This document shows positions 1-39,244 of a stretch of 39,244 nt of DNA, one piece after another. Position 1 is the first letter of the stretch. Each line of letters begins with the position of its first letter. The stretch comes from Trueperaceae bacterium (GTDB lineage: Bacteria; Deinococcota; Deinococci; Deinococcales; Trueperaceae). The position numbers were made by a program, and so were the translations under genes. The DNA lies in NCBI GenBank assembly GCA_013697735.1, contig JACCWH010000108.1:1-39244 (forward strand), written 5' to 3'. The notes under the pieces are model-generated. The model was not told the DNA's origin. It saw only the letters and a list, made by a program, of their open reading frames with translations, and ran no database searches.

Positions 1-178
1 CCCGACCGCCTTCCTCGGCCGGACCGGGCGCCGCGGGAGGTGTCTGGGGCGCGCTGGTCGAGGGGGGAGGCTGCGCCACGCGCGGCGTCGTTCCGAGATT
101 GAAGAGCGTCCACATGATCCCGCCCGCCACGGCCACCAGGCCGATGAGGAGCGCGACGTCGATAGCACGGCTTCGCAT
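1..178 (-). CDS. Partial membrane-anchored protein, N-terminus only
   Basis: Reading leftward from an ATG at 178-176, the frame stays open to the window edge, giving 59 residues. The protein starts MRSRAIDVALL, has one hydrophobic segment (about residues 6-27) and then a Pro/Ser/Thr-rich stretch. This is the pattern of a single-pass or signal-anchored envelope protein with a flexible linker to a domain outside the window. A TAGTGT hexamer ends 5 nt before the ATG, supporting this start. It diverges from the cation exchanger across 71 bases. No family can be named from the part seen. Confidence 0.6.
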   Translation of the reverse strand, partial: MRSRAIDVALLIGLVAVAGGIMWTLFNLGTTPRVAQPPPSTSAPQTPPAAPGPAEEGGR

Positions 179-183
179 GCTTC

Positions 184-189
184 ACACTA
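184..189 (-). promoter_or_regulatory. Leaderless -10 element of the partial membrane protein
   Basis: TAGTGT on the minus strand, followed by 5 nt and the ATG at 178. The spacing predicts transcription starting at or next to the start codon. Confidence 0.5.
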
Positions 190-236
190 CCAACGCGGGC
201 GCGGCCGCGTCTGAGAGCGGCGTGTGCCGAGGATGC

Positions 237-242
237 TACGCT
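237..242 (+). promoter_or_regulatory. Leaderless -10 element of the cation exchanger gene
   Basis: TACGCT, followed by 7 nt and the GTG at 250. No Shine-Dalgarno sequence lies between them and no convincing -35 is seen. Confidence 0.5.
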
Positions 243-249
243 CCGACCC

Positions 250-1191
250 GTGGACATCGTCCTGGTGCTGATCGGTATCGTCGGGCTCTACCTCGGCGGC
301 GAGTTGCTGGTGCGCAACGCCTCCCGCCTGGCCGTGGTGCTCGGCCTGTCGCCGCTCGTGATCGGCCTCACCGTCGTCGCGTTCGGGACGAGCGCGCCCG
401 AGGTCGCGGCCACGCTCGCCGCTGCGCTCAGGGGCGTCCCCGAGCTCGCAGTCGGCAACGTGGTCGGCTCGAACATCGCCAACGTCGGCCTCATCCTCGG
501 GCTGATGGCGCTCGTCTATCCACTCATGACCCGATCGACGTTCGTGCGGCGCGAGATCCCCTTCCTCTTCGGCGCTACCCTCCTCGCCATCGGCCTCCTA
601 ATCGACGGCAGCGTCGGCCGTGTGGAGGGGGCGCTGCTGCTCGCCGGCCTCCTCGCGTTCCTCGCCCTCGTCTTCCGCACCACCCCGCCCGACGAGGCGC
701 CGCTCGGCGCCGCGCCGCCCGACGACGTCGGAGCCGACCCGCCCGGCGGGATCGTGCGCCCGGCACTGCTCGCAACCGTCGGCATCGCCGTGCTCGTGGG
801 CGGCGCACAAGCGCTCGTCACCGGCGCCGTATCGCTCGCGCAGGCATGGGGCGTGTCGGAGCGCGTGATCGGCCTCACGATGGTCGCCGTCGGCACGAGC
901 CTGCCGGAGCTCGCCTCGAGCCTCGTGGCGGTGGTGCGGCGCGAGACCGACCTCATGCTCGGCAACATCGTCGGATCGAACGTCTTCAACCTGCTCTTCG
1001 TGCTCGGGATCGCTGCCGTCGTGCGCCCCTTGAGCGTCGACCTCGCCTCGGTGCGGGTCGACCTCGTCGTGATGAGCGCCTTCACGCTCGTGATGGGGTG
1101 GATGGTGCTGACGGGGCTACGGGTGAGCCGGCGTGAGGGCGCGGTCCTGCTCCTCGCCTACGCCGTCTACGTCGGTTTCCTATTCACCTGA
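250..1191 (+). CDS. CaCA-family sodium/calcium (cation) exchanger, YrbG-like
   Basis: A 313-residue polytopic membrane protein, predicted to exchange Na+ or H+ for Ca2+ across the inner membrane. It shows the two inverted alpha repeats of the CaCA superfamily: GTSAPE with GNVVGSNIANVG at about residues 46-80, and GTSLPE with GNIVGSNVFN at about 213-245. The acidic residues in both GTSxPE motifs are the expected ion ligands. About ten hydrophobic segments are present, with a Pro/Asp-rich cytoplasmic loop near residues 140-165. The length fits the bacterial YrbG group. The GTG start is supported by a TACGCT element 7 nt upstream. It is monocistronic and converges on ridA with a 20-nt gap. The ion specificity is inferred. 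Confidence 0.85.
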   Translation: MDIVLVLIGIVGLYLGGELLVRNASRLAVVLGLSPLVIGLTVVAFGTSAPEVAATLAAALRGVPELAVGNVVGSNIANVGLILGLMALVYPLMTRSTFVRREIPFLFGATLLAIGLLIDGSVGRVEGALLLAGLLAFLALVFRTTPPDEAPLGAAPPDDVGADPPGGIVRPALLATVGIAVLVGGAQALVTGAVSLAQAWGVSERVIGLTMVAVGTSLPELASSLVAVVRRETDLMLGNIVGSNVFNLLFVLGIAAVVRPLSVDLASVRVDLVVMSAFTLVMGWMVLTGLRVSRREGAVLLLAYAVYVGFLFT

Positions 1192-1211
1192 GCAGGTGGC
1201 GCGCAGCGCGA

Positions 1212-1598
1212 TCAGGGCGTGACGACGAGGGCGACTGCTTCGATCTCGATGCGCACGTCGCGCGGGAGTCGGGCCACCTGCACCGCGCTACGCGCCGGCG
1301 GCGTCTCGCCGAAGTAGGCGCCGTAGACGCCATTCACGGTCGCGAAATCGTCCATGTCCGCGAGGAACACCGTGCACTTGATCACGTGCTCGAACCCGGA
1401 GCCACCAGCGGCGAGCACGGCGCCGAGATTCTCCATCACCTGCTTCGCCTGTACCTGCACGTCGCCGGTGACGAGCGTACCGTCGGGCGTGAGTGGGATC
1501 TGTCCGGAGGTGAAGAGCAGTTCGCCCACGCGCACGGCCTGGCTGTAGGGGCCGATCGCGGCGGGGGCGGTATCGGTGGAGACGACGGTGCGGTCCAT
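1212..1598 (-). CDS. ridA: RidA/YjgF family enamine-imine deaminase
   Basis: A 128-residue protein of the RidA (YjgF/YER057c/UK114) family, which hydrolyses reactive 2-aminoacrylate and other enamine/imine intermediates released by PLP enzymes. Visible family features are the N-terminal APAAIGPYSQAV segment, GELLFTSGQIPL, and the C-terminal IEIEAVALV strand preceded by the conserved Arg in PPARSAVQVARLP. The frame is open to 1640, but the ATG at 1598 is preferred. It gives the normal family length and has TAGACT ending 5 nt before it, while the upstream 14 codons would overlap that promoter. It lies downstream of the PP2C gene on the same strand, with a 28-nt gap that contains its own -10 element. 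Confidence 0.9.
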   Translation of the reverse strand: MDRTVVSTDTAPAAIGPYSQAVRVGELLFTSGQIPLTPDGTLVTGDVQVQAKQVMENLGAVLAAGGSGFEHVIKCTVFLADMDDFATVNGVYGAYFGETPPARSAVQVARLPRDVRIEIEAVALVVTP

Positions 1599-1603
1599 GC
1601 GCG

Positions 1604-1609
1604 AGTCTA
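1604..1609 (-). promoter_or_regulatory. Leaderless -10 element of ridA
   Basis: TAGACT on the minus strand, with 5 nt to the ATG at 1598. It lies in the short gap after the PP2C stop codon and decides the start of ridA. Confidence 0.6.
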
Positions 1610-1626
1610 CCGGACGGGGCCGGCGC

Positions 1627-2727
1627 TCAGCCGCCCCCACGCCAGATCGAGAAGATCAGGAAGAGCAGCACGAGGTAGAGCGAGCCCACGAGCCAGATCC
1701 GGTACGGGTACCACGGCTGCCGGCGCATGGCGTTGAGGAGCGACTGGACGGGGAAGGCGTCTTCCACCTCCCGAATGCCGGAGAGCGTCTCCGTGATGTC
1801 GATGGAGCTCGGTTCGGCGTCGTGGTCGGGCACGGTGTAGCGTTTCGGCCGCGCGACCACGCGCTCGACGTGCAGAACGACGGCAGTGACGTTGTCGGGG
1901 GAGCCGCGGTCGTTCGCTTCGGCGAGCAACCCCTCGGCCGCCAGCTGGGGCGGGTGGTCGCTCACGATGCGCGTCAGTATGGCGTCGGAGAGCAGCATCG
2001 AGACGCCGTCGGAGCAGATCAGGATGCGATCACCGCCGCGCACCTCGAAGTGCTGCAGGTCGAGCTTGAAGGTGGCGGTGGCGCCCAGTGCATTCGTGAT
2101 CACGTTGCGCCAGCGGTGGCGCCTCGCTTCGTCCTCGGTGAGCAGCCCCTGGCGTACGCGATCGGCGACCCAAGAGTGGTCGTGGGTGAGTTGCTCGATC
2201 GCACCGTCGCGAACGAGGTACGCGCGCGAGTCGCCGACGTGGCCGACGATGGCGACCTGATCGTCGATCAGGACGGCCGTGAGCGTGGTGCCCATGCCGC
2301 GGTGCTCGGGCTTCTCGACCGCGTAGGCGTAGATCTCGAGGTTGGCGGCCTGTGCGGAACGCGCGATCGCCGCCGGTGCGTGCGCGCGGCTGCGCTGGAG
2401 CGCGGAGCGGAAGACGTCGACCGCCTGCCGGCTCGCCACCTCGCCCGTCTGGTGGCCGCCCATGCCGTCGGCGACGACGCCGAGGACTCCCTTGCCGGGG
2501 ATCTCGCCCATCCAGAAGGTGTCTTGGTTGACGGCACGGACCGTACCCGCCTCGCTGGCGCCGCCGTAGGTGATCCGCGTCGAGCGCTCGCCCGGACGCG
2601 CCGCCGTGGCTGTCTGGGCGTCCTCGTGCCCCTCCGCCGACGTCCGCGACGCGCCCCGCGCGGTGGGCGGCGGCGTGACGGCGTGGACGCCGCCCGGTGC
2701 GGGGTAGGGAGCACGGTGCGAAGCCAT
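1627..2727 (-). CDS. Membrane-tethered PP2C-type Ser/Thr protein phosphatase
   Basis: A 366-residue PPM/PP2C phosphatase that removes phosphate from Ser/Thr on proteins, usually opposing a Hanks-type kinase. After a disordered Pro/Ala/Arg-rich region of about 50 residues come the metal-binding and core motifs: VNQD, VADGMGGH, GMGTTL, GHVGDSRAYL, CSDGVSMLL and GSPDNVTAVVL. All the expected aspartates are present. Near the C-terminus is one hydrophobic helix (WLVGSLYLVLLFLIFSIW, about residues 343-361) followed by only a few residues, so the catalytic domain should sit in the cytoplasm as a tail-anchored protein. TATACT lies 8 nt before the ATG. No partner kinase is seen in the window. Confidence 0.92.
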   Translation of the reverse strand: MASHRAPYPAPGGVHAVTPPPTARGASRTSAEGHEDAQTATAARPGERSTRITYGGASEAGTVRAVNQDTFWMGEIPGKGVLGVVADGMGGHQTGEVASRQAVDVFRSALQRSRAHAPAAIARSAQAANLEIYAYAVEKPEHRGMGTTLTAVLIDDQVAIVGHVGDSRAYLVRDGAIEQLTHDHSWVADRVRQGLLTEDEARRHRWRNVITNALGATATFKLDLQHFEVRGGDRILICSDGVSMLLSDAILTRIVSDHPPQLAAEGLLAEANDRGSPDNVTAVVLHVERVVARPKRYTVPDHDAEPSSIDITETLSGIREVEDAFPVQSLLNAMRRQPWYPYRIWLVGSLYLVLLFLIFSIWRGGG

Positions 2728-2735
2728 GGCCCATC

Positions 2736-2741
2736 AGTATA
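2736..2741 (-). promoter_or_regulatory. Leaderless -10 element of the PP2C gene
   Basis: TATACT on the minus strand, 8 nt before the ATG at 2727. Of the set this is among the closest to the TATAAT consensus. Confidence 0.55.
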
Positions 2742-2823
2742 GAAGCCGGGATCGCTGCCGTGGACGAAGAATCACACGCTCGGAAGGGGCGCGTGGCGCG
2801 GCATGAGGCGGCGTGGCACGCTG

Positions 2824-2829
2824 TACACT
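2824..2829 (+). promoter_or_regulatory. Leaderless -10 element of gatA
   Basis: TACACT, followed by 7 nt and the ATG at 2837. It excludes the in-frame upstream start at 2813, which would lie before the promoter. Confidence 0.6.
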
Positions 2830-2836
2830 GCCGCGG

Positions 2837-4264
2837 ATGACGAGCGCCGTCCAGATCGCGAAGGAGGTCCGCTCCGGCGGGCGCTCCGCCGTCGACGTCG
2901 TGACCGAGGCGCTCGACCGGGCGGCCGCGAGTCAGGCGCGCACGAACGCCTTCGTGACGATCTCCAGCGAGCGCGCGCTGGTCGCCGCTCGCCGCATCGA
3001 CGACGTCGTGCGCTCCGGCCGCGAGCCAGGGCCGCTCGCCGGCGTGCCCGTGGCGATCAAGGACAACATCTGCACGCGCGGCCTACGCACCACGGCCGGC
3101 TCGGCCATCCTGCGCGATTTCGTCCCCCCCTACGACGCCACCGTGGTCGCGCGGCTCGAGGCGGCGGGGGCGATCGTGCTGGGGAAGACCAACCTCGACG
3201 AGTTCGGGATGGGGAGTTCCTCCGAGCGCTCGGCCTCGGGACCCGTTCGCCATCCCTTGGACCCCGGGCGGGTGACGGGTGGCTCGTCGGGGGGATCGGC
3301 TGCAGCGGTGGCCGACGGCGTGGTGCCGCTCGCCCTCGGCTCCGACACCGGTGGGTCGGTGCGGCAGCCCGCCGCATTCTGCGGCGTGGTGGGGTGCAAG
3401 CCGACCTACGGCCTGCTCTCGCGCTACGGCCTGATCGCATACGCGAGTTCGCTCGACCAGATCGGCGTGCTCTCGCGCGACGTCGAGGACGCGCGCCTCG
3501 CACTCGCCGTGATGTCCGGACGCGATCCGCTCGACGCCACGAGCGTCGACGCGGCCGTTGCGCCCGAGCGCGCCCTGGCCACGTCGGACGCGCCGCTGGC
3601 GGGCGTGCGCATCGGCGTGGTGCGTGAGTTGATGGGGGAGGGGGTGGCGCCCGGCGTGCGTTCGGCACTGACGGCGCTGCGGGCGCGGCTCGAGGGGCTC
3701 GGCGCTGCGGTGGTCGAGGTCTCGGTACCGAGCGTCCGCCTAGCGGTCGCTACCTACTACGTGATCGCAACTGCCGAGGCGAGCTCGAATCTCGCTCGCT
3801 ACGACGCCATGCTCTATGGAGCGCGCGTGGCCGTGGCGGGTGACGACCAGGAGCGTTCGATGCGGCGGAGTCGAGCAGCCGGGCTCGGGCGCGAGGTGCA
3901 GCGTCGGATCCTGATGGGGACGTTCGTGCTCTCGGCCGGTTCCTTCGATGCCTACTACCGTCGAGCGTTGCAGGTGCGGCGACTCGTGGCCGACGACGTC
4001 GCGGCGGCGCTCGCGGGCGTCGACGCACTGCTGACACCGACGGCGCCGACCGTCTCCTGGCCGCTCGGCGCCCGCCTCGACGACCCACTCGCGATGTACC
4101 TCGGCGACGTCACCACGTGCATCGCCAATCTCGCGGGAGCGCCTGCCGTTTCGGTCCCCGCGGGCATCGCGGAGGACGACCTGCCCTGCGGCGCGCAGTT
4201 CGTCGGTGCCCCATTCGACGAGGGGAGGCTCCTCTCGATCGCGGCCGTGGCGGCGCGTTCCTGA
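2837..4264 (+). CDS. gatA: Glutamyl-tRNA(Gln)/aspartyl-tRNA(Asn) amidotransferase subunit A
   Basis: A 475-residue amidase-signature enzyme that releases ammonia from glutamine (or asparagine) for transamidation of mischarged Glu-tRNA(Gln) or Asp-tRNA(Asn) in the GatCAB complex. The Ser-cisSer-Lys triad is visible: Lys in VAIKDNI (about residue 74), the signature [14 protein letters not shown] (about 149-162) and [12 protein letters not shown] (about 170-181). [20 protein letters not shown] and the late TPTAPTVSW block are typical of GatA rather than general amidases. The length is normal. gatB and gatC are not adjacent, so the complex would be assembled from dispersed genes. The TACACT element fixes the ATG at 2837. 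Confidence 0.93.
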
Positions 4265-4292
4265 CCCCGCACGACCGACACGAAAGCTGTGC

Positions 4293-4298
4293 TATCCT
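4293..4298 (+). promoter_or_regulatory. Extended -10 promoter and long leader of the rpmH operon
   Basis: TATCCT preceded by TGC forms an extended -10 element in the 214-base gap after gatA. Transcription from here would give a leader of about 175 nt before rpmH. The leader holds an inverted repeat (CGGCCC at 4333-4338 with GGGCCG at 4354-4359) and a perfect 10-bp palindrome, CGAACGTTCG, at 4411-4420. No known riboswitch or ribosomal-protein leader is recognised. The hexamer choice is a judgement by eye. Confidence 0.4.
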
Positions 4299-4478
4299 TC
4301 TCAGGCTAGACGGCGTGCCGTCCGGTGCACCACGGCCCGAGCGCTGGCCCCGTGGGCCGGATTACGTTCGCATGACCGCACCCCACGCGCAAGTCGGCGG
4401 GAGAGAGACCCGAACGTTCGCACGGCGTCCGCGCGCCGATCGCGACGCCCGATGGACGCAGCACGGAAGGAGATCGCC

Positions 4479-4622
4479 ATGAAGCGGACATACCAGCCGA
4501 ACCGACGCAAGCGCGCCAAGACCCACGGCTTCCGCTCACGCATGAAGACAGCCGCCGGGCGCAACGTGATCAAGCGTCGCCGAGCGAAGGGTCGTCATCG
4601 CCTGAGCGTATCCGACCGCTGA
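4479..4622 (+). CDS. rpmH: 50S ribosomal protein L34
   Basis: A 47-residue, strongly basic protein reading [19 protein letters not shown], with the usual [20 protein letters not shown] end, a near-textbook L34. It is a structural protein of the large ribosomal subunit. A Shine-Dalgarno AAGGAG at 4467-4472 lies 6 nt before the ATG. It is the first gene of the rpmH-rnpA-yidD-yidC-khpB-prmC run and is followed after 11 nt by rnpA. The in-frame extension upstream of the ATG is not L34-like and is rejected. Confidence 0.97.
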
Positions 4623-4633
4623 GCGCCGGTCCG

Positions 4634-5131
4634 GTGCTGCGGTCGCTCCAGGGCGATCGCGCATTCCAGCGACTTCGGAAGGGACGATCGGGTGGCTCGA
4701 AGCACCTCAGCGTTCGACTCAGACCAGCACGGCACGGCCAGGTTCGCCTGGGTGTCGTGGTGAGCCGGAAGGTCGGTAAGGCCGTCGTACGCAATCGCGT
4801 CAGGCGACGGCTACGCGAGGCCATGCTTGCGCTGTTGCGCGCGCGCGGGGGCGACGAGCACGAGCGCGACGAGCGCGAGCAGCTCAGCGTCGGACCCGAG
4901 GCTCTCGCTCCTAAGCAATCAGCACCGAAGCACCCCACCTGGCCGTCGTCATTCGATCTCCTCGTGCTCACCCGACCGAGTGCCGCCGAGGCCGATTACC
5001 ACGAACTCGCCCGCGCCCTCGAGCGGGCGGTCGACCGCGCGGTCTCGGGTACACCCCGACCGCCCGGTTCCGATGGTTCGTCTCCAAAGCGCAGGGGCAC
5101 GCCGACCGCGGCCCAAACGGCAGCGGCGTGA
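4634..5131 (+). CDS. rnpA: Ribonuclease P protein component
   Basis: A 165-residue protein subunit of RNase P, which helps the RNA subunit process the 5' ends of tRNA precursors. The N-terminus SLQGDRAFQRLRKGR, the strand LGVVVSRKVGKAVVRNRVRRRLREAM (RNR signature at about residues 53-60) and the late FDLLVLTRPSA strand match the family. It is longer than the usual 115-130 residues. About 35 extra charged and Pro-rich residues (about 72-107) sit between the RNR helix and the last strand, with a Pro/Ser-rich tail after the final helix. The start is GTG with no Shine-Dalgarno, 11 nt after the rpmH stop, suggesting coupled translation. The same frame remains open back through rpmH to a TGA at 4373. 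Confidence 0.92.
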   Translation: MLRSLQGDRAFQRLRKGRSGGSKHLSVRLRPARHGQVRLGVVVSRKVGKAVVRNRVRRRLREAMLALLRARGGDEHERDEREQLSVGPEALAPKQSAPKHPTWPSSFDLLVLTRPSAAEADYHELARALERAVDRAVSGTPRPPGSDGSSPKRRGTPTAAQTAAA

Positions 5132-5487
5132 GCAAACTCGTCCACGGCCGGCCGCGCGGAGGCCGAGCGGCAGAGCGCGCTACGCCCCGCCACGGCGCGA
5201 GGCGGCTCGATGTCGCGCAACGCCTCGTGCTGCTCCCGATCGAGTTCTACCGTCGCGTCGTGTCGCCACTGAAGGTCGTGCCGAGCTGCCGGTTCCACCC
5301 CACCTGCAGCGCCTACGCGGCCGAGGCGGTGCGCGAGCACGGCGCGCTCGTCGGGGCGTGGCTGGGCGTTGCGCGTGTGGTGCGTTGCCACCCCTGGAAT
5401 CCAGGGGGTTTCGATCCCGTGCCGCCCCGGCGTGCACGGTACGGCGGTCCCGACGACACGTCGGGCGCCGCCACGGAGGAATCTTGA
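5128..5487 (+). CDS. yidD: Membrane protein insertion efficiency factor YidD
   Basis: A 119-residue YidD (haemolytic DUF37) protein, a small peripheral inner-membrane factor associated with YidC and membrane protein insertion. The core reads LLPIEFYRRVVSPLK, CRFHPTCSAYAAEAVREHG and CHPWNPGGFDPVP (about residues 34-100), with the conserved three cysteines. A basic N-terminal extension of about 25 residues precedes it. The GTG start overlaps the rnpA stop by 4 nt (GTGA), and the gene's stop overlaps the yidC start, so all three are probably translationally coupled. Confidence 0.93.
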   Translation: MSKLVHGRPRGGRAAERATPRHGARRLDVAQRLVLLPIEFYRRVVSPLKVVPSCRFHPTCSAYAAEAVREHGALVGAWLGVARVVRCHPWNPGGFDPVPPRRARYGGPDDTSGAATEES

Positions 5488-7058
5488 CGTACCCTCGACC
5501 TCGTCCCAGAGTGCGCCTCGGCGCCATCGTGATCGGCGCGTTCGTGGCCGTCGCCGCGGCGATCGGCGGCGCCAGCGCTCAGAACGGCAGCGCCTTCCTA
5601 CCGATGCAGTTCACCGTCTCGGAGTTCCGTGACTTCGCGCGCCTCGAGACGGCGTGCGCCGAGCCGGCCGCGAGCAGCTTCTTGTGCAGCGATCTCGAGC
5701 AGGTCCTCACACGCATCCCGACCAAGGGCGTCGACCTCTTCTTCACCGAGGCCGGCGAGGTGGCTGCGGCGTTCGCGAAGTTCCAGAAGGGCCAGCGGCT
5801 CTCGAACTACAACCTCGACAACGCCGACAACCTCATCCCGCGTGACGCCGCCATCCCCGGCGGCGCGGTGCTGCTCGACGGCGACTACGTTGCGCCCGAG
5901 GGCGCGAGCGGCACCTGGGCGCGGCTCTCGGAGGACGAGTTCGAGGGTCGCTTCACCTACGTGCTCGACGGCCTCGAGGTCGAGAAGCGCGTGGTGGTCT
6001 CGAACGTCTCGCACTCGCTGCGAGTCGAGGTACGAGTGCAGGCGCCAGCTGACGGCGCCGGCGACGCCCGTTCCCCGGAGACCGTCCAATACGCCTTCCC
6101 AGGCATCGGCCGCCAGCAGCAACCGACGATCAAGATCGGTCAGGCGGGGTCCTTCTCCCTGAACCCCATCAGCCAGCCGGTCCAGAACCCGAGCTACGTA
6201 TCGCTCCAGTCGGCTGCGAACAACACCGGCAACGCCACCATCTTGCGCCCCGACGTCGGCGGCGATCCACTCGCGGCGATCTCGCTCGGCGACCGGCGCG
6301 TGGCGATGCAGGCGCCCTTCGAGGAGGGTGGCGCCACCCTCGCGGTGCAGTCGTACCTCGGGAAGAACGAGCTCGTGCGCTACTACCAGGAGGAGTATGC
6401 CGACCTCCCGGGGCTCTTCACGCCCAACATCCTCGGACGGATGTCGCTGTGGGTGCTGATCGCGCTCGAGTTCATCCACTCCTACGTCCCCTCGTGGGGG
6501 CTCTCGATCATCGTCCTGACGCTCGGCTTCAGGGTGCTGGTGTGGCCGCTCATCACCACGCAGACGCGCTCGATGTTCGGCATGCAGAAGCTGCAGCCCG
6601 AGATGAAGAAGTTGCAGACGAAGTACAAGGACGACCGCGAGAAGCTGTCGCAGGAGATGATGAAGCTCTACAAGGAGGCGGGGGTCAACCCGGCCGGCGG
6701 CTGCCTACCGATCCTGCTGCAGATGCCGCTCTTCATCATCTTGTGGCGGGTCTTCGTGAACTTCGAGTTCGCCGAGGGGTTCCTCTGGATCCCCGATCTC
6801 GGCACCGCCGACCCGCTCTACATCCTGCCCGCGCTCTACGTGGCGGTGATGCTCGCGCAATCGTGGTACTCCGCGCGCGGCAACCCGATGATGCTCCGCC
6901 AGGCGATGATCATCAACGTCGTCTTCGTGTTCATCATCGTCAATTTCCCAGCCGGGGTGCTGCTGTATTTCGTGGTATCCATGCTGGTGCAAGTATTCCA
7001 ATATTGGCTGCTCAGCCGCGGGAATCCCCCTCCCGTGCCGGCCGGCGCCAAGGGTTGA
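5484..7058 (+). CDS. yidC: Membrane protein insertase YidC, with periplasmic domain
   Basis: A 524-residue YidC/Oxa1 insertase that inserts and folds inner-membrane proteins, alone or with SecYEG. An N-terminal hydrophobic segment (about residues 10-31) is followed by a large periplasmic domain (about 40-310). The conserved 60-kDa inner-membrane domain comes next: WGLSIIVLTLGFRVLVWPL, the cytoplasmic coiled-coil hairpin with MQKLQPEMKKLQTKYKDD, AGVNPAGGCLPILLQMPLFI, and three later membrane helices ending near WLLSRG. The Arg in GFRVLVWPL is the hydrophilic-groove residue. The start is TTG at 5484 with GGAGGA at 5475-5480. The open frame upstream is a shadow of rnpA and yidD. A two-domain YidC of this kind points to a diderm-like envelope. 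Confidence 0.93.
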   Translation: MTYPRPRPRVRLGAIVIGAFVAVAAAIGGASAQNGSAFLPMQFTVSEFRDFARLETACAEPAASSFLCSDLEQVLTRIPTKGVDLFFTEAGEVAAAFAKFQKGQRLSNYNLDNADNLIPRDAAIPGGAVLLDGDYVAPEGASGTWARLSEDEFEGRFTYVLDGLEVEKRVVVSNVSHSLRVEVRVQAPADGAGDARSPETVQYAFPGIGRQQQPTIKIGQAGSFSLNPISQPVQNPSYVSLQSAANNTGNATILRPDVGGDPLAAISLGDRRVAMQAPFEEGGATLAVQSYLGKNELVRYYQEEYADLPGLFTPNILGRMSLWVLIALEFIHSYVPSWGLSIIVLTLGFRVLVWPLITTQTRSMFGMQKLQPEMKKLQTKYKDDREKLSQEMMKLYKEAGVNPAGGCLPILLQMPLFIILWRVFVNFEFAEGFLWIPDLGTADPLYILPALYVAVMLAQSWYSARGNPMMLRQAMIINVVFVFIIVNFPAGVLLYFVVSMLVQVFQYWLLSRGNPPPVPAGAKG

Positions 7059-7070
7059 CGAGGAGCGAGC

Positions 7071-7832
7071 ATGGCGGATCGTGACCTGGACCAGTACCTC
7101 GAGGGACTGGGCATCGACGTCGACGAGGAGGAGAAGCCTGCGGGCGACGACCTACTCGTCCCGTCGCGGGACGACGACGCCGGGTACGACGGTCCGCTCG
7201 ACGACGACCGGGACGGCCGCGGCGACGACGCTCCCGGAGGCGACCGGGCGGCGGCCGAGGCGGCCGAGCGCACCCCCTCGCGCGCCGAACGGCTCTCCGA
7301 TCTCGACGACGCCGACATCGACATGGAGACGGCGCTCGCGCTGTCGCCCGCGAGCGTCTACGGCGTGATCCCCGACGACCTCCCGCCGGCCGAACGGACG
7401 GAGTCGTTCCTCGTCAACGTACTGCTCAACCTCGACCCCACCTACGCCGTCGAGGTCGAGCGCGTCGGCGACGAGATCCACGCGGAGATCTTCGGCGGCG
7501 ACTCGGGGCGCGTGATCGGCAAGGGCGGCCGTACGCTCGCGGCGCTCGAGTTCCTCGCGAACGCGGTCGTGAACCGCTCCGAGGCGGAGAGCCTGCGCGT
7601 CGTGATCGACGTCGGCGGGTACAAGCGCCGACGCGACGATCGTCTGCGCGGGAGCGCGCTCAAGGCCGCCGAGCGCGTCCGCAAGAGTGGCGAGAGCGTC
7701 GAACTCGAACCGATGAGCGCGGCCGAGCGGCGCGTGGTGCACATGGCGATCGCCGAGGAGCCCGACGTGGTGAGCGAATCGGCAGGCGAGGGCCGTGCCC
7801 GGCGCGTGGTCGTCAAGCCGGCCGCTGCCTGA
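7071..7832 (+). CDS. khpB: KhpB/Jag-type RNA-binding protein (KH and R3H domains)
   Basis: A 253-residue cytoplasmic RNA-binding protein of the Jag/EloR/KhpB family, which with KhpA binds transcripts and affects cell elongation in other bacteria. A type II KH domain with VIGKGGRTLAALEFL lies at about residues 142-165. An R3H domain follows (ERRVVHMAIAEEPDVVSES, about 218-237), ending GEGRARRVVVKP. The first 105 residues are a strongly acidic, low-complexity region and I see no Jag-N domain. GAGGAG at 7060-7065 lies 5 nt before the ATG. It follows yidC by 12 nt, the usual order, and its 3' end overlaps prmC. Confidence 0.92.
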   Translation: MADRDLDQYLEGLGIDVDEEEKPAGDDLLVPSRDDDAGYDGPLDDDRDGRGDDAPGGDRAAAEAAERTPSRAERLSDLDDADIDMETALALSPASVYGVIPDDLPPAERTESFLVNVLLNLDPTYAVEVERVGDEIHAEIFGGDSGRVIGKGGRTLAALEFLANAVVNRSEAESLRVVIDVGGYKRRRDDRLRGSALKAAERVRKSGESVELEPMSAAERRVVHMAIAEEPDVVSESAGEGRARRVVVKPAAA

Positions 7833-8715
7833 CCTCGGCGACGCCCGCCGCCGCACCGAGGCGCGCCTGCGAGCGGCCGGAATCGCGTCGGCCGCGGTCG
7901 AAGCGTCGTGGCTGCTCGAGCACGCCACCGGTCTCTCGCGCGCACTCCAGGTCCTCGAGCGCGCGCGCCCCCTCGAGGGGCACGAAGCCGAACGTCTCGA
8001 AGCGGCGCTGCGCCGCCGTGAGGCACGCGAACCGCTGCAGCTGGTGCTCGGCGAGACGTGGTTCGCGGGTGTCCGCCTCGAGGTCCGCCCCGGCGTGCTG
8101 GTGCCGCGCCCAGAGACCGAGCGTCTCGTCGAGCTGATCCTCGCCGAGGCGCCGAAAGCGGGTACGTGGCGCGTCGTCGACGTCGGCACGGGGAGTGGGG
8201 CGATCGCCCTCGCGATCGCCCACGCGCTCGCCAGGGCGCGGCGTGAGGGGGACGTGATCGCAGGCGACGTCGATCCCGCTGCCGTCGCGCTCGCGCGCGA
8301 CAACGCCCGTGCGCTCGCGCTCCCGGTCCGGGTGGTGGAGAGCGACCTGCTCGCGCACGTCGAACTCCGCGACGCGGCCCGCGCCTGCGACGTGCTCGTC
8401 GCGAATCTCCCCTACCTCCCGGACGCCGACCGCGCGGACGTGCCGAGCGAAGTCCGCTGGGACGGCGATCTCGCCCTCTACGCCGGCCGCGAGGGGCTCG
8501 ACGTGGCGCGGCGCCTCCTGCGCGAGGCGCACGAGCTCCTGCCGCCCGAGGCGACGCTCTGGTTCGAGCTCGACCCGCGGAACTCGCGCGTGCTGCTCCG
8601 CGAAGCGGTCGCGGCGGGCTGGCCGGAGGCGCGCCTCGAGCGCGACCTCAACGCTCGGGAGCGGTTCGTTCGGTTGCGGCCCGCTCCCCGGGCGCGTCGC
8701 GCCGGAGGCTCGTGA
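7795..8715 (+). CDS. prmC: Peptide chain release factor N5-glutamine methyltransferase
   Basis: A 306-residue PrmC/HemK-like enzyme that methylates the Gln of the GGQ motif in release factors, using S-adenosylmethionine. An N-terminal helical domain is followed by LGETWFAGVRLEVRPGVLVPRPETERLVE, the SAM site VVDVGTGSGAIALAIA (about residues 124-139), an acidic motif GDVDPAA, and NLPYLPDADRADVPSEVRWD (about 203-222). The catalytic motif is NLPY where most members have NPPY. The GTG at 7795 lies 38 nt inside khpB. CTG at 7825 would give a shorter protein of the same type, so the exact start is uncertain. The 3' end overlaps lspA on the other strand by 68 bp. Confidence 0.88.
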   Translation: MPGAWSSSRPLPDLGDARRRTEARLRAAGIASAAVEASWLLEHATGLSRALQVLERARPLEGHEAERLEAALRRREAREPLQLVLGETWFAGVRLEVRPGVLVPRPETERLVELILAEAPKAGTWRVVDVGTGSGAIALAIAHALARARREGDVIAGDVDPAAVALARDNARALALPVRVVESDLLAHVELRDAARACDVLVANLPYLPDADRADVPSEVRWDGDLALYAGREGLDVARRLLREAHELLPPEATLWFELDPRNSRVLLREAVAAGWPEARLERDLNARERFVRLRPAPRARRAGGS

Positions 8716-9187
8716 GGAGCAGCAGGCCGGCGCCGATCACGACACACGCATCGGCGACGTTGAAGACTGGAAAATCGAACGCTCCGACTTGGAAGTGGAT
8801 GAAGTCGATCACGTAGCCGAGCTGGATTCGGTCGACGGCGTTGCCGAGCGCTCCCGCGAGTACGAGGGCGAGCGCGACGCGCGTGAGGGTCCCGAGCTTC
8901 GAGCCGCGCATCACGAGGTAGAAGACGATGGCCCCGGAGACCACGAGATTGAGGAGGCCGAGTACCACGGTCCCGTCGACGAGGACGGGCCCGACGATCA
9001 GCTGGAGGTCGCGCAGGAAGCCGAAGGCGACGCCGGGGTTGCGGGTGTGCGTCAGGTGGAAGCCGAGCCCCAACGAGGCCTCACGGACGCCGAGCGGGAT
9101 CGTGGCGACCACCCACCCCTTCGTCCATTGGTCGAGGGCCACGAGCGCTACGGCGAGAGCGAGGGGGAGGGCGGACGAGCGGACCAT
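8648..9187 (-). CDS. lspA: Lipoprotein signal peptidase (signal peptidase II)
   Basis: A 179-residue inner-membrane aspartyl protease that cleaves signal peptides from prolipoproteins. It has four hydrophobic segments and the five family boxes: an early DQWTKGW, TRNPGVAFGF, a GSKLG region, GNAVDRIQLGYVIDFIHF, and PVFNVADACVVIGAGLL. The two catalytic aspartates are in NAVDR and NVADA. TACACT ends 6 nt before the ATG at 9187; the longer open frame upstream is rejected because it would include the promoter. The last 68 bp lie inside the end of prmC in the opposite direction, so transcripts of the two genes are complementary there. Confidence 0.95.
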   Translation of the reverse strand: MVRSSALPLALAVALVALDQWTKGWVVATIPLGVREASLGLGFHLTHTRNPGVAFGFLRDLQLIVGPVLVDGTVVLGLLNLVVSGAIVFYLVMRGSKLGTLTRVALALVLAGALGNAVDRIQLGYVIDFIHFQVGAFDFPVFNVADACVVIGAGLLLLTSLRRDAPGERAATERTAPER

Positions 9188-9193
9188 CGGGAG

Positions 9194-9199
9194 AGTGTA
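9194..9199 (-). promoter_or_regulatory. Leaderless -10 element of lspA
   Basis: TACACT on the minus strand, 6 nt before the ATG at 9187, in the 102-base divergent gap with the glutamate dehydrogenase gene. Confidence 0.6.
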
Positions 9200-9289
9200 A
9201 CGCACCCGTCGGACGCGGCCGTCCGCGGTAAGGTGGAGGCGCTCTGAACGCACTCCCCGGGCCGTGCACGCGTCGTATGACACGCGTCG

Positions 9290-12200
9290 ATGGTCGTATC
9301 GAGAGGCGATGGCATGCCGGCGACACTCCCACAGGTGAAGACACGCATCGAACGCTCGCGCTCCGAGGTGTCGGAGTGGCTCGTCCCGTTCACCGAGGCC
9401 CTCCTCGCGAAGGCCGACGACGCCTTCCTCGGCCCCTTCGACGTGGACGCACTCTTCGCGATGGCGAAGGACGGCCTCGCCTTCCTCGACGCGCTCGCGC
9501 ACGACGCCTGTCGCGTCGAGGTGCTCAATCCCACCTTCGAGGCCGACGGGTGGGAGGCGCCCTACACGGTGCTCCGATTGGCGCTGCGCGACCGACCCTT
9601 CATCGTCGACTCGGTTCGCGCCGAGATCAAGCGACAGGGTTTCGAGCTCGCCCATCTGCTCCATCCCATCTACGCCGTCGAGCGCGACGCATCGGGGAGA
9701 CTCACGAGTCTCGCGCACCGCCACGGCGGCGAGGAGCGCGAGGCGTTCGAGATGTACTTCGTGGAGCGCGAGGACGACCCGGAGCGTCTCGCAGCGCTAC
9801 GGCGAGCGGTGGAGCGCGTCCTCACCGACGTCATCTTGTCGACGGACGACTACGACGCCATGCAGGCGAAGGCGGCGGAGGTGGCCACGTACCTCCGCGA
9901 TCTGCGCACGCTCGACGGTGAGAATGGTCCCTTCGCGGAGCGCGGCGAGGAGCTCGAGGAATACGCGGCCTTCTTGGAGTGGCTCGTGGACGGGAGCTTC
10001 GTATTCCTCGGGTATCGCGAGTACGACATCTTCGACGCTGACGACGGCCGCTACCTGCGCGTGACGCCCGACAGTGGTCTCGGTGTGCTCCGCAAGCTCG
10101 CCGACAGCGCCTACCGTGAGCCGGTGCCGATCTCGCGGATCCCCGACGGCCTGCGCGAGCGCGTGCTCGGTGGTCGGATCGTGGTGGTGACGAAGACGAA
10201 CGCCGAATCGACCGTCCACCGCCCGGCGCGCATGGACTACGTCGGCATCAAGAAGCTCGGCGACGGTGGCGAGGTGATCGGCGAGCGACGCTTCCTCGGC
10301 CTCCTCACGAGCAAGGCCTACTCGACCGCCACGGACGAGATCCCGGTGCTGCGCCGAAAGCTCCGGCGCGTCCTCGAGCTCGACGCCGCCATCCCCGACT
10401 CGCACGACTACAAGCAGATCGTCGAGATCTTCAACACGCTGCCGCGCCACGACCTCTTCTGGGCCGAGAGCAAGCAGCTTCACAAAGAGATCCGCACGAT
10501 CATGAGCCTCGAGCAGGAGCGCGGCGTTCGCCTCACCGTGCGCCCCGATCCGCTCTCCCGCGGGCTCGCCGTGATGGTGGTCTTGCCCCGCGACCGGTTC
10601 AACGCGACCGTGCGGCGACGCATCCAGAGCCTGCTCGCCACCACGCTCGCGGCGACGCACGTCGACTACCAGCTCGCGATGGGGGAGGACGAAGGGCAGG
10701 TCAGGCTCCACTTCTTCTTCACGACGGAGAAGCGGGAGCACGACGTCGACGTCAAGAAGCTCGAGGTCGAGGTCGCCGAGCTGACCCGTGCCTGGGAAGA
10801 CCACCTCCACGAGCGGCTCGTGCAGGTGCACGGCGAGTCGCGCGGCCGACAGCTCGCGGAGCGCTACGTCCGCGCCTTCGAAGACCGCTACACCGCCGAT
10901 ACCTCCGGAGCCCGAGCGCTGCGCGACGTCGAGCAGCTCGAGGCGTTGGGCGACGACCCCGTGCGCGTCGACCTCGTCAACCCCGTCGAAGACCGGCGCG
11001 GCGAGCCCGTGACGCTCCTTCGCATCTACCACCCGGGACGTGGCATGGTGCTCTCCGACGTGCTCCCCCTGCTCGAGAACGTGGGCTTCCGCGTGCTCGA
11101 GCAGGTGTCGTACGTGGTGCGGCCGGCGGGTACCGAGCGCGGCATCGAAGTCTTCAAGGTCCAGGACGTCGGGGGCCGCGCCATCGACATTCGCGACGCC
11201 GGCCCGCGCCTCGTCGAGGCGACGGAGCGGCTGCTGCGCGGCGAGGCCGAGCACGACCGGCTCAACCGGCTGGTGCTCTACGCCGGTCTCTCCGTGCGCG
11301 AGGTGGCGCTACTCCGGACGTACCAGATGTACTACGGTCAGCTGAGCGCCGTCACCAGCCGGCGCTTCGTGAACGAGACCCTCCTCGCGCACCCGCGCGT
11401 CGCCTGGCACCTCTACCAGGTCTTCCGGGTCAAGTTCGATCCCCACCTCGGGATCGACCCGGACGAGCGCACCGTGCAGCTCGAGGAGGTGCGCGAGGCG
11501 TACCTCGACGCCCTCGTCGAGGTCGAGTCGCTGCCAGAAGACCGGCTGCTGCGCGGGCTGCTCAACCTGATCGACGCCAGCGTCCGCACGAACTACTTCC
11601 TGGGGCACGAGCCGATAGCGGTGAAGTTCGTCTCCGCCGACGTCGACACCATGCCGCAGCCGCGGCCGATGTTCGAGATCGCAGTGTCGTCGCGCTCCGT
11701 GGAGGGGGCGCACCTCCGTGGTGGACCCGTCGCGCGGGGCGGCATCCGCTGGTCCGACCGCCCGGACGACTTCCGCACCGAGGTCCTCGGGCTGATGAAG
11801 ACGCAGATGACGAAGAATGCCGTGATCGTCCCCGTGGGAAGCAAGGGGGCGTTCGTGGTGAAGGGCGCCCCGGCCGATCGCGACGCGCTTCGCTCCTACG
11901 TCCTCGAGGCGTACCGTGCCTACATCCGTGCGCTGCTCGACGTGACCGACAACGTGGTCGACGATCAGGTCGTGCACCCCGAGGGCGTACTCGTCTACGA
12001 CGCCGACGATCCCTACCTCGTCGTCGCGGCCGACAAGGGGACCGCCACCTTCTCCGACGTCGCGAACGCCATCGCCGAGGAGTACGACTTCTGGCTCGGC
12101 GACGCCTTCGCGTCCGGCGGCTCGCAGGGGTACGACCACAAGCGCGAGGCGATCACGGCTCGCGGCGCCTGGGAGGCCGTCAAGCGTCACTTCCTCGAGA

Positions 12201-14119
12201 TGGGTCGCGATCCGCTCGCCGAGCCGTTCACGGCGATCGGCATCGGCGACATGTCGGGCGACGTCTTCGGCAACGGCATGCTCTACAGCCGCCGGACGCG
12301 CCTCGTGGCCGCCTTCAACCACCTGCACGTGATGATCGATCCCGATCCCGACCCGGAGGTGTCGTTCGAGGAGCGCGCTCGCCTCTTCGCGCTGCCGCGC
12401 TCATCGTGGAACGACTACGATCGCACCCTCCTGAGTGACGGGGGCGGAATCTTCGAGCGCGGCGCCAAGCGGATCCCCCTCACGGACGTGCAGCGCTCGT
12501 TCCTCGGTCTGCAGCAAGAAGCCGTCTCCGGACAGGATCTCATCCGCGCGGTCATGTGCCTGAAGGTCGACCTGCTGTGGAACGGCGGCATCGGCACCTA
12601 CGTCAAGGCGCAGGCCGAGCGACACGGCGACGTCGGCGACGCCTCCAACGACGCCGTTCGCGTCGACGCGGTCGATCTCCGAGCGAGCGTGGTGGGGGAG
12701 GGGGGGAACCTCGGCTTCACGCAGGCGGCGCGCATCGAGTACGCCCGTGCGGGTGGCCGGATCAACACCGACGCGATCGACAACTCCGGCGGCGTCGCCA
12801 TGTCGGACCGCGAGGTGAACATCAAGGTGCTCCTCCAGCCGCTCGTGCGCTCGGGAGACCTGTCGAGCGCCCAGCGGGAGCGACTGCTCAAGTCGATGAC
12901 CGGCGACGTGATCGATCTCGTGCTGCGCGACAACGCCCGGCAGGCACTCGCGCTCTCGGTAGCGGAGCGCCGTAGCCGCATCGACGTCCGCCTCTTCGAG
13001 TCGCTCATCGAGTACCTCGCCGAGCGCGGCGACCTCGATCCGGTCGTGGAGGGGCTCCCGAACCGACGCGTGCTCGCCGAGCGCGAGCGGCTCGGTGAGG
13101 GCCTCACGCGCCCCGAGCTCGCCATCCTCCTCGCCTACGTGAAGATGGGGCTCTACCGTCGCCTGCTCGAAACGGACGTCCCCGCGGAGGGCGCGTTGGC
13201 GCACTACCTCACGGCGTACTTCCCGACCGAGTTGACCGAACGCTTCCCGGAGGCGCCGCTGCGGCACCCCCTGCGGCGCGAGATCACCGCCACGCAGATG
13301 ACGAACGCCGTCGTCGATCTGCTCGGCATCTCGTTCGTGCACCGCATGATCCGCGACACGGGGGCGACGCCGGTCGAGATCGTGCGCGCCGGCCTCATCG
13401 CCATGGAGGTGCTGAGCGTCGAGGATCTCGTCGGGCGCCTCGACGCGCTCGGCAAGTCGGTACCCACGGAGACGACGTACGGCGTCCTCGACGAGCAGGT
13501 GCGCGCGGTCGAAGGGCTGGTCCGCTGGACCCTCCTCAACGACCTCACCGACGAGCCGGTCGAGCACTTCTCCGCCACCTATCGCGCGCCGCTCGGCGCC
13601 CTGCGCGCGCAGCTCGTCGACCTGCTGCCGCTCTCGGAGCGGCGCAACGTGCGTCGGACCATGCGCGGCTTCGTCAAGGCGGGCCTCGACGAGGAACTCG
13701 CCCACGAGGCGGCGACGCTCGAGTTCGTTCCCTCGGCGCTCGGCGTGATCGAGGTCGCGGCGGTCACCGGCGTCGACATCGACGAGGTCGCGCGCCGCTT
13801 CTACAAGATCGGCGAGCGCCTCTCGCTCGGCTGGCTCCGCGACCGGCTCTCCGAGCGGCGCCCGGTCGACCGTTGGGAGACCATCGCCACCGGCGGTCTG
13901 GTGATGGACCTGCGCGAGGCGCAGCAGGACCTCGCTGAGCGCCTCGTGCACACTCGGCGGTTCGACGAGCGGCTCGGGGTCGACGACTTCCTCGCGCGCT
14001 ACCCGAACGTGATGCGCCGCTACGACGACGCGATCGGACGACTCCGCGCCGACGGCGAGGTGACGCTCGCAGCGGCCGGCGTGGTCGTGCGGCTGCTCGA
14101 GCAGATGACCGACGACTGA
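9290..14119 (+). CDS. gdhB: Large NAD-dependent glutamate dehydrogenase (GDH-180 type)
   Basis: A 1609-residue enzyme of the 180-kDa bacterial NAD-glutamate dehydrogenase family, which oxidatively deaminates glutamate to 2-oxoglutarate and ammonia and normally works in catabolism. N-terminal regulatory regions of about 800 residues precede the catalytic domain. This starts around GPVARGGIRWSDRPDDFR (about 812-829), continues with KTQMTKNAVIVPVGSKGAF (active-site lysines) and the nucleotide-binding GIGDMSGDVFGNGML (about 983-997), and is followed by a long C-terminal domain. The length matches the family. The ATG at 9290 is chosen; ATG at 9314 is an alternative. A weak TATGAC lies 8 nt before 9290 and no Shine-Dalgarno is seen. 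The symbol follows Pseudomonas usage. Confidence 0.93.
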   Translation: MVVSRGDGMPATLPQVKTRIERSRSEVSEWLVPFTEALLAKADDAFLGPFDVDALFAMAKDGLAFLDALAHDACRVEVLNPTFEADGWEAPYTVLRLALRDRPFIVDSVRAEIKRQGFELAHLLHPIYAVERDASGRLTSLAHRHGGEEREAFEMYFVEREDDPERLAALRRAVERVLTDVILSTDDYDAMQAKAAEVATYLRDLRTLDGENGPFAERGEELEEYAAFLEWLVDGSFVFLGYREYDIFDADDGRYLRVTPDSGLGVLRKLADSAYREPVPISRIPDGLRERVLGGRIVVVTKTNAESTVHRPARMDYVGIKKLGDGGEVIGERRFLGLLTSKAYSTATDEIPVLRRKLRRVLELDAAIPDSHDYKQIVEIFNTLPRHDLFWAESKQLHKEIRTIMSLEQERGVRLTVRPDPLSRGLAVMVVLPRDRFNATVRRRIQSLLATTLAATHVDYQLAMGEDEGQVRLHFFFTTEKREHDVDVKKLEVEVAELTRAWEDHLHERLVQVHGESRGRQLAERYVRAFEDRYTADTSGARALRDVEQLEALGDDPVRVDLVNPVEDRRGEPVTLLRIYHPGRGMVLSDVLPLLENVGFRVLEQVSYVVRPAGTERGIEVFKVQDVGGRAIDIRDAGPRLVEATERLLRGEAEHDRLNRLVLYAGLSVREVALLRTYQMYYGQLSAVTSRRFVNETLLAHPRVAWHLYQVFRVKFDPHLGIDPDERTVQLEEVREAYLDALVEVESLPEDRLLRGLLNLIDASVRTNYFLGHEPIAVKFVSADVDTMPQPRPMFEIAVSSRSVEGAHLRGGPVARGGIRWSDRPDDFRTEVLGLMKTQMTKNAVIVPVGSKGAFVVKGAPADRDALRSYVLEAYRAYIRALLDVTDNVVDDQVVHPEGVLVYDADDPYLVVAADKGTATFSDVANAIAEEYDFWLGDAFASGGSQGYDHKREAITARGAWEAVKRHFLEMGRDPLAEPFTAIGIGDMSGDVFGNGMLYSRRTRLVAAFNHLHVMIDPDPDPEVSFEERARLFALPRSSWNDYDRTLLSDGGGIFERGAKRIPLTDVQRSFLGLQQEAVSGQDLIRAVMCLKVDLLWNGGIGTYVKAQAERHGDVGDASNDAVRVDAVDLRASVVGEGGNLGFTQAARIEYARAGGRINTDAIDNSGGVAMSDREVNIKVLLQPLVRSGDLSSAQRERLLKSMTGDVIDLVLRDNARQALALSVAERRSRIDVRLFESLIEYLAERGDLDPVVEGLPNRRVLAERERLGEGLTRPELAILLAYVKMGLYRRLLETDVPAEGALAHYLTAYFPTELTERFPEAPLRHPLRREITATQMTNAVVDLLGISFVHRMIRDTGATPVEIVRAGLIAMEVLSVEDLVGRLDALGKSVPTETTYGVLDEQVRAVEGLVRWTLLNDLTDEPVEHFSATYRAPLGALRAQLVDLLPLSERRNVRRTMRGFVKAGLDEELAHEAATLEFVPSALGVIEVAAVTGVDIDEVARRFYKIGERLSLGWLRDRLSERRPVDRWETIATGGLVMDLREAQQDLAERLVHTRRFDERLGVDDFLARYPNVMRRYDDAIGRLRADGEVTLAAAGVVVRLLEQMTDD

Positions 14120-14143
14120 CTGAGCCGGCGCGTTCGCCCGCCG

Positions 14144-15313
14144 TCAGTGCGAGGGGCGTGGAGCATGCTCCACCGACCCCTCGAGCTCTGCCTCCGCTGC
14201 GAAGAACGGCCGCAGGACGGCGTTGAGCACCATGATGCCGCGTGCACTGGCGTGGAGACGGACGCCGTCGCGTGCGAGCAGTCCACGTGTGCGCGCGGCC
14301 TCGAGCTGTGCACGGTAGCGCTCCTCCACGTCGATGCCCGTGCGCGCGCGGAGGCGCTCGAGGTCGACCCCGACGCGGGTACGGAGACCGGTCATGAGCA
14401 GCTCGAGCGCCAGCGTCGGTCCGTCGACGAGCGTCCGCTCGGGCTCCACGCCGGCGAGCCACGCCTTGATCGGCGGTCGCCGCGTGCGCACGCCGCGGAC
14501 GGCGGGGGGATCGTCCGCCGTCGGCGCCTCGAACCCGGCCGCCGAGGGCCCGAGCGCGAGCCACGGGTCGCCACGCCAGTAGACGGCGTTGTGGACGCTC
14601 TCGTACCCGGCGCGGGCGTGGTTGGAGACCTCGTAGCGCGCGAGGCCCGCCGCCGAGAGGATTTCGTCGGCCGCCTCGTAATCGTCGGCGGCGCGCTCGT
14701 CGTCGACGTCGACGCCGCGCCGCGCGAACGGCGTGAACGGCTCGATCGTGAGGGTGTAGACACTCACGTGCTGCACGCCCGTGGCGGCGACGCGCTCGAG
14801 GTCGCTTCTCGCGTCCTGACCCGGGACCGCGGCGATGAGGTCGGCGGAGACGATCATGCCGGCGGCAAGCGCGGCGTCGATCGCCGCGAGGCCGGCGCGC
14901 GCGTCGTGGCCACGCCCCAGGAAGCGCAGGATCGCGTCGTCGGTCGACTGCAGGCCGATGGAGAGCCGCGTGATGCCGGCGTCGCGCCAGCGCTGCGCGC
15001 GAGCACGGTCGAACGTGTTCGGATCGGCCTCGAGCGTGGTCTCACGCGCCCCGAGGCCGCCGAACGCGCGCGTGAGCGCCGCGAGGACGAGGTCGAGTTC
15101 GTCGTCACGAAGGTGCGAGGGGGTGCCGCCGCCGATGTAGAGGGTATCGAGCGACCCCGGCGAACGCTCCGCCTCGCGCGCTGCCTCCCACGCGACGCGC
15201 GTCACGTAGCGCTCAACGAGCTCGTCGTGGCGTCGCAGCTTGTGAAAATCGCAGTAGGGGCAGATCTGAGGGCAGAACGGGACGTGCAGGTAGAGCGAGC
15301 GGGGACGCTGCAC
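14144..15313 (-). CDS. hemW: HemW-like radical SAM protein (heme chaperone)
   Basis: A 389-residue radical SAM protein of the HemW (formerly HemN-like) group, which binds heme and delivers it to membrane cytochromes rather than acting as coproporphyrinogen oxidase. The 4Fe-4S site is CPQICPYCDF (C-x3-C-x2-C, about residues 14-21). Then come TLYIGGGTPS, EADPNTF, RLSIGLQSTDD and VSADLIAAVPGQ, and the late YEVSNHARAG with HNAVYWRGDPWLALGPSAAGF typical of HemW. A short C-terminal winged-helix-like domain ends it. TAGACT lies 6 nt before the GTG at 15313. It converges on the glutamate dehydrogenase gene with 24 nt between the stops and diverges from the methyltransferase gene. Confidence 0.9.
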   Translation of the reverse strand: MQRPRSLYLHVPFCPQICPYCDFHKLRRHDELVERYVTRVAWEAAREAERSPGSLDTLYIGGGTPSHLRDDELDLVLAALTRAFGGLGARETTLEADPNTFDRARAQRWRDAGITRLSIGLQSTDDAILRFLGRGHDARAGLAAIDAALAAGMIVSADLIAAVPGQDARSDLERVAATGVQHVSVYTLTIEPFTPFARRGVDVDDERAADDYEAADEILSAAGLARYEVSNHARAGYESVHNAVYWRGDPWLALGPSAAGFEAPTADDPPAVRGVRTRRPPIKAWLAGVEPERTLVDGPTLALELLMTGLRTRVGVDLERLRARTGIDVEERYRAQLEAARTRGLLARDGVRLHASARGIMVLNAVLRPFFAAEAELEGSVEHAPRPSH

Positions 15314-15319
15314 GAACCC

Positions 15320-15325
15320 AGTCTA
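15320..15325 (-). promoter_or_regulatory. Leaderless -10 element of hemW
   Basis: TAGACT on the minus strand, 6 nt before the GTG at 15313. It is 15 bases from the opposing element at 15341. Confidence 0.6.
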
Positions 15326-15340
15326 GGGGGGCGTGCGGGG

Positions 15341-15346
15341 TAGGCT
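15341..15346 (+). promoter_or_regulatory. Leaderless -10 element of the THUMP methyltransferase gene
   Basis: TAGGCT, followed by 6 nt and the GTG at 15353. Its -35 region would lie over the hemW -10 element. Confidence 0.6.
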
Positions 15347-15352
15347 CGTCGT

Positions 15353-16564
15353 GTGCCCAGGAGACCGCCCCGAGGACGACGACCGACCCCGCGCGCGTCG
15401 CGCGCCAACGCGCGCTCGTCCCCGCGCGCCCGTTCGGGTGCACCGGGGCGGGCGGTGCGCCCCACGCGCCCGATCGCCAGCGCCGGCACGCGAGCGACAC
15501 TCCCGGTGGAGATCGCCGTCGCGCCCGGTCTCGCCGACGTGGCCGCCGACGAGCTGCAGGAGCTCGCGCGCCGCCTCGGCCGCGGCACGATGAGCCCCGA
15601 GGTGCGCGACGACGCGATCGCGCTCCGCTGGCCCGGCACCATCGACGAGCTCCACACCCTACGAACGGCGGCCTCCCTCTCGCGCGTCTGGCGCTTCGAC
15701 GTCCCGAGACCGAAGGCGCTCCTGGGTGACGCCCTCTTGCGGGCACTCGCCACGGATGTGGGCGACCTGGTGCGAGCGGCGCCGGCGCCGTTCCACGCGC
15801 TGCGGCTTTCGGCGGCGGGGCGCGATTCCGACGTGATGCGCCGCTTCGCAGACGTACTCGCGTCGTCGCTCTCGCTGCGCGTCGATCACGAGGGCGGCGA
15901 CCTGTTGGTGCGGGTACGTCGCGCTCAGGACGGGGCGTGGGAGGTGCTGGTCCGGACGACGCCGCGGCCGATGTCGGTACGCGCCTGGCGCACCTGCGAT
16001 CGCCGGGGTGGCCTCGACGGCGCCTTCGCCGCCGCGGCCGTGCGGTTGGCGCGACCGCGCCCCACCGATCGAGTGCTCGGCGCGATGGTCGGGAGCGGCA
16101 CGCTGCTGATCGAACGCGCGCTCGTGGCTCCCGCCGAGCGCCTCGACGGCGTCGACATCGACGCCGAGGCGGTGGCGTGCACGCTCGCGAACGCGGCCAG
16201 TGCCGGCGCGGGTGAGCACGTCCACGTCTGGCGCGGCGACGTCACCGCGCTCGACGTCCCCGCCGCCGCCTTCGACCTCATCCTGGTCGATCCTCCGTGG
16301 GGTGACGCGGTGGGGTCGAACCGGACCAATCCCACCCTCTACGAGGGGATGCTGATCGAACTGGGGCGGATCGCGGCCCCCGGCGCGCGTTTGGTGCTGG
16401 TGACGCACGAGGTGCGGCTCACCGAGCGCCTCCTCGAAGACCACCCCCTGTGGAGCGTCGTGCATGCGCGCCGCGCCTGGCACGGCGGCCACCAGCCGCT
16501 CCTGTGCGTGTTGCGGCGCAATCGCCGTCGCTCGGAGGGCGCTCGGGGCGCCATGCTAGGCTGA
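15353..16564 (+). CDS. THUMP-domain RNA guanine-N2 methyltransferase (TrmN/RlmL-like)
   Basis: A 403-residue SAM-dependent RNA methyltransferase. After about 45 basic, Pro/Arg-rich residues comes a THUMP-like RNA-binding region (PVEIAVAPGLADVAADEL through LLVRVRRAQDGAWEVLVRT, about 50-205) and a Rossmann methyltransferase domain. Visible motifs are GSGTLLIERAL (about 246-256), GVDIDAEAV and the catalytic VDPPWGDAVGSN (about 312-323, a variant of N/DPPY). The order THUMP then methylase matches TrmN/Trm14 (m2G6 in tRNA) and RlmL-type enzymes. TrmN is the best guess but the substrate cannot be read from the sequence. The GTG is supported by TAGGCT 6 nt upstream. A start near PVEIAV, after the disordered region, is possible but less likely. 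Confidence 0.82.
   Translation: MPRRPPRGRRPTPRASRANARSSPRARSGAPGRAVRPTRPIASAGTRATLPVEIAVAPGLADVAADELQELARRLGRGTMSPEVRDDAIALRWPGTIDELHTLRTAASLSRVWRFDVPRPKALLGDALLRALATDVGDLVRAAPAPFHALRLSAAGRDSDVMRRFADVLASSLSLRVDHEGGDLLVRVRRAQDGAWEVLVRTTPRPMSVRAWRTCDRRGGLDGAFAAAAVRLARPRPTDRVLGAMVGSGTLLIERALVAPAERLDGVDIDAEAVACTLANAASAGAGEHVHVWRGDVTALDVPAAAFDLILVDPPWGDAVGSNRTNPTLYEGMLIELGRIAAPGARLVLVTHEVRLTERLLEDHPLWSVVHARRAWHGGHQPLLCVLRRNRRRSEGARGAMLG
16557..16562 (+). promoter_or_regulatory. Leaderless -10 element of the 65-residue gene
   Basis: TAGGCT, followed by 6 nt and the ATG at 16569. Its last base is the first base of the upstream gene's TGA stop. Confidence 0.5.
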
Positions 16565-16568
16565 CTCC

Positions 16569-16766
16569 ATGCGGGCTCATTGGCGCCGGATCAGGCCCGG
16601 TTGGTACGTGCTCGCGCCGATGATCGCGGCAGCCGACGGCGTCGCCCGTCGCACCACCAACGCCCGCCTCCACGTCGAAGTGTGGGATGGTGACGCCTCC
16701 CTCGGCGCCGATCTCGCGCCGGACGAAGTCAGGCTGCTCTCCTCCGGCGTGTTCGTGGGGCCCTGA
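16569..16766 (+). CDS. Small protein of unknown function, 65 residues
   Basis: I do not recognise this protein. It begins MRAHWRRIRPGWYVLAP and has a short hydrophobic patch (WYVLAPMIAAA), then a mixed soluble part with several acidic residues ending VFVGP. It has its own TAGGCT element 6 nt before the ATG. It sits between the THUMP methyltransferase (4-nt gap) and the AI-2E family transporter (13-nt gap), so it may also be co-transcribed with the latter. Promoter position and clean spacing argue that it is real; the small size leaves some doubt. Confidence 0.6.
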   Translation: MRAHWRRIRPGWYVLAPMIAAADGVARRTTNARLHVEVWDGDASLGADLAPDEVRLLSSGVFVGP

Positions 16767-16779
16767 CGGTGCCCGTCTG

Positions 16780-18048
16780 ATGCGCCCCCCCGACCGGAGC
16801 GAGGAGATTCCGAAGCGCGACGTGACGGCCGTCGAGTTGCTCTGGCGGCACGTCTGGGTGCGTGCGATCGCCTACGTGCTCCTCGCGCTGTTCCTCCTCT
16901 ACGTGCTCGTGACGCAGCGCCATGTGTACGGGTTCGCGCTCCAGGTCGGCCTGATCGGTTTCCTGGTCGCCTACGTGTTCAACCCGGTGGTCGAGGCCCT
17001 CGGACGCGCCCGCGTCCCCCGCGGGCTCGCCGTGGTGATCGTCTACCTGCTGCTGCTGCAGGTGCTGGTGTTCGGGTCGGTGCTGCTCACGCAGGTGGTG
17101 GCGGAGACGGCGCGCTTCGTCGCGTTGGTGCCCAATGCGCTAGAGGAGTTCGGCGGCGTGCTCGGGCGGGTCAGCACGTGGTGGGGCGGCTTCGTGGATG
17201 CGCTACCGGAGTTCATGCAGGAACGCTTCGGTGTCGAGTCGGCCGACGACGACCTCGCGCTGCAGGCGCAGGAGCAGGTGGGAGCGTGGCTCACCGGCCT
17301 CGCGCAGGCGCTGAACCGTTTCCTCGAACGCATGGTGACGGAGGGCCCCACGGTGCTCCTCGCCGGCGCGACGACCATCATCTCGGCGACCTTCCAGGTG
17401 GTGCTCATCACCATCGCGAGCGCCTACTTCCTCTACGACTACCCCAAGATCACCGCCAACGTGCGCCGCTTCGTTCCGGTGCGGTGGCGTCCGCTGCACG
17501 CCGACCTGGCGCAGAAGGCCGACCGCGCCGTGGGCGGCTACCTCCGTGGTCAGCTCCTCATCACGATCATCCTCGGCTTCATCATCTGGATCGGTCTCTC
17601 GCTCGTGGGCGTTCCGTTGGCCGTTGCTATCTCGTTCCTGGCGGCGGTGTTCAACCTCGTGCCGTACCTCGGCCCCGTCGTCGGGACGATCCCGGCGGTG
17701 CTCCTCGGTTTCACCGTCTCACCGCTCACCGCGTTGCTCGCGCTCATCGTATTCCTGGTGGCGAACCAGATCGAAGCACACGTGCTCGGGCCGATGATCC
17801 TGGCGAAATCGACCGACATCCACCCCGTCACGGTGCTCATCTCCATCCTCATCGGCGTCGGCGCGATGGGCATCATCGGCGCGTTCATCGCCGTGCCGAT
17901 CGCGGCCCTCGCCAAGGTGCTCCTCGAGGACTACCTACTGACCCGCTCGGCGTACGTCGAGGTGAGCGCGGGCCCGGAGCCCCCGGAGGCGACGAGCGGT
18001 CAGCGGCTGCCGCCGAGCGACGCGGTCACCCGACCGCGCGTGCGCTGA
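16780..18048 (+). CDS. AI-2E family transporter (PerM/YhhT-like membrane protein)
   Basis: A 422-residue polytopic inner-membrane protein of the AI-2 exporter superfamily. Members include the autoinducer-2 exporter TqsA and Na+/H+ antiporter-like proteins, so the substrate is not determined. Eight or so hydrophobic segments are seen. The family-typical regions are VGLIGFLVAYVFNPVVEALGR, a soluble loop (about residues 115-190), SAYFLYDYPKI, GGYLRGQLLITIILGFIIWIGL and FNLVPYLGPVVGTIPAVLLG near 285-305, then QIEAHVLGPMILAKSTDIHPV. The ATG at 16780 has no evident Shine-Dalgarno. The open frame further upstream overlaps the 65-residue gene and does not look coding. The C-terminal tail is Pro/Ser-rich. 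Confidence 0.88.
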   Translation: MRPPDRSEEIPKRDVTAVELLWRHVWVRAIAYVLLALFLLYVLVTQRHVYGFALQVGLIGFLVAYVFNPVVEALGRARVPRGLAVVIVYLLLLQVLVFGSVLLTQVVAETARFVALVPNALEEFGGVLGRVSTWWGGFVDALPEFMQERFGVESADDDLALQAQEQVGAWLTGLAQALNRFLERMVTEGPTVLLAGATTIISATFQVVLITIASAYFLYDYPKITANVRRFVPVRWRPLHADLAQKADRAVGGYLRGQLLITIILGFIIWIGLSLVGVPLAVAISFLAAVFNLVPYLGPVVGTIPAVLLGFTVSPLTALLALIVFLVANQIEAHVLGPMILAKSTDIHPVTVLISILIGVGAMGIIGAFIAVPIAALAKVLLEDYLLTRSAYVEVSAGPEPPEATSGQRLPPSDAVTRPRVR

Positions 18049-18071
18049 GCCCTCGGTCTCCGCCGCCGCGC

Positions 18072-18088
18072 AGCACGTGCGCCGTGCT
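18072..18088. terminator. Possible bidirectional hairpin between convergent genes
   Basis: AGCACG and CGTGCT pair as a 6-bp stem around a 5-nt loop in the 52-base gap between the convergent AI-2E transporter and diguanylate cyclase genes. There is no T-tract on either side, so it is at best a weak or non-canonical terminator. Confidence 0.25.
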
Positions 18089-18100
18089 CGACCCTCGACC

Positions 18101-20236
18101 TCACCTTTCGCGTAGCTCGCGCACCAAGTCCTTGTGGTGGTACATGAGGTCGTCGGCGCGCCGCAGGAGCGAATCGGCGTTCTCGCCGTCTTCGGGGTAG
18201 GAGGCGGTCCCGAAGCTCGTGGTCATGCGCATGCCGCCGACCTCCACCTGTGCGATCGCGTCGGCGTAGCGCTGCGCGCCCGCGCCGGCGCCGTCGGGGC
18301 CGACCTCCGGGAGGATGACGGCGAACTCGTCGCCCCCCCACCGGAAGAGCCCGTCGAACGGCCGACGTTCGCGCCGCATCGCGTCGGCGACGAGCAGCAG
18401 CGCCCGGTCGCCGGCCTGGTGGCCGAGGCGATCGTTGACGTCCTTGAAGCCGTTCAGGTCGAGCATCACCACGCTCACGCGATGTGCGTGCCGATCCGCG
18501 CGCGCGAGCTCGCTCTGCAGGCGCTGGTTGAAGCCCTCGCGGTTGCCGAGCTTGGTCACCGGATCGGTCACCGCGCTCCGTTCGAGTGCCCGACGGTAGA
18601 CGGCCTGGCGGATGATGACCCCCGCCTGCTGGGCGAACGCCTCGGCGAGCCGGAGGCTGCTCGGGCCGAAGGCGTCGGTGCTGCTCAGGCTATCGACGTT
18701 CAGGATGCCCACGACCTCGGAGCCGTCGGTGACCGGGACGCAGAGGTTGGCGCGAATGTCGGCGACGCGCCCGCCCACGCTCAAGGCGTGCCGCTGCTGC
18801 GGATCGTCGCTGCCGGTCGAGAGGCTCACCATCGCGATCTCCGCCCCTCGTAGCACGCGCGGCGTGCCCTGCTCGAAGGCGCGCACACCGAGGCCGTGCC
18901 AGGCGACCTGGGCCCCGTGCGAGAGCGGTGGCATCGCCGCCAGCATGTCGAGGTCGTGGCCGACACTGGCGACGAAGCGATACCCGTCGTCCTTCCGGAT
19001 CATGATGCTCGCCGCGTCGGCTCCCGGTATCACGCGCACGGCCGCCTCGGTGACGTCGGCGTAGAGGTGCTCGGGATCCTCTGCCTGCGTCAGGCGCCGC
19101 GCGATGGCGAGGAGCTCGTGAAGCTGCTGGGTGAGTCGGACGCGCTCGAACACGCCCCCGAGGGCGCGGGTGGCGTTCGCGAGCAGCGCTCGCTCCTCGT
19201 GCGTCCACGGTCGCGGCGACGAGAAGGAGCAGGGCAGCAGCACGATCATCGGTTGGCCGGCGCCGTCCATCAGCGGCGCGAAGGCGATCGCGCGCAATCC
19301 CGTCGCGCGGAAGCGCGCATCGCGGCCGGCGACCCCGTAGTCCTCGACGAAGAGTGTCTCGCGACGTTCCCACGCCTCGGCGATGTATCCCGAGTCGGTC
19401 GGCAGACCGTCGGCGAGGGCCGTGACGATCGCGGCCGGCACGACCCCGCGCCGCGCGACGGAGCGGAAGCGGTCGTTCTGCAGCGTCACGGCGAGACCGG
19501 CGTCGAGGTCCAGCGCATCGATCAGCGTCGCAAGGGCGGTGAGCGCCGCATCCTCCAGCGCCTCGACCGGCTGCAAGCGCGTCTGCAGGCGAGCCACGAG
19601 CTCCCACTCGCGCTGCTGTGCGCGCAACGAGGTCACCGTCCCGAGCCACTGCAGCCGGTCTTCGACGAGGCGGGCGAATGCCTGCAGCGTGTCGTGGTCG
19701 GTGGGATCGAAGGGATCGGTGGCGTCGCGCTCGAATTCCAGCACCGCCACAAGTGTGGCGTTCACGACGATCGGAAACCCCGCCAGGCTGCGTCCTCGGG
19801 TGCTGTCGTCCGGCCGCCGTGGTCCACGGCGACTACGTCCGTACGTGCGCGAGAGGACGTGGGCTGCGGGCGCGACCCGGAGCGCCGTGGAGGTCGTCGG
19901 CCGGTCGGCGGCGAGTTCGGCGGAGCGACCGTCGCGCGCCACCATCGGCCGAAGGCCGTCCGTTCCGGCGACGAGCACCGTGGCCGTGCGCACGCGCATG
20001 AGTCGATGGGCGAGCTCGGGGAGTATGCCGAGCACGGCCCGCGGGTCGTCGATGGCCTCGAGCTCGCGCGCCGACTCGATCAGCAGACGCGCGCGCTCGG
20101 CACTGCGGAGCTCAGAAGCCGCGCTGCGCCGCCACAACACGATCACTCTCGCCCCCGCCGCCCACGTGCCGAGCAGGAGTGCCAGCAGCCCCCAGGTGAC
20201 CGTGTCTGCGCTCCAGATGCCGACGCCCTCCATCAC
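18101..20236 (-). CDS. Diguanylate cyclase with three GAF-type sensor domains
   Basis: A 711-residue signalling protein predicted to make cyclic di-GMP from two GTP. An N-terminal hydrophobic segment (about residues 10-32) could anchor it. Three GAF-like modules follow (about 55-190, 205-370 and 385-550), then a GGDEF domain with TDPVTKLGNREGF, MLDLNGFKDVND and an intact RWGGDEFAVIL. An RPFD sequence five residues before GGDEF is a canonical inhibitory I-site (RxxD), so product inhibition is likely. No EAL domain is present. The frame also has a GTG at 20242 and an ATG at 20233. GTG at 20236 is chosen because TATTAT ends exactly 6 nt before it. It diverges from ftsK. Confidence 0.9.
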   Translation of the reverse strand: MMEGVGIWSADTVTWGLLALLLGTWAAGARVIVLWRRSAASELRSAERARLLIESARELEAIDDPRAVLGILPELAHRLMRVRTATVLVAGTDGLRPMVARDGRSAELAADRPTTSTALRVAPAAHVLSRTYGRSRRGPRRPDDSTRGRSLAGFPIVVNATLVAVLEFERDATDPFDPTDHDTLQAFARLVEDRLQWLGTVTSLRAQQREWELVARLQTRLQPVEALEDAALTALATLIDALDLDAGLAVTLQNDRFRSVARRGVVPAAIVTALADGLPTDSGYIAEAWERRETLFVEDYGVAGRDARFRATGLRAIAFAPLMDGAGQPMIVLLPCSFSSPRPWTHEERALLANATRALGGVFERVRLTQQLHELLAIARRLTQAEDPEHLYADVTEAAVRVIPGADAASIMIRKDDGYRFVASVGHDLDMLAAMPPLSHGAQVAWHGLGVRAFEQGTPRVLRGAEIAMVSLSTGSDDPQQRHALSVGGRVADIRANLCVPVTDGSEVVGILNVDSLSSTDAFGPSSLRLAEAFAQQAGVIIRQAVYRRALERSAVTDPVTKLGNREGFNQRLQSELARADRHAHRVSVVMLDLNGFKDVNDRLGHQAGDRALLLVADAMRRERRPFDGLFRWGGDEFAVILPEVGPDGAGAGAQRYADAIAQVEVGGMRMTTSFGTASYPEDGENADSLLRRADDLMYHHKDLVRELRER

Positions 20237-20242
20237 GCCCAC

Positions 20243-20248
20243 ATAATA
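20243..20248 (-). promoter_or_regulatory. Leaderless -10 element of the diguanylate cyclase gene
   Basis: TATTAT on the minus strand, 6 nt before the GTG at 20236. It abuts the alternative GTG at 20242, which could therefore not be transcribed from it. Confidence 0.55.
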
Positions 20249-20278
20249 GGGTTGCGCGCGTGAGAGATAGCTCGCTCT

Positions 20279-20299
20279 CGTCGGGCGGCACGCCCGACG
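20279..20299. promoter_or_regulatory. Perfect 9-bp inverted repeat upstream of ftsK
   Basis: CGTCGGGCG and CGCCCGACG are separated by 3 nt. The repeat ends 5 nt before the TAGACT element of ftsK and covers the position of its -35 region, so a repressor or activator site is plausible. It is upstream of the predicted transcript start, so it is not an attenuator in the ftsK mRNA. The regulator is unknown. Confidence 0.45.
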
Positions 20300-20304
20300 C
20301 GCGC

Positions 20305-20310
20305 TAGACT
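20305..20310 (+). promoter_or_regulatory. Leaderless -10 element of ftsK
   Basis: TAGACT, followed by 7 nt and the GTG at 20318. Confidence 0.6.
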
Positions 20311-20317
20311 GGCCACC

Positions 20318-23300
20318 GTGGCGAAGCGGACGACGATACCAGCGAAGGGGGGGCGCAGGCGTGCCAAGGGGTCAGCGTCCTCGCGAGCCTTCGACCTCGA
20401 GGCCGTCGGTCTCGTGCTCCTCGCCGCCGGACTCGCCCTCCTCGGCCTGCTCGTCCCGCTGGTCCCTTCGGGCGAACTCGGCGTGCAGGTCCGCGGCGCC
20501 CTCATGGGCCCCGTGGGCGTCGGCGCCTGGGCGCTACCGTGGCCGTTCGTGGTCCTCGGGGCGCTCTTCCTCATCCGTCGCAATCCCAAAGCGTGGCCGC
20601 GTGTCCTCGCGGGCTACGCGCTCGGAGCCGCGGGCCTCTGGGGTTTCGCCATGCTCGCCGCTCCCGCCGCCACGGGCGCGTGGGGAACCGCGCTCCGCGC
20701 GTCACTCACCGGGGCGGCGGGTGCGCTCGCGGCGGTGCCCGCGTTCGTGCTGCTCACGTTGGGAATCGAGCTGGTGTTCGCGCTACGGCCGACGCGCATC
20801 ATACGGGGCATCCTGCACGCACTCGTGCGCGGGGTGCGCGCGGTTTGGTCGGGACTGATGGCCTGGCGACGGCGCGCGCGCACGCGGGCGGCCTTCCTCG
20901 CCGACGTGGCGCAGGTGCGGCACGACCTCACCGAGCTCGACCGCGACCTCGCGGCGCTCGAGGGGCTCTATGCCGTGAGCAACGAGCTCACCCGTTGGCG
21001 GGGGAGTGTCAGGGAGACGCTCAAACGCCTCGGGCGTGCGGACGACGCTGCTCTGCACGACGCCCGCGCCGACGCGACCGCGTGGGGGAGCGCCGTGCGC
21101 GACTTCGCGCGCGACCGCGCAGCCGAGATGGCGGTGCGGTTCCGCGACGAAGGGGCGCGGCCGGTACCCCTCGACTTCGACGGCGACGGGGCCGGGAGCG
21201 GCGTGCGCGCCGATGCCTTCGAGACCTGGGTCCGCTCACTCAAGGCCTCCCTCGACGACACCGTCGACGCCCCCGTCGCCAGCGGGCGGGCGCTCGACCG
21301 CCTCCGGAGCGCGCTGATGCTCGACCTCACCGCGCTCGCCGACCGGCACCGCCGCCTGACGCGAGAACGCGACCTCTCGGAGCGCGGCCTGGAGCGCATG
21401 ACACCGCGAGAGCTCGCCAAGGCCTCGGCCGGGCACGCGACGCGGCAGAGCGCCTACCGCGCCGTCGAAGGGTCGGCCCAGACGTTGACCGCATCCGTCG
21501 CGGTGCTCGACGACTGGCGCGCCCACGTCGACGCCGTCGTTCGCGCGGTCGCCGACCACCCCGAAGCCCAGGAGATCGCGGATTACGACCGGACCCTCGC
21601 AGAGACGCTGCGCGAGCGCGGGCGCGACGAGCTCGACGCCCTCGATGGTTGGTCGGAGGCGCTCGAGGCAGTCGTGGCGCGGGCACGCGAGGACGAGGTG
21701 CTGCGTGCGCGTCGACGCGCGGAGGCCGCCGCTGCCGCGCAGGCAGCCGCACTCGCTGCCGAGCTCGAGGCCGCCCACGTGGCCGGGGCGTTCGACGACG
21801 AGGATGCCGAGGCGGTCGCAGCGGCGAGCCTCGACGAGGCCCTCCTCGACGAGGAGCACGTGCACGTGGGCGAGCGGGTGGCGTGGGTCACGGACGACGA
21901 TTCGCATGCGCCCCATCGGGACCGTGAGCGGGCCCGTGAGCGGCCCCATGGGCCGGGTGCCCCTGTGCGCCCAGCGCACGTCGGGGGCGACGATCCGCCA
22001 TGGGCGGTCGAGCGGCCGCCGGCGACGCGCGAGCACGGCACGGCGACCGCCGTCCGGGTCCGGGCGCCGGACGGTGACGAGGGGGGGCGCGAGGCCGTCG
22101 GCGGCATTCCGATCGAGCGTCCGGCCTCCGATCTCCTCGATCCCCCAGAGGTCAGCCGCGACGACCCAGGGCTGCTCGCGCGCGAGGTGCGCGAGCGCGT
22201 CGCCAAGATCGACGCCACGTTGAACAACTTCAAGCTCTCGGGTCGCGTGGTGGCGTCGGTGCGGGGTCCGTCCGTCACGCGCTTCGAGGTCGAGCCGGCG
22301 CCGGGCGAGAAGATCAGCCGCTTCGCCAACCTCTCCGACGACCTCGCCCTCGCGATGGCGGTCGGCTCCGTCCGAATCGAGGCTCCCATCCCGGGCAAGA
22401 GCGTGATCGGACTCGAGGTCCCCAACGCCAACCGCGATCTGATCCGCTTCCGTGAAGCGGTCGAGTCGCCCTCGTACCGCCGCTCGAAATCGCGCCTCCC
22501 GCTCATCCTCGGCCGTTCGATCGATGGCGAGATGATGGTCGGCGATCTCGCGCGCATGCCCCACCTGCTGATCGCCGGCTCGACGGGCTCGGGCAAGTCG
22601 GTGGCGGTGAACACGCTCATCGGGTCGCTCCTCTACCGCTTCCTCCCCACCGAGATGCGGTTCCTCATGATCGACCCGAAGATGGTGGAGCTCACGCCCT
22701 TCGACGGCATCCCGCACCTCATCCGTCCGGTGGTGACCAATCCGAGCGACGCCGCCGGCGTGCTGCTCGGCACCGTCTCGCACATGGAGCGGCGTTACAA
22801 GATGATGTCGAAGATCGGGGCGAAGAACCTCGACCAGTACAATGCCAAGGCACGCAACCTCGACCTGCCGGAGCTGCCCTTCATCGTCATCGTGATCGAC
22901 GAGCTCGCCGACCTGATGATCACCAGCCCGAAGGAGGTCGAGAGCGCGATCATGCGTCTCGCGCAGATGGCGCGCGCCACCGGGATGCACCTGATCCTCG
23001 CCACGCAGCGCCCGTCGGTCGACATCCTCACCAGCCTGATCAAGGTGAACGTCCCCGCGCGCCTCGCGTTCGCCGTCTCGAGCGGATTCGACTCCCGGAC
23101 CATCCTCGACACCATGGGGGCCGAGCGCCTGATCGGCCTCGGAGACGCACTCTTCTACCAGCCCGGCCTGGTGAAGCCGGTGCGCATCCAAGGTCCGTTC
23201 GTGAGCGAGTCGGAGATCGGCGCCCTGGCGAGCTTCCTGCGTCGACAGTTCTTCGAGGACGAGTTCGTGGAGGCGTACGGGTCGGATTTCGAGCCGGTCT

Positions 23301-23554
23301 CGAGCGACGACAGCGACGCCAGCGGCTACGTCGACTGGAACGACGACAAGTTGCGCGTGGCGGCGGAGATGGTGATCAACGAGGGTCAGGCGTCGGTGTC
23401 GCGGCTCCAGCGCCGACTACAGGTGGGGCATGCGCGCGCCGGCAAGCTGATGGACTCGCTCGAGTCGCTCGGCGTGGTGGGGCCGCACACGGGATCGAAA
23501 CCGCGCGAGGTGCTGATCGCCTTCGAGGAGCTGCCGAACGTCTTCGGTAAGTAG
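20318..23554 (+). CDS. ftsK: DNA translocase FtsK
   Basis: A 1078-residue FtsK/SpoIIIE translocase that pumps chromosomal DNA at the division septum and links chromosome segregation to cytokinesis. The N-terminus has about four membrane segments (about residues 25-165). A long linker (about 185-620) follows, rich in Ala, Arg, Glu and Asp with coiled-coil-like heptads and then an acidic, His/Pro-rich part. The motor has [17 protein letters not shown] (Walker A, about 750-766) and [13 protein letters not shown] (Walker B, about 854-866). The gamma winged helix is at about 1005-1078 ([28 protein letters not shown], given in part). The start codon is GTG with TAGACT 7 nt upstream. Confidence 0.95.
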
Positions 23555-23617
23555 GCGAGCGGCTCGCGACGAGCGCCGCTGCGCGCCGACCCCGGACGCT
23601 GCGGGAGGCCGCACGGA

Positions 23618-23623
23618 TAGACT
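23618..23623 (+). promoter_or_regulatory. Leaderless -10 element of the mreD-mrdA-minC operon
   Basis: TAGACT, followed by 5 nt and the GTG at 23629. It lies in the 74-base gap after ftsK, which also begins with an inverted repeat (GCGAG/CTCGC around 23555-23567) that might help separate the two transcripts. Confidence 0.55.
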
Positions 23624-23628
23624 AGGGC

Positions 23629-24123
23629 GTGAGGTTGGCGCTCTTCTACTTCGTCCTGGTCGTGACCCAGGGATTCCTGTCGACCATCATGGCGCCGCTT
23701 CCGGCCCCCGATCTCTTCCTCATCGGCGTGTTGATCCTCCTGTACCGCGTGCCGGGCTGGCAGCTCGTGCTCTTCGGCTACGGCGCCGGGCTCCTCCAAG
23801 ACGTGATCGGACACGGTGCGCTCGGCGTGCATGCCCTCGGTCTCGCCGGCGCGGCGCTCGTCGCCACCACCGTGCGTTCACAGCTGTCGCAGTCGGGCTT
23901 CCTCGAGCGCTCGCTCGCGGTGGTCGCTGCCGTGGTGGGGAAGTGGGTGGTCGTGTCGGTGCTCCTGATCTGGCTCGCCGGTGGGACCTCGAGCCTCGGC
24001 TCGGTGGCTCCCGTAGCGGCGGTCGACGTCGCGTTCACGGTGGTGGCGGCGACCGTCTTGCTTCCCTGGGGTTACGCGCTGCTCGCTCGCACGGCGATGC
24101 TCCAACGGCGTGAGCTCCTGTGA
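23629..24123 (+). CDS. mreD: Rod shape-determining protein MreD
   Basis: A 164-residue membrane protein with five to six hydrophobic segments, matching MreD, a part of the elongasome with MreB, MreC, RodA and PBP2. The PDLFLIGVLILLYRVPG opening and the GLLQDVIGHGALGVHALG box (about residues 53-70, compare the QDxxxGxxLGxxAL pattern of MreD) are the best evidence. The family is poorly conserved, so context matters: the stop overlaps the mrdA start by 4 nt (GTGA). MreB and MreC genes are not in the window. Confidence 0.8.
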   Translation: MRLALFYFVLVVTQGFLSTIMAPLPAPDLFLIGVLILLYRVPGWQLVLFGYGAGLLQDVIGHGALGVHALGLAGAALVATTVRSQLSQSGFLERSLAVVAAVVGKWVVVSVLLIWLAGGTSSLGSVAPVAAVDVAFTVVAATVLLPWGYALLARTAMLQRRELL

Positions 24124-26069
24124 GGCGCGGTCGCGCTCGAGGTGAGGCCGGTGGGCGCCGTGCGACCGACCCGAAACGGAGTACGGAACGCCGTCGCCCC
24201 TTCGTCGGCAAGCACGCGCCGAAGGAGGTCGTTCCCGGGATGCGCAAACCCGAACACGACCCCACCGAGCAGATCCTGCCGCGCGTTCGCGTGGTGCTCG
24301 CGCTGTTGCTCTCGATCATGGTCATCTTCACCGGCCGGCTCATGTACCTGCAGATCGCGCAGGCCGAGGAGCTCAAGGAGCGCAGCGAGCAGAACGTGAT
24401 GCAGGAGCGGCGGATCACGCCGTTGCGCGGACGCATCCTGGCGCGCGACGGCACGGTGCTCGCCGACAACCGCGTCGCCTACGATCTCATGTACTGGGGC
24501 GGCGAGATCGACGGCTGGGACCGGCTGCAGGCATTCCTGCAACTCGATGCCGAGCCGAGAGCGCCCGATGCGACCCGGCCCGAGGAGCGGCTCAACGGCG
24601 CGGTGCTCGCCTGGAACATCCCCGACGAGCTGGTGCCGGCCGTCGAAGAGCGCATCGCTGGGCTGGCGAACCTCTACCTCCGCGAGCGCATCGAACGGAC
24701 CTACCCCACCAATCTCGCCGCGCAGGTGATCGGCTACACCTCCCAGGCCGACCCGGCGCGGAACCCGGGCTACGGCGTGGAGGACCTCGCCGGGGTGATG
24801 GGGATCGAGGCGACGTGGGAGGCGGATCTCTTCGGCGCCGCCGGCACGCAACTCGTGCACGTCGACCACCGCGGCGCCCCGCTGCGCTCGCAGGTGATCG
24901 AGAGCGCGACCCCCGGCAACGACGTGATGCTCACGATCGATCCATCGCTGCAACGACTCGCCGAGGACGTGCTCCATACCGCGCTCGATTACGTCAACAC
25001 CGACCGACGTCGCGTGGGGCTCCCCACCGAGAGCGTGGTGCACGGCGCCATCGTCGCCTACGACCCGCGAACCGGCGAGGTGCTGGCGATGGCGTCGTCG
25101 CCGACGTTCGACCAGAACGTATTCTCGAAGCGCCCGATCGATCCCGATGCGGTGGGGGCGTACCTCACCGACGGCACGCACAAGCCGCTGCAGAACCGCG
25201 CCGTCGAAGCCTACGCCCCGGCGTCGACCTTCAAGCTCGTCACCTCCCTCGCGCTGCTCGACGGCGGCTGGATCTCACCGTCGTCGCGCTTTCCGTGCAC
25301 CGCCACGTATCGGCTCGGCGGCATCACGTTCCACAACTGGGCGACCTACGACAAGGGGATGTACGACGTCCGAAACGCCATCGCCGACTCGTGCAACACC
25401 TTCTTCTGGCACGCAGTCACCTCGACACCCAACGCGACGCGCGGCTGGGGTCCCTTCATGGAGCAGGAGGTGGCGCTCGCGCGCGCGCTCGGGTTCGGGG
25501 CGCCGGTCGGCGTCGGCCTGCAGGAGGAGCGCTCGGGACGCATCCCCGACGAGGCGTGGGTGCGTGCCCAACCGCAATACGAACACGGTTGGCTCCCCGG
25601 CTTCACCATGAACTCCGTGATCGGGCAGGGAGACGTGCTCGCGACGCCCACCCAGATCGTGCAGCTCATCGGGACGCTCGCGCTCGACGGCCACCAGGTG
25701 CAGCCGCACCTCGTCCGCCAGATCGGCGAGCACCCGACCTACGTCGATACCGTCTCGGTCTCGGGGCAGAATTGGCGCACGCTCAAGGAGGGCATGCGAA
25801 TGATGTTCACCGATTACCCGTCACGCTCGGTGCTGGGGCCCGGCGTCTTCCCGGTCGACGTGGCAGGGAAGACCGGTACCGCGCAGACGCCGCGCGGCCC
25901 CGACTACACGCATGCCTGGTTCATGGGCTACGGTCCGGTCGCCGATCCCGAGATCGCACTGGCCGTCTTCATCGAGTACGGAGGGTCGAGCTCGCGCGTG
26001 TCGGTGCCGATCGCCCGCGACTTCTTCGCCGGCTACTTCGCCCCGCCGAGCGTCGAGGCGACGCGATGA
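24120..26069 (+). CDS. mrdA: Penicillin-binding protein 2 (elongation transpeptidase)
   Basis: A 649-residue class B penicillin-binding protein that cross-links peptidoglycan during lateral wall growth. After about 55 basic cytoplasmic residues comes one membrane helix (VVLALLLSIMVIFTGRLMYL, about 59-78). The pedestal domain with RGRILARDGTVLADN follows, then the transpeptidase domain. The active-site motifs are complete: PASTFKLV (SxxK, about 367-374), SCN in ADSCNTFF (about 422-429) and KTGTAQ (about 584-589). EDLAGVMGIEATWE is typical of PBP2. The GTG start overlaps the mreD stop and the stop overlaps minC by 4 nt. The basic N-terminal tail is longer than in most PBP2 proteins; starts further in, such as MRKPEHD at 24240, are possible. 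Confidence 0.93.
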   Translation: MRRGRARGEAGGRRATDPKRSTERRRPFVGKHAPKEVVPGMRKPEHDPTEQILPRVRVVLALLLSIMVIFTGRLMYLQIAQAEELKERSEQNVMQERRITPLRGRILARDGTVLADNRVAYDLMYWGGEIDGWDRLQAFLQLDAEPRAPDATRPEERLNGAVLAWNIPDELVPAVEERIAGLANLYLRERIERTYPTNLAAQVIGYTSQADPARNPGYGVEDLAGVMGIEATWEADLFGAAGTQLVHVDHRGAPLRSQVIESATPGNDVMLTIDPSLQRLAEDVLHTALDYVNTDRRRVGLPTESVVHGAIVAYDPRTGEVLAMASSPTFDQNVFSKRPIDPDAVGAYLTDGTHKPLQNRAVEAYAPASTFKLVTSLALLDGGWISPSSRFPCTATYRLGGITFHNWATYDKGMYDVRNAIADSCNTFFWHAVTSTPNATRGWGPFMEQEVALARALGFGAPVGVGLQEERSGRIPDEAWVRAQPQYEHGWLPGFTMNSVIGQGDVLATPTQIVQLIGTLALDGHQVQPHLVRQIGEHPTYVDTVSVSGQNWRTLKEGMRMMFTDYPSRSVLGPGVFPVDVAGKTGTAQTPRGPDYTHAWFMGYGPVADPEIALAVFIEYGGSSSRVSVPIARDFFAGYFAPPSVEATR

Positions 26070-26638
26070 AGGCGCGCGGCACGCGCGGCGGCATCCTGCT
26101 CTCCCTCACGGCCGACGACACCGTCGAGACGATCGCGGCGACGCTCGAGCCCCAGCGCGAACTCCTCGCCGGCAGGGTGATCGTAGAGATCGCCGAGAAG
26201 GTCGCCTTTCCGGTGCTCGCGGCGATCGACGCGGCCGTCCGCGACGCCGGCGGTGAGCTCACCGACGTGCGGCCACCGTCGTCGGTCATGGCGCTGCGCG
26301 GCGAGACCGTCATCGTGGCCCGCACCATCCGCGGCGGTGGCCGCATCGACTCGACGGGCTCGATCGTGGTCCTCGGCGACGTCAATGCCGGCGCCGAGCT
26401 CGTCGCGAACGACGACGTGATCGTGACGGGGGTGCTGCGCGGTCTGCCGCACGCGGGGGCGGCCGGGAACGAGAAGGCCGTCATCTACGCCGAGCGGATC
26501 TTGTCGCCCCAGCTGAGGATCGCGGGGGAGCTGGCGCAATCTGGCGGTCGGGGCGTAGACGGCGCTCCCGACCGGAAGGGGCCCGAGGTCGCGCTCCTGC
26601 GCGAGGGTCAGATCGTGGTGCGACCCTGGGGGTCGTGA
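26066..26638 (+). CDS. minC: Septum site-determining protein MinC
   Basis: A 190-residue inhibitor of FtsZ assembly. The C-terminal beta-helix domain that binds MinD and FtsZ is clear: VIVARTIRGGGRIDSTGSIVVLGDVNAGAELVAND, quoted only in part here, then VTGVLRGLPHAGAAGNEKA and IYAERILSPQLRIAG (about residues 84-155). The N-terminal domain (about 1-75) is short, and a glycine-rich tail ends IVVRPWGS. The ATG overlaps the mrdA stop (ATGA). MinD and MinE do not follow, which is unusual; the next gene lies on the other strand and overlaps this one by 31 bp. Confidence 0.9.
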   Translation: MKARGTRGGILLSLTADDTVETIAATLEPQRELLAGRVIVEIAEKVAFPVLAAIDAAVRDAGGELTDVRPPSSVMALRGETVIVARTIRGGGRIDSTGSIVVLGDVNAGAELVANDDVIVTGVLRGLPHAGAAGNEKAVIYAERILSPQLRIAGELAQSGGRGVDGAPDRKGPEVALLREGQIVVRPWGS

Positions 26639-27714
26639 CCAGCGCGATCCTCGACCTCGACACCGATCCCGCTCTCGCTCGCGAGGGCGCGCGCCCTCGC
26701 GAGCGACCAGGCTCCGGCGACCGGCTCGCCCACCGCGCGTCGCACCACCGTACGGAGGCTCGCGGTCAGTGCCGCGCCGATCGGCTCCTCCAGCGCCGTC
26801 GCGACCCCACCCGCCAGCGCGATCGCGTTCGGTGGCCGACCGCCCGTGCGTTCGAGCGCCGTTGCCACCGTGGCCACCAGCTCCGCGAGGTAGGCGACGG
26901 CGCCGTCGCGGAGAGAACGGGCGGTGGGGTCGGCTGCGGCGTGCTCGAGCACGAGCGGCGCCAGCGCCGCGAACTCGGCCGGCGTCGCCGTGCGCGCGCG
27001 CCCCACGAGGGCGTCGACGCCCGCTCCCCACGTTCCCTGCACGGCGCGCGCGAGGGCTCCATCGGGGTCGCGACCGTCGCAGGCGCGCAGCGCAGCGCGC
27101 ACCGCCTCGATCCCGAGCCAGGCGCCGCTCCCCTCGTCGCCCACGCGCGAGCCCCAGCCGCCGACACGCACGCGCACCGCGCCAGTGACGCCGACCGCGA
27201 CGCTGCCGGTGCCCGCGACGAGCAGCACGCGGACAGTGGGCGGCGCCTCGTCGTACGCGGAGGGGGCGTCGGTGGCCGGCAGCGCTCCCTCGAGCGCGAT
27301 CCAGGGATCGCCGACGAGCTCCAGGCGGTCTGCCGCGAGTCCGCCAGCCACGAGCGCCGTGGTCATGGCTCGCCGCTCGGCGTCGCGATCGACGCCGGCG
27401 AGACCGATCGTGACGAAGGCCCGGGAAAGCCCATCGGCAGGACCCGCGCCTTGCCTCCAGGCGTCATCGAGCAAGGCCAGCAGCGACGCCGCCGCGGCCT
27501 CGACCCCGACCGCGTAGGGGTTGCAGGAGCGCTCGACCGTCGCGGTGCCGGCCGGCCGTGACGCTCCGGCGTGCGAGGTCGGCGCCGCCCAGGCGCGGCC
27601 GCGTGTGCCGCCGCCGTCGACGCCCACCGCCCAGACCCCGCTTGCGTCCGGCGGCTCCGCCGGGCTGCGCTGCGCCGCATCGGGCGAGGGGTCGGGCGGC
27701 AGGGCGGGAGTCAC
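26608..27714 (-). CDS. BadF/MurK-like amino-sugar kinase (GlcNAc/MurNAc kinase candidate)
   Basis: A 368-residue member of the BadF/BadG/BcrA/BcrD ATPase family in the ASKHA fold. The group includes MurK, which phosphorylates MurNAc and GlcNAc, and eukaryotic GlcNAc kinase. Phosphate-binding VGVDGGGTRGRAW is at about residues 29-41, then TIGLAGVD, VLLVAGTGSVAVGV (phosphate 2) and the GGWGSRVGDEGSGAWLGIEAV segment diagnostic of sugar kinases of this family, with ALAGGVA (adenosine) near the end. GTG at 27714 is chosen because it lies 7 nt after the nagZ stop; the longer frame would run deep into nagZ. Co-transcription with nagZ makes amino-sugar phosphorylation much more likely than benzoyl-CoA reductase activation. 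Confidence 0.85.
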   Translation of the reverse strand: MTPALPPDPSPDAAQRSPAEPPDASGVWAVGVDGGGTRGRAWAAPTSHAGASRPAGTATVERSCNPYAVGVEAAAASLLALLDDAWRQGAGPADGLSRAFVTIGLAGVDRDAERRAMTTALVAGGLAADRLELVGDPWIALEGALPATDAPSAYDEAPPTVRVLLVAGTGSVAVGVTGAVRVRVGGWGSRVGDEGSGAWLGIEAVRAALRACDGRDPDGALARAVQGTWGAGVDALVGRARTATPAEFAALAPLVLEHAAADPTARSLRDGAVAYLAELVATVATALERTGGRPPNAIALAGGVATALEEPIGAALTASLRTVVRRAVGEPVAGAWSLARARALASESGIGVEVEDRAGHDPQGRTTI

Positions 27715-27721
27715 TCGGAAG

Positions 27722-29215
27722 TCACTCGGGCAGCGCCTCGAGCGCGACGGGTGGGCGACCGACCGTGGGAGCGCCCAAGAGCGCCGCCACCGCGGCTCGT
27801 GCGGAGGCGGCACGAAAGCCGAACGTCACGAGTGCGGGGCGCGGGAGCAGTGCCACGTTGGCCGGGTTCCAGAGCGTGATGTGCACGCTCGGGACGCCCG
27901 CATCCCGTGCACGGGCGACGGCTCGACGCGCCCCCTCGACGTCGCGCTCGGTCAGCGGTTTCGGCGCGGCGGTGCTCACCAGGAGCGCCTGCGCGCCCGC
28001 GAGCGCCGCGTCGAGGTCGGGATCGCGATCGAGGTGGCGCACGGGGATGCCGGCCTCGTCGAGCGCCGCCTCGAGTGCCGCCGTCGGTCGGACACCGGTC
28101 TCGCTCGCCGTGCCGGCGGTGACGACGGCGCTCACGAGCACCACCGGCTTCCCCGGAACGAGTCGCGGCAGGGTACCGAGCGTGACGAGGGCGCGCCGCG
28201 CCGCTTCGTCGACGAGGCCGAGGTCGGCGCTCGTGCTCTCGAGCGGACCGTGAGCGCCGTTGGGATAGTCGTGCAGCAAACGTGCCACACGCGCCTCCGC
28301 GGTCGCGACGCGCTCGGCCCCGAGCCTGCCGTCTGAGCGCGCCCGTTCGACTTCGTGCACCACGCGCAGATGCTCTTCGAGGGTGCCGCACGAGAGCGGG
28401 ACGTCGGCGCCGGCGGCGAGCGCGAGCACCGCCGCCTGCGGCGCCGACCAGCGGTCCGCGATCGCTCGCATGTTCAGGGCGTCGGTGAACACGACGCCGT
28501 CGAAGCCCAGCGCGTCTCGCAGCGCGCCCTCGAGCGTGGCGCGCGAGAGCGTCGACGGCCACTCGGGATCGAGCGCCGGAACGAGCAGGTGAGCGGTCAT
28601 CACGGCGGCGGCCCCCGCCTCGATGCCGGCGCGGAAGGGCGCCCACTCCAGCCGCTCGAGGCGCTCGCGCGAGGCGTCGAGGCGCGGCAGGTCGAGGTGA
28701 GAATCGACGGCGACGTCGCCGTGCCCGGGGAAGTGCTTGAGCGTGGCAGCGACGCCCGCCCCCTGCAGGCCGCGCACGAAGGCCGCCACGTGCCGCGCGA
28801 CGCGCTCGGGATCGGCGCCGAACGAGCGGTCGCCGATCACGGGGTTGGCCGCGTCGATCTGCACGTCGGCGACGGGCGCGAAATCGACCGTGCAACCGAT
28901 CGCGCGTAGCCCGCGAGCCGTGACCGCGCCGAGCGCCTCGGAGAGCAGCTCGTCGTCGGCGGCGCCGAGCGCCATCGCGCTCGGGGGCGACGGCAGGGCA
29001 GCGAGCCGGACCACGCCGCCGCCCTCCTGGTCGATGCTCACGAGCACCTCGCGACCGGCCGCGTCGCGCAGATCGGCGATGAGATCGCGGCCGCGTTCCG
29101 GGTCGACGAGATTGCGCGAGAAGAGGCAGACGCCGGCGATGGGCTCGCTCGCGAGCGCAGCGCGCTCGTCGTTCGTGAGCGCGGGGCCTTCGAGGTCGAT
29201 CACGACGACTGGCAT
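27722..29215 (-). CDS. nagZ: Family 3 beta-N-acetylglucosaminidase NagZ
   Basis: A 497-residue glycoside hydrolase family 3 enzyme that removes terminal beta-linked GlcNAc from muropeptides (GlcNAc-MurNAc or anhydroMurNAc). The catalytic Asp/His motifs of NagZ are seen: VSIDQEGGGVVRL, FAPVADV, NPVIGDRSFG, the flexible loop KHFPGHGDVAVDSH (about residues 157-170, with the acid/base His) and the nucleophile Asp in VVFTDALNMRAI (about 243-254). No signal peptide is present, so it should act in the cytoplasm after uptake. A C-terminal domain of about 150 residues follows the barrel, as in longer Gram-positive-type enzymes. AGGAGG at 29220-29225 lies 4 nt before the ATG. It is the fourth gene of the salvage operon. 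Confidence 0.93.
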   Translation of the reverse strand: MPVVVIDLEGPALTNDERAALASEPIAGVCLFSRNLVDPERGRDLIADLRDAAGREVLVSIDQEGGGVVRLAALPSPPSAMALGAADDELLSEALGAVTARGLRAIGCTVDFAPVADVQIDAANPVIGDRSFGADPERVARHVAAFVRGLQGAGVAATLKHFPGHGDVAVDSHLDLPRLDASRERLERLEWAPFRAGIEAGAAAVMTAHLLVPALDPEWPSTLSRATLEGALRDALGFDGVVFTDALNMRAIADRWSAPQAAVLALAAGADVPLSCGTLEEHLRVVHEVERARSDGRLGAERVATAEARVARLLHDYPNGAHGPLESTSADLGLVDEAARRALVTLGTLPRLVPGKPVVLVSAVVTAGTASETGVRPTAALEAALDEAGIPVRHLDRDPDLDAALAGAQALLVSTAAPKPLTERDVEGARRAVARARDAGVPSVHITLWNPANVALLPRPALVTFGFRAASARAAVAALLGAPTVGRPPVALEALPE

Positions 29216-29230
29216 GGGGCCTCCTGCGAG

Positions 29231-30346
29231 TCAGCGGCTCTTCACGTCGAGGGCGTCGCGAAGTGCGTCGCCCACGAAGTTGAAGGCGAGCACGGAGAGC
29301 ACGATGAGGGCGCCGGGCGCCAGCAGCCACGGGTAGAGCGAGAGCGCTTCGAACGATTGCGCGTCGGCGAGCAGGAGCCCCCACGAGGTCATCGGCTCCT
29401 TGATGCCGAGCCCCAGGAACGATAGCGCGCTCTCGCCCAGGATGTACGCCGGCAGCGCCAACGTGGCGGCGATCACCAGGTAGGAGGTGATGTTCGGCAA
29501 CACGTGGCGGAGCACCACGCGCATGTCGCGCGCGCCCAGCGCCTGCGCCGCCTGGACGTACTCCACCTCGCGCGTCGCCAGCACCTGCCCGCGCACCACG
29601 CGCGCGAGCCCGGCCCAGCCGATGAGCGCGAGCACCGCCACGATCCCGAGGTAGACCCATGTGGACGGCCAGTTGGCCGGGATGATCGTCGCGAGCGCGA
29701 GCAGGAGCGGGAGCCGTGGGAACGAGAGGAGCACCTCCAGCATGCGCTGGATGGCGCCGTCGACCCAGCCGCCGTAGTAGCCCGATATCCCGCCCACCAC
29801 GATGCCGATCGAGAAGCTGATGAGGATGCCGATGAGCCCCACCGTGAGCGAGACCTGCGACCCGACGAGCGTCCGCGACAGGAGGTCGCGACCGAACCGG
29901 TCGGTGCCGAGCAGGAAAGCACGCCCTTCGGCGACGCCGAAGAGGTGCACGTCGGTGGGGAAGAGGCCGAAGAGGCGGTAGCGGTCGCCGCGAACGATGA
30001 GGCGGATCGGTTCGGGCGCATCGGTGCGCGGTTCGTAAAGGCGGCGGAAGGTGACGGGGTCACGCGTCGCCTCGAGGGGGTAGATGAAGGGGCGGACGAG
30101 CCGCCCTTCGTGGAAAACGTGGATCCCCTGCGGCGGCCGGTGCACGTCGCCGCGGTGCTGGACGGTGATGCCGTAGGGCGCAAGGAAGGGCGCGAAGAGT
30201 GCGATCAGGTAGAGCGCGATCAGGATCGCGCCGCCCGCCAGCCCCACGCGGTTGGCAGCGAAGCGGCGCCAGGCCTTGCGCGGAGCGGGCGTGGGGGCGC
30301 CGTCGGGGGCGAACTCCTGCGCGCGGAGGGTCGATGCGTCAGCCAT
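29231..30346 (-). CDS. ABC transporter permease, DppC/OppC family
   Basis: A 371-residue inner-membrane permease of a peptide-type ABC importer. An N-terminal helix (GLAGGAILIALYLIALFAPFLAPYG) is followed by an unusually long periplasmic loop of about 90 residues (about 55-140), then the binding-protein-dependent transport domain from LGTDRFGRDLLSRTLVGSQVSL. The ATPase-contact EAA loop reads EYVQAAQALGARDMRVVLRH. The ATG overlaps the permease upstream by 8 bp (the dppB-like gene ends TAT GGC TGA). It is followed after 15 nt by nagZ. Homology does not tell peptides from oligosaccharides; the context suggests muropeptides or amino sugars. Confidence 0.9.
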   Translation of the reverse strand: MADASTLRAQEFAPDGAPTPAPRKAWRRFAANRVGLAGGAILIALYLIALFAPFLAPYGITVQHRGDVHRPPQGIHVFHEGRLVRPFIYPLEATRDPVTFRRLYEPRTDAPEPIRLIVRGDRYRLFGLFPTDVHLFGVAEGRAFLLGTDRFGRDLLSRTLVGSQVSLTVGLIGILISFSIGIVVGGISGYYGGWVDGAIQRMLEVLLSFPRLPLLLALATIIPANWPSTWVYLGIVAVLALIGWAGLARVVRGQVLATREVEYVQAAQALGARDMRVVLRHVLPNITSYLVIAATLALPAYILGESALSFLGLGIKEPMTSWGLLLADAQSFEALSLYPWLLAPGALIVLSVLAFNFVGDALRDALDVKSR

Positions 30347-31310
30347 AGCGGATCCGCGGGTCGACCCAGGCCAGCGCGAGGTCGGCGAGCAGGTTGCCGA
30401 TCATGAGCAGGAGGCTGGCGAAGAGGAGCAGCGTCATGGCGACGTACTGATCCTTCGCGAGCAGCGACGAATAGAGCAGCGGGCCGATGGTCGGGAGGTT
30501 GAGGACGATCGAAGCGATGATCGTGCCGTTGATCAGCTCGGGGAGTTGCAGGCCGGCCATGGAGACGAGCGGATTGATGGCGGTTCGCACCGCGTGTCGC
30601 ATGGTCACGCGGTGCTCCGAGACACCCTTCGCGCGCGCGGTACGCACATAGTCGGCGTCGAGCACGTCGAGGAGGTTGGCGCGCATCTGGCGCATGATCG
30701 TCGCCACGCCCCCCGTGCCGATCGCCAGGATGGGGATCCAGAGGTGGTCGAGCATGTCGACGAACTTTGCCCAGGTCCAGCTCTCGCCGATGAAGCGGGG
30801 ACTGAAGAGCCCGCCGACGTTGGTGCCGCCGTACGCGAGCACCATCGCGACGAGCAGCAGCGCCACGAGGAAGTCGGGAACGGCGAGCCCGACGTACCCC
30901 ACGAACGACGCGACCGCGTCGGTGAAGCCGTTGCGCTTCAACGCCGTGTAGATACCGAGCGGCACCGCCACGATCCAGGCGAACAGGAGCGTGACGAGTG
31001 CGATCACCACGGTCCAGGCGAGGCGCTCCCCGATCATGCTGGCGACCGGGCGGTTGGCGAAGAACGAGAAGCCGAAGTCGCCGCGCGTGACGATGCCCCA
31101 GATCCAGCGACCGTACTGCTCGACTGGAGAGCGATCGAGGCCGAGCTGGGCGTTGATGCGCGCCACCGCTTCGCGCGAGAAGCGTGGGTCCTCGAGGTAG
31201 CGGTCGGTGAACGACCCCGGCTGCAGTTGAATGACGGCGAAGCAGATCGCCGATACCAGGAGCAGCGTCGGGATGAACGTGAGCAGGCGACGCGTCAGGA
31301 AGACGAGCAC
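30339..31310 (-). CDS. ABC transporter permease, DppB/OppB family
   Basis: A 323-residue partner permease with six membrane segments. It starts LVFLTRRLLTFIPTLLLVS, has the usual periplasmic LQPGSF region, GDFGFSFFANRPV, and the EAA loop DYVRTARAKGVSEHRVTMRHAVRTA (part quoted), ending ALAWVDPRIRYG, all standard for DppB. GTG at 31310 is preferred to the frame's upstream codons: GAAGGG lies just before it and the family usually begins with FLxRRL. No ATPase subunit genes (DppD/DppF type) lie in the window, so they must be supplied from elsewhere. Confidence 0.9.
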   Translation of the reverse strand: MLVFLTRRLLTFIPTLLLVSAICFAVIQLQPGSFTDRYLEDPRFSREAVARINAQLGLDRSPVEQYGRWIWGIVTRGDFGFSFFANRPVASMIGERLAWTVVIALVTLLFAWIVAVPLGIYTALKRNGFTDAVASFVGYVGLAVPDFLVALLLVAMVLAYGGTNVGGLFSPRFIGESWTWAKFVDMLDHLWIPILAIGTGGVATIMRQMRANLLDVLDADYVRTARAKGVSEHRVTMRHAVRTAINPLVSMAGLQLPELINGTIIASIVLNLPTIGPLLYSSLLAKDQYVAMTLLLFASLLLMIGNLLADLALAWVDPRIRYG

Positions 31311-31379
31311 GGTAGCCCTTCGCTCGAACTCACTCGGATGGTGGGTGAATGAGTCGTTGGCAAGATAGGTGCGGTGGGG

Positions 31380-31413
31380 GCGGAGGCGACGCCGCATCGG
31401 GCGCCGCCTCCGC
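31380..31413 (-). other. Intercistronic hairpin between binding-protein and permease genes
   Basis: GCGGAGGCG pairs with CGCCTCCGC, then after one A-C mismatch CGCC pairs with GGCG around a 6-nt loop: a stem of 13 pairs starting 5 nt after the solute-binding-protein stop. No T-tract follows, so it is not a normal terminator. Such hairpins commonly protect the upstream mRNA and give more binding protein than permease. Confidence 0.6.
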
Positions 31414-31418
31414 GTGGG

Positions 31419-33209
31419 TCAGCGTCGGAAGTAGAGCGGGACGGGGTTGTACCCCGGGATCACGCCCAGGCTGTAGACGAAGTTGCCGATGTGGTCGTAG
31501 ACCGCGGCCACGTTGGCGGGCTTGGCGATCATGATCACGGGGACGTTCTCGGCGTTGAGGCGCTGCCACTCGCGATAGAGCTCCGCGCGGTCGTCGGCGT
31601 CGGTCTCGACGGAGCCGCGATCGAAGATCTCGTAGATGCGGCGCTCCCAGTCCGCCATGGCGTCGAAGTTCGGCGCCTCCCCGGTGTCGGCGGGCTGCGT
31701 CGAGCGGTGCCAGTAGTACAGCGAGCCGCCGGGCTGCCAGATCGGCTTGCGCAGCTCGGGGTCGGGCTGGTTCCCGAGTGCGACGACGATGGCCTCGTAA
31801 TCACCCGAGAGTCCGGTGCCCAGGAGCTGGCTCGCCTGGATGCCCTGCAAGTTCACCCGGACACCGATCTCCGCGAAATCGTTCTGGAGGATGGTGGCGA
31901 TGTCGGTGAAGGCGGGCGAGTCGTTGCCGTAGGTGAGCGTGAACTCGAGCGCCCTACCCGCGGAGATGTTGCGCACGCCGTCGCCGTCGGTGTCGGTGAG
32001 GCCGAGCTCGTCGAGCGCGGTCGCGGCGGCCGCGAGGTCGTACTCGCCCATGAGGCCGGTGGTGTCTTCGTAGAAGGCGGCGTTCGCTGGTGCGGTCGGC
32101 GTCCCCGGGATCTCGGCGAGACCGTTGTAGACGTCGTCGATGACCCGCATGCGATCGACTGCGAGCTCCATCGCGCGGCGGAACTCGACGTTCGAGAAGA
32201 GCTCGGCGAGCTCCGCATCGGCGGCGTCGAAGTTGAAGGCGAGGTGGGGGGGCGAGCCGAAGAGGGCGGGCGACTGCACGACGTCGAAGTCGGCGCCGGC
32301 GAGCGAGCGCGTCATGAAGTCGGGGAACTGCGCTCCGCTGATGTTGAGCTGGTCGAGGTTGCCGGCGAGGAACTGCGCGACCTGCGCGTCGGTGCCGGGG
32401 ACGATCAGGTAGTCGAGGCGCTCCAGGTAGGGGAGGGGCGTGCCCGCTTCGTCGACCTTCCAGTAATCCGGGTTGCGCTCGAGGCGCACGAGCTGCCCGG
32501 GCGTGTAGGAGGTCAGGCGGAAGGGACCGGTGCCGACCACGAGTGACGGATCGACGTCGGTGGGCCAGGCGTTGTTGATGTCGGCCGGCGCGGCGCCGCC
32601 CTCGACGGAGAACGGCAGCAGCACGTGCTTGGGCATGATGAAGAAGCGCTGCTGCAGCAAGAAGGCCGGTGCGGCGGCCGGGAGCGTCATCCGGACCGTC
32701 ATGTCGTCGACGGCCTCGAAGGTCACGGGGCGCGACTCGCCGTCGACCGTGAACGTGAACTGCGCGGCGTCACCGGCGCGCGCCTCGGGGTTGGTGATGA
32801 TCTGCTCGTAGGTGAAGATCACGTCGTCGGCGGTGAAGTCGGTGCCGTCGTGCCAGGTCACGCCTTCGCGCAGGTGGAAGGTGTAGACCGTGCCATCGTC
32901 GGAGATCTCCCACGACTCGGCGAGGCCCGGAACGAGCTCGTAGTTCTCGAGATCGAACTCGACGAGGGAATCGAACATCTGCTGTGACAGCGTCTGGCTC
33001 ACGGTGCTGATCTCGCCGTAGTAGAAGAAGCGCGGTGGCGAGTCGCCCAGCACCATGGTCATGGCGCCGCCGCTCTGGCCGCTCTCGATGTCGAGTCCAG
33101 GGTAGGAGACGGTCTTCGGTTGCGCGAACGCCGCGCTGCCGAACACCAGGGCTCCCACCACCAGTACGGCGATCGTGCGAGCCAGTCCCTGACGTAGGGT
33201 CGTCTGCAT
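31419..33209 (-). CDS. Family 5 extracellular solute-binding protein of an ABC importer
   Basis: A 596-residue secreted receptor of the SBP_bac_5 (OppA/DppA/MppA) family, which delivers ligand to the permeases encoded next. A Sec signal peptide is clear (TIAVLVVGALVFGSAAFAQP, cleavage after AFA, about residue 29). There is no lipobox cysteine, so it is periplasmic rather than a lipoprotein. Family landmarks are LAESWEISDDGTVYTFHLREGVTWHDG (part quoted), FTADDVIFTYE, VVGTGPFRL, NPDYW and, near residue 412, DTDGDGVRN. GGGAGGT at 33215-33221 lies 5 nt before the ATG. Family 5 receptors bind peptides, murein tripeptide or chitin oligosaccharides; the neighbours favour a cell-wall fragment or amino sugar. 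Confidence 0.92.
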   Translation of the reverse strand: MQTTLRQGLARTIAVLVVGALVFGSAAFAQPKTVSYPGLDIESGQSGGAMTMVLGDSPPRFFYYGEISTVSQTLSQQMFDSLVEFDLENYELVPGLAESWEISDDGTVYTFHLREGVTWHDGTDFTADDVIFTYEQIITNPEARAGDAAQFTFTVDGESRPVTFEAVDDMTVRMTLPAAAPAFLLQQRFFIMPKHVLLPFSVEGGAAPADINNAWPTDVDPSLVVGTGPFRLTSYTPGQLVRLERNPDYWKVDEAGTPLPYLERLDYLIVPGTDAQVAQFLAGNLDQLNISGAQFPDFMTRSLAGADFDVVQSPALFGSPPHLAFNFDAADAELAELFSNVEFRRAMELAVDRMRVIDDVYNGLAEIPGTPTAPANAAFYEDTTGLMGEYDLAAAATALDELGLTDTDGDGVRNISAGRALEFTLTYGNDSPAFTDIATILQNDFAEIGVRVNLQGIQASQLLGTGLSGDYEAIVVALGNQPDPELRKPIWQPGGSLYYWHRSTQPADTGEAPNFDAMADWERRIYEIFDRGSVETDADDRAELYREWQRLNAENVPVIMIAKPANVAAVYDHIGNFVYSLGVIPGYNPVPLYFRR

Positions 33210-33344
33210 GAAGTACCTCCCATTCGTACGTTGATCTGCCCGCGTAGTCTACACCATTGGTCTAGGAGTGGTATATCCTGGTCACCAGTCGCAGGCCGGC
33301 CATCCCCTCCCGGGCGCCGCGCCGCCGGGAACGCGAGGGAAACC
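33210..33344. promoter_or_regulatory. Divergent control region of the importer operon and gntR
   Basis: This 135-base gap separates the two transcripts. It holds the importer -10 TAGACT (33246-33251, minus). The dyad ACCATTGGT (33253-33261) overlaps the half-site TGGTCTA (33258-33264). A TATATC hexamer at 33272-33277 could be the gntR -10, and the perfect dyad CTGGTCACCAG spans 33278-33288. The TGGTCTA half-site and ACCA/TGGT arms resemble operators of NagR/DasR-type HutC-family repressors. The region therefore probably carries autoregulatory operator sites for the adjacent regulator. Confidence 0.55.
33246..33251 (-). promoter_or_regulatory. -10 element of the salvage importer operon
   Basis: TAGACT on the minus strand, 36 nt before the ATG at 33209. 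Unlike the leaderless set, this transcript would have a leader of about 30 nt with a strong Shine-Dalgarno. An ACCATTGGT dyad touches its upstream edge. Confidence 0.5.
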
Positions 33345-34184
33345 ATGGCGTCCTCCGATGCCACGAAGCGCGTCACGATCGACCAGAAGGTCGTCGAGGT
33401 CGCCGTGCGCCTCGCGAACGCGAGCGCCGCCGCGCACGTCGATCTCGCCGTCGACAAGGAGTTGCCGACGCCCGCCTACCTGCAGCTTCGCGACAAGCTC
33501 CGCGGCGCCATCGACTCCGGAGCCTGGCCGGTGGGGCATGCGCTCCCCTCGGAACGTGACCTCGCTCTCTCCCTCGCCCTCTCGCGCATGACGGTCCGGC
33601 GCGCGTTCGAGGTGCTCGTCGACGACGGTTTCGTGGAGCAACGTCAGGGCTCGGGTACCTACGTCCGCTCGCGCCGACTGGAGCAGACGATCGACCGGGT
33701 CATCGGCTTCACGGACGAGGCGCGCCTGCTCGGTTTCAGGCCCGGAAGCCGCACCCTCGAGGTCGCCGGGGTGGAGGCGGAGGGCGTGGTCGCCGCCGCG
33801 CTCCGCTGCGACGCTGGCAGTGTCGTGCTCCGTGTGGTGCGCATCCGAACGGCCGACGACCTACCGCTGGCGCTCCAAGTCGCCTACCTCCGGCCGCAGA
33901 TGACCACGCTCACGGCCGAGGCGCTCGCACGCTTCGGCAGCCTCTACCGGGCCGTGGCCGCGATGTACGGGGTCACCGCGGCGCGTGCGCGCCAGACGAT
34001 CGGCGCCCGGCTGCCGACGCCCGAGGAACGCTCGCTCCTCGACGTGCCCGCCGGACTCCCCGTGCTCGCGCTCGAGCGCACCACCTTCGACGAGCGCGAC
34101 GTCCCCTTCGAGTACGTTCGCTCCGCCTACCGCGGCGACCGCTACTCACTGGCGCTCGATCTCCGCTCACCCGACGGGGGATGA
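33345..34184 (+). CDS. GntR-family transcription regulator, HutC subfamily
   Basis: A 279-residue regulator. About 45 N-terminal residues precede a GntR winged helix (PAYLQLRDKLRGAIDSGAW, LPSERDLALSLALSRMTVRRAFEVLVDDGFVEQRQGSGTYV in part, about residues 46-110). A UTRA ligand-binding domain follows (about 125-275). HutC-subfamily members such as NagR and DasR respond to phosphorylated amino sugars, but the ligand here is only inferred from the neighbouring nagZ and kinase genes. The ATG at 33345 has GAGGGA at 33335-33340. Starts further upstream would lie inside the control region. The stop overlaps the acetyltransferase start (ATGA). Confidence 0.9.
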   Translation: MASSDATKRVTIDQKVVEVAVRLANASAAAHVDLAVDKELPTPAYLQLRDKLRGAIDSGAWPVGHALPSERDLALSLALSRMTVRRAFEVLVDDGFVEQRQGSGTYVRSRRLEQTIDRVIGFTDEARLLGFRPGSRTLEVAGVEAEGVVAAALRCDAGSVVLRVVRIRTADDLPLALQVAYLRPQMTTLTAEALARFGSLYRAVAAMYGVTAARARQTIGARLPTPEERSLLDVPAGLPVLALERTTFDERDVPFEYVRSAYRGDRYSLALDLRSPDGG

Positions 34185-35155
34185 GCACGCACTCCGCGGC
34201 GCCCTCCGCCCCGGCGGGCGCCCTCCGTACCCTCGGCCCCGACGACGCATCGGCTGTCGCCGACCTCTGGAACGCCACCTTCGGCGACACGCACCCGCTG
34301 CGCGCCAAGGCCTTCGCGACCTGGTGGGGCTCCGAGCACACCGACGCCGACCTCACCTTCGGCCTCTCCCGTGGTGGGCGGCTCGTGGGCGCACTGCTCG
34401 CACGGGCGCCGCGTCGAGCGTGGTCGACGCCCGGCGTCGGACACGTATCGCTCCTCGCCGTCGCCCCCGAGGCACAGGGCGCGGGCGTGGGCGCCGAACT
34501 CTGGCGCGCCGGCGTGACGGCGTTGCGCGAGCGCGGCGTGCGCGTCGTACGGCTCGGCGCCGATCCCGGCCATCTCCTTCCGGGCGTGCCGGTGCTCGCC
34601 CCCGCTGCGGCGTGGCGGTTCTTCCGTGCGCGCGGTCTGACCTTCGGCCCGGTCGAGTGCGACCTCCACCTCGACCTGCGTCCCGGCCCGCCGACGACCC
34701 CGTGCGACGCGCGCCTCTTCGACGATGATCCGGAAGCGGTGGTCGCATTCGTCGCGCACGCCTTCCCCGGCCGCTGGGCCGAGGAGGTTGCCGCCTTCGC
34801 GGCGCACGGCTGCACGCTCCTAGGGCTCGAGCGCGCCGGGGCGGTGGTCGCCTTCGCCGCGGCGTTCGGCCCCGACGACGCCATCTCTGGCCCGAGCCTG
34901 ACGTGGTCGGCCGCCCTGGCGGGGCGCCCGGCGGGACTCGGTCCGCTCGGCGTGGAGGTCACGCAGCGAGGGCTCGGGCTCGGTCTCGGCATCGTGGCGG
35001 CGGGTGCGCGCTGGCATCACGCCCGCGGCGCCGAGGACCTCCTCATCGACTGGACCACGCTGGCGCCCTTCTACGGTCGGCTCGGCGCGCGCGTCTGGCG
35101 GGCCTATCAACGCTCCGAGGGTGTGGTCGACGCGGCGGAGCTGGCGAATCCCTGA
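34181..35155 (+). CDS. Tandem-GNAT acetyltransferase, possibly GlmA-like
   Basis: A 324-residue protein with two GNAT folds. The first (about residues 15-165) has the acetyl-CoA loop VAPEAQGAGVGAELW and LGADPGHLLPGVPVLAP; the second (about 180-315) has GVEVTQRGLGLGLGIVAAG and DWTTLAPFYGRLGARVW. Tandem GNATs include mycothiol synthase and the glucosamine/glucosaminide N-acetyltransferase GlmA of Clostridium, which works beside MurK and NagZ in cell-wall recycling. Translational coupling to the regulator of a nagZ-kinase operon makes a GlmA-like role attractive: re-acetylating de-N-acetylated wall sugars before NagZ or the kinase acts. This is inference; the fold alone does not fix the substrate. 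Confidence 0.75.
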   Translation: MSTHSAAPSAPAGALRTLGPDDASAVADLWNATFGDTHPLRAKAFATWWGSEHTDADLTFGLSRGGRLVGALLARAPRRAWSTPGVGHVSLLAVAPEAQGAGVGAELWRAGVTALRERGVRVVRLGADPGHLLPGVPVLAPAAAWRFFRARGLTFGPVECDLHLDLRPGPPTTPCDARLFDDDPEAVVAFVAHAFPGRWAEEVAAFAAHGCTLLGLERAGAVVAFAAAFGPDDAISGPSLTWSAALAGRPAGLGPLGVEVTQRGLGLGLGIVAAGARWHHARGAEDLLIDWTTLAPFYGRLGARVWRAYQRSEGVVDAAELANP

Positions 35156-35157
35156 CG

Positions 35158-35163
35158 TAGACT
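35158..35163 (+). promoter_or_regulatory. Leaderless -10 element of the acyltransferase gene
   Basis: TAGACT, followed by 7 nt and the GTG at 35171, just after the stop of the GNAT gene. Confidence 0.6.
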
Positions 35164-35170
35164 CCACTGC

Positions 35171-37114
35171 GTGATCCCTCTCGGCACCCGCAGCGCACCG
35201 ACGTACCGCGCCGACATCGAGGGGCTCCGGGGCATCGCAATCCTGCTCGTCGTCGCCTATCACGCGTCCGTTCCGGGCTTCACGGGCGGCTACGTGGGCG
35301 TCGACGTATTCTTCGTCCTCTCCGGCTACCTGATCACGGGACTCCTCGCCAGGGAGATCGAGGCGTCCGGTACCGTCCGGTTGCTGGAGTTCTATGGCCG
35401 CCGCGCACGGCGGCTGCTACCGGCCTCCGCGCTCGTGCTCGCGCTCACGATGCTCGTCGGGTACCTCGTCCTCGCTCCGGTCGAGCAACGGTCGATGACC
35501 GCAGCTGCCGTGGCGTCGGCTGCGTACCTCAGCAACGCCTACTTCGCCGTCATGGCGACGGACTACCTCGGTGCTGGATCGAGCACCAACCCGTTCCTGC
35601 ACATGTGGTCGCTGGCGGTCGAGGAGCAGTTCTATCTCGTGTGGCCGCTCATGCTCCTGCTCGCCGTCTCGACAGCACGACTCTGCCGGCGGCCTGCTCG
35701 CTACGGTCTCCTGTGGCTCGTGGTCGTCGTCATCGTCGCCTCGCTCGGAGTCTCCATCTGGCTCACGGAGTACCGCCAGCCATGGGCGTTCTTCCTGCCG
35801 CCGACTCGCGCTTGGGAATTCGCGGTCGGCGGGCTCGTGGCGCTCCTCCCAGCGACGCGCGGACGCCCCGCTCGCTTCGCGGGCTGGTGTGGCCTCGCGG
35901 CCGTCATCGCTGCCGCAGCCCTGTTCGACGATGCGACGGCGTTCCCGGGTTGGATCGCGCTGCTGCCGGTCGTCGGAACCGCGCTCATCGTGCGTGCCGG
36001 CGGTGGGAGCCTCGCGGCGCTCCTGGAATGGCGTCCGCTGCGTGCGTTGGGCCGCCTGTCGTACTCCTGGTACTTGTGGCACTGGCCGGCGATCGTGCTG
36101 GCGACGGCCGCCTTCGGCGAACTCTCGCTCGCTGCACGCATCGCGGTCATGGCGGGGGCCCTCGGCCTCGCCGAGGCGACGTATCGGCTCGTCGAGAACC
36201 CCGTGCGCCGTCACCCCGTCCTCGCCCGACGCCCGGCCCCCTCGCTCTGGTTGGCACTCGCGATCACCCTCAGCAGCGTGACGGCGGGCGTGATCTGGCG
36301 AGCGGCGGTCACGACGGCGTCGGAGTCTCCTGAACAGGTCCGTTTCGAGGAGGCTCGCGCCGACATCCCGATCCTGTACCCGACGGCCTGTCACCTCGAG
36401 ATCTACGAGGTCGAGGTGCGGGCCTGCACGTTCGGACCCGCGGAACCCACAATGACGATCGTCCTCTTCGGCGACAGCCACGCCGCGCAGTGGTTTCCGG
36501 CCCTGCACGCGCTCGCGTGGGATCGGGGCCTGCGGGTGATATCGCTCACGAAGTCGGTCTGCCCCGCCTACGACGTGGATTGGGAGCCTCCCGCCCTCCG
36601 CCGGACCTACGCCGAGTGTGCACGCTGGCGCGATGCCGTCTGGAGGTACCTGGGCGTCGTTCGCCCGGACGTCACCATCCTCGCCGCCTTCGGCGGCTAC
36701 GGTCTCGATCGCGACGAGTGGCTGGCGGGGGTCGACGACGCGTTCTCGGCGGCGAGTCGGGTGAGCGGGCACGTCGTCGCGATCCGCGCCACGCCGATCC
36801 ACGATATCGACCCGGGGACCTGCCTGGCCCGCCAAGCATGGCGGGCATGGGGCGGCACCGCTGCCGAATGCTCGTTCGACGTGGCGAGCGTGGACGACGC
36901 CATCTTCGAAGACGAAGTCGCGCTCGCAGCGACCTACCCGCGCGTCAGTATGCTCGACCTCAACGAGGAGATCTGTTCGGCAGGCACCTGCGACCTCGAG
37001 CGCGACGGCCTCGTCGTCTACCGTGACGAAGATCACCTCACGGCGTCGTTCGCACGGACCTTCGCCGAGCGTTTCGGTCGCCATCTCGACGAGCACGTCG
37101 GCCCGCCCGATTGA
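35171..37114 (+). CDS. OafA/YrhL-type polysaccharide O-acyltransferase with SGNH domain
   Basis: A 647-residue protein with an N-terminal acyltransferase-3 membrane domain (about ten helices, residues 1-385) and a C-terminal extracytoplasmic SGNH hydrolase-like domain. The membrane part shows YRADIEGLRGIAILLVVAYH (Arg and His motifs), GGYVGVDVFFVLSGYLIT, FYGRRARRLLPA, HMWSLAVEEQFYLVWPL and LSYSWYLWHWP. The SGNH part has the nucleophile in FGDSHAAQW (about 433-441) and a late DEDHLT (about 620-625, catalytic Asp/His). Such proteins transfer acetyl groups to surface polysaccharide, LPS or peptidoglycan. GTG is fixed by TAGACT 7 nt upstream. The acceptor polymer is unknown. It converges on tyrA with a 10-nt gap. 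Confidence 0.92.
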   Translation: MIPLGTRSAPTYRADIEGLRGIAILLVVAYHASVPGFTGGYVGVDVFFVLSGYLITGLLAREIEASGTVRLLEFYGRRARRLLPASALVLALTMLVGYLVLAPVEQRSMTAAAVASAAYLSNAYFAVMATDYLGAGSSTNPFLHMWSLAVEEQFYLVWPLMLLLAVSTARLCRRPARYGLLWLVVVVIVASLGVSIWLTEYRQPWAFFLPPTRAWEFAVGGLVALLPATRGRPARFAGWCGLAAVIAAAALFDDATAFPGWIALLPVVGTALIVRAGGGSLAALLEWRPLRALGRLSYSWYLWHWPAIVLATAAFGELSLAARIAVMAGALGLAEATYRLVENPVRRHPVLARRPAPSLWLALAITLSSVTAGVIWRAAVTTASESPEQVRFEEARADIPILYPTACHLEIYEVEVRACTFGPAEPTMTIVLFGDSHAAQWFPALHALAWDRGLRVISLTKSVCPAYDVDWEPPALRRTYAECARWRDAVWRYLGVVRPDVTILAAFGGYGLDRDEWLAGVDDAFSAASRVSGHVVAIRATPIHDIDPGTCLARQAWRAWGGTAAECSFDVASVDDAIFEDEVALAATYPRVSMLDLNEEICSAGTCDLERDGLVVYRDEDHLTASFARTFAERFGRHLDEHVGPPD

Positions 37115-37124
37115 CCCCTCCACT

Positions 37125-38579
37125 TCAGGTGCGGCGCACGTGGCGTTTCGTCCACCGGCCGTCGGGTCCGCCGTGCCACCGCCACGACGCCGAATCGTCG
37201 GCAGGCCGAGTCATGAGCGCCTCCGCGACGCCGTCGAGCGGTACCCGCGGAGCGAAGCGGGTCTTGAGGTACCACACCTCGAGCGCCCGGTGGAGTGCCC
37301 CCCGGTCGTGCGCGTCGGGGACGCGGGCACGATCGACGTAGGTCGCGGCGCGTTCCACCGCGAGATCGAAGAGCGCCGACCGGTGCGTATCCCCCCCGCC
37401 GCCGCTGCCTCGAGCTGAGCGAGGATCGCCGGCAGCAGGCGGCTCCGCGCTGGTATCGCCAGCCCCGTTCGGCGTGCGGCCGCGAGCCTCGTACCCCGCC
37501 GCACGAAGCGCCGCGATCCCGCGCACGAGGTCGGGATGCTCGGCGAAGGCGAGGCGCACCGCCCCGCCCGCCTCGCGGATCGCGAGGACCTCGATGTCTT
37601 TGATGTTGACGTCGGCCTCGCCGAGCGCGCGGGTGATGCGCATGAGTTCGCCGGGCCGGTCGGGGACCGCGATCACCACCTCGTGGCGGGCGGGGAGGAG
37701 GCTCCGGCGCACGATCGGGAGCGCATCGCGCTGCCGCTTCGACCCCTCCGCCACGTCGAGGAGTGCCTCGGGATCGTCGAGCAGGGCGGCGACGTCGTGG
37801 AGCTGCGCGACGAAGACCTCGAGCGCTGCCCGCACCGCCTCACGATTCGCCACCACCATGTCGCGACTCATGCGCGGGCTCCCCGACGCGACACGAGTCA
37901 GGTCGCGAAAGCCTCCCGCCGCCAATAGGGCCAGGAGGTCGCGCTCGTCGTCGAGCCCCACCGCGCGCGTCAGTGCGAGCGCTGCGAGGTACGGAAGGTG
38001 CGAGACCGTCGCCACGAGGCGGTCGTGCAACGTGGGATCGACTTGGATCGGTCGCGCGCCGAGCGCCTCGACGAGCCCACTCACCACCCGCAGCGCCTCC
38101 GCGTCGGTGGCGAGGGTGGGAGTCAGCACCCAGACGGCGTTCTCGAGCAGCGCTGCGTCGGCGTGGAGGACGCCACCCCGTTCGCTCCCCGCCATCGGGT
38201 GCCCGCCGACGTAGCGCAGGTGCGAGAGCGCCGTCACGAGTGGCGCCTTCACGGAACCGACGTCGGTGACGATCGCGTCGGAGCGGAGGTGCGGCGCGAT
38301 CTCCTCCGCGAGGCGCTCGAGCGAGCGCACCGGGGTGGCGAGCACGACGACGTCGGCCTCCGCCAACCAGGGTCCGGCCTCGAGGCGCGCTTCGTCGATC
38401 ACGCCCATCCCGAGTGCGGCGTCGAGTGCGGCCGCGTCGGCATCGAGACCGATCACCCGACGCGCCAGGAAGCGCCCCTGCAGGCCGAGCCCGATCGATC
38501 CGCCGATCAGACCGACGCCCGCGAGCACCACCGTGCCGACGATCGGCGGCGGACGAGCGCCGGGGTCGGGAGGGACCAC
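37125..38579 (-). CDS. tyrA: Prephenate dehydrogenase with ACT domain and C-terminal extension
   Basis: A 484-residue TyrA enzyme that oxidatively decarboxylates prephenate to 4-hydroxyphenylpyruvate for tyrosine synthesis. The NAD(P)-binding VVLAGVGLIGGSIGLGL (about residues 17-33), VVLATPV, TDVGSVKA, GGHPMAGSERGG (about 136-147), the helical dimer domain with THEV-region equivalents, and SGSPRMSRDMVVANRE are all typical. An ACT domain (EVVIAVPDRPGELMRITRAL, about 300-366) suggests tyrosine feedback. About 118 further residues follow (367-484): a Gly/Pro linker, then a helical part. I do not recognise this extension. GTG at 38579 has GAGGAG 3 nt upstream and lies 7 nt after the DAHP synthase stop. 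Confidence 0.92.
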   Translation of the reverse strand: MVPPDPGARPPPIVGTVVLAGVGLIGGSIGLGLQGRFLARRVIGLDADAAALDAALGMGVIDEARLEAGPWLAEADVVVLATPVRSLERLAEEIAPHLRSDAIVTDVGSVKAPLVTALSHLRYVGGHPMAGSERGGVLHADAALLENAVWVLTPTLATDAEALRVVSGLVEALGARPIQVDPTLHDRLVATVSHLPYLAALALTRAVGLDDERDLLALLAAGGFRDLTRVASGSPRMSRDMVVANREAVRAALEVFVAQLHDVAALLDDPEALLDVAEGSKRQRDALPIVRRSLLPARHEVVIAVPDRPGELMRITRALGEADVNIKDIEVLAIREAGGAVRLAFAEHPDLVRGIAALRAAGYEARGRTPNGAGDTSAEPPAAGDPRSARGSGGGGDTHRSALFDLAVERAATYVDRARVPDAHDRGALHRALEVWYLKTRFAPRVPLDGVAEALMTRPADDSASWRWHGGPDGRWTKRHVRRT

Positions 38580-38586
38580 CCGCTCC

Positions 38587-39244
38587 TCAGACCGTCTTGC
38601 CGACGGCCTGCGCCACGGCCAAGAGGCGCGGCATGAGCGCGCCGAACTCGGCATCGTCGAGCTGCTGGGCGGCGTCGGATTTCGCCTCCTCGGGCGCGGC
38701 GTGCACTTCGATGATGAGACCATCGGCGCCCGCGGCGGCGGCTGCGAGCGCGAGCGACGCGACCAGCGGCCGCCGGCCGGCGGCGTGGGAGGGATCGACC
38801 CAGACCGGCAGGTGGGTCAATTCCTTCAGCACGGCCACGGCGCTGATGTCGAGCGTGAAGCGCGTCGAGGTCTCGAAGGTGCGAATGCCCCGCTCACAGA
38901 GCACCACGTTGGGGTTCCCCTGCGACAGGACGTACTCGGCGGCCTGCAAGAACTCGCTGATCGACGTCGAGAGCCCGCGCTTGAAGAGCACCGGTTTGCC
39001 GCTCCTGCCCGCCTCCGCGAGGAGCGCGAAGTTCTGGGTGTTGCGCGCGCCGATCTGGAGCATGTCGGCGCGCGCCGCGACCACCTCGACGAGCTCTGGG
39101 GCGGTCACCTCCGTCACGATCGGCATGCCGAACTCCTCGCGCGCCTCCACGAGCAGCTCCAGCCCCTCCTCGCCCAAGCCCTGAAAACTGTAGGGGCTCG
39201 TTCGCGGCTTGAACGCGCCACCGCGTAGGATCTGCGCGCCGTGG
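38587..39244 (-). CDS. aroF: DAHP synthase (3-deoxy-7-phosphoheptulonate synthase), 5' end outside window
   Basis: About 218 C-terminal residues of a type I-beta DAHP synthase, which joins phosphoenolpyruvate and erythrose 4-phosphate in the first step of the shikimate pathway. The window edge cuts the N-terminal part; the first readable residues are [20 protein letters not shown]. Conserved blocks follow: [40 protein letters not shown] and [15 protein letters not shown], including the metal- and substrate-binding residues. It precedes tyrA by 7 nt on the same strand, so the two are almost certainly co-transcribed. Any fused chorismate mutase or regulatory domain would be beyond the window. 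Confidence 0.93.

Follow-up and report, generated by a model that had tools for sequence, protein, structure and literature searches.

The window, a whole contig of 39,244 bases from an assembly of 3.52 Mb that is 96.5% complete, carries between 26.6 and 35.2 kb a set of genes for amino-sugar import and processing (Table 1). Profile searches found all genes named in the locus, with their frames intact. Gene calls and profile matches agreed on the predicted arrangement, in which the receptor, two permeases, NagZ and the kinase lie on the minus strand and diverge from a GntR-GNAT pair. The kinase reading frame was called from 27813, where it would overlap NagZ by 92 bp; the GTG at 27714 is thus its likely start. 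Similarly, calling the GntR frame from the TTG at 33231 gives the protein a long extra N-terminus; the likely start is therefore the ATG at 33345, which leaves a divergent promoter of 135 bp. The GntR and GNAT genes overlap by 4 bp (ATGA).

Table 1. Genes and putative operator of the amino-sugar locus
Feature	Position	Strand	Supporting match
BadF/BcrA-type amino-sugar kinase (MurK/NagK-like)	26608..27714	-	PF01869 3e-19
NagZ, GH3 beta-N-acetylglucosaminidase with extra C-terminal region	27722..29215	-	PF00933 3.5e-77
OppC/DppC-type permease	29231..30346	-	PF00528 and OppC_N
OppB/DppB-type permease	30339..31397	-	PF00528 and BPD_transp_1_N
Family-5 solute-binding protein, importer receptor	31419..33209	-	SBP_bac_5 PF00496 7.6e-83
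Putative operator TGGTCTAGGAGTGGTATA, 11-bp direct repeat, in the divergent promoter	33258..33275	+	
GntR/HutC-family regulator	33345..34184	+	UTRA 1.3e-35, GntR 1.1e-16
Tandem GNAT, GlmA-like glucosamine/glucosaminide N-acetyltransferase (predicted)	34181..35155	+	5kf1 8e-27

According to the profile matches, the receptor and the two permeases make up an importer of the Dpp/Opp type. A signal peptide was recognised by eye in the receptor, whose nearest solved structures are the alpha-galactoside-binding protein 6epy and 5ipw; its AlphaFold2 model was of low confidence (pLDDT 61.5) and was left out of the analysis. No ATPase pair was found in the importer operon or the rest of the locus. Elsewhere in the genome there are 12 oligo_HPY matches, and at the five sites inspected (C154, C35, C40, C50 and C195) the ATPases accompany other permeases; a pair without permeases of its own, as a partner for the window importer, was not found at these sites.

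The GNAT protein aligns over residues 22–313 with residues 8–312 of 5kf1, the Clostridium acetobutylicum GlmA, that is, over the full-length tandem. Together with this enzyme, the GNAT half of the fungal NagZ-GNAT fusion (4zm6, 1.5e-16) is its closest solved structure. The window protein has both the C-terminal IDWT Asp and the FYGR Tyr, the residues changed in entries 5kga and 5kgh. All members of the family alignment share the Tyr, whereas the Asp is replaced by Asn in 4 of the 14 aligned relatives, which counts against our preferred explanation. Judged by its sequence, the protein is a predicted GlmA-like glucosamine/glucosaminide N-acetyltransferase. NagZ matches NCBIfam PRK05337 at 225.8 bits (cut-off 207), and its catalytic motifs KHFPGHGxxxxDSH and TDALNM align with B. 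subtilis NagZ structures, so the enzyme is predicted to be catalytically intact. Since no signal peptide was seen, it is probably cytoplasmic.

The kinase has the BadF ATPase fold with DGGGT, GTG and GDEGSG motifs and the catalytic Asp. Its best PDB match by sequence is the GlcNAc kinase 1zc6 (2e-16), with C. acetobutylicum MurK (8zo3) at 3e-8. The top Foldseek matches of its AlphaFold2 model (pLDDT 84) were 1zc6, 2e2n and 8zo3, among which 8zo3 matched the query with the best TM-score, 0.71. Sequence and model together suggest that the enzyme is nearest to GlcNAc/MurNAc kinases. Gly precedes the catalytic Asp here, where T. forsythia MurK has Thr and C. acetobutylicum MurK has Asn, and GGW, common to the latter and 1zc6, replaces SPL. 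It is not the ortholog of the NagK behind NCBIfam NagK_SO3507, as it stays under that equivalog cut-off (89 vs 370 bits). In the g5 and g9 relatives, which keep the rest of the set, no close relative of this kinase was found; the kinase is therefore not essential to the gene set.

The locus had been described as self-contained, and this did not hold, because the ABC ATPases, MurQ, AnmK, NagA and NagB are all encoded elsewhere in the genome. MurQ and AnmK are indeed missing from the locus, as had been stated; both lie at C157, where a second importer diverges from an AmiE-like-AnmK-MurQ group. NagA and NagB stand beside DppBCDF at C154, and NamZ was not found in this genome. The MurQ protein exceeds the PRK05441 and PRK12570 cut-offs of NCBIfam but, at 250, falls short of the 302 that the strict TIGR00274 equivalog model requires. 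We assigned MurQ only to TIGR00274 matches of about 200–350 bits; matches of 18–35 bits were rejected as SIS-domain noise.

The window locus and C157 have a control site in common. With at most one mismatch, the 18-bp sequence TGGTCTAGGAGTGGTATA occurs in exactly two places in the 3.5-Mb assembly, namely the divergent promoter of the window locus and the promoter of the second importer/AmiE-like-AnmK-MurQ locus. Matches with three mismatches in this genome were at control level and were disregarded. In 15 Trueperaceae promoter regions we observed 21 sites of this type, where 0.10 would be expected. In relatives that carry the GNAT, 22 of the 23 sites with at most two mismatches lie at promoters of the window type or the AmiE-like-AnmK-MurQ type, and the remaining one is upstream of a sugar importer-NamZ operon. 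The salvage set is thus divided between two or more loci that carry this control site, and the presence of the site at both promoters makes the window locus one arm of a putative multi-locus regulon.

The regulator has a GntR DNA-binding domain and a UTRA effector domain. The inverted-repeat dre operator was not found at this promoter; the same half-site is arranged here as an 11-bp direct repeat. Inverted rather than direct repeats are the usual targets of GntR/HutC regulators, and this counts against the explanation that we favour. A perfect dre palindrome and GTNTANAC were also considered as the operator and rejected, as both are inconsistent across relatives, in which the conserved element is the direct repeat.

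The arrangement recurs in relatives, and the lack of conserved linkage that could have refuted the original prediction was looked for and did not occur. In Trueperaceae GNAT loci with enough contig, SBP-PermB-PermC-(NagZ) is kept divergent from GntR-GNAT, which speaks against a chance arrangement, and in 11 Trueperaceae relatives MurQ is the next gene after GNAT. Calidithermus carries GNAT, kinase, importer, AmiE-like gene, MurQ, NamZ and AnmK-GntR in one region. In Chloroflexota (locus L199) the order is GntR-PermB-PermC-DppD-DppF-SBP-NagZ-GNAT-AmiE-like-kinase, and in Spirochaetota it is NagA-NagZ-GNAT-MurQ-AnmK-kinase. Two Clostridium loci (L148 and L165) have NagZ beside GNAT, the latter also with AmiE-like and NamZ genes. 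The association of the set with a Dpp-type importer, singled out earlier as unfamiliar, is real and family-wide in Trueperaceae but not unique, as it also occurs in Chloroflexota and a Treponema MAG.

The proposal of peptidoglycan/amino-sugar salvage through NagZ, a MurK/NagK-like kinase and a GlmA-like GNAT gained support, as MurQ, AnmK, NamZ and AmiE-like genes adjoin the set in relatives and one site ties it to AmiE-like-AnmK-MurQ in its own genome. We consider it highly probable that the locus forms the arm of a peptidoglycan-sugar salvage regulon that covers import and first cleavage. Besides the points named above, the lack of ATPases among the importer genes, the loss of the kinase in the g5 and g9 relatives and the MurQ score under the TIGR00274 cut-off weigh against this reading. 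From the observed gene content, conservation, linkage and common site we infer the following substrates and order of steps. The receptor and permeases, served by ATPases encoded elsewhere, would take up GlcNAc-MurNAc(-peptide) fragments. In the cytoplasm GNAT would re-acetylate GlcN residues at the non-reducing end, enabling NagZ to free GlcNAc, and the kinase would add a phosphate at O-6 of the free GlcNAc and perhaps of MurNAc. The second locus, with its AmiE-like amidase, AnmK, MurQ and own importer, would remove the peptide, phosphorylate anhydroMurNAc and turn MurNAc-6-P into GlcNAc-6-P, and the product would enter central metabolism or wall synthesis through NagA and NagB. We also infer a site-binding regulator and its effector: the GNAT-coupled GntR/HutC protein probably represses both loci via TGGTCT-N5-TGGTATA and would be released by an amino-sugar phosphate. 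The fragments may come from recycling of the cell's own wall or from scavenging of other bacteria.

The same enzymes could in principle serve chitin or chitosan salvage, in which the importer takes (GlcN/GlcNAc)2, GNAT and NagZ yield GlcNAc and the kinase makes GlcNAc-6-P, with MurNAc uninvolved. RmNag of Rhizomucor miehei, which has the same pairing of a NagZ-type hydrolase with a GlcN acetyltransferase, although fused, fungal and in a chitin context, acts on chitobiose (PMC4680927). The receptor's relatives include the chitin-oligosaccharide-binding protein 1zty as well as the alpha-galactoside-binding protein, and a GlcNAc kinase is the best sequence match of the window kinase. We nevertheless regard this route as improbable, since the consistent neighbours in relatives are the MurNAc-specific families MurQ, AnmK and NamZ together with AmiE-like genes, and the common control site ties the locus to AnmK-MurQ. 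Slightly less probable still is an ordinary oligopeptide transporter, placed beside amino-sugar genes by chance or limited to the peptide moiety of turnover fragments. In its favour, peptides are the cargo of family-5 receptors and Dpp/Opp permeases in most studied cases, the locus has no ATPases and AmiE-type amidases free peptide stems, but the importer stays beside GntR-GNAT(-NagZ) across Trueperaceae (68–88% permease identity), is accompanied by the same genes in Thermaceae, diverges from the regulator across the conserved site and has a known counterpart in YejBEF-YepA, a Dpp/Opp-type importer with a peptidoglycan-specific receptor. Peptidoglycan salvage is thus favoured over both chitin and peptides by the MurQ, AnmK, NamZ and AmiE-like neighbours in relatives' clusters.

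NagZ, MurK and GlmA are recycling enzymes of C. acetobutylicum, reportedly described in 2011 by Reith and Mayer and by Reith et al., as cited in PMC4680927 and PMC4432640. The locus resembles that set in its cytoplasmic-type NagZ, BadF-type MurNAc/GlcNAc kinase and tandem-GNAT glucosaminide acetyltransferase. Relative to those enzymes, it adds a Dpp-type receptor and permeases without ATPases and a GntR-UTRA regulator, in a divergent layout, while MurQ and AnmK sit apart in another locus that carries the control site too. The Bacillus subtilis cluster murQ-murR-murP-amiE-nagZ-ybbC(namZ) also brings MurQ, an AmiE-type amidase, NagZ and NamZ together functionally (PMC5061867), but with secreted NagZ and AmiE, a PTS importer and MurR, where the present locus has a signal-less NagZ, an ABC importer, a GntR regulator, a GNAT and a kinase. 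In Agrobacterium, AmpG is replaced by YejBEF-YepA, an ABC importer of the peptide type whose receptor is dedicated to peptidoglycan (PMC9790009); its receptor and gene neighbourhood differ from those of the window importer, whose ligand is putative. NagR and DasR are GntR-HutC regulators with dre sites (PMC4333415), similar to the window regulator in the GntR and UTRA domains, the amino-sugar genes and the half-site GTGGTCT. The NagR operator is the palindrome GTGGTCTAGACCAC, whereas here the half-site forms an 11-bp direct repeat.

We see about an even chance that the Dpp-type receptor-permease pair, which is conserved from Trueperaceae to Thermaceae, specifically imports peptidoglycan disaccharides or muropeptides and is a previously undescribed AmpG substitute. 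It would borrow its ATPases, and a HutC-type regulator would control it in a single regulon with the AmiE-like/AnmK/MurQ and NamZ loci, reading NagR-like half-sites in an 11-bp direct repeat and not a palindrome.

Most descriptions of peptidoglycan recycling concern Proteobacteria and Firmicutes, and in the literature searched we found no paper on it in Deinococcota. The locus is a Clostridium-type recycling set in a phylum for which that literature held no description. It would extend GlmA re-acetylation beyond Clostridium and offers Deinococcota a concrete, testable recycling system, with a candidate muropeptide importer and a compact one-site regulon, for which Calidithermus, a cultured relative that has the whole set in a single region, is well suited.

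All of the genes named in the original prediction (receptor, two permeases, NagZ, kinase, GntR regulator and tandem GNAT) were found in the window, which is contig C80 of a 3.52-Mb assembly of 237 contigs. The minus-strand genes from receptor to kinase are tightly packed, with gaps or overlaps of no more than about 21 bp.

Features of the locus and adjoining genes (window positions)
Feature	Position	Strand	Remark
PBP2 and MinC genes	24120-26638	+	convergent with kinase
Kinase	26608-27714	-	start likely
NagZ	27722-29215	-	
Permease	29231-30346	-	
Permease	30339-31397	-	
Receptor	31419-33209	-	family-5 solute-binding type
Putative control site	33258-33275		divergent promoter
GntR-UTRA regulator	from 33345	+	start likely
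Tandem GNAT		+	overlaps regulator by 4 bp
AT3 + SGNH acyltransferase	35171-37114	+	15 bp after GNAT

The salvage locus had been called self-contained. AnmK and MurQ are encoded on contig C157 and NagA-NagB pairs on contigs C154 and C126, and therefore this description does not hold. On C157, an importer diverges from an AmiE-like gene, AnmK and MurQ. The AmiE-like gene belongs to PF00144, and its nearest NCBIfam model (score below the cut-off) is PBP4B, whose gene lies in the murQ operon of E. coli (PMC5061867). C154 carries two permease genes (PermB-PermC), two ATPases and NagA-NagB; C126 holds the second NagA-NagB pair. NamZ was not found in the source genome. Since three PF01522 deacetylases are present, GlcN residues are possible in this organism.

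The window locus and C157 share a promoter site. An 11-bp direct repeat, TGG(T/A)-N7-TGG(T/A), in the form TGGTCT-N5-TGGTNTA, occurs 21 times in 15 divergent promoters of Trueperaceae (the window's own included), against 0.10 expected from Markov-shuffled sequence. When the source genome was scanned with at most one mismatch, the site was observed only at the window promoter and on C157 (19365-19382), where it separates the second importer from the AmiE-like-AnmK-MurQ genes; at three mismatches, matches were at control level. Among GNAT-bearing relatives, comparison by hand of site and gene positions gave 23 sites at up to two mismatches, 22 of them at the same two promoters, lying either some 1.1-1.2 kb upstream of AnmK or in the receptor-GntR interval. 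The remaining one (genome G093) precedes a sugar-type receptor-permease-permease-NamZ operon. Family members lacking GNAT are mostly without sites, with a few in genus group g11 and in genomes G107, G078 and G079. A two-mismatch site in G079 (L215, 4696-4713, minus strand) lies ahead of an ORF that matches no pathway gene; elsewhere, this site may serve a related regulator. Comparable TGGT repeats stand ahead of GNAT, both receptors and GntR-AnmK in Calidithermus. The half-site is that of the NagR operator, GTGGTCTAGACCAC (PMC4333415), but the latter is a palindrome whereas the Trueperaceae repeat is direct. We infer that the adjacent GntR binds the site.

Relatives were collected with a GNAT query, Trueperaceae within the family and Thermaceae, including Calidithermus, outside it, and 20 kb around the GNAT genes of 20 genomes was sampled. 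The predicted linkage is borne out: in Trueperaceae, receptor-PermB-PermC, continued usually by NagZ and sometimes by the kinase, recurs divergent from GntR-GNAT in genus groups g1, g4, g5, g8 and g9, with permease identities of 68-88%. In 11 of these loci the next gene past GNAT is MurQ, which scores above the NCBIfam PRK05441 and PRK12570 cut-offs and below that of TIGR00274. In g1, which includes the source genome, and in g4, MurQ adjoins AnmK, away from the GNAT locus. In Calidithermus, AnmK-GntR, importer-AmiE-like-MurQ and GNAT-kinase all lie in one region, together with a second importer that is accompanied by an extra receptor and NamZ. One GNAT-less relative (L231, G099:C10:3000-21000) carries AnmK-AmiE-like, an importer, NamZ, a sugar receptor and GntR-MurQ within 18 kb.

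Two neighbours of the window locus deserve mention. The acyltransferase occupies the slot held by MurQ in many relatives, and no counterpart of it was found in their loci; its AT3 + SGNH domain pair is known from wall and polysaccharide O-acetyltransferases. The PBP2-MinC genes adjoin the kinase. PBP2 is also near the kinase in three relatives (L034, L036 and L039), there with an intervening NagA-like gene that is absent in the window.

Similar clusters were observed outside Deinococcota. A Chloroflexota locus (L199) encodes consecutively GntR, DppB, C, D and F, receptor, NagZ, GNAT, an AmiE-like protein and kinase. A Treponema MAG (L186) has importer-NagZ, GNAT and MurQ, Spirochaetota have NagA-NagZ-GNAT-MurQ-AnmK-kinase, and in Clostridium rectalis (L165, 4363-10978) an ORF run ends in AmiE-like, NamZ, NagZ and GNAT.

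In a sequence search of solved structures, the GNAT matched C. acetobutylicum GlmA over its full length (8e-27) and, second, the GNAT half of RmNag, a fungal NagZ-GNAT fusion whose acetyltransferase half makes (GlcN)2 cleavable by the NagZ half (PMC4680927). It retains both GlmA residues changed in structures 5kga (Asp) and 5kgh (Tyr); the Tyr is invariant among relatives, and the Asp is replaced by Asn in 4 of 14. The KHFPGHGxxxxDSH loop and the catalytic Asp of NagZ are intact, and no signal sequence was seen in the protein. The solved structures closest to the receptor are an alpha-galactoside-binding protein and 5ipw.

By sequence, the kinase is closest to a GlcNAc kinase. Its AF2 model (pLDDT 84) gave the best E-value to GlcNAc kinase 1zc6 and the top query TM-score, 0.71, to C. 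acetobutylicum MurK 8zo3. The residues on which acceptance of MurNAc depends in the MurK of T. forsythia (PMC10465942) do not decide between MurNAc and GlcNAc here. Thermaceae kinases of the same family (L045, L046, L048 and L051) have EQGGG or EVGGG in place of GDEGSG and, because its Asp is missing, may handle sugars differently.

Each kind of enzyme is already known; the novelty lies in joining them with a Dpp-type importer, in a regulon split over two loci and in the direct-repeat site. No description of such a system in Deinococcota was found in the literature searched, whose reach left out most subscription papers. Most likely, the window locus would carry out import, re-acetylation, cleavage by NagZ and phosphorylation, while the C157 genes would remove peptides, phosphorylate anhMurNAc and cleave the ether, and NagA/NagB would deacetylate and deaminate. 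The analysis itself establishes the gene content, the linkage and the common site. We infer the substrates, the ATPase partner and the effector in this scheme, in which the GntR/HutC repressor would co-ordinate the window and C157 loci.
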